Shown here: one piece after another, positions 1 through 64,000 of the stretch
Layout: the number at the start of each line of letters is the position of its first letter
How positions within the stretch are numbered: position 1 is the first letter of the stretch
Source of the DNA: Alphaproteobacteria bacterium
GTDB lineage: Bacteria; Pseudomonadota; Alphaproteobacteria; Rhizobiales; Rhizobiaceae
Reading direction: 5' to 3'
Assembly: GCA_024742485.1 (NCBI GenBank)
Contig: JANSYK010000001.1
Coordinates: 620,001-684,000 of the forward strand
Length of the DNA: 64,000 nt
Translations under genes and position numbers: made by a program
The notes under the pieces: generated by a model
Told to the model about the DNA's origin: nothing
The model's input: the letters and a program-made list of their open reading frames with translations, nothing else
The model's database searches: none

Positions 1-547
1 GCGGCTGGCGGGAATTCTGTCCGGTGACACTCCAGTGACGATCAATGCGGTTTCCGGATACACCGGCGGTGGCAAACAACTCATCGCCAAGATGGAAGAC
101 GAGGCGCACCCGGAGCACATTGACGCTCCACACTTCGCCTATGGTCTGCCGCTCACGCACAAACATGTGCCGGAAATCCAGGCCCATGGATTGTTGAATC
201 GCCTTCCGCTGTTCACACCCAGCGTCGGTCGCTTCGCCCAGGGTATGATTGTCCAGGTGCCCATGCACCTTGATCAACTGAACGGTCCTGTATCGCTCAC
301 CGATATCCATGCGGCGCTGAATGATCATTATGCGGGACAATCCATCGTTGAGGTGGTGCCGCTCGAACAGAGCCTGTCAGCCGAGCGCATCAATGCAGTG
401 GAACTGGCCGGTCGCGATACAATGCGGCTTTATGTTTGCGGAACACCCGATGGGCCGCATGTTAATTTGATTGCCCAGTTGGACAATCTTGGCAAGGGCG
501 CATCCGGCGCGGCGGTGCAGAACATGGACCTGATGCTGGCGGGCTAG
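1..547 (+). CDS. argC: N-acetyl-gamma-glutamyl-phosphate reductase, C-terminal part (5' truncated by window edge)
   Basis: The frame is open from base 2 and ends with TAG at 545-547, giving about 181 residues of the C-terminal half. ArgC makes N-acetylglutamate semialdehyde from the acyl phosphate with NADPH in cytoplasmic arginine biosynthesis. What shows the family is the stretch [11 protein letters not shown], the conserved [10 protein letters not shown] segment with the substrate-region histidine, and the closing [14 protein letters not shown], typical of the short ArgC type. The catalytic cysteine lies upstream of the window. No arg gene follows; the next gene is a deacetylase about 320 bp away. 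Confident on family; nothing can be said about its start. Confidence 0.95.
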
Positions 548-864
548 CCGACCGACAAACATCCGGACCTGCTCGAACCTTCGGGTTTCGGCGATGGGCT
601 GCAGTGCCCATTGATACCCCTCTGGCGAAAACTGTTCTGCGCCCGCTGTCGCGGCCGCCAAGCATTGCGGGCGTGCTGACAACGACTTCTCGCCTCTCCA
701 ACACCTGTTGCCACAACCAGGCGCTGTTTCGGCCGGTCCGGATACCTGCCAATCCGGCCAATAAGTGCCCTGTCTGCCGACAACCCCTCCACGGTGTTTT
801 GGCTCAACAACAAATGCCAATGGTGTAATGTGATTGCTGCTCTTGATTGCCGGGAGAAGACCGA
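548..864. other. Intergenic stretch, no recognised gene
   Basis: About 317 bp between argC and the polysaccharide deacetylase. Several short frames are open on both strands, but none has a ribosome binding site with recognisable protein features. A minus-strand frame around 550-640 has fairly protein-like composition but runs on antisense through argC without stopping, so I do not call it. A Shine-Dalgarno-like GGGAGAAG lies near 852-859 and serves the next gene. No terminator hairpin was seen. Confidence 0.5.
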
Positions 865-1725
865 ATGACCGACAAGAATGTGCATGTCGCACTGACGTTT
901 GACTATGACGCCATGTCCGTTTGGATCGGAAGCATCGGTGCGACATCGCCAAGCATGGTGTCGCGAGGAGAGTTCGGCGCCATTGCCGTTCGCCGGATCC
1001 TCAAGGTGTTAGACGAACAAAACATCAAGGCCACTTTCTTTGTCCCCGGACACACCGCTGTGGCATTTCCTCAAACTGTCGTCGATATCGCCGCCGATGG
1101 CCACGAGATCGGGCATCACGGATGGGTGCACGAAAACCCCGTTTCGACCACGCCTGATCAGGAACGCTGGATCATGGAAAAGGGCCTCGACGCATTGGAC
1201 AAGGTGGCAGGTATTCGCCCCGTCGGCTACCGCTCACCGGCCTGGGACAACAGCCCGAATACCATTCCGCTGCTTCTCGAATATGGCTTTCGATACGAAA
1301 GCAGCCTCATGGGCAATGAATATGAGGCCTATTGGTGTCGAATTGGAGATGAATGGAACGCGAAAGATGAGTGGAAATTCGGAACACCCGTCGACCTGGT
1401 GGAATTGCCAGTCTCCTGGATGCTGGACGACTTCCCGCACTTCGAACTTATCATCGGCGCCAATTCCGGCCAAAAGAACCCGCGCGATCTATTGCAAGTT
1501 TGGATCGACGAGTTCGATTATCTTTACGACCGGATCGGCGTCGGCATCTTCAACGTGACGATGCATCCGCAGACCATCGGCCGTGGCGCTCGGATGCTTG
1601 TTCTGGAGGGGCTCATTGATCACATTCAAGGCAAACCCGGTACCAAATTCGGAACATGCGCTGAATATGCGCAACAATGGCGTATCGGCAAGACTCCATC
1701 CCTGCCCCGTGACGCAGTGGCGTAA
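865..1725 (+). CDS. Polysaccharide deacetylase family protein (NodB-homology)
   Basis: A 286-residue cytoplasmic-looking protein without signal peptide. The ATG at 865 is preferred over an upstream TTG at 847 because GGGAGAAG sits about 6 nt before it. NodB-fold motifs are visible: the early TFDYDA segment with the metal/base aspartates, and the GHEIGHHGWVHENP segment with the His-x3-His pattern. A late TMHPQTIGRG segment supplies the conserved C-terminal histidine. Members remove acyl groups from N-acetylated sugars or act on ureide-like amides (the PuuE branch also lacks a signal peptide). It lies 21 nt upstream of a penicillin-acylase-family gene, so the two probably form an operon acting on a shared amide compound; that substrate is not evident. 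Confidence 0.85.
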   Translation: MTDKNVHVALTFDYDAMSVWIGSIGATSPSMVSRGEFGAIAVRRILKVLDEQNIKATFFVPGHTAVAFPQTVVDIAADGHEIGHHGWVHENPVSTTPDQERWIMEKGLDALDKVAGIRPVGYRSPAWDNSPNTIPLLLEYGFRYESSLMGNEYEAYWCRIGDEWNAKDEWKFGTPVDLVELPVSWMLDDFPHFELIIGANSGQKNPRDLLQVWIDEFDYLYDRIGVGIFNVTMHPQTIGRGARMLVLEGLIDHIQGKPGTKFGTCAEYAQQWRIGKTPSLPRDAVA

Positions 1726-1746
1726 CAAGTCGACCGGGGCCGCGCT

Positions 1747-4080
1747 TTGAAAACCGAAAAAATTGAACTGTCCGGGCTCGACGCGCCGGCAAGCATCACC
1801 ATCGACCGGTGGGGAATTCCGCATATCAAGGCGCAATCCTTCTTGGAAATGTTTCTTGTCCAGGGATTCAATGCCGCCCGTGACCGTCTTTGGCAGCTCG
1901 ATCTGTGGCGCAAGCGGGGGTTGGGCTTGTTGGCTGCCGACTATGGTTATGGCTATGTGGAGCAGGACAGAGCCGCCCGTCTCTTTCTCTATCGCGGCAA
2001 TATGAAAGAAGAATGGGCACATTATCATCCCGATGCGGAAAACATCTGCCGGCATTTTGTTGAAGGCATCAATGCGTTCATAGATTTGTGCGGGTCGGAG
2101 CCGGAGCGCCTTCCGCCCGAGTTTTTACATATGGATGTGAGCCCATCGCACTGGGAGGCGGCGGACGTTGTTCGGATACGAAGCCATTCGTTGATGCGTA
2201 ATGCCATGTCCGAGGTCGTGCGCTCGAACATATTGGCGAACCATGGCTCGGACATTGACGAGTTGCGCCAAAAACTCGAACCGCTCCATGATCCGCTTGC
2301 TCAGCGGGACAAAAGACCGGAGCCGCTGCCGCTTGATTGCCTTGATGTGTTCAATCTGGCCGCCGCACCTGTGACCTTTTCGGCAAAGAGACTCAAAGCG
2401 AATCGCGACTCGATGAGTGCCTGGCGCAAGATATCACCGCTCGGACAGGTATTGCGTGACACGCAGGGTCAGGGATCAAACAACTGGGTTGTTCATGGTG
2501 ACAGGACCGACACCGGACGACCGTTGCTGGCCAATGACCCTCATCGCAACTTTGGTGTTCCATCGCTTCGCTATATCGCGCATCTGACCTCCCCGGAGTT
2601 CAACGGGATCGGCGCGGGCGAGCCTGCCCTGCCCGGAATATCCATCGGACACAACGGAACCGCAGCTTTCGGCCTGACATTGTTTTTCGGACACGACCAG
2701 GAGGATGTCTTTACCTATGAGATCCATCCGGACGATCCGGAGCTCTATCGATATGGTGATGGTTGGGAGCAGTTTGAAACGATCGAAGAAGATGTCTCCG
2801 TCAAGGGTGGCGGCACCGAGACCCTCAGGCTCTGTTTCAGCCGTCACGGCCCCGTTGTTGCACGGTATCCTGACAAAAGACTTGCTGTGGCGATCCGCAC
2901 CGTATGGACCGATATCGGCTCCGCACCCTATTTTCGCAGTATCGCTTCGATGACATCAACGTCCTTTGAAGAATTTCGGGCAGCAATGGCCGATTGGGGA
3001 GTCCCCTCGGTCAATCAGGTCTATGCGGACACGGGCGGCGACATTGGCTGGGTGGTTGCCGGGCTCAGCCCGCTAAGGCCGAATTGGGACGGTCTCCTGC
3101 CCGTACCCGGCAATGGTCAGTTTGAATGGCAGGGCTATCTGGACGGAATGAGTCTGCCGGCGGCCAAAAACCCGGTGGAGGGGTTTCTGGCCAGCGCCAA
3201 TGAGTACAATCTTCCCGATGATTGGCCTGTGTCAAATCCCATCGGTTATGAATGGGTCGAGCCGTATCGTGCGGAGAGAATAGTTGAGATGTTTGCGCAG
3301 GATTCGGTTCATTCTCTCGCCCTGTCGCAAGCAATGCAGACGGATGTTGTGTCGGTCGTCGCCAGGCGGCTCATGACCATGCTGGAGCCGCTGCCCGGCC
3401 GAACCGAGGATGAAAGAACGGCGCTTGCCTTGCTGCGTGAATGGGATTGCAAACTTGACCAGTCGAGTGCTCCCGGTGCCCTGTTTGAGATCTGGTGGTC
3501 GCAATGGTTGCGTCCAGCGCTGTTTCGCAAAATCGTCGATGACGACAAGGTCCTCGCCCTGATCGGCTCCGGAAGCATGACAACCGCGCTTGACCGACTT
3601 GACCATCTCGAACGTTCATCTCCAAAGGAGTTTCAAAACCTCATGCTGGACAGTCTGGCATCCGCCTTTGCGGATTGTGTCCGCAGGATGGGTACGAACC
3701 TGTCAAAATGGTCCTGGGGCCGGATCCACAAGGCGGTTTTCGAGCATCCGGTCAGCATGGTTCACGACAACGGCGATGCCTTTGATCTGGATCCAATTCC
3801 CATCGGTGGCAGCGATTCCACATTGATGAACGGTTTGTACGCGCCCGACGACTATCGGTTGATGATCGGCGCGTCTTTCCGGATGGTGCTCGATGTCGGA
3901 GAATGGGACAACAGTGTCTGCATCAACGTGCCGGGTCAATCGGGCGACCCGCGGTCGCCGCATTACGGCAATCTTGCAGGGCCATGGTCGAGGGGCGAAT
4001 ACATACCGCTGCTTTACAGCGAGACGGCAATTGCCGAACACGCCGTGCACGAGATCAAGCTGGTACCGCCGGCACAATGA
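1747..4080 (+). CDS. Penicillin acylase family Ntn-hydrolase
   Basis: A 777-residue member of the self-cleaving penicillin/AHL acylase family, which hydrolyses amide bonds of acylated compounds. The TTG start at 1747 is chosen because the family N-terminus (ITIDRWGIPHI, residues 18-28) begins almost at once, leaving no room for a later start. The autocatalytic site is QGSNNW: Ser244 would become the N-terminal nucleophile of the large subunit, followed by the conserved NDPHR. Characterised homologues are usually periplasmic, but no Sec or Tat signal precedes the alpha-chain region here, so this one may stay in the cytoplasm. It is coupled to the deacetylase upstream. The acyl substrate (penicillin, homoserine lactone or other) cannot be read from the sequence. 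Confidence 0.88.
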   Translation: MKTEKIELSGLDAPASITIDRWGIPHIKAQSFLEMFLVQGFNAARDRLWQLDLWRKRGLGLLAADYGYGYVEQDRAARLFLYRGNMKEEWAHYHPDAENICRHFVEGINAFIDLCGSEPERLPPEFLHMDVSPSHWEAADVVRIRSHSLMRNAMSEVVRSNILANHGSDIDELRQKLEPLHDPLAQRDKRPEPLPLDCLDVFNLAAAPVTFSAKRLKANRDSMSAWRKISPLGQVLRDTQGQGSNNWVVHGDRTDTGRPLLANDPHRNFGVPSLRYIAHLTSPEFNGIGAGEPALPGISIGHNGTAAFGLTLFFGHDQEDVFTYEIHPDDPELYRYGDGWEQFETIEEDVSVKGGGTETLRLCFSRHGPVVARYPDKRLAVAIRTVWTDIGSAPYFRSIASMTSTSFEEFRAAMADWGVPSVNQVYADTGGDIGWVVAGLSPLRPNWDGLLPVPGNGQFEWQGYLDGMSLPAAKNPVEGFLASANEYNLPDDWPVSNPIGYEWVEPYRAERIVEMFAQDSVHSLALSQAMQTDVVSVVARRLMTMLEPLPGRTEDERTALALLREWDCKLDQSSAPGALFEIWWSQWLRPALFRKIVDDDKVLALIGSGSMTTALDRLDHLERSSPKEFQNLMLDSLASAFADCVRRMGTNLSKWSWGRIHKAVFEHPVSMVHDNGDAFDLDPIPIGGSDSTLMNGLYAPDDYRLMIGASFRMVLDVGEWDNSVCINVPGQSGDPRSPHYGNLAGPWSRGEYIPLLYSETAIAEHAVHEIKLVPPAQ

Positions 4081-4153
4081 CAAGGATATGAAACCGCGAG
4101 CCGCAGGACCGGATGGCCGTGCCAAAGGTTCCATGCGCAGATGCGTTTCCGGC

Positions 4154-5269
4154 TCAAGTGCGATTGGCGCTGAATTCCGGCTCTGCCACACGCCTGTTCG
4201 ACACGGCATAACTGCCCCGAAAGGCACGCCAATGGGCCACCGCAAACGCCAGCACGATCAGTGCAAGCCCCTGATGGGCCAGCGCCCAGGACACGGGAAC
4301 CTGCAACAGTAGTGTCCCGATCCCGACAGCCGCCTGCAGCGTGACCAGCGCGAACAGGACGACCGACCGCCGCGCATGTGTTGTTGCCGGTGCTTTCGAA
4401 AGACTGACCAACATGTGCAGCGCGGCAACGATCCACAGGGCGTAGCCGAACATTCTGTGATCAAACTGCACGGTCTTGGCGTTTTCGAAAATATTGATCC
4501 ACGCCGGATCCATTACGAGAAGACCTGTCGGAACCAGGGCCGCGTCCATCAGGGGCCAACTGTTATAGGCCAGGCCCGCATCCAGGCCGGCGACCAGACC
4601 GCCGAGATAAATCTGCACCAACACCATAAAGGCGAGCATACCGGCAGTCCTGGAGGACGAGTTGGCGGGGGGCTTGTCGTTGCTGTGTATGCCGAGCCCG
4701 CGATACACCCACATGATGGCGGCCACGATGACAGCCGCAAGCGTGAGGTGCGTTGCCAGCCGGTATTGACTCACATCCACCCGGTCAACCAGACCGGATG
4801 TCACCATCCACCAACCGATGAATCCCTGCAGGCCGCCCAGCGCCAGAATGCCGAGCAGCGGCAATTTCAGGGATGTTTCCAGGCGCCCGGACAACCAGAA
4901 AAAGGCAAGCGGAACGGCAAACAGCACACCCACGCCACGGGCCAGGAACCGATGCGCCCATTCCCACCAGTAGATATATTTGAACTCGCTCAGGCTCATG
5001 CCCTTGTTGATCTGCTGATATTCGGGAATTTGCCGATAGAGTTCCAACTCCTCCTGCCAGGCAGCTTCGCTGAGCGGCGGAATGATGCCGTGGATGGGTT
5101 TCCATTCCGTGATGGAAAGTCCTGAATCCGTCAATCGGGTCGCCCCGCCAACAATGACCAGGGCAAAAAGCGCCAGCATGACGACTCCCAGCCAGAGGCG
5201 GATCATATTTCGGTTCTTGGCAACGCTCATGGGGGGCAATTGGCCTTGTGCGGGTTCGTTGCCCCCCAT
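4154..5269 (-). CDS. ctaA: Heme A synthase, COX15/CtaA family
   Basis: A multi-pass inner-membrane protein of about 371 residues that oxidises the heme O methyl group to make heme A for cytochrome aa3 oxidase. The family shows in [19 protein letters not shown] after the first helix, in EWAHRFLAR with a heme-binding histidine, and in later FDHRMFGY and AHQGLAL histidine motifs. About eight hydrophobic helices are evident. The start is uncertain: ATG 5269 is given, ATG 5230 would start just before the first helix, and an ATG at 5317 extends the frame without a good ribosome site. No other cytochrome oxidase gene lies nearby. Confidence 0.93.
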
Positions 5270-5355
5270 TTGATACAGACGCAAAGAGAACGCAAGACGC
5301 ACTTTGCCACAGGTCATCAAACGGAATTCGCTTGATCGATCCGCCCAATCCCTTA

Positions 5356-5458
5356 CTAGAGCACTTCAGATTTTGTCGGATTTGGCAAAGCCTGAATGCA
5401 GTGACACTTCAAGGGCCGAAATCGTTGTCCCGTTTCTGCAAAAACGTGAAACGGTCTG
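5356..5458 (+). repeat. RIME-like two-hairpin intergenic element, copy A
   Basis: About 103 bp running from CTAGAGCACTTCAG to GTGAAACGGTCTG. It matches copies on the opposite strand at 41247-41348 and 53624-53727. Its left half is an imperfect palindrome (TTCAGATTTTG against CAAAGCCTGAA). Its right half pairs CCCGTTTC with GAAACGG. It ends 33 nt before the TTG start of the DUF2842 gene, so it would lie in the promoter or leader of that gene. Size and architecture resemble the rhizobial RIME1 family; that assignment is from memory of the family, not from a search. Confidence 0.8.
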
Positions 5459-5491
5459 GCAGAATTTCCGCCCGTCCCCAAGGAGGCCGCT

Positions 5492-5713
5492 TTGCCGGTT
5501 CGACTGAGAAAACTGATTGGAACCGTCCTCATCGTCGTGCTGGTGATCCTCTATGCTCTCATCGCGACCACGGTAGCCAGCAATCGGCTGGGGGAGTCGG
5601 CCTGGTGGGTCCACCTCATCTTTTTTGCCGTGAGCGGTCTTGTCTGGGTCATTCCGGCAATGTTCATCATACGGTGGATGGAAAGGCCGGAAGGCGGCAA
5701 ACCGGACCCTTAG
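5492..5713 (+). CDS. DUF2842 family small membrane protein
   Basis: A 73-residue protein with two transmembrane helices (about 8-28 and 39-61) separated by a short NRLGESAWW turn and ending in a polar tail. Length and pattern fit DUF2842, a small alphaproteobacterial family of unknown function often found near cytochrome oxidase assembly genes. The TTG start is supported by a strong AAGGAG about 8 nt upstream. The gene diverges from ctaA, which supports a loose respiratory-membrane link by context only. Repeat copy A lies immediately upstream. Confidence 0.8.
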   Translation: MPVRLRKLIGTVLIVVLVILYALIATTVASNRLGESAWWVHLIFFAVSGLVWVIPAMFIIRWMERPEGGKPDP

Positions 5714-5910
5714 GCAACAATCCAGGGTTTCATTGGCATTAGCGTGACATTAACCGTGTCGGCACAAATGGACATTTCCCCCGGTGCCATTCAGGAAAAA
5801 ATTAGCGGCCATTCGATAGATTGCCCCCGGGGTGCATGAAATGAGACGACTGGTGTGACAGACCGCTTTGCGTCCATTGCATGAAAATACGGGACCCGGA
5901 GTGATATCGC

Positions 5911-7071
5911 TTGAAAAATCTGGTTGAGCGAAACCGATTTTCGTTTCAGTTGTTCAAATCGCCGGAACCGCTGGAGACGGCTTGGCGTGCGCTGGAGTCA
6001 GCGCCTGAAACATCCATTCACCAAACCTATGACTGGTGCCGCATCTGGATTGAGGAGTCCGGCTGCGATCCGTTGATCATTTTGGCGACATTCCAGGACG
6101 GCGACCGCCATGGCGAGACCGCCTTCATATTACCATTGATGGTGGTCAGGCACGGTCCCGTGACCGTTGCCCGCTACATGAGCGCGCCGTTCAACAACAT
6201 CAATTTCGGGTTGTTCTCATCTGCCTTTGCAGAAAGGGCGACACGCGAACTGATGTCCGACATCAAAGAGCAGCTTGTCACCCAGAAACTGGGCGTGGAC
6301 GTCATTGTTCTCGACCGCCAGCCCAAAACCTGGCGTGGCAGGACCCATCCGTTTGCGCTGCTTTCGCAGGTCGAGAACCAGAACCATGCCTTCCAGGTCT
6401 CGTTGTCCGGTGGATTCGACGCGGCGCTGGCCCATGGAAACGCGAAGCGCAGACGCAAAAAGTTCAGAACGTCCGAGCGGCGCATGGAAGCAATGGGCGG
6501 ATATCAATATGTTCGCGCGAAAACCGCCGAGGAAGCCCGCGAACTGCTGGATGTATTCTTCAGGCAAAAGTCGGCACGCTTTGAGTTTCAGGGTTTGCCT
6601 GACGTATTCGCCGCCTCAACCACAAAGTCTTTCTTTCACCGTCTCGCGGCGGAAAGTATCGGCAAAGAATTCGCATTGATCGAGCTGCACGCCCTGCGGA
6701 TGGCAGACGGCTCGGTCAGTGCAGTTTCGGCACTCTCGCGCAAGAATGGCCATGTGATATGTCAATTCAGTTCAATCGAATCCGGTGAAATAGAATATGC
6801 CAGTCCCGGCGAATTGCTATTTTATCTGGTGATCCAGGACGCCTGCGAACATGACGCGGTTTTCTTTGATTTCGGGATCGGAGACGAGCAATTCAAGCGC
6901 TCCTGGTGCGATGTTGAGACAATCCACTACGACACGATCATCGCGGCAACCGCCTTTGGGCGTCTGGCTGCTCCCATGGCACAGATGATCGTTGCCGGCA
7001 AACGCATCACAAAGTCAAATCCGGCCATGTTTCGCTGGGCAAAGCTGATGCGGATTTCCTTTCACCGGTAA
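5911..7071 (+). CDS. CelD/BcsL-type GNAT acetyltransferase
   Basis: A 386-residue protein of the GNAT-like family once linked to cellulose biosynthesis (COG5653; acetyltransferase 6 fold). It has the N-terminal SPEPLETAWRALE segment, the SIHQTYDWCRIW motif around residues 30-42, a basic KRRRKKFRTSERRM segment near 179-192 and the late FDFGIGDEQFKRSW motif around 324-337 that is typical of the family. Members are thought to acylate cell-surface polysaccharides, but substrates are mostly unknown. It has no signal peptide. The TTG start at 5911 has a weak CGGAG upstream. It stands alone, convergent with the aminotransferase gene. Confidence 0.82.
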   Translation: MKNLVERNRFSFQLFKSPEPLETAWRALESAPETSIHQTYDWCRIWIEESGCDPLIILATFQDGDRHGETAFILPLMVVRHGPVTVARYMSAPFNNINFGLFSSAFAERATRELMSDIKEQLVTQKLGVDVIVLDRQPKTWRGRTHPFALLSQVENQNHAFQVSLSGGFDAALAHGNAKRRRKKFRTSERRMEAMGGYQYVRAKTAEEARELLDVFFRQKSARFEFQGLPDVFAASTTKSFFHRLAAESIGKEFALIELHALRMADGSVSAVSALSRKNGHVICQFSSIESGEIEYASPGELLFYLVIQDACEHDAVFFDFGIGDEQFKRSWCDVETIHYDTIIAATAFGRLAAPMAQMIVAGKRITKSNPAMFRWAKLMRISFHR

Positions 7072-7129
7072 CGCCGCTTTACCTGTCGGGCCCTGCCCGC
7101 CAACCATGCGACCAGATGATGGACGCCCT

Positions 7130-8407
7130 CTATCGGGCTGCCGCCGCTTTCATGGCGCTCGCAATCGCTGATTTGGTAACCTCCATATCCCTATCCTCGA
7201 GTGCAAGCGAGGGATAGAATTTCATCGGCGCCTTGAGTATCCCGTCCGCACGAAGGCTGGAATTGAAGGCGTTCTGCCGGCCCGCATCGGCCCTGAGGCA
7301 ATCACGATAGTCCAACACAGGCGCATCGGCGAAGACGACGTCGAACAAGACCGGATCGCCAATCACTGTCGCAGTGAGGCCGAATTGCTCCGCTTCGGTG
7401 TCGAGCGTATTCATCAAGCTGCGGCCTTTGTCGCGCAGCGTTTCATATGATCCCTCGCGGCGCAGGATCTCCAGTGTTTTCAAGCCGGCAGCAGCGGCAA
7501 CGGGGTTCCCGCTCAATGTTCCAATCTGGTAAGTGAAGCCTTCGGTTCCCACTATGTCGATATCAAAATGCGCCATGATATCTCTGCTTCCGGCGATCGC
7601 TGCCATGGGTAAGCCACCGCCGATCACTTTGCCCAGGGTACAAAGATCGGGAGTGACGCCATAGTGCTCCTGACCGCCGCCATAGGCCAGACGAAACCCG
7701 GTCACGACTTCGTCGAATATCAGCACGATCCCATGGCGGGTCGTTTCCTCCCGCAGCGCCTCCAGGAACCCGGGAACCGGCGGAATCAGCCGCTGCAGTG
7801 GTTCGACAATCACACCGGCCAGCGTGTCGGCATGCTCGGCGATGATCTGGCGTGCAAAGGCAATATCGTTGAACGGTGCAACGATCACGTCATCCCGGAC
7901 CGCTGGCGGAATCCCGGCGGAATCGGGAACCGGTTGCGGAAAATTCGCCAGTCGCTGCGGGGCAAGGCTCATCAGACCTTCACCTGACATGCCGTGATAA
8001 CCGCCCTCGAATTTGAGGATTCGCGTGCGCCCGGTGTGAGCCCGCGCGAGCCGCATGGCGTACATGTCGGCTTCAGAACCGGTCGACACAAACCGCATCT
8101 GATCTGCACAGGGCACAGCTTCGCAGATCACTTCCGCCAGTTCGATACCGGCGGTGTTGGTCGTGAAGAAGGTCATGCCCAACCCCAGCTGCGCCTGCAC
8201 GGCCTCCAACACCTCGGGATTGCTGTGGCCAAGGATCATTGGACCCGAACCGGTCAGGTAGTCGACATATTCCTTGCCGTCCTCATCCCATACCCGGGCG
8301 CCTCGCCCCTCCTTGATGATGATGTTGGGGTCGAAATTCCCAAAGCCGCCCGCTGGCAAAACAGACCGCGCTCGCGCGCACCACTTTTCCTGGACAGTCG
8401 CGGCCAT
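7130..8407 (-). CDS. Class III PLP aminotransferase, glutamate-1-semialdehyde-aminomutase-like
   Basis: A 425-residue fold-type I PLP enzyme. ATG 8407 is chosen over an upstream start because GGGAAG lies about 7 nt before it. The cofactor residues are present: STGSEADMYAMRLAR for the phosphate loop, the IFDEVVTGFR segment with Asp232 for the pyridine nitrogen, and LGKVIGGG with Lys260 as Schiff-base lysine. The overall look is that of the HemL/GSA-aminomutase branch of class III. True HemL is a housekeeping gene; alphaproteobacteria make 5-aminolevulinate by the glycine route, so this paralogue probably transaminates or isomerises another substrate. A LysR regulator diverges from it and is the likely controller. 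Confidence 0.85.
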   Translation of the reverse strand: MAATVQEKWCARARSVLPAGGFGNFDPNIIIKEGRGARVWDEDGKEYVDYLTGSGPMILGHSNPEVLEAVQAQLGLGMTFFTTNTAGIELAEVICEAVPCADQMRFVSTGSEADMYAMRLARAHTGRTRILKFEGGYHGMSGEGLMSLAPQRLANFPQPVPDSAGIPPAVRDDVIVAPFNDIAFARQIIAEHADTLAGVIVEPLQRLIPPVPGFLEALREETTRHGIVLIFDEVVTGFRLAYGGGQEHYGVTPDLCTLGKVIGGGLPMAAIAGSRDIMAHFDIDIVGTEGFTYQIGTLSGNPVAAAAGLKTLEILRREGSYETLRDKGRSLMNTLDTEAEQFGLTATVIGDPVLFDVVFADAPVLDYRDCLRADAGRQNAFNSSLRADGILKAPMKFYPSLALEDRDMEVTKSAIASAMKAAAAR

Positions 8408-8443
8408 TTCACTTCCCCTGCTGGTAAAAAAACGAGTTTCAGC

Positions 8444-8471
8444 TTGACTGATGGTGAAAGGCAATTAAGAA
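8444..8471 (+). promoter_or_regulatory. Possible promoter in the aminotransferase/LysR divergent region
   Basis: TTGACT at 8444-8449 followed after about 16 nt by TAAGAA gives a loose sigma70-type promoter reading towards the LysR gene, inside the roughly 100-bp divergent intergenic region. LysR proteins commonly bind such regions and repress themselves while activating the divergent gene. This is pattern matching only. Confidence 0.3.
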
Positions 8472-8508
8472 AATTTGCAGTTCTTGTGAAAAATATTCAG
8501 GCAAGCGC

Positions 8509-9429
8509 ATGCCGGACGGCCCACTGCTTGATCTTCGCCATCTCAAGATGATCCATGCCATAGCCCGGCACGGGCGCGTAACCGACGCGGCCGAAGCGCT
8601 GGGCATCACACCGTCGGCCCTGTCTCACCGGATCAGGGAGGCGGAACGGCGGCTGGATGTGGTTCTGTTCACCCGCATGCACAAACGGCTCCGCATGACG
8701 CCGGCTGCTGATTATTTGGCCGAAACCGCCGAACGTATCTTGTCTGAGATGGACCGTGCAGAACAGGATGTGCGGCGCATGGACCGCGGTGTGGAGCATG
8801 TGGTCCGCATCGCCGTTGAGGCCTACAGCTCGTATCACTGGCTGCCGGGTTTCACGAGCTATCTGCGCGACCATCTTCCCGGGTGCGACCTACAGGTCAT
8901 GGCCGGCGCGGGGCGCGAGCCCATCCAGGCTCTGACCAATCGGCGCGTGGACCTGATTATTGTATCCGGTGATGAAGTCCCTCCCGGGACGCACCGGATC
9001 GCACTGTTTGATGATGAGTTGATCTTCATCATGCCGCCCGACCATCGCCATGCGGGCAAGCGATTCATCAATGGCTCCGATGTCAAAGGCGAGGATTTCA
9101 TTACCTACACCAAAACCCCGGAACCAGACCGTGAATTCGCCCGCCTTTTCCGCCCCTCTGAAAGCTACCCCAGATGGACGGCAACCGTTGAATTGCCGGA
9201 AGCGATTGTGGAGCTTGTTGCGGCCGGCCAAGGCACCAGTGTGCTGGCGGGCTGGGCCGTTCGTCCGGCCATCGATGCCGGTCGGATCGTCGGAGCACGC
9301 GTCGGCAAGGACGGTATTTCAGTGGCATGGCAGGTTCTGATGCGCGTCGAGGATAGCGAATCCGGACCCATCAAAGACGTTGGATGCGCCCTGGCTGACT
9401 GGTCTGCTTCGAATCGCGGCTTTGGCTGA
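8509..9429 (+). CDS. LysR-family transcriptional regulator
   Basis: A 306-residue LysR-type regulator. Residues 9-66 form the winged helix-turn-helix (LRHLKMIHAIARHGRVTDAA, then a recognition helix around TPSALSHRIREAERRL). From about residue 95 the substrate-binding fold follows. The segment around 30-42 resembles MetR-like members. It is transcribed divergently from the class III aminotransferase, the classical arrangement for a LysR target. Effector unknown. Confidence 0.92.
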   Translation: MPDGPLLDLRHLKMIHAIARHGRVTDAAEALGITPSALSHRIREAERRLDVVLFTRMHKRLRMTPAADYLAETAERILSEMDRAEQDVRRMDRGVEHVVRIAVEAYSSYHWLPGFTSYLRDHLPGCDLQVMAGAGREPIQALTNRRVDLIIVSGDEVPPGTHRIALFDDELIFIMPPDHRHAGKRFINGSDVKGEDFITYTKTPEPDREFARLFRPSESYPRWTATVELPEAIVELVAAGQGTSVLAGWAVRPAIDAGRIVGARVGKDGISVAWQVLMRVEDSESGPIKDVGCALADWSASNRGFG

Positions 9430-9486
9430 ATTGCGATGCCCGGAACCATCTCCAAACCAGGGTCCATGCACTGAAGTCTTTCTGGT

Positions 9487-11904
9487 TCAGGCATTCAGTT
9501 TGAGGTTCTGCGGATCGTAGACATGATGCGAATGCCGCCTGGCGCGGCGTTCCAATCCGAAGGCCTGCACAACACAGTTTTCATCCATGTCCAGTGTTCC
9601 TGATTTGACATAACCAAGAGCCACAAGTTTTCCGGTGCGGTAACCCATGGACACGGATGTCAGGTAACCAATGACATTCCCGCCTTTGTAGATTGGATCC
9701 GTCGGCAGCGGCTCGGGACCGGGGTCCAGTATTTCCAGACCCACAAACGTCCATTCTGCGCCGACCGTGGACTGTTGTGCAAAGGCCTTGTCGCCAATGA
9801 ATGGCCCCTTTGCCGGTCTGGCAAATTTCGAAAGGCCCGCATCGAACAGCGTATACTCGGTTCCAAAATCGGCACCCCAACCATGATAACCTTTTTCAAT
9901 GCGCATTGCGTTCAGCGCATAGGAACCGAAATTGCAGATGCCATGTTCCCGCCCGGCATGCCAGATCGCTTCGTACAGTTCCTGAAGATGGTCGGATGAT
10001 ACATGCAACTCCCATCCCAATTCACCCACATAGCTGACACGCATGGCTGTAGCGGCAATTCCCGCGATGTGGATTTCGGCAACGCTCATCCAGGGCGCAT
10101 GCTCACGGCTCAAATCATCCGATGTCAGCGATTGCAGGACCAACCGGGATTTCGGGCCCATAACCATCAGGGCGCCATCATGCACGAATCCCTTCGAAAG
10201 AGTGGTCTCAGCGTCGCCGAAATGGGAACCCAGCCAGTCAAAATCACGGTCAACCGCCAGCGTGGGACCGCAAAGAAGAAACCGGTCGCCGCCCAACCGG
10301 GAAATTGTCGCTTCCGACCAGATGCGCCCCGAAGCTGTCAGGAAATAGCTCAGTCGAACGCGACCAACCTCAGGCAACGGTCCGCACACCACGGCATTAA
10401 GCGCCTCTTCCGCACCGGCACCCTGCAACAGAAATTTGGTGAACCCGCCATGATCCATCACCCCGACAGCATCGCGGACCGTTTGACATTCGACCCGTAC
10501 AGCGTCCTGCCATGGCTCTTGTTCAAAACTCAGGAGGTCCGTGTCCGGCGATGACGGCAATCTGAACCAGAACGCCCGCTCCCAGCCTCCAATCTGTCCC
10601 ATGACGGCACCCTGCCCGCACAGATGCTCATACAGCGGTGTCCTGTTGACCGGCCGGCCCGCCTCCAAAATGCGGTTCGGATATGGAATGGCGTATTGCA
10701 GACCGTAATGTTCCGCTGCCCGTGCGGCCGCATAGGACGGGTTCGCCCAGTTTCCAAATCGACGCGGGTCCCAAACAGAAAGGTCCCACTCCGTTTCACC
10801 CTCGGTCAGCCATTCCGCCATTGCTTTACCGATTGCCGCGGAATGCGTGATGCCGATCTGCACGCCGGTGGCGTGATAAAAATTCCGTACACCGCCCGCG
10901 GGCCCGACCAGGGGCAAGGCGTCCGGAGCATAGGGAATCGGACCGTTGACGAAACGCTGCGCGCCGGCTTGCGCCAGCAACGGTACGTGGGTGGCGGCGG
11001 CTTCGTAAACGGCCATGATACCGTCTATGTCATCGCCGAAGAGCTGGTGGTCGAAATCGGTGGGAATGCCATCGAGCCAGACAGGCCGCCCCTCATGGGC
11101 ATAGGAGCCGAACAGAAGCGCATTGCGTTCCCGGCGTAGATAGAACCGGATGTCCGGGTCCCGTATGAGCGGGAATATCTCGTCGTCCGCCTCAAGTTCC
11201 GGCAATGCGCTGGTCACCATATACTGGTGCTCCAGCGTGACGACCGGCAATGTCAATCCAGCCATTTCCGCAATCGCGCCGCCGCTTGATCCAGCAGCGT
11301 TGATAATGGATTCGGCGACAATCATTCCATCAGTCGTCTCGACTTCCCATTCACCCGATGGACGGGGTTTCAATCCCGTGACCCGCGTGAAACGTCTGAC
11401 CTGCGCTCCCCGGTCGCGGGCATGTTTGACCAGGGCGTGCGTCAATTGGCTGGGGTCAATGTCTCCCTCATACGGATCCAGAAGACCACCCAGGACGCTG
11501 TCGTCCGTTTGCCAATAGGGGTGCGCGGCCTCTATCTCGGCCGGACTGACCATGGAAAGGTCATATCCTGCGGTACAGGACACGCCGCAAAGATGACGAA
11601 AATGCTGCATCCTTTCCGGGTTGTGCGCCGGCCAGATTGCCTGGGTGTGACGATAGGTAATCGGTGCGGCAGGATCTTCGGCAAGTCTCGTATAGAGCTG
11701 CCAGGCGTAGTTACCGGCGCGCATGCCGAGCCAGGAATTGGCGAAGGTGGGAATATTTCCCGCGGCATGCCATGTGGATCCAGCGGTCAGCTCGTTTTTT
11801 TCGATCAGAACCGAATCCACGATGCCGGCTTCTGCAAGATGGTAGAGGATCGAGGCGCCGACGGCACCGCCACCGATCACCGCAACTTGGACGTGGGCGG
11901 ACAT
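9487..11904 (-). CDS. Dimethylglycine/sarcosine-dehydrogenase-like flavoprotein with GcvT domain
   Basis: An 805-residue two-part enzyme. The N-terminal D-amino-acid-oxidase-type FAD domain (about 1-370) has GGGAVG at 11-16 and the STWHAAG motif, whose His46 matches the histidine that covalently holds FAD in dimethylglycine dehydrogenase. An FAO-type middle segment and a C-terminal aminomethyltransferase (GcvT plus barrel) domain follow, which in known members passes the released one-carbon unit to tetrahydrofolate. Its gene abuts the racemase-family gene with no spacer, as the last gene of a four-gene operon headed by an MttB-family methyltransferase. The likely role is oxidative N-demethylation of a methylated amine; the exact substrate is open. 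Confidence 0.88.
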   Translation of the reverse strand: MSAHVQVAVIGGGAVGASILYHLAEAGIVDSVLIEKNELTAGSTWHAAGNIPTFANSWLGMRAGNYAWQLYTRLAEDPAAPITYRHTQAIWPAHNPERMQHFRHLCGVSCTAGYDLSMVSPAEIEAAHPYWQTDDSVLGGLLDPYEGDIDPSQLTHALVKHARDRGAQVRRFTRVTGLKPRPSGEWEVETTDGMIVAESIINAAGSSGGAIAEMAGLTLPVVTLEHQYMVTSALPELEADDEIFPLIRDPDIRFYLRRERNALLFGSYAHEGRPVWLDGIPTDFDHQLFGDDIDGIMAVYEAAATHVPLLAQAGAQRFVNGPIPYAPDALPLVGPAGGVRNFYHATGVQIGITHSAAIGKAMAEWLTEGETEWDLSVWDPRRFGNWANPSYAAARAAEHYGLQYAIPYPNRILEAGRPVNRTPLYEHLCGQGAVMGQIGGWERAFWFRLPSSPDTDLLSFEQEPWQDAVRVECQTVRDAVGVMDHGGFTKFLLQGAGAEEALNAVVCGPLPEVGRVRLSYFLTASGRIWSEATISRLGGDRFLLCGPTLAVDRDFDWLGSHFGDAETTLSKGFVHDGALMVMGPKSRLVLQSLTSDDLSREHAPWMSVAEIHIAGIAATAMRVSYVGELGWELHVSSDHLQELYEAIWHAGREHGICNFGSYALNAMRIEKGYHGWGADFGTEYTLFDAGLSKFARPAKGPFIGDKAFAQQSTVGAEWTFVGLEILDPGPEPLPTDPIYKGGNVIGYLTSVSMGYRTGKLVALGYVKSGTLDMDENCVVQAFGLERRARRHSHHVYDPQNLKLNA

Positions 11905-12609
11905 TCAGTGCTGCTCCAACAGCCGTCCAAAACCGCGGATGGGATCGGTGATGCCCACATGCCGCAAGGTCTGCCAGTAGACGGCGGCGTTACAGGCAAC
12001 GATCGGTTTGCCATGCGCGTCCTCCAGTTCTTCAATCAGCGCAACGACCGGCAGAGCGGTTCCAACCTGCAGGATCGCATCGCATTCAGCCGCGGCCACA
12101 TCCGCAAAAACGTTGCGGATGTCTGACAGCGAAGTCTCGCAGATCGCGGGCAATGTCGGAGCCCGTGTTCCCTTGATTGCAACCACCTGGAAATCCGCCG
12201 CCTCGGCATTTGCCTTGACCACGGCATCAACCTCTGCGTCAAACGGTGTCACAATGCCAATCCGCCGAGCGCCGAGACGGCGCAGCGCCGCGTAATCTGC
12301 ATACGACGCACTGATGAGCGGCACACCGATTTGCTTTGAAACCGCTTCGCAACGTTTGCTCAGTTTTTCGGGTCCTCCAGGACCTGCGTCTGTCGTCAGG
12401 CCGACCGCAATGGCGCGGGGTCCGCAATCCAACAGTTTTTCAGCCTCCTCCGGCAGATCATCGGAGACGGAATCACCGCCCAATCGAAACCGCTGCATCT
12501 GATTGGTCACGCCGTCCGGGCGCAGCAGTTCAAGTTCCGGTTGGACCACCGTATTCATGGCCGGTGTCATGACGCCGATCACGGCGCGCGGGGCGAGCGT
12601 ATCAGGCAT
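11905..12609 (-). CDS. Asp/Glu racemase superfamily protein (maleate isomerase / arylmalonate decarboxylase-like)
   Basis: A 234-residue protein of the Asp/Glu/hydantoin racemase fold, closest in layout to maleate cis-trans isomerase and arylmalonate decarboxylase. The N-terminal GVMTPAMNTVVQPE and the C-terminal IVACNAAVYWQTLR segments are typical. Cys206 is the C-terminal catalytic cysteine. The N-terminal cysteine of the two-base racemases is absent: the corresponding loop reads GLTTDAGPGG. A single-cysteine site is what arylmalonate decarboxylases have, so decarboxylation or isomerisation is more likely than racemisation. It overlaps the upstream SRPBCC gene by 8 nt and touches the flavoprotein gene downstream. 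Confidence 0.8.
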   Translation of the reverse strand: MPDTLAPRAVIGVMTPAMNTVVQPELELLRPDGVTNQMQRFRLGGDSVSDDLPEEAEKLLDCGPRAIAVGLTTDAGPGGPEKLSKRCEAVSKQIGVPLISASYADYAALRRLGARRIGIVTPFDAEVDAVVKANAEAADFQVVAIKGTRAPTLPAICETSLSDIRNVFADVAAAECDAILQVGTALPVVALIEELEDAHGKPIVACNAAVYWQTLRHVGITDPIRGFGRLLEQH

Positions 12610-13045
12610 TATTGCTCTCCTTCAAAAACAGGTTCAGTCCGGTCATACCGCCGATGTAAATCTCATCGCCGACCACACGATCCATCTCGGCACTATCCGC
12701 TGCAGCACATTCAAACCGGCTCTCCCAGATACCAAGTGTCTGGTTGCTGTCGGTGATCGGAATGAACCGGTGCGTTGAGACATAGCCGGTCACCGGCAGT
12801 GGGCTCTCGAGGATGTCGTAGGTGTAGAAGTTTTCGACATCCGAATGTGCCAGCAGGGTTTCGCGAAAGACCGTGCCGTCGGCGATATTCAACCGGCGTA
12901 TGGTGCCGGTTGCTGTTGCGCCGCCCCCCTCCAGCAGCGCTTCGACCACACCCGGGTTCCATGCGGCAACACCATCGAAAGCGCGAATGGTGGACCAGAC
13001 CCTGTCGATCGGAGCGTCTAGGATCATGCTGCGAAATACCTGCAT
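12602..13045 (-). CDS. SRPBCC (polyketide cyclase/START-like) family protein
   Basis: A 147-residue single-domain protein of the SRPBCC ligand-binding fold. It opens with SMILDAPIDRVWSTIRAFDG, the standard first strand and helix of the family, followed by AAWNPGV, and has the long C-terminal helix from about residue 115. Such proteins bind hydrophobic or aromatic ligands or act as small cyclases and dehydratases. Its position between an MttB-family methyltransferase (11 nt upstream) and the racemase-family gene (8-nt overlap) suggests it handles an intermediate of the same pathway. No catalytic residues can be assigned. Confidence 0.8.
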   Translation of the reverse strand: MQVFRSMILDAPIDRVWSTIRAFDGVAAWNPGVVEALLEGGGATATGTIRRLNIADGTVFRETLLAHSDVENFYTYDILESPLPVTGYVSTHRFIPITDSNQTLGIWESRFECAAADSAEMDRVVGDEIYIGGMTGLNLFLKESNNA

Positions 13046-13056
13046 TTGGCTTCCTT

Positions 13057-14574
13057 CTAGGCTTCAAGGCGGATTGGATAGGCGGCGCGAATAGCTTGCT
13101 CGGCGTCGCGGCTCAGATGGGTGGATGGCGGGCGGGCCAGAATATCGGCAACCCGCGCCTGCGCCCGGTCCCAGATCGACCGCCGACCCGCGTCAACCCA
13201 GTCATCGACGCTCTGGCGATCGGCGAGCGCCGGATAATAAAAGTCTGACTTCATGCGCTTCAGCGTCTCCGCCTCTCCAAGGTAATGCCCGTCCCGCGTG
13301 ACCACCCGGTCAATTGAGCCCAGATCAAGAGTGGCGTCGGAAACTTCAATTCCTCTGATCGAACGGAGAATGGCACCGCACATGTCGTCGTCGATCACCA
13401 TGGCTTCCGGACTTGCAACCATGATGGAGCCCAACATGCCAACGGACAGGTTGATCATGTCCGCTCCGCCGTGTCCGGCCATGGCGACCGTATAGCCCTT
13501 CTCATATCCGGACTGCGCATCCGCAAGTTTTGAATCCGTCATGCCGGCCGAAACGGTTGATGGAAGGCCGAGATGCGCCAATAGCTGCGCGGCGGCAGCG
13601 CTGGCGATCGCGGCTTCTCCACCGCCACCGCTCATCGCGCCCGTGCGCAGATCGGAGATGAACGGCATGAAAGCGTAGATGCAGGGTGCCCCCGGCCTGC
13701 ACCCGTCGACAACCATCAATCCCGCCAGACACTCTGCCAGACCTTGGGCCAGAGCACCGGCCAATGTGACCGGGCTGGTCGCGCCCGCCTGCCCGGCTGA
13801 GCAGATTTGCGGGATCATGCCTGCACCGATCGCCTCTTCCAGTGTCGCGACACCCTCCGCAGCAAACGTCAATGGTGGCACCACATGAACAATCACCGCC
13901 ATGCAGAAGGGCCTGTCCCGAAAGAGACCGGAGCCACCGAGCGCCATGTCAAACATGTCGACAATCGGACGAATGTGATCAGCATCGCAAAAACTGACAC
14001 CAATCGGCTTGGCAGTTGCCTTCATGCAGGCGAAGGCCGAATTCACGTCGAGTTCAAATGGATCAGCCAGATCCCTGGCAACGACCGGACGCACCCCATA
14101 GTGAATATGCGGCGAAGCCTCGAGAACACGCATCATGTCATGGAGGTCAGCCAGGCTGCTTTCGCGATAGGTTCCGGTTGCCGCATCCAGCACCCGAACC
14201 GCCGCACCGCCGGTTCCGATATGCACCCGACCACCGCCTATCTGGAGATCCCTTTCAGGAGAATATCCCGGAAGATGAATCTGATCGGGTGCACGCGCGC
14301 AGGCAGCGCAGACCATCTCTTTCGGAAAACACAGACGACCATCCGCCCGGTACCACGCGCCCTGTCGCAGCGCCCGTTCAGCCGCAGCTTGAGGCAATCC
14401 AGACATGCCGACGGTCGCAAGGATATCGAGCGCGTGATCAACGATCCGGGAAACATCCGCCGACGACAGCGGCCGCAATCGGCCACCGACAAAAATCTCC
14501 GGCGTCTCGCCAATGCCGGAACCATTGTCTTTGGCCTTTCGCCGCACTGTCCGTCTCGCCATGTCTGGGTCCAC
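13057..14574 (-). CDS. Trimethylamine-methyltransferase family protein (MttB superfamily, non-pyrrolysine)
   Basis: A 505-residue member of the MttB superfamily, first gene of the four-gene leftward operon. Family signs are LSSADVSRIVDHALDILATVGM near residues 36-58, the PIGVSF segment near 194 and the C-terminal DFYYPALADRQSVDDWVDAG. The frame contains no internal amber codon, so it belongs to the non-pyrrolysine branch, whose studied members demethylate glycine betaine, carnitine or proline betaine onto a corrinoid protein. No corrinoid-binding protein or reductive activator is encoded in this window, so its partner must be elsewhere or it works differently. The start is a GTG at 14574 or an ATG at 14562. 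Confidence 0.85.
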   Translation of the reverse strand: MDPDMARRTVRRKAKDNGSGIGETPEIFVGGRLRPLSSADVSRIVDHALDILATVGMSGLPQAAAERALRQGAWYRADGRLCFPKEMVCAACARAPDQIHLPGYSPERDLQIGGGRVHIGTGGAAVRVLDAATGTYRESSLADLHDMMRVLEASPHIHYGVRPVVARDLADPFELDVNSAFACMKATAKPIGVSFCDADHIRPIVDMFDMALGGSGLFRDRPFCMAVIVHVVPPLTFAAEGVATLEEAIGAGMIPQICSAGQAGATSPVTLAGALAQGLAECLAGLMVVDGCRPGAPCIYAFMPFISDLRTGAMSGGGGEAAIASAAAAQLLAHLGLPSTVSAGMTDSKLADAQSGYEKGYTVAMAGHGGADMINLSVGMLGSIMVASPEAMVIDDDMCGAILRSIRGIEVSDATLDLGSIDRVVTRDGHYLGEAETLKRMKSDFYYPALADRQSVDDWVDAGRRSIWDRAQARVADILARPPSTHLSRDAEQAIRAAYPIRLEA

Positions 14575-14930
14575 TTCAGTGGACCACTAGACCTCAAAGT
14601 GACGGCCGAACAAATTCAATAACTCGGCACAAATTGTGAATCCATTTCATGTAAGATTTGGCTGAACAATGCCGCACAGCCGTCATCGCGAAAGTTTTGG
14701 AAAATCTGCAAGAAATCACCGCAAGCCCGGTGGTCATGGCAAGCCCGTTTCGGGGCATCGGCAATCTCCGTCCGGGCGCCATTGCAAGGACAACCGGCGA
14801 GGCCTGTGACACCCGATCTGAATTGTGCGTTCACTCCGGCGTTATGTGCAGTGTGGTTCGGTTGCCAGAAGGCCCAACGTTGGATAAGATTTTAAAAAAA
14901 CAAGATACAAGTTGTGATGGGGGAGGAAAA
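14575..14930. other. Divergent intergenic region between the methyltransferase operon and the phosphorelay operon
   Basis: About 356 bp. It must hold both divergent promoters. Small frames here lack supporting features. A GGGAGG ribosome site at 14920-14925 serves the binding-protein gene, preceded by an A-rich segment (TTTTAAAAAAACAAG) near 14891-14904. No convincing operator palindrome was found. Confidence 0.5.
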
Positions 14931-15692
14931 ATGGTGCGCAGCCTTTGGGCATTGGTTCTTGCCCTATCATGGACAGCAACACTCATTGCACGTCCGGCAT
15001 TGGCCGAAACGGTTGTCGTAAACACGCTCGAATGGCCTCCCTATACCTCTGCCGAATTACCCAGAGGTGGCGCGACAACCGACGTTATCACCCAGGCATT
15101 CGCTGCCGCTGGTATTGAATCAGACGTCAAATACCTTCCGTGGAAACGGGCCATTTCGTCGGCGAAAGATGACGGGTCCGTCGCCGGTTATTTTCCAGGC
15201 TACCACTGCCGCCATGTTGAAGGATTCATAGCGTCCAATCCGATTGGTGCCGGCCCGCTGGGCTTTGCGGAGCATACAAGTGCACCGGTGACATGGGAAA
15301 GCATTGACGACATTGGTAAGCAGAAGCTGAAAATCGGCACGGTACTTGGATATTCGAACACCGATGAATTTGACGAAAAGGCAGGCACCGGATGGATTCG
15401 GTCCATTCCTGCGCCCGACGACCTCACGAACTTGCGCAAGCTTGTGCGCCAGCGCATCGATATGGCGGTGATCGACAAGCTGGTGCTATCCTACATTCTC
15501 GCAACGGAGCCATCCCTGTCGGACGATGCCGACAGCCTGCAATTCAATGCGCGTCCGCTGGAGGACAAGACACTCTATCTTTGTTTCATCGACGATGAAG
15601 CGGGCCGCGCGATGCGCGACATTTTCAATGCTGGACTGGCGACGATCGACATTGAAAAGACAGTCGAAGACTATTTTGAAAACCAGTTCTGA
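14931..15692 (+). CDS. Periplasmic solute-binding protein (SBP_bac_3 type), sensor-associated
   Basis: A 253-residue exported binding protein. ATG 14931 is preferred because GGGAGG precedes it and a clean Sec signal peptide follows (hydrophobic core about 5-20, cleavage after ALA near residue 24). The mature part has LEWPPYTSAELPRGGATTDV, YLPWKRAI and GYFPG, typical of the polar-amino-acid family of type II binding proteins. It has no ABC permease or ATPase neighbours. Instead its TGA overlaps the ATG of a hybrid histidine kinase (TGATG). This points to a role as ligand receptor presenting a small molecule to the kinase rather than as a transport component; that is inference from context. Confidence 0.88.
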   Translation: MVRSLWALVLALSWTATLIARPALAETVVVNTLEWPPYTSAELPRGGATTDVITQAFAAAGIESDVKYLPWKRAISSAKDDGSVAGYFPGYHCRHVEGFIASNPIGAGPLGFAEHTSAPVTWESIDDIGKQKLKIGTVLGYSNTDEFDEKAGTGWIRSIPAPDDLTNLRKLVRQRIDMAVIDKLVLSYILATEPSLSDDADSLQFNARPLEDKTLYLCFIDDEAGRAMRDIFNAGLATIDIEKTVEDYFENQF

Positions 15693-18493
15693 TGTCCGGC
15701 AAAACGGTTAGCGGTTTGTCGTCAGACGGATCTACCAGTGCAAAGGGTCTTCGCGGTACGCGTTCCGTACAGAGCAAGTTTCTGCTCTATGTTGTCCCCC
15801 TTGTTCTGGTCTCGACCCTCCTTGTGTTCGGCCTTTTCGAGTGGAACGCACGGCGGTCGGCGGAGCAGCAACTCCAGGTCAAACTGGACAAGATGGTTGA
15901 AATCCAGAGTGCCGTTCTGGCGGAATCGCTCTGGAACGTCGCAGACAATCAGATCAAACTCATCCTGGCGGCACTCATTACAGACCAGGATGTGCTGGCA
16001 GCGGCAGTCTATGACGAGCGGGACCGGCTCGTGGCCGAGGTCGGTGCAACGGACCAGTTTGAACAGGCTCATTTCGTTCTTGCCGATGACATATTGTACG
16101 ATGGCGGCGACCAGCAGGTTCGCATCGGACAGCTCCGCATCGCGCTGACCGATGCACGGCTCTCCTCACTGGCGCGCGAAAGGCTGATCCTTGTAGCGTT
16201 TTTGGCAGGCATACTGTTGATCGCTGTTGTCGGCGCAACGTTGACTGCAAATCGCCGGATCATCGGGCGCCCCCTTGGCTTGTTGCTTGAATCCATCAAA
16301 CTGGCGCAGAGCGATGCGCCGCGAAAACCGGTTGAGTGGAACAGTGACGACGAAATTGGTCAGGTTGTCAGCGCTTTCAACGAGATGCAACAGCGCCAGA
16401 CCGCCTATGAGCAGCAACTCCGTTCGGCAAATGACGAACTGGAACATCGCGTCGATGAGCGCACGGCTGAACTGGCCGGCGCGGAGCTGACCGCGCGGGA
16501 AGCCAGAGGCCAACTCACCGATGCCATTGAAAGCATCACCGAAGGTTTTGCCCTGTTTGACAGTGACGACCGTCTTGTCGTTGCGAACCGGCGGTATCGC
16601 GAGATCATGTTCGGTGATGTCGACGCAGACATCGCCACTGGAACCTCATTCGCCGATATCGCGCGTAGAGCGGCAGAAGCGGGCCGTTTCCCGAATGCCG
16701 AAAAGGACCGACAGGCCTGGATCGAACGGCAGATTACCCGCCACCGGACAACCGGGTCTCCCTATATTCAGGAGATTGCCGGCAATCACTGGCAACAGAT
16801 CAGCAATCGCAGCACGGATCAGGGTGGCACCGTCGCGGTGCATTCCGATATCACCGAAATCAAGCGGATCTCGGATGAGTTGAAACGGGCAAAGGACGCT
16901 GCGGAAGCCGCCAATGAGGCCAAGAGCGCTTTTCTGGCGACCATGAGCCATGAAATCAGAACCCCCTTGAACGGCATTATCGGCATGAGCACGCTTCTCA
17001 ATGGCACGCGATTGACCGAGGAACAGCGCGATTTCAGCGACACGATAGCAACAGCGGCCGATACGCTGTTGACGATCATTAGCGACATTCTCGACTTTTC
17101 GAAGGTCGAAGCAGGGGCATTGGAATTGGAGCGGACTCCGACCGATCTGGTCGAGACCATCGAAAGTTCTGTTGAACTCGTCGCGGCAAAGGCTGCCGAA
17201 AAGGACATCGAGCTCGCTTGCCGGATCAACCCGGATGTCCCTGCCGGCATGCTCGGCGATCCCGTGCGTCTCAAGCAGATCCTGATGAACCTGCTCAACA
17301 ATGCCGTCAAGTTCACCGAAGTCGGCGAGGTTGTTCTGACTGTTTCCTCCATGATGCCCGAGGCCAGTCTGGAACCGGGACAGACCACCCTTCTGGTCTT
17401 CGAGGTCCGTGATACGGGCATTGGAATTCCGGCCGACAGAATGGAACGGCTTTTCAAATCATTCAGTCAGGTGGATGCATCGACCACACGCCGTTACGGC
17501 GGGACCGGGCTCGGATTGGTGATCTCCAAGCGGCTCGTCGAATTGATGGGCGGCGAGATATCGGTCGAAAGCACCGTTGGGGAAGGAACGGTTTTCAAAT
17601 TCACTCTTCCAGGAGAAGTGGCAGCAATTCCGGACAAATTGAGCCGGGATGCACAACTGGCAGCGATCAAGGGCGCCAATGTGCTGATCGTCGATGACAA
17701 CCGGACGAACCGGCTGATCCTGAGTGAAAAGTTTCGCGCCTGGGAGCTGTCGCCCCGTGCTGTCGGAGCACCGGATGAGGCACTCGACCTCATCGGCACG
17801 GATGATCCGTTTGACCTGATTATCGTGGACTTCAAGATGCCCGTGATGAATGGTTTTGAATTCACTGCGGCGGCGCGTGACCGTCTGGGGCCAAAAGCCC
17901 CTCCGATGATCCTGTTCAGTTCGGCATCTCCGATGGAGGAATCGTTTCGCGAGGGCGCCGCAAAGATGGATTATTCATCGACCTTGAGCAAACCGGCAAA
18001 ATCCGGCCAGCTGCTTTCTGCCCTTGTCAAAGCCCTGGCGCCGGATACGGAACGGATCGACAGCCAGGCACAGGCCGACCCCCGTCCGGAGATGGATACC
18101 GCAACGGACGTTCGGGTGCTTCTGGTCGATGACAACGCCATTAACCGCAAGGTTGGCCGAAAAATCCTCAAACGGCTGGGATATGACCCCATCGTGGTCA
18201 GTAGTGGCAAGGAAGCGATCGACGGCTGCCAGTCTGAAGACTTCGATATCGTTTTGATGGATATCGAAATGCCGGATATGGACGGCATCGCCGCAACCCG
18301 GCAGATCAGGGAAGTCCTGTCCGGCAAACGCGTGCCGTTCATTGTCGCCCTGACGGCAAATGCGATGAGCTCGGAACGCGAAAACTATCTCAAATCGGGC
18401 ATGGACGACTATCTGAGCAAACCGATAGACGTCGATGCCTTGTCCAACAGCATCAAGGCAGCTCGTCGACATCGGGATGCGCAACTTTCATGA
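15692..18493 (+). CDS. Hybrid sensor histidine kinase (TM-HAMP-PAS-HisKA-HATPase-REC-REC)
   Basis: A 933-residue inner-membrane kinase. Two helices (about 30-50 and 166-187) bracket a periplasmic domain of about 115 residues. HAMP, a coiled coil and a PAS domain (about 275-395) follow, then HisKA with the MSHEIRTPLNG box (His420), HATPase with DTGIGIP and GGTGLGL, and two receiver domains with phospho-acceptors at about Asp713 (IVDFKMPVMNG) and Asp857 (LMDIEMPDMDG). Both receivers keep the conserved lysine. It is translationally coupled to the upstream binding protein and followed by separate HPt and receiver-permease genes, so a His-Asp-His-Asp relay is expected. The likely input is the ligand-loaded binding protein at the periplasmic domain. 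Confidence 0.93.
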   Translation: MSGKTVSGLSSDGSTSAKGLRGTRSVQSKFLLYVVPLVLVSTLLVFGLFEWNARRSAEQQLQVKLDKMVEIQSAVLAESLWNVADNQIKLILAALITDQDVLAAAVYDERDRLVAEVGATDQFEQAHFVLADDILYDGGDQQVRIGQLRIALTDARLSSLARERLILVAFLAGILLIAVVGATLTANRRIIGRPLGLLLESIKLAQSDAPRKPVEWNSDDEIGQVVSAFNEMQQRQTAYEQQLRSANDELEHRVDERTAELAGAELTAREARGQLTDAIESITEGFALFDSDDRLVVANRRYREIMFGDVDADIATGTSFADIARRAAEAGRFPNAEKDRQAWIERQITRHRTTGSPYIQEIAGNHWQQISNRSTDQGGTVAVHSDITEIKRISDELKRAKDAAEAANEAKSAFLATMSHEIRTPLNGIIGMSTLLNGTRLTEEQRDFSDTIATAADTLLTIISDILDFSKVEAGALELERTPTDLVETIESSVELVAAKAAEKDIELACRINPDVPAGMLGDPVRLKQILMNLLNNAVKFTEVGEVVLTVSSMMPEASLEPGQTTLLVFEVRDTGIGIPADRMERLFKSFSQVDASTTRRYGGTGLGLVISKRLVELMGGEISVESTVGEGTVFKFTLPGEVAAIPDKLSRDAQLAAIKGANVLIVDDNRTNRLILSEKFRAWELSPRAVGAPDEALDLIGTDDPFDLIIVDFKMPVMNGFEFTAAARDRLGPKAPPMILFSSASPMEESFREGAAKMDYSSTLSKPAKSGQLLSALVKALAPDTERIDSQAQADPRPEMDTATDVRVLLVDDNAINRKVGRKILKRLGYDPIVVSSGKEAIDGCQSEDFDIVLMDIEMPDMDGIAATRQIREVLSGKRVPFIVALTANAMSSERENYLKSGMDDYLSKPIDVDALSNSIKAARRHRDAQLS

Positions 18494-18530
18494 CGGCACG
18501 GGGGAACAGCCGTCCGCAAGGGGATCAAAA

Positions 18531-18890
18531 TTGAGTACGGATATCATTGATGACAATGCCATCCGCCGGTTGCTGAGCGTCATTGGCGGCGACCGGGAGG
18601 ACTTTCTCGAACTGATGGAGGAGTTCGAGGAATCGACTCCCCTTCTGGTCGACAAGATGAAGCAGGCGGCGACCGAGGCCAATATCGACTCGTTGCGCAT
18701 TTCAGCCCATAGTCTGAAATCAAACGCCCGGGACTTTGGAGCGGTCCAACTCGCATCCCTGTGCGAGGCGCTTGAACTGGCCTGCAAAAACCAGGACGTG
18801 CCCGCTCCGGTCGACAAAGTCGCCGAGATCGAACAGGCACTTGAGGCAGCACGCGAAGCACTTCGAGGAATGACGCTCCCCGATGTTTGA
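18531..18890 (+). CDS. HPt phosphotransfer protein
   Basis: A 119-residue histidine phosphotransfer domain. The four-helix pattern is visible and the phosphorylatable histidine lies in AHSLKSNARDFGA (His60 from the TTG start at 18531). The start is uncertain: TTG 18531 has AAGGGG upstream, while ATG 18477 would overlap the kinase gene by 17 nt. The gene lies between the hybrid kinase and the receiver-permease and overlaps the latter by 8 nt. It should carry the phosphate from the kinase receiver to the next receiver, the role HPt proteins have in known phosphorelays. Confidence 0.9.
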   Translation: MSTDIIDDNAIRRLLSVIGGDREDFLELMEEFEESTPLLVDKMKQAATEANIDSLRISAHSLKSNARDFGAVQLASLCEALELACKNQDVPAPVDKVAEIEQALEAAREALRGMTLPDV

Positions 18891-20430
18891 GGCCTCGATG
18901 TTGCCCAGTGAGGAAGTCGAAACGACCGGCGCCCACATCCTGGTTGTCGACGACAACAGCCTCAATCGCAAGAAAATGCGAATGGCCGTTGAAACACTTG
19001 GCCATGCGGTGGAAACGGCAGACAATGGAGCCACGGCACTTGAGATGCTCAATGCCGCCAGCTTCGATGCCGTCCTGCTGGACATCATCATGCCTGAAAT
19101 CGACGGCTTCGATGTTCTGCAGGCCTTGAAGGATGATGAGATATTGCGCGATATCCCCGTCATCGTAATTTCGGCCCTTGATGACGAGACGGAAAGTGTC
19201 GTCAAGGCCATCGAACTTGGCGCGGAGGATTTCCTCCCGAAGAATTTTGATCCCGTCCTTCTAAGGGCGCGCTTGGGGGCATCTCTGGCGAAGAAAAAGT
19301 TCCGTGACCAGGAACGGGAGTATTTCAGCCGGATCGAACGCCTGACGGAGGCAGCCGAGGTACTGGAGGGCGGTCGGTTCGCGCCGGAGGATCTTGGTCT
19401 CGACGATCTGGCCGCCCATGACGATCCGCTCGGGCGTCTTGCCGGGGTCTTTCGCGGCATGGCCGTCGAGATATATGAGCGTGAACTCAAGCTTCGCCGG
19501 GCAGTTCAGACCCTGCAGGGCAGTTTCCTTGTGCTGGCGGTCGGCCTGGTGTGGGGATTGACGCCCGCCCTCTCCCGCATGGCCTCGGGTTTGGGGTCCA
19601 ATCCCCTTGGACTGGCCGTCTGGGTCAATGCCATTGCCGCCCTGTTCTGCCTCTCGATCGCGATATATCGCGGCAAGTTTCCACGCCTGACCGGGCGGGA
19701 GTTCATGTTCTTCTTTGGCTGGGCAATCCTGGCCGGTATCCTGCAACGCATGACCACGTTCATCGTTACCGAGCATGTCGAGGCGGCAATGCTGTCCCTG
19801 ATCGTGACCCTCCAGGGCTTCATGGTGTTCGGTTTCGCCGCCATCACCAAGATCGAGCGCGCCACGCCGCGGCGGCTGATCGGTCTCCTCGTCGGGCTTT
19901 TCGGGGTATCGATCGTGCTGCTGACCCGCTTCAACACGGGCGGTGGCGGTGGCAGTGGAAATGCCTGGCTTTTCTTTGCCATGCTCCTGCCATTGCTGTT
20001 TGCCTTCGAGGCTCTTGTGCTTGCCGGCAAGCGTCCCGAACATGTCGACACATTCGCATCCGTGGGCATCATGATGGCCCTGTCGGCCATGATGCTCGCG
20101 CCCCTCGCCTACGTGACCGGCGACCTGATGCCACTTCGCCTGGAGTTTGGCCGTCTTGAATTCCTGGTTATCCTGATGGGAATTGTCGGAGCGGCATCGC
20201 TGCTCCTTTCGTTCCACCTGATCGCAACCGCCGGGGCCGTCTTTTACAGTCAGACGGCCTATGCCATGACAATTGCCGGTGTGGTCTGGGGAATGCTGCT
20301 GCTCAATGAGGAGCTGTCAGTCGTCGCCTGGGTGGCTTTCGCCGTCATAGCGGTCGGGATGTACCTCGTGGAGCCGAAAAGCGGTGATCGCGAAGTGGTG
20401 ATACAGCGCTCGTTCCGGGACAATGGCTGA
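18883..20430 (+). CDS. Receiver domain fused to a ten-helix EamA/DMT-superfamily permease
   Basis: A 515-residue chimera. Residues about 18-135 are a complete CheY-like receiver: ILVVDDNS acidic pocket, phospho-acceptor Asp67 in LLDIIMPEIDG, and the conserved lysine in LPKNFDP. A charged, largely helical linker follows (about 136-205, rich in E, R, L and A). From about 207 to 500 there are ten hydrophobic segments in two five-helix halves, as in EamA drug/metabolite transporters. It has no DNA-binding or enzymatic output domain. The start codon overlaps the HPt gene by 8 nt, so it is made with the relay. The natural reading is a permease gated by phosphorylation. Transported compound and direction are unknown. 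Frame and codon use are continuous across the junction, so this is not a sequencing fusion as far as can be seen. Confidence 0.9.
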   Translation: MFEASMLPSEEVETTGAHILVVDDNSLNRKKMRMAVETLGHAVETADNGATALEMLNAASFDAVLLDIIMPEIDGFDVLQALKDDEILRDIPVIVISALDDETESVVKAIELGAEDFLPKNFDPVLLRARLGASLAKKKFRDQEREYFSRIERLTEAAEVLEGGRFAPEDLGLDDLAAHDDPLGRLAGVFRGMAVEIYERELKLRRAVQTLQGSFLVLAVGLVWGLTPALSRMASGLGSNPLGLAVWVNAIAALFCLSIAIYRGKFPRLTGREFMFFFGWAILAGILQRMTTFIVTEHVEAAMLSLIVTLQGFMVFGFAAITKIERATPRRLIGLLVGLFGVSIVLLTRFNTGGGGGSGNAWLFFAMLLPLLFAFEALVLAGKRPEHVDTFASVGIMMALSAMMLAPLAYVTGDLMPLRLEFGRLEFLVILMGIVGAASLLLSFHLIATAGAVFYSQTAYAMTIAGVVWGMLLLNEELSVVAWVAFAVIAVGMYLVEPKSGDREVVIQRSFRDNG

Positions 20431-20453
20431 CCCTGGTCTGTGGAGACATACCC

Positions 20454-22700
20454 CTAGGCCGCGGTTCGTCCCGGCCTGTTGGGTGGATTGGCAGCGCCAG
20501 GGCTCATCATCAGCAGATTATCAAATCCTTCGGCATAGAAGTCGGTCAGATAATCGGTTATCAGCTTTTCCTCCGGCTGCACGACAGAGAAGATCATCTC
20601 CACATTGTGCTCGCCAAGCAATTGTTTGACACCTTCGGAAGTGGCCGGTCCGCATTCGATCACCACGATATCATAGACATCGGCGATCGCATCCAGCACC
20701 CGCGGCAAGTCGGATGAATGATCCATTGCCTTGATCGGATCGGTTGTTCCCTGCGGCAGAATATGGGCGTTGGACAGCCTGTCAGCATGCAGGGCCTCTG
20801 GCGTGGTGCATTCGCCGGCCAGCACGTTCGTTATGCCAGGAAGGTCGGACTGCGGCGCCATCATGCGGCTCGGGCAGGCCGAACCAGTCATGTCGACCAG
20901 CAAGGTCTGTTGCCCCTCATTGGCAAGCATGCGTGCCAACATCACGGAAACCGTCGACCCCTTGTCGCCTTCCGGCGAAACAACGACGGCGATGGGCGTT
21001 TGCTTGGCGATCAGGTGACCCGCAACCGCGCTGACACTGTATTCCGCATCGGGCTCGACAATCAGCGCATCCGTTGGAAATTCGGAAACCGGCGCTGTGT
21101 AGAGTGAGGAATCATTGGCGCTCTCATAGCGGTTGTGATGCATCTCAACCATCTCTGCCGAAGGTCTCTCCTCCGGCGCGTCAGGGAGGATCTCCCGATC
21201 GAATTCGGCCTGTTCTGCAATCGGATCCGGCGCCTGGCTCTCGGCAGCAATGAATTCAGGCTCAAAATCCCTGTCCTCTGCAACAGGCCCCGGTCTGGCG
21301 ACCGGACGAAGCCCCTGCCCCGCGAACAGTTCACGCAGCATGATGACAATGGACGACAGCAGAAAAGTCGCCAGCGCTGCAATGATCGTGATGGGGATCG
21401 GTTTCGGGAAATAGGCCTTGGCAGGAACAATGGCGCCGGCAATCACCCGAGCATCGGCCGGAAGATTGCCTCGATCCGATCGGGATGCCGCTTCCCGGTA
21501 GCGGCTGAGATAGGCCTCAAGCAGATCACGCTGCGCGGTGGCTTCGCGTTCAAGTGCCCGCAGCTCCACTTCCTCGCCGCCGGCTCGGGCTGAATCGGCT
21601 TTCAATGCGTTGAGCTGGGCAACCAGTTCCTCCTCGCGCAGGCGCGCCAGTTCGGCTTGATTTTCCAGACCGCGCAGGATCTTCCCGGCCTCGGCCTTGA
21701 TTTGCGCATTGATGTCACGCAACTGCGACCGCAACCCCTTGATCCGTGGATGTCCGTCGAGCAGCGTTACCGACAGGTCAGCGATATTGGACTGAATGTC
21801 AGCTTGCCGGTCGCGAAGCCGGTCGATCACATCCGAATCGACAAAATTGGAAAGAGCCTCGGATGTTTCACCTCGTTCAACAGCCTGTTTGACCACCACG
21901 GCTCTTGCCTGGGCATCAGCTTTCTCGGCACGAACGCGGCCAAGTTCGGTTGAAATGTCGGAGAGCTGCCGGCTGGCAAGGCTCGCATTGTCATCAACCA
22001 TCAGCAGACCGAATTCCGCGCGATAGTCAGCGACCTTTTCCTCCGCAAGCCGCACACGATCCCGCAACTCGGCGATCTCCGGCTCCAGCCAGGCTGTTGC
22101 ATCGACATTGGAAACGAGCTTGGCGCCACTTTGCATGGCCAGGTAGGTTTGCGCCATCGTATTGGCGACGTCGGCTGCCAATTGCTTGTCCGTGGACCAG
22201 AATTCGATCACGATCACGCGCGAATTGGACACCTGATAGACCGTCAGATGTTCACGGAAAGTATCGATCAGCCGCTCCTCCGGCGGCGAGGTATAGGGAT
22301 CCTGGGAAAGGCCGACTGCTGCCATGATGCTTGTCAGCATGGATGGGTGCGCGGCTGCACTGAATTCGGGCTGATCGGCCAGATCGAGTTTGGCGGCCAC
22401 CGCGGCAATCAGATCCGTGGAATTGATGATTTCGACCTGGCTTGCGACACCGCGCTCATCGAGAAACTGCGCCTGCCCGGTTTCACGGGGTGTCGATTCT
22501 GAAAAGACCGGCTCGCGGTTTTCGATCAGTATCCGTGTTTCACCCAGAAAACGCGGCGAAATGAAACTCGAGACGACAAACGCAGCGGCTGCAACGATCA
22601 ACACGAGGGACAGGACTGCAATACGCCTTTCCCAGACCGCTGCGAACAAGCGCGCGATATCAATATCTACATCCTGGCCACTCGATTCCCGGCGGGACAT
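20454..22700 (-). CDS. Exopolysaccharide transport protein, ExoP/Wzc/GumC-like
   Basis: A 748-residue inner-membrane polysaccharide co-polymerase. An N-terminal Wzz domain starts with the helix around residues 27-48, a long periplasmic coiled coil (about 190-400) follows, then a second helix near 440 and a cytoplasmic kinase-like domain. That domain is unusual: its P-loop reads SPEGDKGSTVS rather than the GEGKST form, the Walker A-prime segment is LLVDMTGS, and no tyrosine cluster ends the protein. It may therefore lack tyrosine autokinase activity. It controls export and chain length together with the Wza-like lipoprotein encoded divergently and the downstream polysaccharide genes. Confidence 0.87.
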   Translation of the reverse strand: MSRRESSGQDVDIDIARLFAAVWERRIAVLSLVLIVAAAAFVVSSFISPRFLGETRILIENREPVFSESTPRETGQAQFLDERGVASQVEIINSTDLIAAVAAKLDLADQPEFSAAAHPSMLTSIMAAVGLSQDPYTSPPEERLIDTFREHLTVYQVSNSRVIVIEFWSTDKQLAADVANTMAQTYLAMQSGAKLVSNVDATAWLEPEIAELRDRVRLAEEKVADYRAEFGLLMVDDNASLASRQLSDISTELGRVRAEKADAQARAVVVKQAVERGETSEALSNFVDSDVIDRLRDRQADIQSNIADLSVTLLDGHPRIKGLRSQLRDINAQIKAEAGKILRGLENQAELARLREEELVAQLNALKADSARAGGEEVELRALEREATAQRDLLEAYLSRYREAASRSDRGNLPADARVIAGAIVPAKAYFPKPIPITIIAALATFLLSSIVIMLRELFAGQGLRPVARPGPVAEDRDFEPEFIAAESQAPDPIAEQAEFDREILPDAPEERPSAEMVEMHHNRYESANDSSLYTAPVSEFPTDALIVEPDAEYSVSAVAGHLIAKQTPIAVVVSPEGDKGSTVSVMLARMLANEGQQTLLVDMTGSACPSRMMAPQSDLPGITNVLAGECTTPEALHADRLSNAHILPQGTTDPIKAMDHSSDLPRVLDAIADVYDIVVIECGPATSEGVKQLLGEHNVEMIFSVVQPEEKLITDYLTDFYAEGFDNLLMMSPGAANPPNRPGRTAA

Positions 22701-23176
22701 GGCATATCACTCCAAACGACAATTGCCCGAAAGGTAAAGCCACATGGTAACGTAAGGGTTAAGCCGGTCTTTACCGATCATTTACATCTCGCCACCCGCC
22801 AAACACGGTTTCCGCCGCGCAGGCTGCGTGGTGAAGATTGACAAAAGCAGGCGGTTACCAGCTGGGCAGTCAATCGACCGGCATCCATTTCACTGGGCCG
22901 CTGTGTGGCCAATCTGCGGCATTCCCTCATCGCGTTCGGGACGCAACACCTTTGCCTGCCGGGAAATGCCGGCCTTCAAGGCGGTCACTGCTCCATCCTG
23001 ACAAAGCGCGCAAGAGATCCCAGCCTTCGTATTGCGTTCGAGTTTGCCGAATGTGCCGCGCAGCGATGGCCAGAGCATGTGATGATGGAAAATTGCACGC
23101 ACTTTACCGCCCATTAACCTTAACCGGAGGATAAAGACGAACGATTTTTCGTTTAATGCTTTCAGAGTGTGCAACC
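22701..23176. other. Divergent intergenic region between exopolysaccharide genes
   Basis: About 476 bp between the ExoP-like gene and the Wza-like gene, with no supportable coding sequence. The end nearest the Wza-like gene contains CATTAACCTTAACCGGAGG around 23114-23132, a direct TTAACC repeat that could be a regulator site, and the other end has TAACGTAAGGGTTAAG near 22747. Both divergent promoters must lie here. Confidence 0.4.
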
Positions 23177-23752
23177 ATGGCGATAGGAAAAGTAAACAAG
23201 ACCATTGTTCTGGTTCTGGCCAGTGCCGCGGTTCTGCTGGCTGGATGTTCCGGCTACCGACCGGCGCCTGAAGCGTTTCATCGCGCCGTGATCGAGCCCT
23301 ACCGTCTCGATTCCGGTGACAGCTTGCGCATTACCGTCTTCGAGCAGGCTGATCTGACAAACACCTATGCCATCGATCAGGCCGGATACGTGGCCTTCCC
23401 GCTCATCGGTTCGGTCAGCGCCAGGGGCCGCACCGTCCAGGAACTGGAAAACCAGATCGCCGTGAAACTACGCAAGGGCTATTTGCGCGATCCCGACGTC
23501 TCCATACAGGTCGACCAGCACCGCTCCTTTTTCATCATGGGTGAAGTCAATTCGGCCGGACAGTATTCCTATGTCCCCGGAATGAATGCCCAGAACGCCA
23601 TTGCCATTGCCGGCGGCTACACCGCACGCGCGAACCAGGCGAATGTCGACATTACCCGCAAAGTCAACGGCGAAGTCATGACCGGACGGGTGACGATCTC
23701 AGATCCCATCTTGGCCGGTGACACCATTTATGTCCGCGAACGCCTGTTTTAA
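23177..23752 (+). CDS. Polysaccharide export lipoprotein, Wza/OMA family
   Basis: A 191-residue outer-membrane polysaccharide export protein. ATG 23177 begins a lipoprotein signal peptide with lipobox LLAGC near residue 22. The mature part has the poly_export domain (YRLDSGDSLRITVFEQADL), then a SLBB domain with FIMGEVNSAGQYSYVPGM. It is shorter than E. coli Wza and has a single SLBB unit, as the ExoF-like rhizobial proteins often do. It probably works with the ExoP-like protein encoded divergently. A glycosyltransferase gene follows 20 nt downstream. Confidence 0.9.
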   Translation: MAIGKVNKTIVLVLASAAVLLAGCSGYRPAPEAFHRAVIEPYRLDSGDSLRITVFEQADLTNTYAIDQAGYVAFPLIGSVSARGRTVQELENQIAVKLRKGYLRDPDVSIQVDQHRSFFIMGEVNSAGQYSYVPGMNAQNAIAIAGGYTARANQANVDITRKVNGEVMTGRVTISDPILAGDTIYVRERLF

Positions 23753-23772
23753 CCGCAAGGACCGCATTTGCG

Positions 23773-24915
23773 ATGTCGACAGACAGACCACTGCGCATAT
23801 TGCACTGCTTTCGCTCGCCCGTGGGTGGTATCTTCCGCCATGTGCGTGACCTTGCCGAGCAACATCATCGCGCCGGACACAAGGTCGGCATCCTGTGCGA
23901 CAGCACCACCGGCGGCTCCTATGAGGATGCGCTGTTCGACACGATCACACCGTTTCTGGATCTCGGACTCACCCGAACGCCAATCCGTCGTGCCATCGGC
24001 CCGGCAGACATTGCGACAATTGTTCGATGTTCAGGAGAAATCAAGAGTTTGCAACCGGATATCATTCACGGGCATGGCGCAAAAGGTGGCGCGCTTGCCC
24101 GTGTGATCGGTTCACGATTGCGGGTTTCAGGGTCACGCGTAGCTCGCTTCTATACTCCCCATGGCGGCAGTCTGCATTTCAGCCGCTCAAATCCTGCCGG
24201 GCGTTTCTTTTTTGCACTGGAACGGCTCTTTGAACGGATGACGGACGGCCTCATATTCGTCAGCGAATATGAGGAGAGCCAGTACAATATGAAGGTCGGG
24301 ACACCCCGTCCACCAACGTTTCTTATTTACAACGGTCTTGGTGACACGGAATTTGAGCCGGTTCCAAACCAGCCAGACGCCGCTGACTTTCTCTATATCG
24401 GCATGATGCGGCGGCTGAAGGGGCCGGATATCTTCATCGAGGCCTTCATTCGCGCCGAACGCCTTGTCGGCAGGCCGCTTTCGGCAGTGATGATCGGCGA
24501 CGGTGATGAAAAACCCAGCTACGAGCAGACAATCGTGCAAAGCGGATTGCAGAGACGCATCACAATCCATGCCGCAATGCCCGCCCGGGAAGCGTTCGGA
24601 CGCGGAGCTGTGATGGTTGTTCCTTCTCGCGCCGAATCCATGCCTTACATCGTTCTCGAGGCGCTTGCGGCGGGACGTCCGCTGATCGCCTCGCGTGTTG
24701 GCGGCATTCCGGAGATTCTCGGCACCGACAACCCGGCATTGATCGAGCCGGACAATGCCGATGCGCTGGCAACAGCAATGGCGGCAGCGATATCGGATCC
24801 TGAATCGCTCAATTCGGCAATGCCATCCCGTAGCGACCTGAAATCAAGGTTCTCTGCGGCGACCATGGCCGACGCCATGATCAAGACTTATGTCGCCTGC
24901 CTGGATCAATTGTGA
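23773..24915 (+). CDS. Glycosyltransferase family 4
   Basis: A 380-residue GT-B glycosyltransferase acting in the cytoplasm on lipid-linked exopolysaccharide intermediates. The N-terminal half begins RILHCFRSPVGGIFRHVRDLA with the GGI donor-side loop. The C-terminal half has YIGMMRRLKGPDIFIEAF and the PSRAESMPYIVLEALAAGRP segment containing the E-x7-E motif. It is in line with the Wza-like gene upstream and the priming transferase downstream. Sugar specificity cannot be assigned. Confidence 0.9.
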   Translation: MSTDRPLRILHCFRSPVGGIFRHVRDLAEQHHRAGHKVGILCDSTTGGSYEDALFDTITPFLDLGLTRTPIRRAIGPADIATIVRCSGEIKSLQPDIIHGHGAKGGALARVIGSRLRVSGSRVARFYTPHGGSLHFSRSNPAGRFFFALERLFERMTDGLIFVSEYEESQYNMKVGTPRPPTFLIYNGLGDTEFEPVPNQPDAADFLYIGMMRRLKGPDIFIEAFIRAERLVGRPLSAVMIGDGDEKPSYEQTIVQSGLQRRITIHAAMPAREAFGRGAVMVVPSRAESMPYIVLEALAAGRPLIASRVGGIPEILGTDNPALIEPDNADALATAMAAAISDPESLNSAMPSRSDLKSRFSAATMADAMIKTYVACLDQL

Positions 24916-24979
24916 TCCACACAGGAATCCGCGGTAAAAAGACTATTAAGAGCTTTGTGTTATCGCTGTTGCAACCATT

Positions 24980-26557
24980 GTGACAGACAAAGCTGCTGAG
25001 ATGAGTTTACCAGGACGAAAAAGCGACGGTCAGGCCCAACCGGCACCGGATGACGACACGGTCAAGTCCACCGGAGACGCCGCAAAGCCAGCCAAGGATC
25101 AGGCGAAAGTGGGCGATCTGGCCCGGCAGGTCGCGAAACAACTCGGCGTTGACAACTATTCGCCGACGATGATCACCGGCATGGTGCGTTTCTTCGACTT
25201 CGCCGGATTGAGTCTGATCGGCATTGGAATGTTCCTCATTTACGTCATGCCGAGAAGCGGGTTCGGCGCCTATTATGTGGTCACTTCGGTGATCGGTGCG
25301 CTGCTTGCCGTCTTGCTGCTTCAGATCAGTGATACCTATCAGTTGCAATCTCTCCGGTCACCGCTGCGGGTCCTGGCAAAGATGCTGATGACCTGGACTG
25401 TCGCCTTTGCCATCATGGCGGTCATCGCGTTTTTCCTGAAGGTTGGCGCCGATTACTCCCGGTTCTGGTTTGGATCCTGGTTCCTGGGTGGCGCGATTTT
25501 TCTCTTCCTTGGCCGAAATTTTGTCGCCTTTGCCATTCGCCGATGGGCACGCGACGGAACCATGGAACGCCGCGCCGTCATTGTCGGCGGTGGAGCGTCG
25601 GCCGAACAGCTGATCCGCGCGCTTGAGCAGCAGCCGGACAATGATGTGCGTATCTGCGGCATTTTCGACGATCGCGACAACCGCCGGTCCCCACCGATCG
25701 TTGCCGGTTATCCGAAGCTTGGAAACATCTCTCAACTCGTCGAATTCGCTCGGCTGGTCCGTATCGACATGCTGATCATATCCCTGCCCCTGACGGCGGA
25801 AAAACGCGTCATGGACATGCTGAAGAAATTGTGGGTCTTGCCTGTCGATATCCGGCTGGCCGCCCATTCCAGCGAACTCAGGTTTCGTCCGCGCGCCTAT
25901 TCGCGCATTGGTTCAGTCCAGATGCTGGATATATTCGACCGCCCGATCAATGACTGGGACTCGGTGGCAAAACGCGCATTCGACGTGATTTTCAGCCTGC
26001 TTGGAATCCTTGTTTTCTGGCCGGTCATGCTGGCAACAGCGATCGCGATCAAGGCAACATCCAAAGGCCCGGTTTTCTTCATGCAGAAGCGGCATGGCTT
26101 CAACAATGAAGTTATCAACGTCATCAAGTTCCGTTCCATGTATGCCGATCAGTCCGATCCCGCCGCACGCGTGGTGGTAACAAAGGGTGACCCCAGGGTC
26201 ACGCCGGTCGGACGCTTCATACGACGCACCTCGATTGATGAGCTGCCGCAATTCTTCAATGCGCTGCGCGGCGATCTGTCTCTCGTCGGACCCAGACCCC
26301 ACGCCGTCCTGGCGCAAACCGATGACAGGCTCTTCGCGGAGGTCGTAGACGGCTATTTTGCCCGCCACAGGGTCAAACCCGGTGTCACCGGCTGGGCCCA
26401 GATCAATGGTTGGCGCGGCGAAGTCGACGATGATGAAAAGATCAAGCAACGCACCGCGTTCGATCTCTACTACATCGAAAACTGGTCTTTGCTGTTCGAT
26501 TTGAAGATCCTGTTTCTGACGCCCTTCAGGCTCCTGAATTCGGAAAACGCCTATTGA
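24980..26557 (+). CDS. Undecaprenyl-phosphate sugar phosphotransferase (polyprenyl glycosylphosphotransferase)
   Basis: A 525-residue WcaJ/PssY-type priming enzyme that moves a hexose-1-phosphate onto undecaprenyl phosphate, the first step of polysaccharide repeat assembly. It has an acidic N-terminal tail, four helices (about 60-175), a Rossmann-like middle domain (VIVGGGASAEQL) and the C-terminal catalytic domain with KRAFDVIFSLLGIL, KFRSMYAD, RRTSIDELPQFFN and GDLSLVGPRP. The start is a GTG at 24980 or an ATG at 25001; neither has a good ribosome site. Its stop overlaps the TTG start of the polymerase gene. Confidence 0.92.
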   Translation: MTDKAAEMSLPGRKSDGQAQPAPDDDTVKSTGDAAKPAKDQAKVGDLARQVAKQLGVDNYSPTMITGMVRFFDFAGLSLIGIGMFLIYVMPRSGFGAYYVVTSVIGALLAVLLLQISDTYQLQSLRSPLRVLAKMLMTWTVAFAIMAVIAFFLKVGADYSRFWFGSWFLGGAIFLFLGRNFVAFAIRRWARDGTMERRAVIVGGGASAEQLIRALEQQPDNDVRICGIFDDRDNRRSPPIVAGYPKLGNISQLVEFARLVRIDMLIISLPLTAEKRVMDMLKKLWVLPVDIRLAAHSSELRFRPRAYSRIGSVQMLDIFDRPINDWDSVAKRAFDVIFSLLGILVFWPVMLATAIAIKATSKGPVFFMQKRHGFNNEVINVIKFRSMYADQSDPAARVVVTKGDPRVTPVGRFIRRTSIDELPQFFNALRGDLSLVGPRPHAVLAQTDDRLFAEVVDGYFARHRVKPGVTGWAQINGWRGEVDDDEKIKQRTAFDLYYIENWSLLFDLKILFLTPFRLLNSENAY

Positions 26558-27786
26558 AAACCGCGACAGCCACATATGAGCCGCAGATCCGAGTCTTAGG
26601 CCCGGCGATCAGCAGGTTTCTCCTGGGCATCGGAGCGTTTTTGACCGGTTTCGTGATGAATGAACCGGCGCCCTACGAACTCTATCTTGTGGTTCTCATC
26701 GCGATCTGGTTCCTGTTCGGACTCAAAATCTCAGCAACCAGCGCGATCCCGTTGACTTTACTGATTATTTTCAACATTGGCGGCATGCTGTCTCTGACCA
26801 CCATGAATGTGCTGGAGAGCAACGACTACCTTTATGTTGCAGTGTCGCTGTTTCTGGGCCTGTCGACGGTGTTCTTTGCCGCCGTCATCGAAGAAGACGG
26901 TGAGCGTCTGGCCACCATATTCAACGCCTATATTCTTGCGGCATTGATCACCGCCATGTTTGGCATATTGGGCTATTTCGGCGCCATTCCCTCGGCCGAA
27001 TCCTTCACACGCTACGGCCGCGCCATGGGGGTCTTTCAGGACCCGAATGTCTTTGGCCCCTATCTGGTGCTGCCCTGTTGCTATCTGGTCTACCGGATGC
27101 TGACCGGCAAACTCGCCACCATGCCGCTGCGTCTTATCGCGCTGCTGGTCCTGAGCGTGGGTGTGTTTCTGTCTTTCTCGCGCGCGGCATGGGGGCTCTA
27201 TGCTTTCAGCATGGCCATGCTGATCATGCTGTTGCTGCTGCAGGAGCGATCACCGCTGTTTCGCATGCGGATATTTCTGCTCGGGATCGCGGGCTTCACC
27301 GTCATTGCCATTGCACTGTTGATCGCACTGCAATTCGACCAGGTCTCTGAACTGTTCGCAACACGCGCCCAGCTTGTACAGGACTATGACAGTGCCCGGT
27401 TCGGCCGTTTCGCCCGCTACGGGCTCGGCTTTGCCCTCTCAATGGAAAAGCCACTGGGGATCGGCCCCGTTGAGTTTGGCAAGATCTACGGAGAGGACAC
27501 CCATAATATCTGGCTCAAGGCCTTGATGGACTATGGATGGATCGGTTTTGTCGCCTTCCTGACGCTGGTCGTCTGGACGCTGGTCGCCGGATTCAAATGC
27601 CTGCTGCGGGACCGGCCCTGGCGACCCTATTTCATCTGCATCTATACCGTTTTTCTGGGCCATATCCTGATCGGCATGGTCATCGATATTGACCACTGGC
27701 GGCACTTCTACATCCTGCTGGGAGTCATATGGGGCTGTATCGGCCTTGAGCAGCGCTATCAGCGACGCCGATTCTACGCAGCCTGA
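26554..27786 (+). CDS. O-antigen ligase/polymerase-like membrane protein (Wzy-like)
   Basis: A 410-residue protein with about 11 hydrophobic helices. The family pattern is the Wzy_C segment, with a periplasmic loop around GRFARYGLGFALSMEKPLGIGP and the following EDTHNIWLKALMDYG, where the histidine is typical of polymerases and ligases. It starts at TTG 26554, overlapping the TGA of the priming transferase by 4 nt, so the two are translationally coupled. It most likely polymerises the repeat unit of the exopolysaccharide. It is the last intact gene of the cluster before a decayed region. Confidence 0.88.
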   Translation: MKTATATYEPQIRVLGPAISRFLLGIGAFLTGFVMNEPAPYELYLVVLIAIWFLFGLKISATSAIPLTLLIIFNIGGMLSLTTMNVLESNDYLYVAVSLFLGLSTVFFAAVIEEDGERLATIFNAYILAALITAMFGILGYFGAIPSAESFTRYGRAMGVFQDPNVFGPYLVLPCCYLVYRMLTGKLATMPLRLIALLVLSVGVFLSFSRAAWGLYAFSMAMLIMLLLLQERSPLFRMRIFLLGIAGFTVIAIALLIALQFDQVSELFATRAQLVQDYDSARFGRFARYGLGFALSMEKPLGIGPVEFGKIYGEDTHNIWLKALMDYGWIGFVAFLTLVVWTLVAGFKCLLRDRPWRPYFICIYTVFLGHILIGMVIDIDHWRHFYILLGVIWGCIGLEQRYQRRRFYAA

Positions 27787-27878
27787 AGCAATTGCATCCA
27801 GTGCAAACGCCCTAGGCTGTAGTGACGATTTAAACTATGTCCCGGATGCGAATGCACTGAGATATCCGTGCTGTCGGT

Positions 27879-28259
27879 CTACTTTGACCTGGGTCCGCAT
27901 CGACCGCCATTCGCGCGAGATCCAGCGTAATCACTCCGCCATGAACCAACGGAAATCGACCCGCTTGGGAGCATCTCATCAGTCATTTCATAAGGCTGCA
28001 ACCACTTGTCCCAGGCGTCGTGCAGAATACCGCCCCGGATTATCGGCACTGATTTGAGGTCGCTTGGTTTCGAATTTCGAGCTGCAAGTTCAGGAGAGCA
28101 GACCGGAAATTTCTTCGGTTCGAGCAGCAGTTCGGCAGTCCCTTCAGACCAAGGATCTTTCCGAAGGCGTGCACTCAGGTCACTTTGCGACTGATCTGGA
28201 TGGATATCCCGGTCATCAGATTCTACCTGTATGCGAATATCCAGATATTGCTGGGCGGA
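27879..28259 (-). pseudogene. Remnant of a LysR (GcvA-like) regulator, effector-binding domain only
   Basis: The minus strand reads an open segment of 126 codons between in-frame stops (TAG at 28260-28262 and at 27879-27881). It has clear LysR effector-domain features: YLDIRIQVESDDRDIHPD, then the AELLLEPKKFPVCSPEL segment typical of GcvA-like members, then IIRGGILHDAWDKWLQ. There is no start codon context, no helix-turn-helix domain, and the C-terminal 30 residues no longer look like the family, suggesting a further frameshift. The whole 5' half is missing. It lies back to back with a 5'-truncated permease remnant. Confidence 0.7.
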
Positions 28260-28262
28260 CTA

Positions 28263-28520
28263 TTCCCATTGGGTGTCACATCCGCTCCATATCATGCCTA
28301 TCTTGGTGGCGTTTTTAGTGTGCTGTATGTCGTTGGGGGTAGCTGGGCCATCGTTCGCATGGGTGCAGCCAACACCGCACTCTTGGTTGTTTGCGGTCAA
28401 GTGCAATCGGGCGTTGTTCTCGACATTATGGATGTGGAACATATTCCGAATTGGGAGTTGTTTTCGGGCGTCGTTTTGATTCTTGGTGGTGTGGTTCTTA
28501 TCCAGCGCCAGCGACGATAG
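28263..28520 (+). pseudogene. Remnant of a YdcZ/DUF606-type DMT permease, C-terminal half
   Basis: The plus frame ending at TAG 28518-28520 encodes three to four hydrophobic segments with the YdcZ C-terminal pattern: APYHAYLGGVFSVLYVVGG, RMGAANTALLVVCGQVQSGVVLD and a final LILGGVVLIQRQRR. YdcZ proteins are about 140-150 residues; only about 85 family-like residues remain. The frame could start at TTG 28185, but that upstream part is exactly antisense to the LysR remnant and does not resemble a permease. The 5' half is therefore gone. A truncated product might still be made, but function is unlikely. Confidence 0.65.
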
Positions 28521-28681
28521 GAAATCACACGTCAGCGTGCGTCGTCTCCTTCTCGAACCGAATGCTTTGTGGAAACGCCGACAAAACCGGTTGAGAATCA
28601 GAACTATGGAACAACCGTACTGGCCGGATGATAATATCAGGACGTCAACCTGGGACATGAAACACGCCCCCGCGATGCTGC

Positions 28682-31600
28682 CTAATAGTCCTTTTCGTAG
28701 AAGATTCCGGCCTTGGTCTCGCCGTCGGAACTCGCCTCTCCCCGCGCCTTCAGATTGCCGGTCAGGTCCACGTCAATCGTCACCTTTCCGGAGCTGCCGG
28801 ACAGGCCCTTTTCGACATTGATATAGGTTCGGTCATTGAGATAGCTTCCGATTCCGAGAGCCGCACCGCCACCGGCCTCATCGGGAATAATGTCGACATC
28901 CGCGAAACCGCCCAGACTGCGCAGTCGGCCCAACAGACCTTCACCGGAATTCACGCCGCTCAACTGTGAAACCGCATTGGCCAACTGGGCGATTTGAAGG
29001 GGAGACAGTTTCGACAGATCCTTGCCAAAAAACAGCTTTGCCAGGATTTCATCCTGCGGAACGGTCGGGACGGACGTAAAGGATATCTCCGGCGCCGATG
29101 CGGTTCCTCCAATCACGATGGAGTAAGATGCGCCGCTCACGGTTGTTGTCGTCCGGAAATTCAAACGGGGGATCATTGGTCCATCGAACACGATTGATCC
29201 AAGATCGAAATCGAACCGTCTGGTCAAGATGTCAAGCCGACCCCTGATCAGATCAAACCGCCCCTTCGCGCGCGGTGACGTGGTGGAACCGGTGACCTGA
29301 ATCGATCCTCCGAATTCTGCGTCAATGCCGCGTCCCCTGACAAAAATGCGCGATGGCGCCGAAACCGTGAGATCAAGCTGCAGGGCACCACCCGATTGAC
29401 CGCCGCCGCCATCGTCGCCCCGCGGTGCGAGTTCACGTGCCTGTTCGGCGACGGCGGCCGACGCATGCAGATGTTTGACGTTCACCTGGGGTATGGACGC
29501 CGGTAGCTGTTCAGGAATGGCGATGTCAGTGCGTTGAAGGGTGACAGTACCGCCGATCGCACCGGCCCGCATCAGGGCCCCGCTAATGCTCATATCGGCG
29601 TCAAACTGTGTCGTGAGAATTTCTCCATTGCTGTACGTCCCATCGGACACGGTGATCGTCAGATCAGCGGGCAAGCCACTGGCGGGGTCGACATCCACAT
29701 AGCCTGCAACCACCAGCTTGCCCTTGGATCCTATTCTGCCGTTGAAACTGGAAATGTTTGCGCGTGTGCCGTCAAAGTCGACCTGCGCGGCAATGTCCCG
29801 AATGGTCAATGCCGAGTTTTCTTCTATGAGGGTTGCATTGCTGGTGCTCAAGCTGCCCTTGATCCGGGGCGCCTGGGCAGTGCCCTGAACCGTCAGGAAA
29901 ACATCCACTTGCCCTTCCAGCAGGATACCGGATTCCGATAAGGGAATTCCGGCGAATTCAAACGGCGCGCTGCCGTTCAGCGTCAGATCAAGTGACGGCC
30001 CGTTGCTGATATTCACCGACCCGCCAGCCGTCAGACTCATGCCGCCGCCGGTCGCCTTGGCATTCATCTTAAGCTGGTTCGATGCGAACGTACCTGAAGA
30101 ATCAATGCCGATCGACGGAATACGGGCCTCACGTGTTGCCGCAACAGAAAAATTCACAACAGACAAATCATAGACGACATTTGGGTCGGATGGAGAGCCG
30201 GTGATGCGCGCATTTGCATTGATCGTGCCGGCCTGCCCGAGACCTGCCGGTGCGACATCTTCAAGCGAACCGAGCGGGAACCCCTGAACATTGACATCGA
30301 TTGAAAGCTGGTCGCCGGCCGCACCAGAGACGGTGACACGTCCCTGCCCCACGCGCAGCGTCACCGTTTCAATGCGGGTGGCGCTGTCCACAAGCGTGAT
30401 TGTCGCCGGTTCCGTGAGTTCGACCGGGATCGATGAAATCCGTCCGCTGACCCGTGTCAACTCGACGGACGTCGTTCCATGCTGGGACGACACCTCACCG
30501 ACAACGGACAGAGGATCATTCTCCAATGTGCCATCAACAGAAAACCGAAGCGCTTGCAGACCACCGGTCACACGCGATGTCACATTGCGAATCGCCGTTC
30601 CCGAAACGGACACGGCCGCGGTGTTGACGGTTGTATCAATGGACAAATCATTTTGCGGATCGATGATCTGCGCCACAATGTCGGTTCCCGACAACTGGAC
30701 CGCCCCCAGGTCGAGTGTCTGGGAGTTCAGCTCTGCCCGGACCGACTGCACCGCGTTTTGCTCGGAAAACTCCACAGTTCCCTGGAGTGCGCCGGACAAC
30801 CCCTCCTGCAGCAGAAGCGGACCAAGATCGGCGAGTGACGACACATTCAGATCAAGAGAACCGACAAGAATTCCGGAAGCATTGGCCTGGAGACGACCGT
30901 TGGCGCTTGCGCCGGGCACAACCAGATCAAGCGTTTCGATCACCGGTGCGCCATTGGGTCCGGCCATCACATCAGCGGCCACTGAGATCGGCTGATTTTC
31001 ATACCGGCCGTTGAGTTTCAGATTGGCGCTAGGGCCGGTCGATCCGGCAACGCCATTGGCCTCCACAGTCAGTCCTTCAAGCGGTTTTTCGAGGATGGTG
31101 ATCCCGTCACCCTCGGCACGAATGTCGAATTGCGGCGCATCGGGCGTTCCGCTCAATGCAATTGTCGCCTCCAGCCCTCCACTCAAACCCTCATTGAGGC
31201 TGGCAAGACGAGCCAGTGACAGTTCCCCGTCAATCTGCAGGGCATCCGGGGCAACCCGGCCCTTGGCCGAAGCCTGCAGATTTCCGCTTTCGACCGTCAC
31301 ATCTGACAAAATCAGAACACCGTCATCTTCTCTGCCCAGCCGACCGGCAATTTGCGCCGGCTGCTGACCAAACACCCCATTCCACGGTGCCGTCCCGAGT
31401 GCGTTCACCGTTGAAGCAAACCGCAGATCGAATTCGTTTTGCACCAGATCGTACTGACCCGTAACCTCCGCGTTGAGCTGCTGGGATGACAGCACGGACT
31501 TATCGATGGTCAGGACCCCAGCGCTGATTTCCGCGCTGACATCGGCATTGACGGATCCGGCGAGCAGTGAATCCAGGCTCTCATTGCCGGTGGAAATCGA

Positions 31601-32863
31601 TGCCAGCTGCATCGACAACTCGGCGGGGCCGGAACCGGAAAGGAAATCGATCGAAGAAGAACGACCGCTCAGCCTGGCATCGGATACGGAGCGGCTGCCA
31701 TCCGAGAAGGATTTCATCGTGCCGTTCAAAGCCCAGTCAGCTTTTTCAAGGGTACCCTTCAGTGAAGTTGAAATCTGAGTGTATCCGACAGACAGTGTCG
31801 TATCGCTTGACAGATCGAGCGCGATTTCGCTGTCAGCTGCTCCGAATGTCAGATCGGCCTCGAGGTCGACTTCATCGGTATCGGCCAACACATGACCCGA
31901 TGCAGTGATACTCACGAGAGCAGACCGGGCGGAAAAAGTCTCGATCCGATAGGTGTTTTTTCCATCCCGTTCTGCCGACAGTTCAATTTGTGTATTCCCG
32001 GCGACAAAAGGTGTTGCGACAGGCGGAACCAGTGGCGCCAATTGCCCGGACAGCGTTCCGCGAACGACCTGTTTTTCGTCGGTTATGGACAGCGACACGG
32101 CGCCATCTACGGTCTTTCGCCCATCGAGATTGACGGCAAGTGTCGCCTGCCAGTTGTCCAGCGGCCCCGCGCCGGCCAGCGTGATGTCGACGGCAGGCAA
32201 GCCATAAATATCGATCATGCGTGCCAGCAAACCGTCAGCCGGCTCGCGGACCGCAAGATCGAGCTGCAGTTCATTGCTCTCCGGCGATACTTTCCAATTG
32301 GATGTAATCTCCCCGGACTTTCCGTCAATGCGAACGAGCTCAAGTGCACCGGAAAGATCCACCGGATCCGCATCCAGAAGGACTGACCCGGTAAGCTGAA
32401 GCTTTGCTGCCTCGCCCAGTACGGGTTCCTCGAGCGCGATGGTTCGCACAAAAATATTGTCGACCCGTGCCTGAACCTGCGGCAACCCGAATCCGCCGGA
32501 TTGTGTCGACGTTTCACCGGCTGCCGGCTTTCGCAAAACGTCGACCATACCGACCGAGAGACGCGATGCGCTGATCTTCCCGGTCAGCAAGCTCCAGCGG
32601 GACAGGTCGGTCTCGACATCGCGTACAGTCAACCAGGTCCCGTCTGCATCGCTTATCGAAACCGAATCCACCGTCGATGTCCCACTGAGAACGCCACCCA
32701 GACCGGAAATCTCGATCTTTGTGTCGGCTGAACTGGCAAAGGAATTGATGATGGAGGCCGTCATCCGCAGACCAGGACCGGTCCCGAGCATCGCCAGAAC
32801 AATCATGACCAGCGCCACGACTACGGCAAGACAGATGATCACAAAGCGAAGCGGGCGTTTCAT
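28682..32863 (-). CDS. tamB: Translocation and assembly module subunit TamB (DUF490)
   Basis: A very long (about 1393 residues) inner-membrane-anchored periplasmic protein. An N-terminal helix (about 7-29) is followed by the AsmA-like start, where each segment alternates hydrophobic and polar residues as in a beta-groove, and the C-terminal DUF490 domain (about the last 350 residues). It forms a lipid-carrying bridge to the outer membrane and works with the Omp85 protein TamA. ATG 32863 is preferred; an ATG at 32893 exists, but a TATATT -10-like box lies right before it (32894-32899), which fits a transcript starting downstream of that codon. tamA lies on the same strand about 1.9 kb upstream, separated by two GST genes on the other strand. 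Confidence 0.92.
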   Translation of the reverse strand: MKRPLRFVIICLAVVVALVMIVLAMLGTGPGLRMTASIINSFASSADTKIEISGLGGVLSGTSTVDSVSISDADGTWLTVRDVETDLSRWSLLTGKISASRLSVGMVDVLRKPAAGETSTQSGGFGLPQVQARVDNIFVRTIALEEPVLGEAAKLQLTGSVLLDADPVDLSGALELVRIDGKSGEITSNWKVSPESNELQLDLAVREPADGLLARMIDIYGLPAVDITLAGAGPLDNWQATLAVNLDGRKTVDGAVSLSITDEKQVVRGTLSGQLAPLVPPVATPFVAGNTQIELSAERDGKNTYRIETFSARSALVSITASGHVLADTDEVDLEADLTFGAADSEIALDLSSDTTLSVGYTQISTSLKGTLEKADWALNGTMKSFSDGSRSVSDARLSGRSSSIDFLSGSGPAELSMQLASISTGNESLDSLLAGSVNADVSAEISAGVLTIDKSVLSSQQLNAEVTGQYDLVQNEFDLRFASTVNALGTAPWNGVFGQQPAQIAGRLGREDDGVLILSDVTVESGNLQASAKGRVAPDALQIDGELSLARLASLNEGLSGGLEATIALSGTPDAPQFDIRAEGDGITILEKPLEGLTVEANGVAGSTGPSANLKLNGRYENQPISVAADVMAGPNGAPVIETLDLVVPGASANGRLQANASGILVGSLDLNVSSLADLGPLLLQEGLSGALQGTVEFSEQNAVQSVRAELNSQTLDLGAVQLSGTDIVAQIIDPQNDLSIDTTVNTAAVSVSGTAIRNVTSRVTGGLQALRFSVDGTLENDPLSVVGEVSSQHGTTSVELTRVSGRISSIPVELTEPATITLVDSATRIETVTLRVGQGRVTVSGAAGDQLSIDVNVQGFPLGSLEDVAPAGLGQAGTINANARITGSPSDPNVVYDLSVVNFSVAATREARIPSIGIDSSGTFASNQLKMNAKATGGGMSLTAGGSVNISNGPSLDLTLNGSAPFEFAGIPLSESGILLEGQVDVFLTVQGTAQAPRIKGSLSTSNATLIEENSALTIRDIAAQVDFDGTRANISSFNGRIGSKGKLVVAGYVDVDPASGLPADLTITVSDGTYSNGEILTTQFDADMSISGALMRAGAIGGTVTLQRTDIAIPEQLPASIPQVNVKHLHASAAVAEQARELAPRGDDGGGGQSGGALQLDLTVSAPSRIFVRGRGIDAEFGGSIQVTGSTTSPRAKGRFDLIRGRLDILTRRFDFDLGSIVFDGPMIPRLNFRTTTTVSGASYSIVIGGTASAPEISFTSVPTVPQDEILAKLFFGKDLSKLSPLQIAQLANAVSQLSGVNSGEGLLGRLRSLGGFADVDIIPDEAGGGAALGIGSYLNDRTYINVEKGLSGSSGKVTIDVDLTGNLKARGEASSDGETKAGIFYEKDY

Positions 32864-33032
32864 TTTGGGTCCATTCAAGGGATTCGCACCCATAATATAG
32901 TGTATTTTGTTCCTAAACGTATGGGATCATTCTTGCCCCGGCCTGCCGGCAGCCCGATTGGTCGCGTTTGCGGACCATGGACCAGATTGACCGAACACTT
33001 TCAATTGCTGACAAACGAACTAGGATCGGGCC

Positions 33033-33770
33033 ATGGATGACCTCGTTCTCTATGATCATGCTGGTTCGATCTGCTCACAGATGGCCAGACTGGCTCTGGT
33101 CGAAAAAGAGCTTCGCTTCACGCGGCACCAGATCGACATCATGGAGACAAATCAGCAGTTCGAACCATGGTACGTCGCCCTGAATCCCAAGGCTGTCGTT
33201 CCCACGCTGAAAATCAGTGAACGGGTGGTGACCGACACCCTTTGCATCGTCAATACAGTACAGGATATGCCCGGCCCCGATCTGTCTGGAGACAGCACAA
33301 CGCAGTCCTGGCTCAAGGACATCATGGCCTTGCATTACGGCGTTCTGTTGTACCGAAACCGCCTGGATCCGAACGGAACTGCAAGACAGATCGTGGCACG
33401 CGGACACTTTCTGGAAGACCTGCTTCATCGGCGACCTGATCTTGCTGCCTTGATCGAAACACGGCTGGAGGGCAATCGCCGTTTTCAGGCCCTGCTCGCA
33501 GACCCGGAGGGAATCGAACGGCACGTTGCCTCAGCGCGTAATCTCGTTGACCGACTTGCCGGAACCCTCAAGACCCGATCGTACGTGGCCGGTGAGACCT
33601 ATTCGCTGGCCGATTGCTTCGCAACGGCCGCACTGGCGCGCTTCAAGATCCACGGATTTTCTGGCTGGTGGGCCGATACGTCCGTTGCCGACTACTATGC
33701 ACGCATGAAGCAGCGGCCAAGCTTCGCCGAAGCTCAGGTCATAGATTCCGGAACGGAACGAGACCTTTGA
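33033..33770 (+). CDS. Glutathione S-transferase family protein, tetrachlorohydroquinone-dehalogenase (PcpC)-like
   Basis: A 245-residue cytosolic GST. The N-terminal thioredoxin fold carries a catalytic-type SICSQ motif (Ser12, Cys14) and the cis-proline segment NPKAVVPTLKISERVVTDT. These and the spacing resemble PcpC-like and zeta-class GSTs, where this cysteine performs glutathione-dependent dehalogenation or isomerisation. The C-terminal all-helical domain follows, with the N-cap motif YSLADCFATAALAR. It lies 4 nt upstream of a second, longer GST, so they form an operon. The pair is on the strand opposite to tamA and tamB, between them. A specific substrate cannot be named. Confidence 0.83.
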   Translation: MDDLVLYDHAGSICSQMARLALVEKELRFTRHQIDIMETNQQFEPWYVALNPKAVVPTLKISERVVTDTLCIVNTVQDMPGPDLSGDSTTQSWLKDIMALHYGVLLYRNRLDPNGTARQIVARGHFLEDLLHRRPDLAALIETRLEGNRRFQALLADPEGIERHVASARNLVDRLAGTLKTRSYVAGETYSLADCFATAALARFKIHGFSGWWADTSVADYYARMKQRPSFAEAQVIDSGTERDL

Positions 33771-33774
33771 GCCA

Positions 33775-34776
33775 ATGGATGACCTGTTCAATCACCGCCG
33801 GAACCTGGCCAACGTACCGCTGACGGATCCGGACAAGAACCGCATCATTGGCAACGGCGCACCCCGGTTCGAGCTCTATCACTTTGCTCTTTCCGTCTGT
33901 TCCCAGAAGGTGCGCACCTGTCTGGCAGAAAAAGATGTTTCCTATATCGCCCATGACATCAACATTCAGCCGGGGAACTACCATCCCGACTATATCCGCC
34001 TGCGTCTTCTGGGTCAGGCCGGACGGAGCATGGCGCGCGGGTATACCGGGCGCTCCAGCGTCGAGAGCGAGGGATTTGATCCAGCGGTGGTTCCCACATT
34101 GCTGGATCTGGAACAGGCGATGGTGCTCGTCGACAGTGTCAAGATCTGCGCCCATGTCGACGCCGTATGCGCCGGCGGCACCAAATTGATCCCGGCGACA
34201 CTCAAACAATCCATCGACTCCGAAATTGCCATTGTCGATGCCACACCACATGTGGCCATCCTTTACGGTGCACATCCCGATGGTGACTTTCGGCCGGAGC
34301 GGATCCGGTCCGTGATGCCAGGTGTACACGACCGCAAGATCGCCAAACTGCAGCAGGCATTGGAACAGGCGCGTGGCGATCCAGAAATTGAAGCAGCCAT
34401 TGAAGCCAAGATCAGCAAGGAAAGAGCCGGCAAATCGCATGTCGCCAGACCGGAGGCCATGCGCGCCTCAGTCGACGACATCATCGACACTGTCGCGGCG
34501 CTCAACGACCGGCTTGACGACGCAAGACGATGGGTGTGTGGGGAGGTTTTCACGATGGCTGATGTGCAGTGGGCGGTTTCACTGTTCCGCCTCAAGTGGA
34601 TCGGCATGGCGTTTTGCTGGACTGGCGGTCATACCCTTAACACCAAGTCCCGGCCAAACGTCGAGCGTTACGCTTCGCGCCTGTTTGACCGTCAATCCTT
34701 TCGCGAAGCCGTCATCCATTGGCCGGGCGTTCCGAGATCGGAATATGTCATGGAGCACTATCGGGACGAATCGTAG
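33775..34776 (+). CDS. Glutathione S-transferase family protein, long form
   Basis: A 333-residue GST-like protein, about 90 residues longer than usual. An N-terminal extension (about 1-32) precedes the thioredoxin fold with SVCSQKVR (Ser40, Cys42), matching the SxCSQ site of the gene before it. The cis-proline region FDPAVVPTLLD follows a longer loop. The C-terminal helical domain has the FTMADVQWAVSLFRLKWIG cap region. It begins 4 nt after the first GST stop and ends 8 nt before the tamA stop on the other strand. The two GSTs probably act in one pathway or as a heteromer; this is inference from coupling. Confidence 0.8.
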   Translation: MDDLFNHRRNLANVPLTDPDKNRIIGNGAPRFELYHFALSVCSQKVRTCLAEKDVSYIAHDINIQPGNYHPDYIRLRLLGQAGRSMARGYTGRSSVESEGFDPAVVPTLLDLEQAMVLVDSVKICAHVDAVCAGGTKLIPATLKQSIDSEIAIVDATPHVAILYGAHPDGDFRPERIRSVMPGVHDRKIAKLQQALEQARGDPEIEAAIEAKISKERAGKSHVARPEAMRASVDDIIDTVAALNDRLDDARRWVCGEVFTMADVQWAVSLFRLKWIGMAFCWTGGHTLNTKSRPNVERYASRLFDRQSFREAVIHWPGVPRSEYVMEHYRDES

Positions 34777-34784
34777 CAACTGTG

Positions 34785-36692
34785 TCAGAACGCCTGTCCG
34801 AGGCCAAGATAGAAGCCGAATCCGGGTTCACCCGAAATCTTGTTCAGCGGAACCGCCACATCCAGCCGGAGCGGTCCGACCGGTGTCAGATACCGCACGC
34901 CCGCTCCAACACCGGTGTACCATGTGCCGTTTTCACCCGGTATGGCCGACGCAAAGGCGCCGCCGCTGTCAACAAAGGCTGCAAGGCCGATCGTATCGGT
35001 GACACTGAAACGCACTTCGGCCGAGGCCTCGGCAAAGGACAGACCGCCTGTCGGCTGGCCGCCGCTTCTCGGTCCGGCAACCTGATAGTTGTATCCGCGG
35101 ATCGATCCACCACCACCCGCATAGAATCGCCGGTCAGCCGGAATATCGGCAAGGTCAGAGCCAACAATCGTTCCAGCGGCGACCCGGCCGGCAAGCACAA
35201 CGGTTCGCGCCTCATTGACTGCGCGGTATGTGCTGAACGCGGCACGGGTTTTGAAGAAGGCATTGCTGTTGTTGAGATCGTATGAGGGTTCACCATAAAG
35301 CAACACCCGGTATCCGCTCGTCGGATTCAGCTTGTTGTCGCGGGTATCGCGGACGATCTGCGTCGGCAGAGAGATGATTGAAGCGACGCTCGGTCCGACA
35401 GTTTCATCGAAGCGCGCATATTCGTATTTGAGGTCGATCTCACCGGTCGTCGTTTTGCTGAACTCGTGTTCAAAACCAACACTGCCACCAACGGACTGCT
35501 TCTGAAATGCCTCGGTGTTCTGGAGCTGAATTTCGGCTGTCGAGCGGAAGGACGTCATTGGACCCCACACACCGGGTTTCTTGAACGTTGCCGCAATGTG
35601 ATAATCCAACCCGGTCGAAAAATTCGACCTCCCGATGCCGGTCACGCCGCCTTCGATGCGAAAACTCTCGGCATGACCGAACAGGTTTCGGTGCGTCCAG
35701 AACCCCTCGAATCCCAACCCGTCCGTTGTCGCGGCCGTAACGCCAACACCAAAGGTCTTGCTCTTGCGCTCGCTGACGGTGATGGTGATCGGCAGCGATC
35801 CATCGGCCGCCAATTGATCGGCTTCCTCGATGATCACACTGTCGAACACGCCAAGCGCGCGCAGGCGGGTGCCGGCATCCGCCAGAACCTGCGGACTGAA
35901 CCGCGCGCCGCGCTGTATATCGGCCTGCCGTATGATGAATTGCGGATCGACGTCTTCAGCACCAACGACAGTCACGGTGCCGAAGACCGCACTGGCGCCT
36001 GAATCCAGCCGGATGCGAACCTCCAAGGTGTCGGTATCGTGGTCGGCAGTCAGCGTACTTTGACTGATTGTCGCGAAGGGATATCCGTCATCACGCCACG
36101 CCGAGACAAGTTTTCGACCCGCCTCCACGACACGCTCCGAACTCGCCAGCTCACCCGCGACGACGCCGTAGTCGGCAAGATCGATCGCCTGCCCGGATGT
36201 CGTTGCAGCATCGGGTTGGGAAAATGTGAAGACCGGACCGGCGATCACATGAATGGAAACGTTGGCCTGGCCACCGCGATTGAGAACAGCGTCAATTGGA
36301 ACGGTCTCGAACGGTCGTCCATTGATGAGAATGGCCACCGTACCGCCATACAGCGCTTTGGCATAGAGAGCAGCCACCAGCCGGCGCTTGTCGTTTCGGG
36401 CTTTGCTCAAGAGACCGATTGTGCCGGAAACCGGCTTGTCCTTCTCACTGACCAGCAGAGAGATCGAATCAAGGGATTCCTTCAATTCAGGATCATTCGT
36501 GGTAAGCGTGACGTCATAGCGTACCGGATCAGGAACCTCTTCGGTAACCTGCTCGGTCTCCTTTTCGCCCCACAGATGCACGCCGAAGAGTTTGAATGCC
36601 GACGCCGGTGAAACGGACAGCAGGACACTGACAGTCGCTCCGAGAGCGGCCGCCTTTGCCAATCTGATCGCTGAGTTTCGACGGTCGTTCAT
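34785..36692 (-). CDS. tamA: Autotransporter assembly complex protein TamA (Omp85 family)
   Basis: A 635-residue outer-membrane barrel protein of the BamA/TamA family. ATG 36692 is chosen over two upstream TTG codons. A signal peptide is followed by POTRA-type domains (about 60-300, ending with the PITITVSERKSKTFGVGV transition) and a 16-strand-type barrel with GGGSIRGYNYQ, the conserved lid-lock loop, and a C-terminal phenylalanine as the assembly signal. With TamB it moves lipids or assembles outer-membrane proteins. It is on the same strand as tamB, but a GST pair on the opposite strand sits between them. Confidence 0.92.
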   Translation of the reverse strand: MNDRRNSAIRLAKAAALGATVSVLLSVSPASAFKLFGVHLWGEKETEQVTEEVPDPVRYDVTLTTNDPELKESLDSISLLVSEKDKPVSGTIGLLSKARNDKRRLVAALYAKALYGGTVAILINGRPFETVPIDAVLNRGGQANVSIHVIAGPVFTFSQPDAATTSGQAIDLADYGVVAGELASSERVVEAGRKLVSAWRDDGYPFATISQSTLTADHDTDTLEVRIRLDSGASAVFGTVTVVGAEDVDPQFIIRQADIQRGARFSPQVLADAGTRLRALGVFDSVIIEEADQLAADGSLPITITVSERKSKTFGVGVTAATTDGLGFEGFWTHRNLFGHAESFRIEGGVTGIGRSNFSTGLDYHIAATFKKPGVWGPMTSFRSTAEIQLQNTEAFQKQSVGGSVGFEHEFSKTTTGEIDLKYEYARFDETVGPSVASIISLPTQIVRDTRDNKLNPTSGYRVLLYGEPSYDLNNSNAFFKTRAAFSTYRAVNEARTVVLAGRVAAGTIVGSDLADIPADRRFYAGGGGSIRGYNYQVAGPRSGGQPTGGLSFAEASAEVRFSVTDTIGLAAFVDSGGAFASAIPGENGTWYTGVGAGVRYLTPVGPLRLDVAVPLNKISGEPGFGFYLGLGQAF

Positions 36693-37059
36693 CAACAAAC
36701 GCAGTGCAGGACGATGAACGCAGACAGATCACCATCCCATTCAGGGATCCATCCCGTCACGAATCTCCCCGAACCGACCTGCTCACCCTTCCTTGCCCAC
36801 AATATCGGTGGCCCCGCCAGACCGGCGGAAACCTTCACTTCAATCATTAGCCCGGATGTGGCCTGACGGCCAAGTGCCGGAACGCAATACACATCCGCCG
36901 CGCCAGTCGCTTTGCCGCTACAGGCGCCGTTCATTGCAACCGATAATAAGCGTCAATCGTCACCAAATCCTAACCAAGCCCGTTAGGCATCGATTGATCA
37001 AAGGGCGTGAAAGAACCCCGCTCCAGGTCTTGCCACTCATCGGTCACCTGAAAGGCAGT
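36693..37059. other. Upstream region of tamA; only a doubtful small frame
   Basis: About 367 bp between the 3' end of the HPPD-like gene and tamA. A minus-strand frame of 80 codons (36692-36934) ends with a TGA overlapping the tamA start codon, which could suggest coupling, but its sequence has no recognisable features, is cysteine- and tryptophan-rich for its size, and lacks a ribosome site. I leave it uncalled. The tamA promoter is probably here. Confidence 0.4.
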
Positions 37060-38307
37060 TCAGTCAAAGACATGTCCGTGGTGATAACGCTCGTCTTTTC
37101 CGGCTGCTTCGGTCAACGCAGCCACATTCGACTTTGTGAAAAAGCCGTCAAACTTCTTGCACCGTTCGATATATTCAGTGATCAGCAATGTGTGGGCCGA
37201 GTGCTTTGAAAAGATCTGCTTGAGATCCGGCGAATCCTTGCATTCACCGACAACATGGGCAAGGAACGGTACACCCTGCTGCCCAAGAATACCGACCACA
37301 TAGTCGACATTCTTTTGACCCGAAGGGTGATCACCATCCACAACCTCGACGGCCATATGGTGCAGCCGGCGGCCAAAATTCCGAACGAAATCTTCGGTAG
37401 GCATGGGCAGCCGTTCAAAGGAATTCACAAACGAAGGTGTATTGTTGGCCGTAAAAACCTTTGCCGGCGACATCTTGTCGTCACTGACCGAGGGACATCG
37501 CGTGACATTGGTCGAGGAGTTCATTTCGGAGATGTTGTAGGCCCCCCAGAAGTAATAGGGAACCATTGTCAAAAACTCCAAAATGGCATCCTCGCGCTCA
37601 CCGGCCAGAATTCGTGTGGCCATGTGATCATAGCCGAGCATCAATTCCACCAGCCCCTTTTCCTGCGCAAACGCCGAGGCTTCCGCCAGTGATTTCAGCT
37701 CGTCGGCCGTAAGATCGTATCTCTCGCCCAACGCCAGTGAATCCGGATCGTTGAAGTCGCTCGAGGAATAACCGACACGGTTGCCGGTAAAATCGGATAC
37801 GTTGGAAAAAAGGATCGTGTCAGACGTGAAAAAGGGGTTCTTCGTATCGCCTCTGTATTCGAAACGGATATATTGCGACTCCAGCGTGTCGCGCAGCGCC
37901 CCGCAATCGGTACAATGATACACCTCACCAACATATCGCGTATTCGGCTTGGCCCGCGACAGCGGATAGAGCGCATTCAATCTCCTGATGTAATCCTCAT
38001 ATCGATGCGAGTTCGGCTCCATCACAATGACGGTCGGGAAACCCGCCGTGTTCTGCAAAATGTGAAATCTGTGGCTGTCGGACCGATAGCTCGATTGATA
38101 CCGGTAGGGGGTCATTCTGTGCAGTTCGCCCAGGGTCGCAACACCGTCATCGGGTTCAACCTGCAACACCACCGCCTTCATGTGTCCCACAAGGTCTTCG
38201 ACACCGCAACTTTTCCTGCGTTCGTAGATTTTGCCACGGTATTCCTCGAAGAACGCGGAGTTCTTCTTGTCACCTTTCGGCACATAGCCCGCATAGTCAA
38301 AACTCAT
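37060..38307 (-). CDS. HPPD-like vicinal-oxygen-chelate dioxygenase, divergent and uncharacterised
   Basis: A 415-residue cytosolic protein. I recognise no standard product name, but the C-terminal half follows 4-hydroxyphenylpyruvate dioxygenase closely in layout: GYDHMATRI (His228), RRLHHMAVEVVD (His317) and LLITEYIER (Glu378) match the three iron ligands. The tail DGFFTKSNVAALTEA matches the HPPD C-terminal gate helix region. The N-terminal half (about 40-160) looks like the degenerate first VOC domain and contains a CTDC pair near 132-135. True HPPD is about 350-370 residues and much closer to the family consensus. Predicted: an Fe(II)-dependent dioxygenase acting on a 2-oxo acid or aromatic compound. 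The start is ATG 38307, with TTG 38310 and 38316 as alternatives. The malic enzyme gene ends 43 nt upstream on the same strand. Confidence 0.65.
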   Translation of the reverse strand: MSFDYAGYVPKGDKKNSAFFEEYRGKIYERRKSCGVEDLVGHMKAVVLQVEPDDGVATLGELHRMTPYRYQSSYRSDSHRFHILQNTAGFPTVIVMEPNSHRYEDYIRRLNALYPLSRAKPNTRYVGEVYHCTDCGALRDTLESQYIRFEYRGDTKNPFFTSDTILFSNVSDFTGNRVGYSSSDFNDPDSLALGERYDLTADELKSLAEASAFAQEKGLVELMLGYDHMATRILAGEREDAILEFLTMVPYYFWGAYNISEMNSSTNVTRCPSVSDDKMSPAKVFTANNTPSFVNSFERLPMPTEDFVRNFGRRLHHMAVEVVDGDHPSGQKNVDYVVGILGQQGVPFLAHVVGECKDSPDLKQIFSKHSAHTLLITEYIERCKKFDGFFTKSNVAALTEAAGKDERYHHGHVFD

Positions 38308-38350
38308 CAATTCCAATCCTTCGCCATCTGAATTCTCGCTTGGCCGATCC

Positions 38351-40006
38351 TCAGTAGGTCGGCTCCCACATGGTTGCCTTCACCGATTCCAGAATCTCAT
38401 CATCCGTTGCTTCCGGCGCAACCCGATCTTCAATTGCCTGCTTTGCAACCGCACAGGCCACCAACCTGCTGACATCGCGGATTCCGGCGACATCAGGCAG
38501 CAGTGACGCGTTGGAATCGCCGAGGGCCGGTGCCGTTTCGGCAAGCGTCTCGGCTGCAGCCATGAACATATTATCCGTGACACGCGACGCGCCGGCAGCA
38601 ATGATCCCAAGTCCCATTCCCGGAAAAATATATGTATTGTTGCTTTGCGCGATCGTGTAGGTGCGGCCTTCGTACTCGACAGGTGCAAACGGGCTTCCGG
38701 TTGCCACGAGCGCCCTGCCCTGCGTCCATTCGATGACATCTTTAGGAACCGCTTCGGCCCGCGACGTTGGATTGGACATGGGAAAAATAATCGGGCGCTC
38801 ACAGGCCCGTGCCATTGCGCGGACAATGTCTTCGGTAAAAAGACCCGGCTGCCCCGAAACTCCGATCAGTACTGTCGGCTTGCAATGTTCAATAACGCTG
38901 GCCAAATCGATCTGGCCGTTCGCACCCGCCCAATCGGCAACGGCATCGTGCGGTTGCGTCAGCCTTTGCTGGAACGGCATGAGATCGGTCATTTGGTCAT
39001 GCAGCAACCCGTATCGGTCCACCATGAACATACGCGCACGCGCCTGATCATCGGTCAATCCATCCCGCATCATCGCTCTGATGATCTGCTCTGCTATTCC
39101 GGCACCGGCTGAACCGGCGCCAAGGAACGCGACACGATGGTCGCTCATCTTGACATTGGCGACCTTCGACGCGGCGATCAGCGTGCCAACCGCAACGGCA
39201 GCAGTGCCCTGGATATCGTCATTGAAGGTACAGAGTTGATCGCGATATTTATCCAGCAAAGGCGCGGCATGCGGCAGCGCGAAATCTTCGAATTGAAGCA
39301 GAACATGCGGCCAACGCTTTTTGACCGCTTGGACAAACATGTCAACGAAGGCGAAATACTCTTCGCCGGAAACACGCTCGTGCCGCCACCCGACATAAAA
39401 CGGATCAGAAAGCCGTTCCTGATTGTTGGTGCCGGCATCCAGCATGATCGGCAGCGTGTTACCCGGGTGGACACCTCCGGCCGCCGTATAGAGCGACAGT
39501 TTACCGATCGGTATTCCCATGCCGCCGGCACCCTGATCACCCAGTCCCAAAATGCGTTCACCGTCCGTAACGACAATTGCCTTGACGTCACTGCAGGGTG
39601 CATTGCCAAGCATTTCATGTATCTGATGCCGTTCCGGATAGGACAAGAACAGTCCTCGTGGACGCCGATAGATTTCGCTGAATTTCTGGCATGCTTCGCC
39701 GACAGTGGGCGTGTAGATGACCGGCATCATCTCATCGAGATGGTCGGTGATCAGGCGGTAGAAGAGAACTTCGTTCGTATCCTGGAGAGCCCGCATGAAG
39801 ATATGCCGCTCAATGGGTGTGGTCTTGGATGAAAAAGCCACATAGGCGCGACTGACCTGTTCATCCAGAGATTCGACCTCAGGTGGGAGCAGCCCCAGCA
39901 ATCCGAGATGTGTTCTTTCGTGAATCTTGAACGCCGTCCCCTTGTTGAGGAGCGGGTCATTGAGAATTTCATGACCTTTTGTCGGCGCGTCCGATATTTC
40001 AACCAT
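38351..40006 (-). CDS. NAD-dependent malic enzyme, SfcA/MaeA type
   Basis: A 551-residue oxidative decarboxylase of malate to pyruvate. It has the full large-family pattern: VIYTPTVGEACQ with the catalytic tyrosine, LGDQGAGGMGIPIGKL with the catalytic lysine, FEDFALPHAAPLL with the metal-binding acids and FLGAGSAGAGIAEQ as the dinucleotide fold. The ERIF-to-RHIFMRALQD N-terminal layout is that of the E. coli SfcA class rather than the long DME/TME enzymes with a phosphotransacetylase-like tail usual in rhizobia. It sits just upstream of the HPPD-like gene, possibly cotranscribed. Confidence 0.92.
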   Translation of the reverse strand: MVEISDAPTKGHEILNDPLLNKGTAFKIHERTHLGLLGLLPPEVESLDEQVSRAYVAFSSKTTPIERHIFMRALQDTNEVLFYRLITDHLDEMMPVIYTPTVGEACQKFSEIYRRPRGLFLSYPERHQIHEMLGNAPCSDVKAIVVTDGERILGLGDQGAGGMGIPIGKLSLYTAAGGVHPGNTLPIMLDAGTNNQERLSDPFYVGWRHERVSGEEYFAFVDMFVQAVKKRWPHVLLQFEDFALPHAAPLLDKYRDQLCTFNDDIQGTAAVAVGTLIAASKVANVKMSDHRVAFLGAGSAGAGIAEQIIRAMMRDGLTDDQARARMFMVDRYGLLHDQMTDLMPFQQRLTQPHDAVADWAGANGQIDLASVIEHCKPTVLIGVSGQPGLFTEDIVRAMARACERPIIFPMSNPTSRAEAVPKDVIEWTQGRALVATGSPFAPVEYEGRTYTIAQSNNTYIFPGMGLGIIAAGASRVTDNMFMAAAETLAETAPALGDSNASLLPDVAGIRDVSRLVACAVAKQAIEDRVAPEATDDEILESVKATMWEPTY

Positions 40007-40294
40007 GGGTTTCCTGTCCAGTATTCCGGTTCACGATCGTTCTCGAAACAAAACGGGTCTGAATATGATCGAAGTGACAGTTGATCAATTGTATCGACCT
40101 TAACGAGGACCGGTCAAATTGACCAACGCTAATCGCACCCCCGGTTACCAAATCACGACGCACAGTGGTGACAACGCGCCGGAAGGGTTGGGAACACCTT
40201 GCCTGGTCGCGGGGCTCTGCACGGCGTGACTTGCCCATTAGACCGACTTTACCTATTGCAGGGACTGCGATCGGAGAATTGAGGACAAAGCACC

Positions 40295-40729
40295 ATGACC
40301 ACCGCGCCCTATGACAGCGACAATATCTTTGCCAAGATCCTGCGCGGTGAAATGCCGTGTCATAAAGTGTATGAAGACACACATACTCTTGCTTTCATGG
40401 ACATAATGCCCCGGGGACAGGGTCATTGTCTGGTCCTTCCCAAAAAGCCCGCCCGCAATGTGCTCGACGCGAAGCCGGAAGACCTCGCTCGTGTCATGGT
40501 GACAGTGCAAAAATTGTCACATGCCGTAATGGAAGCGTTCGGCGCGGATGGTGTCACCATCCAGCAGTTCAATGAACCCGCCGGCGGACAGATTGTCTTT
40601 CACCTCCACGTCCATGTGATACCGCGCTTCGACGGAGTCAAACTTCGACCCCATACGGGAGAGATGGAAGATCAGGGCGTGTTGAAGGACAACGCCGAGA
40701 AGATAATGCGCGCATTGGCAAGCGCCTGA
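40295..40729 (+). CDS. HIT family nucleotide-binding protein
   Basis: A 144-residue histidine-triad protein of the Hint branch. The triad motif is HLHVHVIPRF near residues 106-115. The N-terminal DNIFAKILRGEMPCHKVYED and the FMDIMPRGQGHCLVLPK segments are typical. Hint proteins hydrolyse adenosine phosphoramidates or acyl-adenylates in the cytoplasm. It is a single gene in its own transcription unit, convergent with the CBS-domain gene. Confidence 0.93.
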   Translation: MTTAPYDSDNIFAKILRGEMPCHKVYEDTHTLAFMDIMPRGQGHCLVLPKKPARNVLDAKPEDLARVMVTVQKLSHAVMEAFGADGVTIQQFNEPAGGQIVFHLHVHVIPRFDGVKLRPHTGEMEDQGVLKDNAEKIMRALASA

Positions 40730-40802
40730 CCCCGTAGGCCGGGCGCAACTGTCGCGTTAGCCATTCTTCATGGCATTCAAGGGTTGCCGACGTCGATCGA
40801 CG

Positions 40803-41231
40803 TCAGCTCGCGATATAGGCTTTGATTTCTTCCGCTTCCCGCTCGATCTGCTCGATGCGTTTGCGCACCACATCTCCAATGGAGATCATGCCGCCAATCT
40901 TGCCGTCGGTTTCCACCGGAAGGTGACGAAAACGACCGGAACTCATGGTCTCCATCACCTGATTGACTGTCTGGCTTTCATCACAAACCTTCACGGCCGT
41001 TGTCATGACACGGGAAACCGCTTCGTCCAGTATCGACGGGCCCGTTTCAGCAATTGCCCGCACGATATCGCGCTCGGAAACAATGCCGCAAATCCGATCA
41101 GCTGAATCGACAACCACAACGGCACCAATCCTGTGTTTCGAGAGCGTTTTACCAATCTCCGCCACGGAAAGATCCTGGGTCACGGTTATGACATCACGCC
41201 CTTTCTGGTCCAATATTGCCTTGACTGTCAT
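40803..41231 (-). CDS. CBS-domain pair protein
   Basis: A 142-residue protein consisting of two CBS motifs (about 6-60 and 75-128) that together form a Bateman module for adenine nucleotides or related ligands. The second motif has SGRFRHLPVETDGKIGGMISIGD. There is no attached catalytic domain, so it is probably a stand-alone regulator. A strong AAAGGAGG ribosome site lies just before ATG 41231. Repeat copy B ends 15 nt upstream of the start codon, directly beside that ribosome site. Confidence 0.9.
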   Translation of the reverse strand: MTVKAILDQKGRDVITVTQDLSVAEIGKTLSKHRIGAVVVVDSADRICGIVSERDIVRAIAETGPSILDEAVSRVMTTAVKVCDESQTVNQVMETMSSGRFRHLPVETDGKIGGMISIGDVVRKRIEQIEREAEEIKAYIAS

Positions 41232-41246
41232 TTTGGCCTCCTTTCC

Positions 41247-41348
41247 CTAGACCGTTTCACGTTCTGTCAGAATCGTGAAAACGGTGACCGCCGCCGGTTT
41301 TGTTGATGCATCCAGGTTTTGCCGATCCCGTCAAAACCGGTATTGCTC
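41247..41348 (-). repeat. RIME-like two-hairpin intergenic element, copy B
   Basis: About 102 bp on the minus strand, from GGAGCAATACCGGTTTTGACG to GTGAAACGGTCTAG. It shares the core GGCAAAACCTGGATGCATCA and GAACGTGAAACGGTCT with copies A and C. The left hairpin arms (CCGGTTTTGACG against CGGCAAAACCTGG) and the right arms are present with some mismatches. The gene-proximal end is 15 nt from the CBS gene start. Confidence 0.8.
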
Positions 41349-41449
41349 CAAAACGAACGGTTCGCCGAACATCACCTCCATGGTGCGCGCAGTAAATGTG
41401 AATTGCAAGCGTCACGCGAAACGGTGTGGAGAGCCATGTTGACGGGCTT

Positions 41450-42196
41450 TCACTGTCCGCGATCACGGTCAAAAAAGGCAAAGGCGAGAAATCCGAACAG
41501 GAACCCGCCGACATGCGCCTCCCAGGCGATACGCGTCCCATCGGCGGCACCGGCGGCAAATCCCACCGCCGCAAGGGCATTCACCCCGAACCAGACGGCA
41601 ACATAGATCAACACGGTCCGGTTGGTCAGAGCACTTTGCAGACTGTTGCGCGGTAGAAGATGCGCATTCATGCGATTGAAACGCCCGTCTTTGGGAAATG
41701 CAAAGCGCGCGGCGGCGCCCATGAGCGCTGAAACAACGCCGGATGCACCGATGACGGGAATGAAACTATCCTGATGCAGGCCCCAGTAAAAAGCCGCCGA
41801 ACAGACTGCCGACAGGGCCCAGAACACCAGAAATGTGGTTGTACCGATCCTCCGTGCAACGATCGCACCGAATGCCATCAACCAGACGGAATTGACGATC
41901 AGGTGACCGTAACCGCCATGCAGAAAGGAATAGGTGATGGGTGTCCAAAGCCAGGCCAGGCTCTGATCCCCCGAATCCATTGAATAGCGCAGCGGAATGA
42001 ACCCGCCCTCGATCACCAGAGTGAAATTCTGCTGCTGTGTCAGCACCGTATCGCGGGCGATCTGAACGAGCCACATAATCGCCAGCAGCCAGGTTACAAC
42101 GGCTGGCATGTTGAACATCGGCACCCGTTGCCCCGTGTTCCCGCCCGGATACGGGCCATCCCCATTGTCGTCTGATCGGCGTTGGTTGAAATTCAT
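41450..42196 (-). CDS. Rhomboid family intramembrane serine protease
   Basis: A 248-residue polytopic membrane protease. The start is ATG 42196 with GAGGG upstream; the frame continues further but without family features. About six to seven helices. Catalytic serine is in GASG (Ser152) and the partner histidine in WEAHVGG (His228). The HGGYGHLIVN segment (His98, Asn102) is the oxyanion-side motif. It cleaves other membrane proteins within the bilayer; no partner is visible nearby. A strong leftward terminator lies about 120 bp upstream of the start. Confidence 0.92.
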   Translation of the reverse strand: MNFNQRRSDDNGDGPYPGGNTGQRVPMFNMPAVVTWLLAIMWLVQIARDTVLTQQQNFTLVIEGGFIPLRYSMDSGDQSLAWLWTPITYSFLHGGYGHLIVNSVWLMAFGAIVARRIGTTTFLVFWALSAVCSAAFYWGLHQDSFIPVIGASGVVSALMGAAARFAFPKDGRFNRMNAHLLPRNSLQSALTNRTVLIYVAVWFGVNALAAVGFAAGAADGTRIAWEAHVGGFLFGFLAFAFFDRDRGQ

Positions 42197-42309
42197 GGTC
42201 CAGCCCTCGCGGCCAATGGAGCGGAGGCCAGATCCGGCTCCTCGAGTGTACGGTGCAGCCCTGTGTAGAAGGTTCAGGCAAAATTGAAAACAATTCAGAC
42301 AGGTCACAC

Positions 42310-42344
42310 AAAAAAATAGCCGTTTGACATCTCTGTCAAACGGC
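42310..42344 (-). terminator. Strong intrinsic terminator reading leftward
   Basis: A perfect 11-bp stem (GCCGTTTGACA at 42319-42329 and TGTCAAACGGC at 42334-42344) with a 4-nt loop. On the minus strand it is followed by TA and seven U (plus-strand A-run 42310-42316). It can only stop minus-strand transcripts. There is no protein gene on that strand directly upstream (the next gene, at 42637, runs rightward), so it must end a non-coding transcript or insulate the rhomboid gene. Confidence 0.85.
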
Positions 42345-42600
42345 CTTGGCCGAGCCCCACCCCGGTCCGGAAAATTGTGCTGAAGAGCGAGAAAATCAGT
42401 ATTCTGCCCTGATGAAGAGACCATGCCATACCGGGTCAAATCCGACAATCTAAACTCTTCATTAACCTTAATTCGGCTGGAAAGGACCAACCTGTCGGAA
42501 ACCCGGCCGCGACGACCGTTGACCCCAATTGCCGGAAAACCTCAAAAGCTGTGCACTTCGAACCTCTGCGCTTACAAGTTGTTAACCTCGCATACCTATT
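42345..42600 (-). ncRNA. Candidate small RNA ending at the 42310-42344 terminator
   Basis: The only support is a strong orphan terminator and about 290 bp of non-coding sequence between two divergent protein genes. No known family was recognised and the 5' end is not defined; a weak -10-like TTTAGATT lies near 42447-42454 on the minus strand. No supported open reading frame exists on this strand here. Treat as a hypothesis. Confidence 0.3.
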
Positions 42601-42636
42601 GTGAGACCAACACAAACCATCAATGCAAGGTTGGCT

Positions 42637-43248
42637 ATGCAAACCGCCACAGACTCGGCCACTGAAATTCATGATGAGTCGGACGAGGACGCAGCATTCC
42701 AGAACGTTGCCGTCGATCTGCACGGTCGGCTGATGTGCGCTGATTTCAACGAATTCGAATGCGTTGCGCTGGAAATGTCGCCTGGCGAAGTTCTGTTCAA
42801 ATGCGGCGCCCTGCCGCGTCTCCATGAACGGATCATTTCCTATATCGACCACATCGGTCGAATCGAAGGCAAGGTCAAGAAACTCAATGATGATGGCTTT
42901 GTCATTTCGGTTCAGGCAACTGAACGAAAGCGGCAAAAGCTGGCCGCTCAACTGACCTGGTTCGCCAACAAAAATGAACTTGGCTTGCCGGAGGACCGGC
43001 GTCACGAACGTATTGTCCCGCGCAATCCAAATGGCGAGATCCGGTTGGCGGACGGCGAAACCTATCCCTGCCGCATTGTCGATTTGTCCATGTCGGGCGC
43101 AGCTCTTGAGCTTGAGGTGCGGCCCGAATTGGGCACCCAGGTCATCCTTGGCAGCATGCGCGCGCGTGTTGTCCGGCATTTCGATGACGGAATTGCCATC
43201 GAATTCGCCACGATCCAGCCACCACAGACCCTCGAAACATACCTCTAG
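42637..43248 (+). CDS. PilZ domain protein (probable cyclic-di-GMP binder)
   Basis: A 203-residue cytosolic protein. ATG 42637 is preferred over GTG 42601 because AAGG lies about 8 nt before it. The C-terminal PilZ domain has both c-di-GMP motifs: RRHER at 121-125 (RxxxR) and DLSMSG at 149-154 (D/NxSxxG). The N-terminal half (about 22-95) resembles a second, degenerate PilZ-like barrel without the arginine motif. Such two-domain proteins are common in rhizobia and act in motility or polysaccharide control. It stands alone. Confidence 0.87.
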   Translation: MQTATDSATEIHDESDEDAAFQNVAVDLHGRLMCADFNEFECVALEMSPGEVLFKCGALPRLHERIISYIDHIGRIEGKVKKLNDDGFVISVQATERKRQKLAAQLTWFANKNELGLPEDRRHERIVPRNPNGEIRLADGETYPCRIVDLSMSGAALELEVRPELGTQVILGSMRARVVRHFDDGIAIEFATIQPPQTLETYL

Positions 43249-43285
43249 AAACCGGTTTAGTCCTCTGTTTTTTTTATAAAAACCA
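43249..43285 (+). terminator. Weak possible terminator after the PilZ gene
   Basis: After the stop codon the sequence has the small palindrome AAACCGGTTT and, about 10 nt later, a run of eight or more T (near 43268-43276). The stem is short and the spacing imperfect, so intrinsic termination is only possible. Confidence 0.3.
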
Positions 43286-43365
43286 GAATTGCGTTCAATT
43301 GATTTCAGTGGTTTCGGCGCTCGTGCCATCCTTCCCGTCACTCGAAACCATGTTAGTATTCGACC

Positions 43366-43740
43366 ATGGATGGAGAAAACGATTCTATCGCTGCCAAGAG
43401 CCGTCAAAACATAAATTCCGTGTGCCGGCAATTTCCCGGTGCCGAACTCTCCGACCCGTGGGGCGGTGGTCATGACGCATGGAAAGTGGGCGGCAAGATG
43501 TTTGCCTGTATCGGCGCCGTCACGCCCGGTGTTTCCGTCAAAACGGATAGCATTGAGACAGCACAAATGCTGATCGATGCCGACGTCGGAGTGAAAGCCC
43601 CCTACTTCCATCGATCGTGGATCAATCTGCCCTGGGACACGCCGTTGGACGAAATGCAATACCGGCTGACCAACTCCTATCGACTGGTCAGGGGGAGCCT
43701 GACCAAAAAGGCACAGTCTCTGCTTGATCCGTTTGAGTGA
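43366..43740 (+). CDS. MmcQ/YjbR family protein
   Basis: A 124-residue single-domain protein of the MmcQ/YjbR family, a small alpha-beta fold with a double-wing-like DNA-binding topology whose role is not established. Typical features are an early CRQFPGAE segment, WKVGGKMFACIG in the middle, and a late proline- and tryptophan-containing HRSWINLPWDTPLD followed by SYRLVRGSLTKK. It is convergent with the nucleoside hydrolase gene (12-nt gap). Confidence 0.85.
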   Translation: MDGENDSIAAKSRQNINSVCRQFPGAELSDPWGGGHDAWKVGGKMFACIGAVTPGVSVKTDSIETAQMLIDADVGVKAPYFHRSWINLPWDTPLDEMQYRLTNSYRLVRGSLTKKAQSLLDPFE

Positions 43741-43752
43741 ACAAGACCGGCT

Positions 43753-44706
43753 TCATTTCCGGTTGAGCGTTTCGATGAACAGTTTTTCGAAACGGTCTGA
43801 ATCGACGTCGACAGCAACCAGTGCGTTGGGCTCGATTTTGCCCGTGCGCCGCCGGTCCGGGATCATTTGACCACGGGTGATTTCGCCACGACACTCGATA
43901 TCGACGCGCATCGGCTCCAGTTTCACGATGGATGGGTCTTCGGCCACCGCTACAGCGAGCGGATCGTGCAACGCGCAATGATCAATGCCCGGATACTGCG
44001 CCTGATAGGCTCCAAGATAAAATCGCGCGGCTTGCATGGTAATTTTCGACGCTGGTCCGCCATGTTGCGCGATATGGTCGATCATCGCCGATGTCAGTTT
44101 GGTTTTCATCGTCACGTCCATACCAACGGCAACGACCTTGGCACCCGACTGAAATATGATCCGCGCTGCTTCCGGGTCATTGTAAAAATTGGCATCCGCC
44201 ATCGGACTGGGAATTCCGGGAACACCCGGATGTGACAGGGTGCTGCCCATCAACACGATCTGCTTGACGGATCCGGCAATATCAGGCGCCTTCATCAGCG
44301 CCAGCGCGACATTGGTCATCGGTCCGACGGGAACCAGAGAAATCTCGCCGGGATTGTCGCGAATGGTTTTGATGATCAGATCTGGCCCCCACACATCGCT
44401 CGCCTGATGCGTCGGGGCCGGCAACTCCACATCGCCAATCCCATTTGATCCATGTATGTGACGAACACCGCCATGATAGGGCATCGTCAGGGCACGAGCG
44501 GCACCGGCGCCAACCTGTATATCCGTCCTCCCCGCCGCCTCCAGAATCTGCAAGGTGTTGCGGGTCGTTGTTTCGACATCGATGTTGCCGTAAACCGTGG
44601 AAATAGCTTCCAGTGTGATGGACTCACGGTTCAGAGCAAAGACAATGGCCATCGCATCGTCGATCCCGGTATCGACATCAAGCATCATCCGGCATTGAGT
44701 GCTCAT
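43753..44706 (-). CDS. Inosine-uridine preferring nucleoside hydrolase
   Basis: A 317-residue cytosolic enzyme that splits ribonucleosides into base and ribose. ATG 44706 is chosen because the calcium-binding motif LDVDTGIDDA starts at residue 9 and AAGGAC lies upstream. Other family signs are VYGNIDVETTTRNT, VPVGPMTNVALAL and CALHDPLAVAV near residue 240, the second metal/ribose motif. It diverges from a SorC-type regulator followed by a BMP-type nucleoside ABC transporter, so uptake and cleavage are coupled genetically. Confidence 0.93.
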   Translation of the reverse strand: MSTQCRMMLDVDTGIDDAMAIVFALNRESITLEAISTVYGNIDVETTTRNTLQILEAAGRTDIQVGAGAARALTMPYHGGVRHIHGSNGIGDVELPAPTHQASDVWGPDLIIKTIRDNPGEISLVPVGPMTNVALALMKAPDIAGSVKQIVLMGSTLSHPGVPGIPSPMADANFYNDPEAARIIFQSGAKVVAVGMDVTMKTKLTSAMIDHIAQHGGPASKITMQAARFYLGAYQAQYPGIDHCALHDPLAVAVAEDPSIVKLEPMRVDIECRGEITRGQMIPDRRRTGKIEPNALVAVDVDSDRFEKLFIETLNRK

Positions 44707-44813
44707 GGTCTGCGTCCTTTCCGCGTCGGTGTCACGCGCTGTTCGGGATAGCCGTATGCCATTGCGCAAATTCTGCTCGAATCCGGCGGCATTCATCCAT
44801 CCACAACCCCAGA

Positions 44814-44846
44814 TTGACATTATTCAAGCACATTGACTATTGTCAA
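44814..44846. promoter_or_regulatory. Two tandem 14-bp palindromes, probable SorC-family operator
   Basis: TTGACATTATTCAA at 44814-44827 and TTGACTATTGTCAA at 44833-44846 are near-identical inverted repeats whose centres lie 19 bp apart, about two helical turns. They sit in the divergent region between the nucleoside hydrolase and the SorC-type regulator, 15 nt before the regulator start. This is the expected location for an autoregulatory operator controlling both directions. Binding is not shown. Confidence 0.6.
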
Positions 44847-44861
44847 CATATTGGAGAGCTC

Positions 44862-45845
44862 GTGCCGAAAAACGTCATGATCGATCAGTCTGTTCATCGC
44901 GCCGCCTGGCTGTATTACGGCCACGGGCTTCGGCAGGATGAGATATCGCAAATCATGAATATCTCACGGGCAACCGTGGTCAACTATCTAAGACGTGCAC
45001 GTGAAATCGGTGCTGTCCATATCAGCCTCTCTAACGCTCTTTTTCAACAGGATATCCTGGCCAGGGAGTTGGAAGACCATTTCCAGCTGCAGGGGGTCTG
45101 GATCGTCCCCGATAATGCGGACAGCCTCGCTGGATCTTTCTCTGCCACCTGTGCCTCGGTGCTTCTGGAACTCGTCACGTCTGGTACAAAAATCGCACTG
45201 GCCTGGGGACAAACGCTTTACTCGGTGGTCGATGCATTGCCCAAATCAGACCTCGAGAACGTGACCGTCTCTCAAATCTGCGGCAATCTCAGCGGTCCAT
45301 TCGACTATCTGCCCGACCAGTGCACCATTGAAATGGCCCGCAAGCTCAATGCCCGTGGCAGCAATCTCTATGCGCCGCTCGTTCTGGGCAGCGAAGAGCT
45401 GGCGCGGGCACTGCGCAACGAGCCGATGATAGAGCGGCAGCTGGCGGATCTGGTCGGCTGCAATCTGGCGGTCTTCTCGGTCGGCGCCTGCGAGCCCGAC
45501 AGCCACATCGTTCTTTGCGGTGCCATCTCAGCTGAAGAACTTGCCGAGTGCCGCGCCCTTGGGGCCGTGGGCGTGATTGCGGGCCGTCTGATCGACGAGA
45601 ACGGGCAGGAATTGGATTGCCGCTACAATTGTCGGATCATCTCGGCGGAACTCAACACGCTGAGGCAAATTCCGAAGCGGCTTGTCGTTGTCGACAGTCG
45701 CGACAAGAGTGCTGGATTGCTTGCCGCCATACGGGGCCGACTTGTCAGCCATCTGGTGGTCAGTGCATCCGTCGCCCGTGACCTTGGTGCGGCAATAGCT
45801 GCTGAACCAAATGAGCGAAGATTGAAATCTATCGACCGAAACTGA
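44862..45845 (+). CDS. SorC/DeoR-type transcriptional regulator with sugar-binding domain
   Basis: A 327-residue regulator. The GTG at 44862 follows GGAGAG closely; ATG 44877 is an alternative. An N-terminal helix-turn-helix (about 20-50, LRQDEISQIMNISRATVVNY) precedes the large phosphosugar-isomerase-like effector domain, where TKIALAWGQTLYSVVDAL and CGNLSGPFDYLPDQC are recognisable. SorC proteins act as tetramers responding to sugar phosphates. Being the first gene of the transporter operon and divergent from the nucleoside hydrolase, it probably senses a ribose- or nucleoside-derived phosphate. Confidence 0.88.
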   Translation: MPKNVMIDQSVHRAAWLYYGHGLRQDEISQIMNISRATVVNYLRRAREIGAVHISLSNALFQQDILARELEDHFQLQGVWIVPDNADSLAGSFSATCASVLLELVTSGTKIALAWGQTLYSVVDALPKSDLENVTVSQICGNLSGPFDYLPDQCTIEMARKLNARGSNLYAPLVLGSEELARALRNEPMIERQLADLVGCNLAVFSVGACEPDSHIVLCGAISAEELAECRALGAVGVIAGRLIDENGQELDCRYNCRIISAELNTLRQIPKRLVVVDSRDKSAGLLAAIRGRLVSHLVVSASVARDLGAAIAAEPNERRLKSIDRN

Positions 45846-45861
45846 AATGGGAGCACGATCC

Positions 45862-46887
45862 ATGAAACTGAAATCCACAATTCAATCGACTGTCGCAGCC
45901 TGTGTCATGGCCTTCGTCATGGCACCGGCCGCTCACGCGGAGATCAAGAGCATTGTCTATGTGTCTCCATCATCAATCGGGGTCAATCCGTTCTTGATCA
46001 TGGGCAAGGAGGGCACCGAGGCCGCAGCCAAGAAGATCGGCGCAACGGCGACGACAGTCGAAAGTGATACGCAACAATCCAAACTCGAAAACGTCAGTGC
46101 TGCAGCCAATGATGGCGCGGATGTCGTTGTTGTTCTGGGTTTTGAGTTCAATGACATCATTGCCGATGTGGCGCCGACCCAACCGGAAACCGAGTTTCTG
46201 GTTGTTGATTCCTGCCCACCCGGAGATCGCCTCCCGAATGTCCATTGCGCGGTGTTCCGTGAGTATGAGTCCGCGTTCCTGATGGGTGTCATCGCTGCCA
46301 TGAACTCGAAAACCGGCAAGGTCGGCACCGTGGGTGCCCTGGACATTCCGTTCATGCACCGCTTCTCCGACGGCTTTGCCATGGGGGCTGCCCATGTCAA
46401 TCCGGACATCACCGTGGAAACCCGATGGGTCGGTGGGCAGAGCCCGTTTTCCGATCCCGTCCGCTCCAAGGAGCAATCGCTGGCATTGAAGGCCGCCGGC
46501 GTGGACGTGATATTCGCCGCTGCGGCCGGCGGTAATTTCGGCATCTATGAAGCCGCCAAGGAGGCTGAATTCACCGCCCTTGCGGTGGATGTCAACCACT
46601 GTCCGAAAGCGCCGGGTCTGCTTTGGGACAGCGCCCTGAAGCGGGTTGATGAGGTCATCATGCAATCCATCGACAAAATCTCGAACAGCGAGAAGTCGAC
46701 ATTCGCGGCATTTGGAATTGCTGAAAATGGAGTCGGTGCCGTTGCGTCCAGTCCTGATGATGTCCTGGCGGCAAGCGAGTGCCTTGTGGTGGGGTCTCCC
46801 GACACCGTCGCCAAGGTGCGCGAAGTTGCGGCTCAGATTGCCTCGGGTGATCTTAAAATCGAAGATCCGATGTTTGCCAAGAAGTAA
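45862..46887 (+). CDS. BMP family ABC transporter substrate-binding protein
   Basis: A 341-residue exported protein. ATG 45862 has GGGAG upstream and begins a Sec signal peptide ending AHA near residue 26. The mature protein shows BMP/PnrA features: GVNPFLIMGKEGTEAAAKKIG, VLGFEFNDIIADVA and FREYESAFLMGVIAAMNSKTGKVG. PnrA-type members bind purine nucleosides in the periplasm. It starts 16 nt after the SorC gene and heads a complete importer set, next to a nucleoside hydrolase gene, which agrees with nucleoside uptake. Confidence 0.92.
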   Translation: MKLKSTIQSTVAACVMAFVMAPAAHAEIKSIVYVSPSSIGVNPFLIMGKEGTEAAAKKIGATATTVESDTQQSKLENVSAAANDGADVVVVLGFEFNDIIADVAPTQPETEFLVVDSCPPGDRLPNVHCAVFREYESAFLMGVIAAMNSKTGKVGTVGALDIPFMHRFSDGFAMGAAHVNPDITVETRWVGGQSPFSDPVRSKEQSLALKAAGVDVIFAAAAGGNFGIYEAAKEAEFTALAVDVNHCPKAPGLLWDSALKRVDEVIMQSIDKISNSEKSTFAAFGIAENGVGAVASSPDDVLAASECLVVGSPDTVAKVREVAAQIASGDLKIEDPMFAKK

Positions 46888-46914
46888 CGGGATCAACGAC
46901 CGCCGGACTGGCCA

Positions 46915-48474
46915 ATGACTCAATCCACATCATCCGGCGAGGCGCCGCTTTGCCGCCTCGCCGTAATTTCCCATGCATTTGGCACTGTACAGGCATTGGA
47001 TCATGTCACGCTCGACATCAATGCACGGGAGATACTGGCCATTGTCGGTGAAAACGGTGCTGGCAAGTCGACCTTGATGAGCGTCTTGTATGGGCTGCTT
47101 CAGCCTGATTCAGGCGCGATTGAATTTGGCGGAAAGCCGATGCATTTCCGCTCGGCAGCCGATGCGATCAATCATGGACTTGGCATGGTGCACCAGCATT
47201 TCATGCTCTACCCCGGTCTTACTGTCCTGGAAAACATCGTCGTTGGCGCCGAGGGCCGAGGCCCCTTCGGATTTATCGATTTTGCCGCGCGTCGACAGGA
47301 GGCGCAAAGGCTGGTCGAACAGTTCGGTTTTTCACTTCAGTTGGATCGGCCGGTCGAGGACCTGAGCGTCGACGCGCGCCAACAGCTCGAAATTGTCAAA
47401 ATGCTCTACCGCCGTGCTGATATCATCATCCTGGATGAGCCGACGGCCGTGCTGACGCCACAGGAGATCGATGCCCTCTTTGCCATGTTGCGGCGGCTGC
47501 GCGATGAGGGAAAATCCATCATCATGATCACCCATAAACTCGGCGAGGTCATGGATCTTTCCGACCGGGTCGTTGTCATGCGCCGCGGTAAGAATGTTGC
47601 GGAACGGGTCACCACGGAAACCGACCGCACGGAGCTCTCCGAACTGATGGTCGATGGAACCATTGAGCCGATTTCAAAGTCTGCCACGATTCGTGACGAA
47701 ACCGTCTTGAGCGTCAACTCCATCAGTGTTTCCGGCAGCCACCACAGAACCGCGGTCGATAGTGCTTCCCTGTCGTTGCAAGCAGGAGAGATTGTTGGAA
47801 TTGCTGGAATTGCCAATAATGGGCAGACCGAGTTCGTTCGCGCGCTCGTTGGGCTGAGCCCGGTATCATCCGGCTCGATTGCACTGAGAAACGAAGACAT
47901 CACAAAGACCACCGTCAAGCAGCGGCGCAATGCCGGCATTGCCTATCTCGCCGAAGACCGCATGTCCGTCGGGCTCGCTGTCGGTGGCACCGTCTCGGAA
48001 AACATCATTGCCGGTTCGGAGAACCAACGAAAGTACTCCAATCATGGGTTTTTGAACTTCCGCGCCATACGAAACCACACGAAGGAACTGATCGAGCGCT
48101 TTGACATACGCACAAGCGGAGCCGGTCAGGAGATTGGAAGCCTGTCCGGCGGCAACAAACAGAAGGTCATTGTGGGACGCGAGCTGTCGGGTGACCCGCA
48201 ATTGATCATTGCGGAAAATCCCTGCTGGGGCGTCGATGTCGGTGCGATTTCCTTCATACATCAGCAACTGCTGGACCACGCGGCTATGGGCGCTGCCATT
48301 TTGCTGATCAGCAGTGATCTGGACGAGCTTTTTGCTCTGAGCGACCGGATTGCTGTGTTTTACGATGGCCGGATCAGTGCCGAGTTCAGTCGTGACGAAC
48401 TGGACATTTTCGCGGTTGGCGCCGCCATGTCGGGCGCAGACCACGATTCGGCGGCAGGGAACGCGGCATGGTGA
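46915..48474 (+). CDS. Double ABC-domain ATPase of the nucleoside importer
   Basis: A 519-residue cytoplasmic ATPase with two ABC domains. The first has GENGAGKST and IIILDEPTAVLTP, with a slightly altered signature LSVDARQQLE. The second has the relaxed P-loop GIANNGQTE, the signature LSGGNKQK and the segment ENPCWGVDVGA instead of a standard Walker B. This asymmetry, with one good ATP site, is usual for the sugar/nucleoside CUT2-like family. Its end overlaps the first permease by 7 nt. Confidence 0.92.
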   Translation: MTQSTSSGEAPLCRLAVISHAFGTVQALDHVTLDINAREILAIVGENGAGKSTLMSVLYGLLQPDSGAIEFGGKPMHFRSAADAINHGLGMVHQHFMLYPGLTVLENIVVGAEGRGPFGFIDFAARRQEAQRLVEQFGFSLQLDRPVEDLSVDARQQLEIVKMLYRRADIIILDEPTAVLTPQEIDALFAMLRRLRDEGKSIIMITHKLGEVMDLSDRVVVMRRGKNVAERVTTETDRTELSELMVDGTIEPISKSATIRDETVLSVNSISVSGSHHRTAVDSASLSLQAGEIVGIAGIANNGQTEFVRALVGLSPVSSGSIALRNEDITKTTVKQRRNAGIAYLAEDRMSVGLAVGGTVSENIIAGSENQRKYSNHGFLNFRAIRNHTKELIERFDIRTSGAGQEIGSLSGGNKQKVIVGRELSGDPQLIIAENPCWGVDVGAISFIHQQLLDHAAMGAAILLISSDLDELFALSDRIAVFYDGRISAEFSRDELDIFAVGAAMSGADHDSAAGNAAW

Positions 48475-49496
48475 CCTCAAACCGGTTTCGCCAATTCTGG
48501 CCGTTCCTCGCCCTGCTGGCGCTGTTTGCCGTTTCAGCAGTGCTGTTTCCCGCTGTGCGCGACAACGCTGCGAGCTTCCTCGAAGGCGCATTTGGTGGGC
48601 GCAGAAACTTCAATTTCTACAGCACGCTTAGCCGAGCCTCGCTTATCATCGGAATGGCGATGTCCGTTCTTGTCTCCTTTCGGGCCGGTCTGATCAATAT
48701 TGGCGGTGAAGGTCAATTGGTCCTGGGCGGGCTGACGGCCGCACTTGTCGGCGCCTATCTTGACGCACCACCTCTTGTTGTTTGGCCGGTTGCCCTGTTT
48801 GCAGCGATGCTTGCCGGCAGCCTGTGGGCAATGCTTGCCGGCTGGTTTGACCGGATAGCGGGCGTGCCTCTGGTTGTCGGCTCGCTGCTGCTGAACTATC
48901 CGGCGGTCCTGTTCGCTTCCTACATGGTGTCTCATCCGTTTCGCGACATTGCCAGCGGCATCACCCAGTCCCATCGCATCGCCCGGGAGCTGCGGCTGCC
49001 ACGATTTGAAGCGACATTGTTGGATTATGGTATCTACCTGATCGTCCTGGTGATTGTGCTGGTCATCTTTTTCGAACGGCGCAGTGTGTTCGGATATCGC
49101 CTGCGTATGCAGGGTTTCAGCTTGCCGTTTGCACGGTCGTCCGGCTTTCCGGTCGGCCGGATCTACTTTCAGACCCTGGCCATCAGCGGCGCGATCGCAG
49201 GCGTCGTCGGGTTCATAGCCGTGTTTGGCATCAACCATCGCTATGTGGACGGCATGCTGGTTCTGCCGCTCTATTCCTGGACCGGCGTGATCGCGGTTCT
49301 GCTGGCCGGAATGGTGTCCTGGTTGGTGCCGCTGACGGGGCTATTCTTCGCAGCGCTCGGCACCGGCGCGGTCGGAATCGAACGCGCTGCCGATATTCCC
49401 CGTGAGGCTGCCCAGATCATCCAGGCTCTCATCATCCTGTTTGCCGCCGGTATCGGCCATGGTCTGATATCCAGAAACACCAAGGGGGACGGATAA
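48468..49496 (+). CDS. Nucleoside ABC transporter permease, subunit 1
   Basis: A 342-residue inner-membrane protein of the branched-chain/nucleoside permease family with about nine to ten helices. The conserved central INIGGEGQLVLGGLTAA segment and the later GVAGV-like SGAIAGVVGF segment mark the family. It overlaps the ATPase gene upstream and shares its last base with the ATG of the second permease, so all three are translationally coupled. Confidence 0.9.
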   Translation: MVTSNRFRQFWPFLALLALFAVSAVLFPAVRDNAASFLEGAFGGRRNFNFYSTLSRASLIIGMAMSVLVSFRAGLINIGGEGQLVLGGLTAALVGAYLDAPPLVVWPVALFAAMLAGSLWAMLAGWFDRIAGVPLVVGSLLLNYPAVLFASYMVSHPFRDIASGITQSHRIARELRLPRFEATLLDYGIYLIVLVIVLVIFFERRSVFGYRLRMQGFSLPFARSSGFPVGRIYFQTLAISGAIAGVVGFIAVFGINHRYVDGMLVLPLYSWTGVIAVLLAGMVSWLVPLTGLFFAALGTGAVGIERAADIPREAAQIIQALIILFAAGIGHGLISRNTKGDG

Positions 49497-50386
49497 TGCT
49501 GTTTGATTCAGCGCTTCTGGAATCCATTCCCCGTTTTGTGACACCGCTTCTTCTGGCGGCGCTCGCCGGCGCAATTTGTCATCGGGCCTCGGTTTTCAAC
49601 ATCGCTCTGGAGGGGATGATGCTGATCGGCGCCTTCTGCGCGGTCGCCGGAGCTTATGGCAGCGGCACCTGGCTTGGTGGGCTGGGTCTGGCCATGCTCT
49701 TTGGCGGATTGGCGGGCCTGGCCTATTCGTGGTTTTCCATTCGGCGCGGCGGCGATGACATCGTTGTCTCCATCGGCATGAATTTCCTGGCGATCGGCGC
49801 CACCATATTCATGTTGCGGCTGCTATTTGGAACCCGCGGTCAATTCGATGATCCGGGCATTATTGCTGTCCCCAAGGTCCCCCTTCCCTTTCTCGATGCG
49901 GTGCCGGTGCTGTCCAACCTTCTTAACGATCAGTCACTGCTCTTCTGGATAGGATTGATGATGACGTTCGCCATATCCTATCTCCTGTACCGCCATCGCT
50001 TCGGGTTGCGACTGCGCGCTGCCGGTGAAAATCCGGAGGCCCTGCAAACAGCAGGACTCTCACCGGAACGCACACGCACCGTCGCCGTGGTCATTTCCGG
50101 CGTTCTTTGCGGCCTTGCCGGCGCGCAATTGTCGATCTCCAATGTCACATTGTTCACCGAAAACATGAGCGCGGGACGCGGATGGATTGCCGTGGTGATC
50201 GTCCTGATGTGCAACGGCCGACCTCTCTGGGTTTTACCAACCGCGGTACTCTTCGGCCTTGTCGAGGCGCTCGGCTTCCGCATTCAGGGTCTCGGATTGC
50301 CGCAACAATTCACCGACGCCCTGCCCTATGTGCTGGCGCTTTTGGTCCTGGCGATTGTTCTCGGCCGCAAGAAATATCTGGCGTAG
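49496..50386 (+). CDS. Nucleoside ABC transporter permease, subunit 2
   Basis: A 296-residue inner-membrane permease pairing with the gene before it. It has FNIALEGMMLIGAFCAV (the family's conserved glutamate/glycine stretch), the cytoplasmic coupling loop around RAAGENPEALQTAGL, and ends in a KKYLA tail. About eight hydrophobic helices. It is the last gene of the operon; an AT-rich region with a new promoter follows. Confidence 0.9.
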   Translation: MLFDSALLESIPRFVTPLLLAALAGAICHRASVFNIALEGMMLIGAFCAVAGAYGSGTWLGGLGLAMLFGGLAGLAYSWFSIRRGGDDIVVSIGMNFLAIGATIFMLRLLFGTRGQFDDPGIIAVPKVPLPFLDAVPVLSNLLNDQSLLFWIGLMMTFAISYLLYRHRFGLRLRAAGENPEALQTAGLSPERTRTVAVVISGVLCGLAGAQLSISNVTLFTENMSAGRGWIAVVIVLMCNGRPLWVLPTAVLFGLVEALGFRIQGLGLPQQFTDALPYVLALLVLAIVLGRKKYLA

Positions 50387-50466
50387 ACGCCACACATCTA
50401 TCGTCGCGCAGGACAAACCCCACAGCACGGCTTGCCCGTGTTCAAGGGACCGCGCACCTTGAGCAC

Positions 50467-50575
50467 GCCGCGCAACAATTGGTTCAAATTTTATTCAAAT
50501 TTTATTCTTAATTGATTTTCATTTTATACTTATTTATTTGAACTAATACGAAAGTTTGTTCTTATTTTTACTGCC
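50467..50575. promoter_or_regulatory. Strikingly AT-rich promoter region with a tandem 11-mer
   Basis: About 110 bp with very low G+C in an otherwise GC-rich window. It contains TTCAAATTTTA twice in exact tandem (50483-50493 and 50494-50504) and several -10-like TATACTTAT segments (near 50524-50532). It lies upstream of the cysteine peptidase gene. Such tracts in rhizobia are typical targets of MucR/Ros or H-NS-like proteins; that is inference. Confidence 0.5.
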
Positions 50576-50639
50576 GTTTTTTGCGTGATGTAAAAATATA
50601 CATGTCATTGTCACCCCATAAGACGGGGAGACAAGAGAC

Positions 50640-51239
50640 ATGAATACGGTGAACTTGATGAGGGGTGCGCTCTTTGCGGCGCTGATGGCTGTGCCGGGAA
50701 CGGCGGCTGCCAATTCTTCCAACATGGCAACACTGGGTGTGACCAGCCAGCCGATTGGACATTACAGATTCTGTAAACAATACCCACAGGAGTGCAATCA
50801 GCGCTCCCGTAAATCTGCGCCCATGAAGCTGACGCGCGAGGCGTGGAAGAAACTGGTCAATGTCAATTACTCGGTGAACAAGGCGATCAGACCGTTGACG
50901 GACTACGAAATCCACGGCGTCGAGGAGGTCTGGTCCTATCCTCAGAATGTAGGGGATTGCGAGGACTATGTCCTGCTCAAGCGCAACATGCTGATGCGCG
51001 ATGGTTTCAGTCCGGCGGATCTGCTGATCACGGTGGTTCGGCAACCGGACGGTTCGGGTCACGCGGTGCTGACCGTGCGCACGGATCTGGGCGACTACAT
51101 CCTGGACAATATGCGCGACAAGGTCCTGTTGTGGTCGGACACGGAATACACGTTCCTCAAGCGCCAATCTTCGCGCCATTCAGGCAAATGGACCAAACTC
51201 AAGCAAAGCCGTCCGACAATCGTCGGCAGCATCGACTAA
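50640..51239 (+). CDS. Bacterial transglutaminase-like cysteine peptidase (BTLCP, DUF920)
   Basis: A 199-residue exported protein with a signal peptide cleaved after about AAA at residue 24. The papain-like triad of the family is intact: Cys107 in VGDCEDY, His141 in GSGHAVL and Asp156 in YILDN. The middle is the usual NYSVNKAIRPLTDYE. Homologues such as LapG cleave adhesins in response to c-di-GMP signalling through LapD, but no adhesin or LapD gene is present here, and many rhizobial paralogues are unassigned. ATG 50640 follows a GGGGAGACAAGAG stretch; ATG 50658 is possible. Confidence 0.9.
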   Translation: MNTVNLMRGALFAALMAVPGTAAANSSNMATLGVTSQPIGHYRFCKQYPQECNQRSRKSAPMKLTREAWKKLVNVNYSVNKAIRPLTDYEIHGVEEVWSYPQNVGDCEDYVLLKRNMLMRDGFSPADLLITVVRQPDGSGHAVLTVRTDLGDYILDNMRDKVLLWSDTEYTFLKRQSSRHSGKWTKLKQSRPTIVGSID

Positions 51240-51359
51240 CAACTGCCTTGCCGGGTTCGAAAGACGGGTCGGACAAGAAGGGCAAGGCGGGAATTCATAA
51301 AAACCATTCAGTGTAGGCCTTGGTCAGTCCCCACCCTTCCCGTCTCAGACCTAGGCCTC

Positions 51360-51385
51360 GGGAGCCGGTCCCCCGACCGGCTCCC
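51360..51385. terminator. Perfect 11-bp hairpin between convergent genes
   Basis: GGGAGCCGGTC (51360-51370), CCCC loop, GACCGGCTCCC (51375-51385): a perfect GC-rich stem between the cysteine peptidase and the gamma-carbonic anhydrase, which converge. Neither side has a U-tract, so it is not a classical intrinsic terminator, but it could slow polymerase or protect both 3' ends. Confidence 0.5.
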
Positions 51386-51437
51386 ACCCCGTTTCGGGAA
51401 TTTTCGCTCAACGCGGCTGGCCTGGAAGTTCAAATCC

Positions 51438-51962
51438 TCACAGGCGTTGGAGTTCATCGGCGAAGCGTCGGGCGTTGTCCACGTAGTGCTTTGCCGACCA
51501 TTTGAGCATCTCGACTGCCTGTTCATCCAGTTGCCTTACCGGCTTCGCCGGCGATCCGATCACAAGGCTGTTGTCGGGTATCTCCTTGCCTTCGGTTACC
51601 AGGGCACCTGCGCCAATCAGACAGTTGCGCCCGATACGGGCGCCGTTCAAGACGGTTGCACCCATACCGATCAAACTGTTGTCCGCGATCGTGCAGCCGT
51701 GCAGCATGGCCTTGTGCCCGATCGTACATCCGCGTCCAATTGTCAGCGGATACCCCATATCGGTGTGAAACACACAGTTCTCCTGAACATTCGACCCCGC
51801 CCCGATGGTGATCGGCTCATTATCGCCCCGCAAAACGCATCCAAACCAGATGCCAACATCCTCTTCGATTCGAATATCCCCGATGATGCAGGCAGTTTCG
51901 GCGATCCAGCAGAAGCCATCGGGCAGCTTCGGGGCCTTGTCTCCAAGTTTGTAAAGCGGCAT
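51438..51962 (-). CDS. Gamma-carbonic anhydrase family protein
   Basis: A 174-residue left-handed beta-helix protein with hexapeptide repeats through about residues 30-140. The zinc histidines of the family appear in VFHTDMG and [10 protein letters not shown], followed by [16 protein letters not shown] and [18 protein letters not shown]. These proteins form trimers; some have carbonic anhydrase activity while others (YrdA, PaaY, CaiE types) may assist thioester metabolism. A single gene, convergent with the cysteine peptidase. Confidence 0.92.
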
Positions 51963-52181
51963 TGATCTCTCCGGGTTCCGCCGTCGGTCACCCCGTCATA
52001 AACGGGCATCCGGCCGGTGACAATCTCTGCCACCGGACCAGTTTTACCATCCCTTAACCATAATGTCTGATGATCGGTGAGCCGGGTCGACCGCGGGTTT
52101 CGTTGCATCTCGCGGCTTTGGCAGATAGCTATTTGCCGCCATCCCGGCGGGCAGTCTTCAACGATCGGGATATCCCGTGCC

Positions 52182-52913
52182 ATGAGCCAGCCGTTAACAG
52201 CCACACCCGAGCCCAGGCCTCTTGTTTCACAGAGCTTCATTCTCAAATCGACAATAGTGATCTTCCTGTTTGGGCTACTGACCGTCGCGGTCAGCGTGAC
52301 CGGTCGATGGATGGGTCAGCGCATCGCCATGGGCGGTCATACTGTTTCAACATCGCTCAGCACGATCCTCATCAACGGAGAAACACTGCACATTCCCGCC
52401 AATGCAATTCGCTTCGAGAATCAGCGGTCCGGTGGCACGATGGAACGGCTGGACCTCTATCTCCTGTGGCCACAAATGGAAGGGTACACATCCGGCAGTC
52501 GGCACGCTTTCAACGACACGGGCAACGCCGATAAGATGCTCTTTGTGACCATCAAGCCCATGTCAATGGCCATCGACATGTCGCAGCGCCTAGAACCGGT
52601 GTACCACCGGCTTGTCGAACCTGTCGGCAAGAGCCTGGCAAACGGTCTGACCGAATACAGATTTGCCAGCGATACACGCTATGTCGGAGAGTTGCTCTAT
52701 GTCGGAGAGCGCCCTGGACAAGCGCCTTTTGTGGTCCGGTGCCTGGAAGAAACGACCTTCCCCAAGGGTTCGCGCAACTGCATGCGTGATGTCAACATTG
52801 GTGAAAACCTGAACATCGATTATCGCTTTTCCACCAGTTTGCTTGACCACTGGAAAACGCTCGACGCTGCCATTGTCGATTATGCACGCAACGCCATCGA
52901 CAGGGGTGGCTAA
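52182..52913 (+). CDS. Conserved hypothetical membrane-anchored protein
   Basis: A 243-residue protein I do not recognise by family name. ATG 52182 is chosen because upstream codons do not look coding. One N-terminal helix (about 22-42) anchors a mostly polar domain with an early INGETLHIPANAIRFENQR segment, a LYLLWPQMEGY segment and two cysteines (in VRCLEE and RNCMRD) that could form a disulfide if the domain is periplasmic. It is convergent with the MliC-like gene, with stop codons almost touching. No function is proposed. Confidence 0.75.
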   Translation: MSQPLTATPEPRPLVSQSFILKSTIVIFLFGLLTVAVSVTGRWMGQRIAMGGHTVSTSLSTILINGETLHIPANAIRFENQRSGGTMERLDLYLLWPQMEGYTSGSRHAFNDTGNADKMLFVTIKPMSMAIDMSQRLEPVYHRLVEPVGKSLANGLTEYRFASDTRYVGELLYVGERPGQAPFVVRCLEETTFPKGSRNCMRDVNIGENLNIDYRFSTSLLDHWKTLDAAIVDYARNAIDRGG

Positions 52914-52914
52914 G

Positions 52915-53274
52915 TTACTTCACACCCGTGCATTTGACGGGATTTGTTCCCTCGGCGTCACGGACATCATCGAGCGTCGCATCGCCCTGATGGCTCCACC
53001 AGATATAGGGTCCGGCCGCGTAACGCGCCCCTGACCCCGAAATGACCGCCGCAAATACCAGCGATTGGCCTTCCACCGGCACGACCGCCAGACTGTTCGG
53101 GCCCGCATTGATATAGGAAACGGTTATTCGTCCCAGTGTTTCACACTGGTAGTCGACCTGCATTTGCTGAACATTTGTCGCCGGGACGGGAAGGGTCAGG
53201 TGTTCCGCCTGTGCGGCAAGAGCCTGGGATACCGTTAGGATCGCCACGGCCGACCGCATGAAACACCTTGCCAT
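52915..53274 (-). CDS. MliC/PliC-type periplasmic lysozyme inhibitor family protein
   Basis: A 119-residue exported protein. ATG 53274 is preferred, with GAAGGAA upstream and a Sec signal ending AQA near residue 23; there is no lipobox, so it would be soluble in the periplasm (PliC-like) rather than a lipoprotein. The MliC beta-barrel pattern is visible: VDYQCETLG, LVFAAVISGSGARYAAGPYIWW and a final VKC, giving the family's conserved cysteine pair. Such proteins bind the active site of c-type lysozymes. Actual inhibition is not certain from sequence alone. Confidence 0.78.
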   Translation of the reverse strand: MARCFMRSAVAILTVSQALAAQAEHLTLPVPATNVQQMQVDYQCETLGRITVSYINAGPNSLAVVPVEGQSLVFAAVISGSGARYAAGPYIWWSHQGDATLDDVRDAEGTNPVKCTGVK

Positions 53275-53385
53275 GAGAATTTCCTTCGTTTTGAACCGCG
53301 CAACAGCGCCCTGCAGGCGCATCAAGAGGCCCGAGTCGGGAAAACCGCAGCCAAACGAGATACCGCCCGGGGATTGGCGATCAGT

Positions 53386-53598
53386 CTAATGATCGTCCAG
53401 ATCGATCTCCAGGATGGCCATGGAGAAGTTGAACGACAAATCGCCATCCTCATCATCGCGGAAAAGGACACCCAGGAACTCGTCGCCAATATAGACTTCC
53501 GCAGAATCATCTTTTCTCGGCCGCGCGCGCACTTGCATCTGCGGATTGAATGTCTTTTTGAAATAGGAATCGAGCTTACGCAATTCGTCCGGCTTCAA
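53386..53598 (-). CDS. DUF3126 family protein
   Basis: A 70-residue acidic cytosolic protein of the alphaproteobacterial DUF3126 family, function unknown. It matches in size and in the VRARPRKDDSAEVYIGDEFL segment and the FSMAILEIDLDD tail. It starts at TTG 53598 with GGAGAG just upstream. In related genomes this gene usually lies beside cysE, as here, on the same strand. Repeat copy C lies between cysE and this gene and ends 25 nt before its start. Confidence 0.82.
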   Translation of the reverse strand: MKPDELRKLDSYFKKTFNPQMQVRARPRKDDSAEVYIGDEFLGVLFRDDEDGDLSFNFSMAILEIDLDDH

Positions 53599-53623
53599 GG
53601 TGCTCTCCGTCTTTTCATCTGAT

Positions 53624-53727
53624 CAGACCGTTTCACGTTTTGTCAGAAACGGGACAACGGTGTCGGCCTTTGATTTTGTTGATGCATTCAGATTTTGCCG
53701 ACTACGTCAAAACCTGAATTGCACTAG
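53624..53727 (-). repeat. RIME-like two-hairpin intergenic element, copy C
   Basis: About 104 bp on the minus strand from CTAGTGCAATTCAGG to GTGAAACGGTCTG. The palindromes are clearest here: ATTCAGATTTTG (53686-53697) pairs with CAAAACCTGAAT (53708-53719), and CCGTTTC near 53629 pairs with GAAACGG near 53647. It lies between cysE and the DUF3126 gene in the same reading direction as both. Confidence 0.82.
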
Positions 53728-53801
53728 GGCGGCTTCTCGCATGCCGCTCTTGCGGCTGTAAAGCCCCAAGTGCCATTGCGTGTGAATTGACGTAGTGCCG
53801 A

Positions 53802-54620
53802 TCAGCTTTCGCGCAAAAGCTGATCCATCGAGCGTGACGGTTCCTTGCAGCCTGCCTTGCCGACGACACGCGCCGGCACTCCGGCCACGGTTGTCGCCTC
53901 CGGCACGGGCTGAAGCACGACCGATCCTGATGCGATCCGTGAGCAGCGGCCGATTTCCAGATTGCCGAGGATTTTTGCGCCGGCGCCAATCAGCACCCCG
54001 TTCCGCACTTTCGGGTGGCGATTACCCGGATCCTTGCCAGTACCGCCGAGCGTGACACCATGCAATATGGACACATCATCTCCGATCACCGCGGTCCCGC
54101 CGACAACTAGACCGGTTGCATGATCAAGAAAGATGCCCTTGCCCATGCGGGCGCCCGGATGAATATCCGTCTGAAAGACCTCCGAAGACCGGCTTTGTAG
54201 GTAGAGCGCATAATCGCGACGCCCCTGCTCCCACAGCCAATGGGCAAGCCGGTGCGCCTGAATGGCGTGGAACCCCTTGAAATACAGAACCGGCTCGATG
54301 AAGCGGTCGCATGCCGGATCACGGTCATAGACCGCCTGAATGTCGACCCTCAAAACGGAACTCCAACCCGGCCAGTCCGCCAGCATTTCGTCAAAGGTCT
54401 GGCGCAGCAGGTTCGTCGGCATGTCGGGGTGGTCAAGCCGCTCGCAGACGCGATGGATGACAGCCTCTTCAAGCGTTCTGAAATTCAGTATCGTTGAATA
54501 GTGATAGGTGGCCAGCACCGGATCATTTTCCGCCGCATTGAGGGCTTCCGTCCGGATGGCGTCCCAAATGGGATCCATCGCCTCAACGCGATTGGCTTCA
54601 AGAGCTTTACCTGCAACCAT
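53802..54620 (-). CDS. cysE: Serine O-acetyltransferase
   Basis: A 272-residue cytosolic enzyme making O-acetylserine for cysteine synthesis. The N-terminal helical domain (EALNAAENDPVLATYHYSTI) is followed by the left-handed beta-helix with DHATGLVVGGTAVIGDDVSI and LHGVTLGGTGK carrying the catalytic histidines. The C-terminal tail, SMDQLLRES, does not end in the isoleucine that docks into cysteine synthase in enterobacteria. A strong GGAGGAGG lies upstream. Gene order with DUF3126 is the usual rhizobial one. Confidence 0.95.
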   Translation of the reverse strand: MVAGKALEANRVEAMDPIWDAIRTEALNAAENDPVLATYHYSTILNFRTLEEAVIHRVCERLDHPDMPTNLLRQTFDEMLADWPGWSSVLRVDIQAVYDRDPACDRFIEPVLYFKGFHAIQAHRLAHWLWEQGRRDYALYLQSRSSEVFQTDIHPGARMGKGIFLDHATGLVVGGTAVIGDDVSILHGVTLGGTGKDPGNRHPKVRNGVLIGAGAKILGNLEIGRCSRIASGSVVLQPVPEATTVAGVPARVVGKAGCKEPSRSMDQLLRES

Positions 54621-54741
54621 ACCCGCCTCCTCCGGCGAAGGTCGTTCGACCTTTTGATCTCGACTGGCCCATTGCTGTGCAAGAGCTTATAGCTGCCGAA
54701 ACAACATTCGGTAAAGATAGGCCAGAAATGCCCAAATTCAA

Positions 54742-55560
54742 ATGGAATGTTTGGAAATGAAATCACAACGCACATTTGCAGATGGTGCTCTGACGGCATC
54801 AACGCTTGACAATAAAGGTTACCTGGCGATCAACCGGCCGGACCGCAAAAACGCCTTGAATCAGCGAATGTGGCGGGAAATTCCGCTGGCGCTGGACTGG
54901 CTGAGTGGCCATGCAGACATCAGATGTATTGTGATCAGGGGCGCTGGCGACCGTGATTTTTCGGCCGGCGCCGATATCACGGAGTTCGAAACGGTGCGGC
55001 AGGATCCCGAAACGGCCAGGGAGTATGAATTTTCCAACGCGGCGGCCTTCCGCGCCATTCGATTGTGCCCGATCCCCGTCATTGCGATGATCCGGGGTAT
55101 TTGTTTCGGCGGCGCCTTCGGTCTGGCGGCGGCTGCCGATATTCGACTCGCCAGCAACGACGCGGTTTTTTCGATCCCGGCGGGCCGTCTGGGGCTCGCC
55201 TACCCTGTCGATGCAATCGACGACATCATCCAGGCAGCCGGCCTGCAACTTGCCAGAACGCTGCTCTTCACGGGCAAACGCATGACCGCCAAGGAAGCCC
55301 TGGCCGGCGGTCTCGTCCTGTCGACCTGTCATGGCTCGGATCTCATAGCCCATACTGAAAGCCTTGCCGATGAGATGTGCAGCAATGCACCACTGTCGAA
55401 CCGGGCCTCGAAAGCCGCCATCCGTGCCGCACTCTCCGGCAACTCTCAAGACCGGCTTGTTGCACTCGAATTGGCCGAGGGCACCTTTACAAGCGCCGAT
55501 TACAGCGAGGGCCGCGCTGCGTTTGCCGAGAAACGCCCGCCACGTTTCACAGGGGCCTGA
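54742..55560 (+). CDS. Enoyl-CoA hydratase/isomerase (crotonase) family protein
   Basis: A 272-residue crotonase-fold enzyme. The CoA-binding and oxyanion-hole segments are intact (RDFSAGADITEF and IRGICFGGAFGLAAAADIRLAS). The usual catalytic glutamate segment is changed: where hydratases have a P-E motif this protein has FSIPAGRLGLAYP, so ordinary enoyl-CoA hydration is doubtful and another crotonase reaction is likely. Start is ATG 54742 or ATG 54757. It diverges from cysE and is followed, on the other strand, by two alpha/beta hydrolases. Confidence 0.85.
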   Translation: MECLEMKSQRTFADGALTASTLDNKGYLAINRPDRKNALNQRMWREIPLALDWLSGHADIRCIVIRGAGDRDFSAGADITEFETVRQDPETAREYEFSNAAAFRAIRLCPIPVIAMIRGICFGGAFGLAAAADIRLASNDAVFSIPAGRLGLAYPVDAIDDIIQAAGLQLARTLLFTGKRMTAKEALAGGLVLSTCHGSDLIAHTESLADEMCSNAPLSNRASKAAIRAALSGNSQDRLVALELAEGTFTSADYSEGRAAFAEKRPPRFTGA

Positions 55561-55581
55561 CAAGCCCGGTGCACGTGGAGT

Positions 55582-56439
55582 TCAGACATCATTCTGTAAA
55601 AAATCGAGAATTGCGCTCTGAAAGGCATCATTCCGATCTCCAGCAACCATGTGACCGGCACCCGTGACATCCGCCAGTTTTGCATGGGGCACCAGCGTCA
55701 GAAAATCATCGGCGATATCCGCCGATACCACTTCTGAATTCTGTCCGCGAACCAGCAAGGTCGGCACCGTCAGCGCACGCGCGGCATCCAACCGGTAGTC
55801 TTCTGATGCCACCCGCCCCGAATAGACGGGCCGCGGGCCATTGAGAAATGCTGGGTCCCAGTGCCACCGGTAACGGCCATCGTCACACAGACGAAGATTC
55901 TTGGACAAGCCATCGAGTGATCTTGGCCGGCTGCGATTGGGAAGATAAGCACTGACCGCGTCAGCCGCCTCCTCCACGGTGGCAAAACCGTCCTGCAGCC
56001 GGTCCGACATGAAACCGAGGATCCGCTCAACGCCATCCCGCTTCATCCGTGGTGTGATATCGACAAGAACAAGAGCTTCAAACAGGGATTGCCCGGACTG
56101 GTATTGCGCGATCAAACAGGAAATCCCGCCCAGCGAAGCGCCCACCGCCACCGGCCTGGTACCATATTCCCGCCCCACCGCCAGTCCGACGTGTGTGGCG
56201 TCATCGGCAAAATCGTCAAAGGAATATTCCTTGCCGGCAAGCCAGTCGCTTTCGCCGTGACCGCGCAGATCGACGGTCATCCCCGTCCAGCCGGCATCCT
56301 GAACCGCCCGCGCGCTGGCATTCCAGGCCTGACGGGTCTGTCCACCACCATGAAAAAACACCACTGGCCGCCCGGTTCCGGGAAATAAGGTCGACGCCAG
56401 GCGGTTTTCATGGGCGCCGATGAACTGATCTGGAATCAT
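55582..56439 (-). CDS. Alpha/beta hydrolase
   Basis: A 285-residue serine hydrolase. ATG 56439 is used; the longer frame reaches back into the upstream gene. Family elements: FFHGGGQTRQAW oxyanion region, VDLRGHGESDW, nucleophile elbow GASLGG (serine in the middle), acid in LLVRGQNSEVV and terminal GAGHMVAGD histidine. It is second in a tandem with another alpha/beta hydrolase (31 nt apart). Esterase, thioesterase or dehalogenase-like reactions are all possible. Confidence 0.87.
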   Translation of the reverse strand: MIPDQFIGAHENRLASTLFPGTGRPVVFFHGGGQTRQAWNASARAVQDAGWTGMTVDLRGHGESDWLAGKEYSFDDFADDATHVGLAVGREYGTRPVAVGASLGGISCLIAQYQSGQSLFEALVLVDITPRMKRDGVERILGFMSDRLQDGFATVEEAADAVSAYLPNRSRPRSLDGLSKNLRLCDDGRYRWHWDPAFLNGPRPVYSGRVASEDYRLDAARALTVPTLLVRGQNSEVVSADIADDFLTLVPHAKLADVTGAGHMVAGDRNDAFQSAILDFLQNDV

Positions 56440-56470
56440 GGGCCTAAGCGCCTGTCTTTTTGGCCGGTGT

Positions 56471-57256
56471 TCATGGGTAGAGCGTTTCCTCATAAAATCC
56501 GAGCACAGCCGATTTGAAGATGCGATCGCCAACGGAAAGCATGTGGTCGCGATTTTCGATATGCACTGCCCGCCCATCAGGAAGAGCCGCCGCCAGCCTG
56601 TCCGGCGAGCCGGCGATATCATCCTTGGTTCCCACCGCCACCAGGGCGGGCATTGTCAGCCGATTGAGTTCCGCCGGCGAAACAAGCGTCCGTGATGATT
56701 GAATGCACGCGGCCAGCGCCTTTCGGTCGGAACCGGTCTGGTCCGCGAATGCCCGAAACATGCGTCCACGCTCATCCGTCACATCGTCCAGCGATGGGGC
56801 AAGCAGCGCAGCGGCGATCTTGTCCCATTCGCCCACTCCATCGATCAAACCAGCGCCGAGGCCGCCAAACACAAGTGTGCGGGCCGTTTCTTTCTGCGCC
56901 AACGCCAGGAAAGCGCAAAGCCGCGCACCCATGGAGTATCCCATGATGCCAGCGCTTGCGACACCCAGATGGTCAAGCAAGGCGGCCGAGTCCCCTGCCA
57001 TGATAGGTGGCGTATAGGCGGCGGCATCGTGCGGCTTGTCACTCTCGCCATGTCCGCGATTATCAAGTGCGATGACCCGGTACCCTGCCTCGCTGAGCGT
57101 TCGAACCCACCCGGTAAAGACCCAGTTCACATGGGCCGTCGATGCAAATCCATGGATCAGCAAAACCGGCACACCATCGCGCGGCCCCACATCAAAATAG
57201 GCAATACCGATATCGCCATTGTTGAATCGCGACATGGCAATGCGGTCTATGTTCAT
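56471..57256 (-). CDS. Alpha/beta hydrolase
   Basis: A 261-residue serine hydrolase with the full family set: LIHGFASTAHVNW, LDNRGHGESDKPHD, nucleophile elbow GYSMGA, and the histidine near IENRDHMLSVGD. It resembles proteins often named 3-oxoadipate enol-lactonase-like, but no beta-ketoadipate genes are present. First gene of a two-gene leftward operon with a second hydrolase. Confidence 0.88.
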   Translation of the reverse strand: MNIDRIAMSRFNNGDIGIAYFDVGPRDGVPVLLIHGFASTAHVNWVFTGWVRTLSEAGYRVIALDNRGHGESDKPHDAAAYTPPIMAGDSAALLDHLGVASAGIMGYSMGARLCAFLALAQKETARTLVFGGLGAGLIDGVGEWDKIAAALLAPSLDDVTDERGRMFRAFADQTGSDRKALAACIQSSRTLVSPAELNRLTMPALVAVGTKDDIAGSPDRLAAALPDGRAVHIENRDHMLSVGDRIFKSAVLGFYEETLYP

Positions 57257-57543
57257 TTCGTTTGGCTTCCCGATGGCTGATTTCGATGGTCCCTCATCAC
57301 TGGTTATGGCAAACGAGATACGTTCTCAACCGCTATCGGCCTTGCGTTCCTGTTGAAGTGCTCCAATGCGGCCTCATACAATCTGCCGGGTCGAGATCCC
57401 CCTCTGCTCGATCGAACCGGACAGACAATCGGCCGCCAATTGTCGGACTTGCCAATTTTTTGGCGCAAACAACAAATAGGCTCTACACAATCGACAACCT
57501 TGCGTATATGTTCCGGCAAATCGCGTTAAGATGGAGAGAAGGA

Positions 57544-57789
57544 ATGGCGGGGCACCCTATCCACCATTTTCAAAACGATGCTGGACATCCGACGATCAAA
57601 GTCGGCGTGACGAAGTTCATGTGTGTTGGCGCGAATCCACCCTTCGATCACCCGCACGAATATCTTGATATGGGCGATTCGAGTGAAATCGTTTGCCCTT
57701 ACTGCTCAACGCTTTACAAGTATGACGAGACATTAAACGCGGAGCAGACAGAGCCCGAGGGCTGCCTCTATGTTGCAGCGGCAGTCTGA
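57544..57789 (+). CDS. CHCC zinc-finger domain protein (zf-CHCC)
   Basis: An 81-residue protein of the zf-CHCC family, related to the NDUFS6-type accessory subunit of respiratory complex I. Metal ligands are visible: the FMCVGANPPFDHPHEY segment with cysteine and histidine and the closing VCPYCSTLYKYD. ATG 57544 follows GAGAAGGA very closely; ATG 57508 in frame is an alternative, but the MAGHPIHHFQNDAG start matches the family. It diverges from the hydrolase pair. Confidence 0.88.
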   Translation: MAGHPIHHFQNDAGHPTIKVGVTKFMCVGANPPFDHPHEYLDMGDSSEIVCPYCSTLYKYDETLNAEQTEPEGCLYVAAAV

Positions 57790-57898
57790 CCTGCGCCGAC
57801 CGCTAGACAGGTTCGACATCCATGCGCCTATCGGGGTGCCGTGGAACGTGGTGCCCATTTCATGACGGCCAATTCCTTCCGATGACCGGACCTTCGGA

Positions 57899-59068
57899 AT
57901 GCAACCGGTAATTGCAATCGTCGGCGCTGGCATTGGTGGCCTGACCACGGCGCTTGCATTTGCCAGGCAAGGCGTTGTCGTCAATATCTTCGAACAATCA
58001 GAGCAATTGCGGGAAGTCGGCGCGGGGATTCAACTCTCGCCCAATGCGACCGCCATTCTTGGTGATCTCGGCCTGACGGATGCCCTTGCCGAACACTGGC
58101 ACGAACCTGACGGGATTTCGCTGATGTCGGGAGCCAGCCTGCGCACCCTGACAAGCATTCCCCTGGGATCAATCGCGCGTCAGCGATGGCATAGCCCCTA
58201 TGCGGTCATTCATCGGCCTGACTTGCTGCAAACTCTTTCAGCGGCGCTGAGCAACCACGCCGATTGCAATCTGTTCTTCAATACATCTGTCCCGGCAGTG
58301 CCTGAGGAACAGACCTGTGACGCCCTGCAGGCCATCTCCGGCAACCGACCCGATCTGATTGTTTTTGCCGATGGTGTGTGGTCCCGCAAACGCGACAGTC
58401 TGCCAGGATCATCACCCGCCACTTTCAGCGGCCATGTTGCCTGGCGCACAACGACCACAAACACCGAATTGCCCGAGCTGTTTCCACAGGGATATATCGG
58501 CACCTTTCTGGGACCGGCGTGTCATCTTGTGTGTTATCCGCTCGGCAACAGCGGAGCCGTCAATCTGATCGCGGCAACGCCAGGTGATCCGTCGAGGAAA
58601 CAGTGGGATGAGACAGGGGACCTGAATGTTCTGATTGACCACTTCAAACGCTGGAACCCGAAGATTGTCGATGCACTCAACAATGCAAGCTGGCGGGTCT
58701 GGCCACTGTATGAAGCCCGCAACAGTGCCTGGCAGGATGGATCGAGAACGGTCTTGATCGGTGACGCTGCCCACGCCATGTCACCGCATGCCGCTCAAGG
58801 GGCCGCAATGGCGATAGAGGATGGCGTCGAACTCGCCTATTGCTTTAGTCGGTCGAATGGCGACACGGCAAATGCAATCTCGAACTATGTAGCGACACGA
58901 CAGCCGCGGGTCGACCGGGTGCGCAGGCGGGGTGATCTCAACAAATTCGCCTATCACGCCCGAGGTCCGATACGCATTGCCCGCGACCTGACCTTCAAAT
59001 TGCGCGGCGCGCAGCACCTGGCCGCTGATATGGACTGGCTATACGGATATCGTGCCGGCGAAGGTTAG
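57899..59068 (+). CDS. FAD-dependent aromatic-ring monooxygenase (salicylate hydroxylase-like)
   Basis: A 389-residue group A flavoprotein monooxygenase. It has VGAGIGGLTTALAFARQG for the FAD dinucleotide fold, the REVGAGIQLSPNA segment, the DG motif segment LIVFADGVWSRKR, and GDAAHAMSPHAAQGAAMAIED for the FAD ribityl contact. Close relatives include salicylate 1-hydroxylase and 3-hydroxybenzoate 6-hydroxylase-like enzymes, so an NAD(P)H-dependent hydroxylation of an aromatic or quinone precursor is likely. A single gene; no ring-cleavage genes are adjacent. Confidence 0.88.
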   Translation: MQPVIAIVGAGIGGLTTALAFARQGVVVNIFEQSEQLREVGAGIQLSPNATAILGDLGLTDALAEHWHEPDGISLMSGASLRTLTSIPLGSIARQRWHSPYAVIHRPDLLQTLSAALSNHADCNLFFNTSVPAVPEEQTCDALQAISGNRPDLIVFADGVWSRKRDSLPGSSPATFSGHVAWRTTTTNTELPELFPQGYIGTFLGPACHLVCYPLGNSGAVNLIAATPGDPSRKQWDETGDLNVLIDHFKRWNPKIVDALNNASWRVWPLYEARNSAWQDGSRTVLIGDAAHAMSPHAAQGAAMAIEDGVELAYCFSRSNGDTANAISNYVATRQPRVDRVRRRGDLNKFAYHARGPIRIARDLTFKLRGAQHLAADMDWLYGYRAGEG

Positions 59069-59104
59069 AGCCAGAAATGAGCGCCGGTAAACGATGTTCA
59101 AACT

Positions 59105-59893
59105 CTAATTGAGAATCTGGCTCAGGAACAACTTGGTCCGCTCGTGCTGAGGATTGTCAAAAAAAGCACCCGGTTCGTTTTCCTCGACGATTTGCCCTTC
59201 GTCCATGAAGATCACCCGATTGGCAACTTGCCTCGCAAAGCCCATTTCATGCGTTACGCACAACATGGTCCTGCCCTCTTCGGCAAGGCCTACCATGGTG
59301 TCCAGAACCTCTTTGATCATCTCCGGGTCGAGGGCTGAAGTCGGCTCATCGAAGAGCATGATGCGCGGATGCATGCACAATGACCGGGCAATTGCCACAC
59401 GCTGTTGCTGGCCGCCCGACAATTGTCCGGGATATTTGTTGGCCTGCTCCGGGATCTTGACGCGCTGCAGGAAGTGCATTGCGACCTCCTCGGCTTCCTT
59501 CTTCGGAGTCTTGCGGACCCAGATCGGAGCCAGTGTGCAATTCTCCAAAATCGTCAGATGAGGGAACAGGTTGAAGTGCTGAAACACCATACCAACCTCA
59601 CGCCGGACCTCATCGATCTTCTTGAGATTGTTGGTGAGTTCAATCCCGTCGACAACAATGGATCCGCTCTGGTGCTCCTCCAACCCGTTGATGCAACGGA
59701 TCATGGTGGATTTTCCCGATCCGGACGGTCCGGCAATGACAATGCGTTCGCCCTGCATCACCTTCAGATTGATATCGCGCAGGACATGAAAATCGCCGTA
59801 CCATTTGTTCATGTCCTTGATATCGACCGCGACCTCCGATTCCGAGACTGTCGGTGTCGCCTGGCGGGCATCTGATGCGGACCGGTCTTCCAT
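59105..59893 (-). CDS. Polar amino acid ABC transporter ATPase, AapP/GlnQ-like
   Basis: A 262-residue ATPase. ATG 59893 has AAGGGG upstream. Motifs: GPSGSGKST (Walker A), [15 protein letters not shown] (signature), [10 protein letters not shown] (Walker B). The layout is that of AapP/BztD, the general L-amino acid importer ATPase of rhizobia. It follows an AapJ-like binding protein gene on the same strand (77 nt apart), but the two permease genes expected between them (aapQ, aapM) are absent. It may serve permeases encoded elsewhere. Confidence 0.9.
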
Positions 59894-59970
59894 TCTTTTC
59901 CCCTTACGCCCGCTGGTGAACGGGTCTGTTTTCCCGTCTGGCAATGCAGGCCGGCAACAGCAACCCGGCC

Positions 59971-60990
59971 TCAGCGGATCGGCGGACCATAATGCAAACC
60001 GCCATCAACCCAAAGCGCGTTTTGACCGCGCGTCAGTCCAAGTGCGGTTTCCGCGCCGACATTTCGATCGAAGGTATCAGCATAGTTTCCGACTTCGCGA
60101 ATGATGTTGAAGGCCCATTCCCTACTCAATCCGATCGCTTCACCGAACGCACCTTCCGACCCCAGGAGGCGTTTGACCGGTGGGTTTTCCGCGATCTTCA
60201 TCTCTTCGAGATTGGCCTGGCTCACGCCCAGTTCCTCCGCATCCAGCATCGCGAAATGTGTCCACCTGACAATGTTGATCCACTGGCCGTCACTGTCGCG
60301 TGTCACAGGTCCGATCGGTTCCTTGGAAATACTGTCGGCAAGTATCACGTGAGCTTCGGGATCAGACAATCTGCGGCGGTGCGCCTCAAGTCTTGATGAC
60401 CGATCTGTGTACACGTTGCACTGTCCGGCCTCATAAGCGCCAACCGCATCGCTCACCTTGTCAAATTCAACCAGAACATATTCCATTTTGTTGGAGCCGA
60501 AATAGTCGGCCAGGTTCGATCGGGTGGTCTCATCCGATACGAGACAGATCGAGGCGCCCGATAGTTCGAGGGTCGAATTGATGGCCATATCCTTGTGAAC
60601 AAGAAAGCCCTGGCCATCATAGAAGGTCACAACGGAAAAACTGGTGCCGTGGGCGGCATCGGCGGCCATGGTCCACGTCGAATCGTGCAACAGGATGTCG
60701 ATGTCGCCGGAGCGCAGCGCACCGTAACCCGCTCTCAAGGTGAGCGGCGAGAATCTGGCATTTGATCCGTCGCCAAAAACCGCCGCTGCAACCGCTCGAC
60801 AAAAATCGATATGCAATCCCGACCAGACGTCATCCTGATCCCGTGCTGCAAATCCGGGCTGCTCCGGCGGCACGCCACATCGCAACCACCCTCGATTTTT
60901 GACGTCATCGAGCGTTGCGGCCGACGTCACTCCAGCACCTGTGCCCAGAATGAAAAGGCTGACAAGGACAGACAGCAATGTGTTCAGCAT
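59971..60990 (-). CDS. General amino acid ABC transporter substrate-binding protein, AapJ/BztA-like
   Basis: A 339-residue exported binding protein. ATG 60990 has AGGTGG upstream and starts a signal peptide cleaved after SAA near residue 25. AapJ-type signs: [45 protein letters not shown] and [14 protein letters not shown]. The AapJ family carries an extra C-terminal helical part, seen here around [22 protein letters not shown]. It diverges from metC. The permease genes of the aap system are missing between it and the ATPase gene. Confidence 0.9.
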
Positions 60991-61284
60991 TGCGCCCACC
61001 TGTTCCGCCGCATTCCGGCATTCTGCTCAAGGAGATATTGCCGACTCATATTACAATCCATGCCCGCCATCGCAGTGGCTATCACATTATCAATTCGGCG
61101 CACGGGTCAAGTCCCGCAGCGTGTTTCCGTGTGTTTCACACCAAAATCCATCGGACCTGTCCAATATCGGTCATCGACGATCGACGATCGGGTTACCGTC
61201 ACCTATCGGAGTTTGCGTCAACCTTTCAATCGTCTTAGTAGATCAAACAGAATTTGTTCAACTCAATGCAGCGCAGGATCCGAT

Positions 61285-62475
61285 ATGGCGAAGCCGACAG
61301 ACAAAGCCGAACTGGGGATCAACACCACCCTCACCCATGCGGGAAACGATCCGAGGGATTTTCACGGATTCGTCAATCCGCCGGTTGTCCATGCCTCGAC
61401 CGTTCTGTTTCCCGATGCAAAAACCATGGCATCGAACAAGCAAAAATATACCTACGGAACACACGGCACGCCAACCACCGACGCGCTGGCGGCTGCCATC
61501 AATGCACTGGAGGGGTCTGCCGGGACCATGATCGTGCCATCTGGCCTGGCTGCCGTCACCATTCCGCTCCTGGCGTTCCTGAAACCGGGTGATCATCTGC
61601 TTGTAGTCGATTCCATCTATTTTCCCACCCGCCGTTTCTGCAACACCATGCTGAGCGATCTTGGTGTCGAGACCACCTACTATGATCCGGCTGTCGGCGC
61701 CGGGATTGAAGCGCTGATGAAGCCCAATACAAAGGTTGTTTTTACCGAGTCACCCGGTTCCAATACATACGAAATCCAGGACATTCCGGCCATTTCAGAG
61801 ATTGCGCACAAACATGGCGCCGTCGTGATGATGGACAACACCTGGGCGACACCTCTGTATTTCAAGGCGCTCGATTTCGGTGTGGACATCACTATCAATG
61901 CCGCCACCAAATACACGTCCGGACATTCCGATGTCCTGCTTGGCCTGGTGTCGGCGACAGCAGAACACTGGAAAACGCTATTGACAGCACAGACCAATCT
62001 GGGTGTTTGCGCAAACTCCGACGACTGCTATCTGGTTTTGCGGGGGCTGCGCACCATGGGCGTGCGCCTGAGCCATCATCAGCATGCGGCGCTTGGCCTT
62101 GCGAAGGATTTGCAGGGCAAAGCGGGTGTGGCGAAGGTTCTGCATCCCGCACTGCCCGATTTTCCCGGGCACGATCTCTGGAAACGCGACTTCAAGGGAT
62201 CAAGCGGACTGTTTTCCATCGTTCTTGACGGTGGCGATAAAGATCACTGGGTCGCCAAAGCACACGCTTTTCTCGACGCCTTGCAAATTTTTGGATTGGG
62301 ATATTCGTGGGGCGGTTTTGAAAGCCTTGCCGTCCTGGTGTCGCTCAAGGACAGAACGATCATACCACCCCCGTCTGAAGGCCCGGTCATCCGGCTGCAG
62401 ATCGGACTGGAGGATCGTGAAGATCTCATGGATGACATCGAACGTGGGCTTGCAGCGGCCAATGCCGTTTCATAA
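61285..62475 (+). CDS. metC: Cystathionine beta-lyase
   Basis: A 396-residue cytosolic PLP enzyme of the Cys/Met metabolism family. ATG 61285 has AGGA upstream; the frame is open much further but without family sequence. Motifs: YTYGTHGTPTTDAL for tetramer contacts, MMDNTWATP for the cofactor aspartate, and NAATKYTSGHSDVLLG with the Schiff-base lysine. The short RRFCNTML and C-terminal SWGGFESLA segments favour the MetC-type lyase over gamma-synthases. It starts 294 bp from the AapJ gene and is followed after 24 nt by a binding-protein gene, probably in one operon. Confidence 0.92.
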   Translation: MAKPTDKAELGINTTLTHAGNDPRDFHGFVNPPVVHASTVLFPDAKTMASNKQKYTYGTHGTPTTDALAAAINALEGSAGTMIVPSGLAAVTIPLLAFLKPGDHLLVVDSIYFPTRRFCNTMLSDLGVETTYYDPAVGAGIEALMKPNTKVVFTESPGSNTYEIQDIPAISEIAHKHGAVVMMDNTWATPLYFKALDFGVDITINAATKYTSGHSDVLLGLVSATAEHWKTLLTAQTNLGVCANSDDCYLVLRGLRTMGVRLSHHQHAALGLAKDLQGKAGVAKVLHPALPDFPGHDLWKRDFKGSSGLFSIVLDGGDKDHWVAKAHAFLDALQIFGLGYSWGGFESLAVLVSLKDRTIIPPPSEGPVIRLQIGLEDREDLMDDIERGLAAANAVS

Positions 62476-62499
62476 GCACGCATGAACGGGAGACACCTG

Positions 62500-63861
62500 A
62501 TGCGCCTCGCATTTGCAACGGCCTTTTTTGCGCTCCTGACATTTGCAGGATCCACAGCCCTTTCCGCTGCCGACAACGGCACGGCGCAATTTCGACAGGA
62601 ATTCCTCGCCGGCAAGCTGAAATGGCAGGACGTCCTCGACCGGGCAGCCGCGGAGGGACAGGTCCGTTTCTTGTATTGGGGCGGCAACGATGTGCTCAAT
62701 TTGTGGACCGAGAGCGCCATCGGCCCGGCCATGGAAGCGCTCGGTATCACCATTCTGCCCAATCGGTTGACCAATACGAGAGATGCGGTCGATCTCGTCC
62801 TGGCCGAAACGAAGGCGGGAAAACGCACCGGACAGGGAGATGCCGATCTGATCTGGCTGAATGGCGAGAACTTCTACACCATGGCGCAAAACGATCTGCT
62901 TTTCGGTGGGTTCGCGCAAATCTTGCCCAATTCGGATAATTTCGACTGGAATCCGAACGATCATCGGGCCCATGCCAATTTTTGGGATTTCGGCACGCAG
63001 ATCAAAGACCGCGAAATCCCCTGGTCCAGCGAACAATTCGTTTGCGCGGTGAACCGCCGCTACGTCGCGGAGAATGAGACGCCACATACCTTCGCGGATC
63101 TCAAATCCTATCTGGTCCAGAATCCGCAGAAATTTTCCTATATCAAACCACCCAACGGCAATGGCAGCACCTTTGTTCTGTCGGCGCTCTATGCGTTCAA
63201 TCCTGATGCGACAGGCGCACAACCATTTCAGCAGGCGATCGACACGATTGCGCCGGACGAATTGGCTCGAATCATCGCGCCGGGCATGCGTTATCTGAAG
63301 ACACTCGTCCCTCTTTTGCACAATGACCAGAACGGTGAGACCCATTACCCCCCGGACTCGAAAGCATCGGACAATTTGTTCCGCGAGGGCAAAATACACT
63401 TTACCTGTGAATTCGGCACCTATGCCGCGGCAACCAAGATCGCCACCGGCCACTATCCGAACACCGCGGAAGCAATGATCTTCCCCAAAACATTGATGAT
63501 CAAGAACAAAAACTATCTGGCAATCCCGTCGAATGCGGCCAATCCGGCAGCAGCCCTTGTCCTTGCCAACTACCTGTCTTCCGTCGAGGCCCAGGCTGGC
63601 AAACTGCGTGTTGTCGGATACCCGACGGGCATCGATCACTGGATGCTCACCGACGAAGAGATCAAGTCCATCGAAAGCGCAGCGCCACCGCATGTCGGCG
63701 TGACCCAGGCACAGTTGGACGCCAACGCTGTGCCCGACACCAACGCGTCACTGGTGGACATCATCAACACGGTCTGGCGCAATTACATCGAGAAGGGATC
63801 AGACCGATCGATCGAGGAACTGGTCGCAGACGCCTACGTCCAATCGGGTCACGGCAACTAG
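62500..63861 (+). CDS. YnjB-like extracellular solute-binding protein
   Basis: A 453-residue exported binding protein. ATG 62500 has CGGGAGA upstream and begins a Sec signal ending ALSA near residue 23. After an unusual helical start (FRQEFLAGKLKWQDVLDRAAAEG) it has FLYWGGNDVLNLW and the long type II binding fold of the YnjB (COG4134) family, with PWSSEQFVCAVNRRY in the first lobe. YnjB systems normally pair with a YnjC permease and YnjD ATPase, neither of which follows here. The ligand is unknown. It is cotranscribed with metC by proximity. Confidence 0.85.
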   Translation: MRLAFATAFFALLTFAGSTALSAADNGTAQFRQEFLAGKLKWQDVLDRAAAEGQVRFLYWGGNDVLNLWTESAIGPAMEALGITILPNRLTNTRDAVDLVLAETKAGKRTGQGDADLIWLNGENFYTMAQNDLLFGGFAQILPNSDNFDWNPNDHRAHANFWDFGTQIKDREIPWSSEQFVCAVNRRYVAENETPHTFADLKSYLVQNPQKFSYIKPPNGNGSTFVLSALYAFNPDATGAQPFQQAIDTIAPDELARIIAPGMRYLKTLVPLLHNDQNGETHYPPDSKASDNLFREGKIHFTCEFGTYAAATKIATGHYPNTAEAMIFPKTLMIKNKNYLAIPSNAANPAAALVLANYLSSVEAQAGKLRVVGYPTGIDHWMLTDEEIKSIESAAPPHVGVTQAQLDANAVPDTNASLVDIINTVWRNYIEKGSDRSIEELVADAYVQSGHGN

Positions 63862-63875
63862 CGCCAACGCCTATC

Positions 63876-64000
63876 TCAGCGCTTCAGGACGCCGCCAGCC
63901 GACAGCACGGCCTCGCGTGTATCGACATCGAGCAGCGCGGCATCACCAATGTCGACATCAACGACCGGCAGACCACTCTCGGCAATGATTTGCCGCGCGC
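63876..64000 (-). CDS. C-terminal end of a nucleotidyltransferase-like protein (MocA/MobA-type), truncated by window edge
   Basis: The last 40 codons of a minus-strand gene ending with TGA at 63876-63878. The segment VVDVDIGDAALLDVDTREAV matches the ending of molybdenum-cofactor cytidylyltransferase and related NTP-transferase proteins, where the DVDTxE motif is characteristic. Only the tail is visible, so the assignment is tentative. It converges with the YnjB-like gene, 14 nt apart. Confidence 0.55.
   Translation of the reverse strand, partial: ARQIIAESGLPVVDVDIGDAALLDVDTREAVLSAGGVLKR

Follow-up and report, generated by a model that had tools for sequence, protein, structure and literature searches.

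In the window, i.e., the whole stretch of 64,000 nucleotides analysed here, one gene encodes a response-regulator receiver (REC) that is joined through a HAMP-like linker to a carrier of the EamA family, and this gene follows directly on a set of phosphorelay genes (Table 1). The preliminary description had noticed the fusion of a receiver to an EamA permease. It is noted that this observation is right and that the matter is larger than was described, since the fusion represents a conserved family, has a HAMP-like relay and belongs to a self-contained phosphorelay cassette. The interpretation offered there, in which phosphorylation of the receiver directly gates the export or import of a metabolite, is, as a whole, partly supported.

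Table 1. Features of the phosphorelay cassette and of the fusion gene, in positions of the window.
Feature	Position	Strand	Basis and remarks
Putative periplasmic solute-binding protein	14931..15692	+	Start set by likeness to the protein of G005, a genome of the same genus; mechanical ORF from 14658
Hybrid histidine kinase, 933 aa	15692..18493	+	Membrane sensor (weak CHASE5), PAS, HisKA, HATPase, two receivers
Free-standing Hpt protein	18531..18890	+	Pfam Hpt, E 2.1e-15; start TTG 18531 or ATG 18435
REC-HAMP-like-EamA fusion, 515 aa	18883..20430	+	ORF and translation, Pfam, relatives
Receiver domain, residues 19-131	18937..19275	+	Pfam Response_reg, E 2.9e-26
Asp67 codon	19081-19083		Within the receiver domain of the fusion
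HAMP-like linker, residues 150-197	19330..19473	+	Pfam HAMP, E 0.01; 30/47 linkers at E <= 0.1; NarQ matches
EamA carrier, ten predicted membrane helices, residues 213-496	19519..20370	+	Pfam EamA, E 5e-17; hydropathy

The fusion gene runs in a single frame from an ATG to its stop, with 515 codons and no internal stop, and the claim that one continuous frame holds both receiver and EamA is thus borne out. In the protein, Pfam finds Response_reg and, in two stretches, EamA, and at E <= 0.01 it finds no other family. At this threshold the DNA-binding, enzymatic and protein-binding outputs usual for response regulators are absent, in agreement with the earlier statement that there is no DNA-binding or enzymatic output, and the kinase, SLC5 and STAC families, features of the CbrA type, are absent too. 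The receiver had been called complete, with an acidic pocket, Asp67 and the conserved lysine, and the pocket of the window protein indeed consists of Asp23/Asp24, Asp67, Ser97 and Lys120, the acidic pocket, acceptor Asp and conserved Lys of a response regulator all being present. In a 52-row alignment of fusion receivers (50 fusions, including L062, which is cut by the start of its contig, and the two non-fusions L085 and L091), Asp67, Ser97 and Lys120 each occur in 52/52 rows and Asp23 and Asp24 in 51/52, the sole exception fitting the cut L062. A receiver with a lost active site, which was also considered, is ruled out by these kept residues.

Relatives of the fusion occur widely. The genome G005 carries a full-length fusion that is 77% identical to that of the window, and plasmid pML2037 of Mesorhizobium loti NZP2037 and two plasmids of Mesorhizobium sp. 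carry copies that are 41-43% identical and annotated as 'response regulator' (the plasmid copy of Mesorhizobium 131-3-5 is known from a database listing entry). A scan of one genome per species over 84,980 species, seeded with the peptides AIELGAED and FLPK[ND]F[DE]P, returned 63 loci with 47 single-frame fusions, L062 among them; six further loci are broken or cut and were left out unmended (L073, L074, L076, L082, L083 and L084), and ten (L085-L094) have the receiver and no EamA match at E <= 1e-5. Since the scan started from two peptides it gives a minimum count, and the Asp or Asn that follows Lys120 is partly selected by the second peptide. With these copies, it has practically no probability that REC-EamA is an assembly chimera, a frameshift artefact or a chance read-through joining two genes: nothing in support of this was found in the window, full-length copies at 36-77% identity occur in separately assembled genomes, the linker is conserved between relatives, and dN/dS is well under 1 in all three parts. 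The artefact is already refuted by the independent copies. The preliminary description had named, among findings that would undo it, that homologues are separate genes everywhere and that the junction is an assembly error; the first is excluded by the relatives that are fused in single frames (47/63 scan loci), and the second by the copy in G005 together with the 47 single-frame copies.

The gene neighbourhood was analysed in a set of 50 fusion loci, comprising the 47 scan fusions, the window, G005 (L021) and the M. loti plasmid (L025), without the near-identical plasmid copies and the fusions from later searches of the phylum and a family. In HMM searches of flanks of up to 7 kb, with HMMs seeded from two or three of the loci counted, both a hybrid kinase and an Hpt protein are found at 48/50 loci, the others being L062, where the contig starts inside the gene, and L080. 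With the same HMMs, the numbers of kinases and Hpt proteins around 32 stand-alone EamA genes are 0 and 0 in flanks of up to 1.5 kb (only 68 bases at L004, 756 at L118 and 894 at L029). Because the control flanks are shorter than those of the fusions, the fair comparison is that at 1.5 kb, within which the kinase is found at 45/50 fusion loci and the Hpt at 46/50. The check proposed earlier, whether such fusions always sit beside HPt and hybrid-kinase genes, is thus answered by 48/50 loci against 0/32 for stand-alone EamA, and a partner kinase or Hpt encoded nearby, as expected for a response regulator, is the rule.

The cassette is also coherent in its details. The motif SHEIRTP is present in 48/48 kinases, which have one or two receivers each, and the His..Lys motif in 48/48 Hpt proteins; at L075, L078 and L079 the Hpt lies inside the kinase protein itself. 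In the window the Hpt frame overlaps the start of the fusion by 8 bases, and an overlap of 1-8 bases is seen in 25 of the 44 loci where the Hpt frame ends no more than 100 bases from the fusion start. The window genome as a whole has 31 HisKA matches and four Pfam Hpt matches, three of the latter within long frames, so that the only free-standing Hpt is the one that overlaps the fusion. G005 has the same order of binding protein, kinase, Hpt and fusion amid different surrounding genes, and the Mesorhizobium plasmid copies lie directly after a GAF-domain gene, which on pML2037 is a hybrid kinase, and an Hpt gene. Moreover, the distances computed for EamA, receiver, linker, kinase core and Hpt are correlated across 48 loci (0.63 to 0.86), and none of 500 permutations attained the value of any pair, which is what a unit inherited together should show; in the Hpt HMM used for these distances one of the three seeds, that of the window, was in the wrong frame. 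From this context, the fusion is very likely the terminal receiver of the relay. It could instead be supposed that the main target of the relay is an unlinked DNA-binding regulator and that REC-EamA is a side branch, as extra receivers in some loci (frames in L038, L051 and L058) and Trans_reg_C in 3 of 74 flanking proteins might suggest; but the kinase and Hpt adjoin the fusion at nearly all loci and other free receiver genes are absent from most of them, making this supposition very improbable.

By contrast with the conserved output end, the input end varies. The solute-binding protein of the window has no Pfam match, and the binding-protein profile finds nothing credible among PDB sequences (4 matches at E 0.18-0.43); an HMM of the window and G005 proteins finds, at 9e-29, a protein of L040 that Pfam assigns to SBP_bac_3 (5.9e-14), and eight copies of the window type were aligned. 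A binding protein lies within or beside the cassette at 27/50 loci (window type 10, DctP-like 8, SBP_bac_3-like 8, SBP_bac_5 1, typed by Pfam directly for part of the loci and by phmmer for the rest), a Tll0287-like protein is found at seven other fusion loci, and neither is found at 16/50, some of which are cut by contig ends. Similarly, the N-terminal parts of 47 kinases match PAS_7 (24), HAMP (24), GAF (12), CHASE5 (12) and TorS_sensor_domain (8). This variation suggests that the input has been swapped while the Hpt and REC-HAMP-EamA stayed together. The solute-binding proteins had been missed in the earlier account of the locus.

In some cassettes more than one output is encoded. A second REC-EamA gene is present in the neighbourhood at L033, L035, L052 and L063, and G1030 and G1064 have two copies side by side, these paired genes being tandem or convergent. 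A receiver-adenylate/guanylate cyclase is encoded divergently inside the cassette at L040 (5043-6101, -) and L081 (4994-6085, -), and a receiver-GNAT acetyltransferase near the cassette at L071 (5675-6661, -) and L077 (12159-13112, +); with the fusion-receiver HMM the receivers of both kinds score 164-172 bits. These second carriers, cyclases and acetyltransferases suggest that one relay may serve several outputs, including two carriers. It is noted in passing that receiver-GNAT is itself an unusual output for a response regulator. At L052 the two fusions are followed by a gene of 382 aa that was considered as a binding protein; this was ruled out, as it encodes an IS256 transposase.

As to the substrate, no shared metabolic neighbour that would name it was found: among the families listed (25 of 104), none occurs in more than 5 of the 74 flanking proteins, which were hand-picked from 156, encoded by genes called with a third-base heuristic rather than a gene finder, with mainly binding proteins, Hpt and short ones left out. 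At L080, the one complete fusion locus where kinase and Hpt are absent (from the 15 kb around it), the fusion lies about 130 bases downstream of a co-directional gene run that encodes the two subunits of sulfopyruvate decarboxylase (TIGR03845 and TIGR03846, each above its cut-off) as well as a HisD-type dehydrogenase, and this arrangement (L080:2154-8239) hints at an organosulfonate as a possible substrate. Note also the surroundings of the window cassette. Upstream lie genes of the MTTB family (13057-14574, -), of a polyketide-cyclase-like protein (12602-13045, -) and of the Amdase family (11905-12609, -), where G005 has different genes. Downstream, the set at 20454-27786 opens with a Wzz/AAA_31 protein (Pfam), followed by a polysaccharide export protein and glycosyltransferases by reading of the frames, and probably represents an exopolysaccharide cluster that has nothing to do with the cassette.

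The fusions of the scan come, by the taxa labelled in the records, mostly from alphaproteobacteria, including Rhodobacterales, with Roseibium, Defluviimonas, Frigidibacter, Ruegeria, Roseovarius, Mesorhizobium, Rhizobium and Devosia among the hosts; the remaining ones come from MAGs of Granulosicoccaceae, from a single Pseudomonas and from some less certain bins. A cassette also lies on a contig labelled as a Rhodothermales MAG (L037), where the fusion shares 69% identity with that of the window; misbinning seems likelier here than transfer. In a tree built by maximum likelihood from 51 EamA domains of fusions and 32 of stand-alone proteins, the latter being loci that the search returned rather than a full sample, all 51 fused domains lie on one side of a single branch (support 100/100; present in 100% of 200 bootstrap trees) whose stem has 0.83 changes per column, and receivers in the 32 stand-alone loci number 0. 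On this tree the fused EamA domains are one clade, of one origin. The window protein clusters with those of Defluviimonas and Frigidibacter (99/91), and the larger group around them includes Roseibium and G005; a model of 47 rows finds the fusion in 2/8 genomes of the window's genus. These two results together point to transfer of the cassette between families.

The family is patchy, since few genomes carry it: besides the 2/8 of the genus, the 47-row model finds fusions in 3/398 genomes of the phylum and in 7/394 of the family of G655, and a search of 385 genomes of the class with a two-row model gave no additional fusion. In the 398 genomes of the phylum the scores are bimodal, with the fusions of the three genomes at 459-546 bits from model position 1, and the other 24 matches (E <= 1e-30) at no more than 228 bits, starting at position 65 or later with most of the linker missing. 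Two frames at L003 and L005 (G040 and G051) have a receiver 45-49% identical to that of the window followed by an apparent class III cyclase, as judged by eye, and such receiver-cyclase frames are a possible source of the fusion receiver.

The stretch between the receiver and the first membrane helix (TM1) had been described as a charged helical linker. It looks like a HAMP domain, a likeness that had been missed; the reading as a plain coil is replaced by a HAMP-like one on account of Pfam and the NarQ matches. Scanned alone, the window linker gives 16.6 bits with Pfam HAMP, under the Pfam cut-off of 25, and among the 47 linkers scanned in this way a match at E <= 0.1 is found in 30 (best 2e-6) and not found in 17; among the 47 full-length proteins, HAMP is matched at E <= 0.001 in 4. 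When the linker profile is compared with PDB sequences, the top matches are three NarQ sequences at E 0.05, over residues 175-230, which we take to be the HAMP domain of NarQ. The conserved pattern, LTxAAxxLExGxFxP ... DxLGxLAxVFxxMA ... YERE, looks like the HAMP layout of two helices and a connector, and the linker of the fusion thus appears to resemble a HAMP domain.

This likeness bears on the direction of signalling. HAMP domains normally relay signals from the membrane to the cytosol, with the first helix as the usual input side and the second as the usual output side. In the fusion, the receiver is attached to the first helix of the linker and the membrane part comes after the second, and this geometry favours signalling from receiver to carrier. 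It is conceivable that the signal runs the other way, i.e., that EamA senses a metabolite or a flux and, via the HAMP-like part, sets the gain or loss of phosphate by the receiver, feeding back on the kinase. The usual membrane-to-cytosol direction would suit this reversal, but the attachment of the receiver to what is usually the input helix does not. Carrier domains that sense do exist, an example being the SLC5 domain of the histidine kinase CbrA (according to the available part of PMC8871633). Against this, the loci already own sensors, in their kinases, and related receivers encoded there have enzymes as their output, namely a cyclase and an acetyltransferase. We regard the reversed direction as quite unlikely and retain that from receiver to carrier.

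We now consider the carrier itself. The two EamA halves with ten helices of the preliminary description are recovered: the EamA profile gives 62.9 bits, with a curated cut-off of 28.2, over two repeats, and hydropathy averaged over 47 homologues shows ten peaks within residues 213 to 496 (an eleventh, at residues 61-79, falls within the receiver and was left out of the helix count). In the alignment used, A5 (the window and 46 fusions, with L062, L021 and L025 left out), Response_reg and EamA are both matched in 47/47 members, EamA at E <= 0.001. In the hydropathy-based topology, 14 Lys/Arg after TM1 fall in predicted cytoplasmic loops and 3 in outer loops, and the receiver and linker are therefore placed in the cytoplasm; judged from hydropathy alone, the fusion has the ten helices with both ends inside that are typical of EamA. 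In eight close pairs with enough changes, dN/dS is 0.04-0.16 in EamA and 0.07-0.19 in the receiver (L047/L048 and L056/L057 have too few changes, L040/L081 is saturated in EamA and window/G005 is near saturation), and the EamA part of the fusions is under purifying selection. A search for PDB relatives of the window linker and EamA by phmmer gave 0 at E <= 1; the sole match of the 47-row profile, 4qnd, was weak (E 0.32) and was not used as a structural relative.

Certain residues set the fused carriers apart. Pro288, Gly302 and Pro312, which occur in 97, 100 and 94% of the 32 stand-alone EamA relatives (a near-invariance of these close kin, not of the whole Pfam EamA family), are lost in the 51 fusions, where the commonest letters are Gln (31%), Ser (37%) and Gly (90%), respectively. 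The loss sits in the EamA repeat adjoining the HAMP-like relay. Such a change may reflect a new gate or a new substrate, or else the loss of transport, and with these residues gone transport is possibly altered or lost, which weakens the version of the fusion as a plain transporter. One may thus suppose that EamA no longer transports and is a membrane anchor or platform for the receiver, serving the relay as a sink for phosphate or as a docking site. The lost residues, the long stem branch of the fusion clade and the absence of a shared metabolic neighbour (within the flanking proteins and families listed above) would fit such a role. It is nevertheless rather unlikely, because the ten helices are kept under the low dN/dS given above, Glu325 and Glu476 are present in 51/51 fusions, several loci have two different fusions, and the fusion of L080 lies behind a catabolic gene run where the relay genes are absent. 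We therefore prefer the reading that phosphorylation gates transport, which the architecture suggests and to which, mainly because Pro288, Gly302 and Pro312 are lost, we give only somewhat better than even confidence.

Based on the above, we propose the following pathway, in which the fusion would be a membrane-embedded response regulator ending a four-protein phosphorelay. Firstly, as the gene order suggests, the periplasmic binding protein would take its solute and act on the hybrid kinase. Secondly, the kinase would phosphorylate its own receiver, and the phosphate would pass via the free-standing Hpt to Asp67 of the fusion, as may be expected because the active-site residues are intact and 48/50 loci keep the three proteins together. 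Thirdly, phosphorylation would alter the pairing of the receivers and thus shift the HAMP-like coiled-coil relay that leads into TM1, in line with the HAMP likeness. Finally, and this is the least certain step, the EamA carrier would be opened or closed. As a result, a solute outside would set, rapidly and with no transcription involved, the flux of a metabolite through the inner membrane. We consider the whole chain, from binding protein through hybrid kinase and Hpt to a REC-HAMP-EamA protein with a transport output, to be somewhat more probable than not on the sequence evidence. It stands about evenly poised whether there is, more generally, a patchy but widespread class of response regulators with transport as output that turns a solute signal into flux with no gene-expression step, by an orphan binding protein, a hybrid kinase, an Hpt and a receiver that gates a carrier via a HAMP-like relay, and in which one relay may drive two carriers or a carrier plus a cyclase or acetyltransferase.

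Known outputs of response regulators include DNA binding, enzymatic activity and docking. If the pathway is true, a conserved phosphorelay ending in a carrier would add transport to these, would link solute sensing to flux rapidly and at the post-translational level, and would offer a system for studying how a receiver and a HAMP-like module drive a transporter. With its three or four genes the cassette is compact, and since isolates carry it, it is directly testable; by the labels of the records it is carried by isolates of Ruegeria, Defluviimonas, Mesorhizobium and Devosia and by uncultured Roseibium.

We now compare the fusion with known systems. TorS signals to a DNA-binding regulator. As in sensing of the TorT-TorS type, a binding protein accompanies a hybrid kinase in or beside the cassette (at 27/50 loci), and the cores of the cassette kinases match the TorS and BarA models, with TorS_sensor_domain in 8/47 N-terminal parts as noted; the neighbouring output of the cassette, however, is a carrier rather than a DNA-binding regulator. 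The regulators REC-cyclase, REC-acetyltransferase and REC-GGDEF have the same kind of receiver as the fusion, whereas in the fusion a HAMP-like relay connects the receiver to an output that is an integral membrane carrier. With the EamA drug-metabolite transporters (PF00892) the fusion shares the two repeats, the ten helices and the two glutamates, but it is covalently joined to a receiver, forms its own clade and has lost the three residues discussed above. NarQ and other membrane kinases have HAMP linkers, and NarQ 175-230 is the best PDB match of the linker profile, but in the fusion the HAMP-like part sits between a cytosolic receiver and TM1 and not after a membrane helix. Among the open-licence papers listed for this subject, no title or abstract describes a receiver-EamA protein, an older mention in a domain table being possible; in the available part of PMC12487129, the receiver and EamA terms occur in different rows of a table. 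Among known ideas CbrA comes closest; like CrbS, it has a carrier domain in a two-component protein, as the fusion does. As far as the available part of PMC8871633 describes them, CbrA and CrbS have the SLC5 carrier on the kinase, i.e., at the input end, while the fusion has EamA on the final receiver, at the opposite, output end of the pathway.
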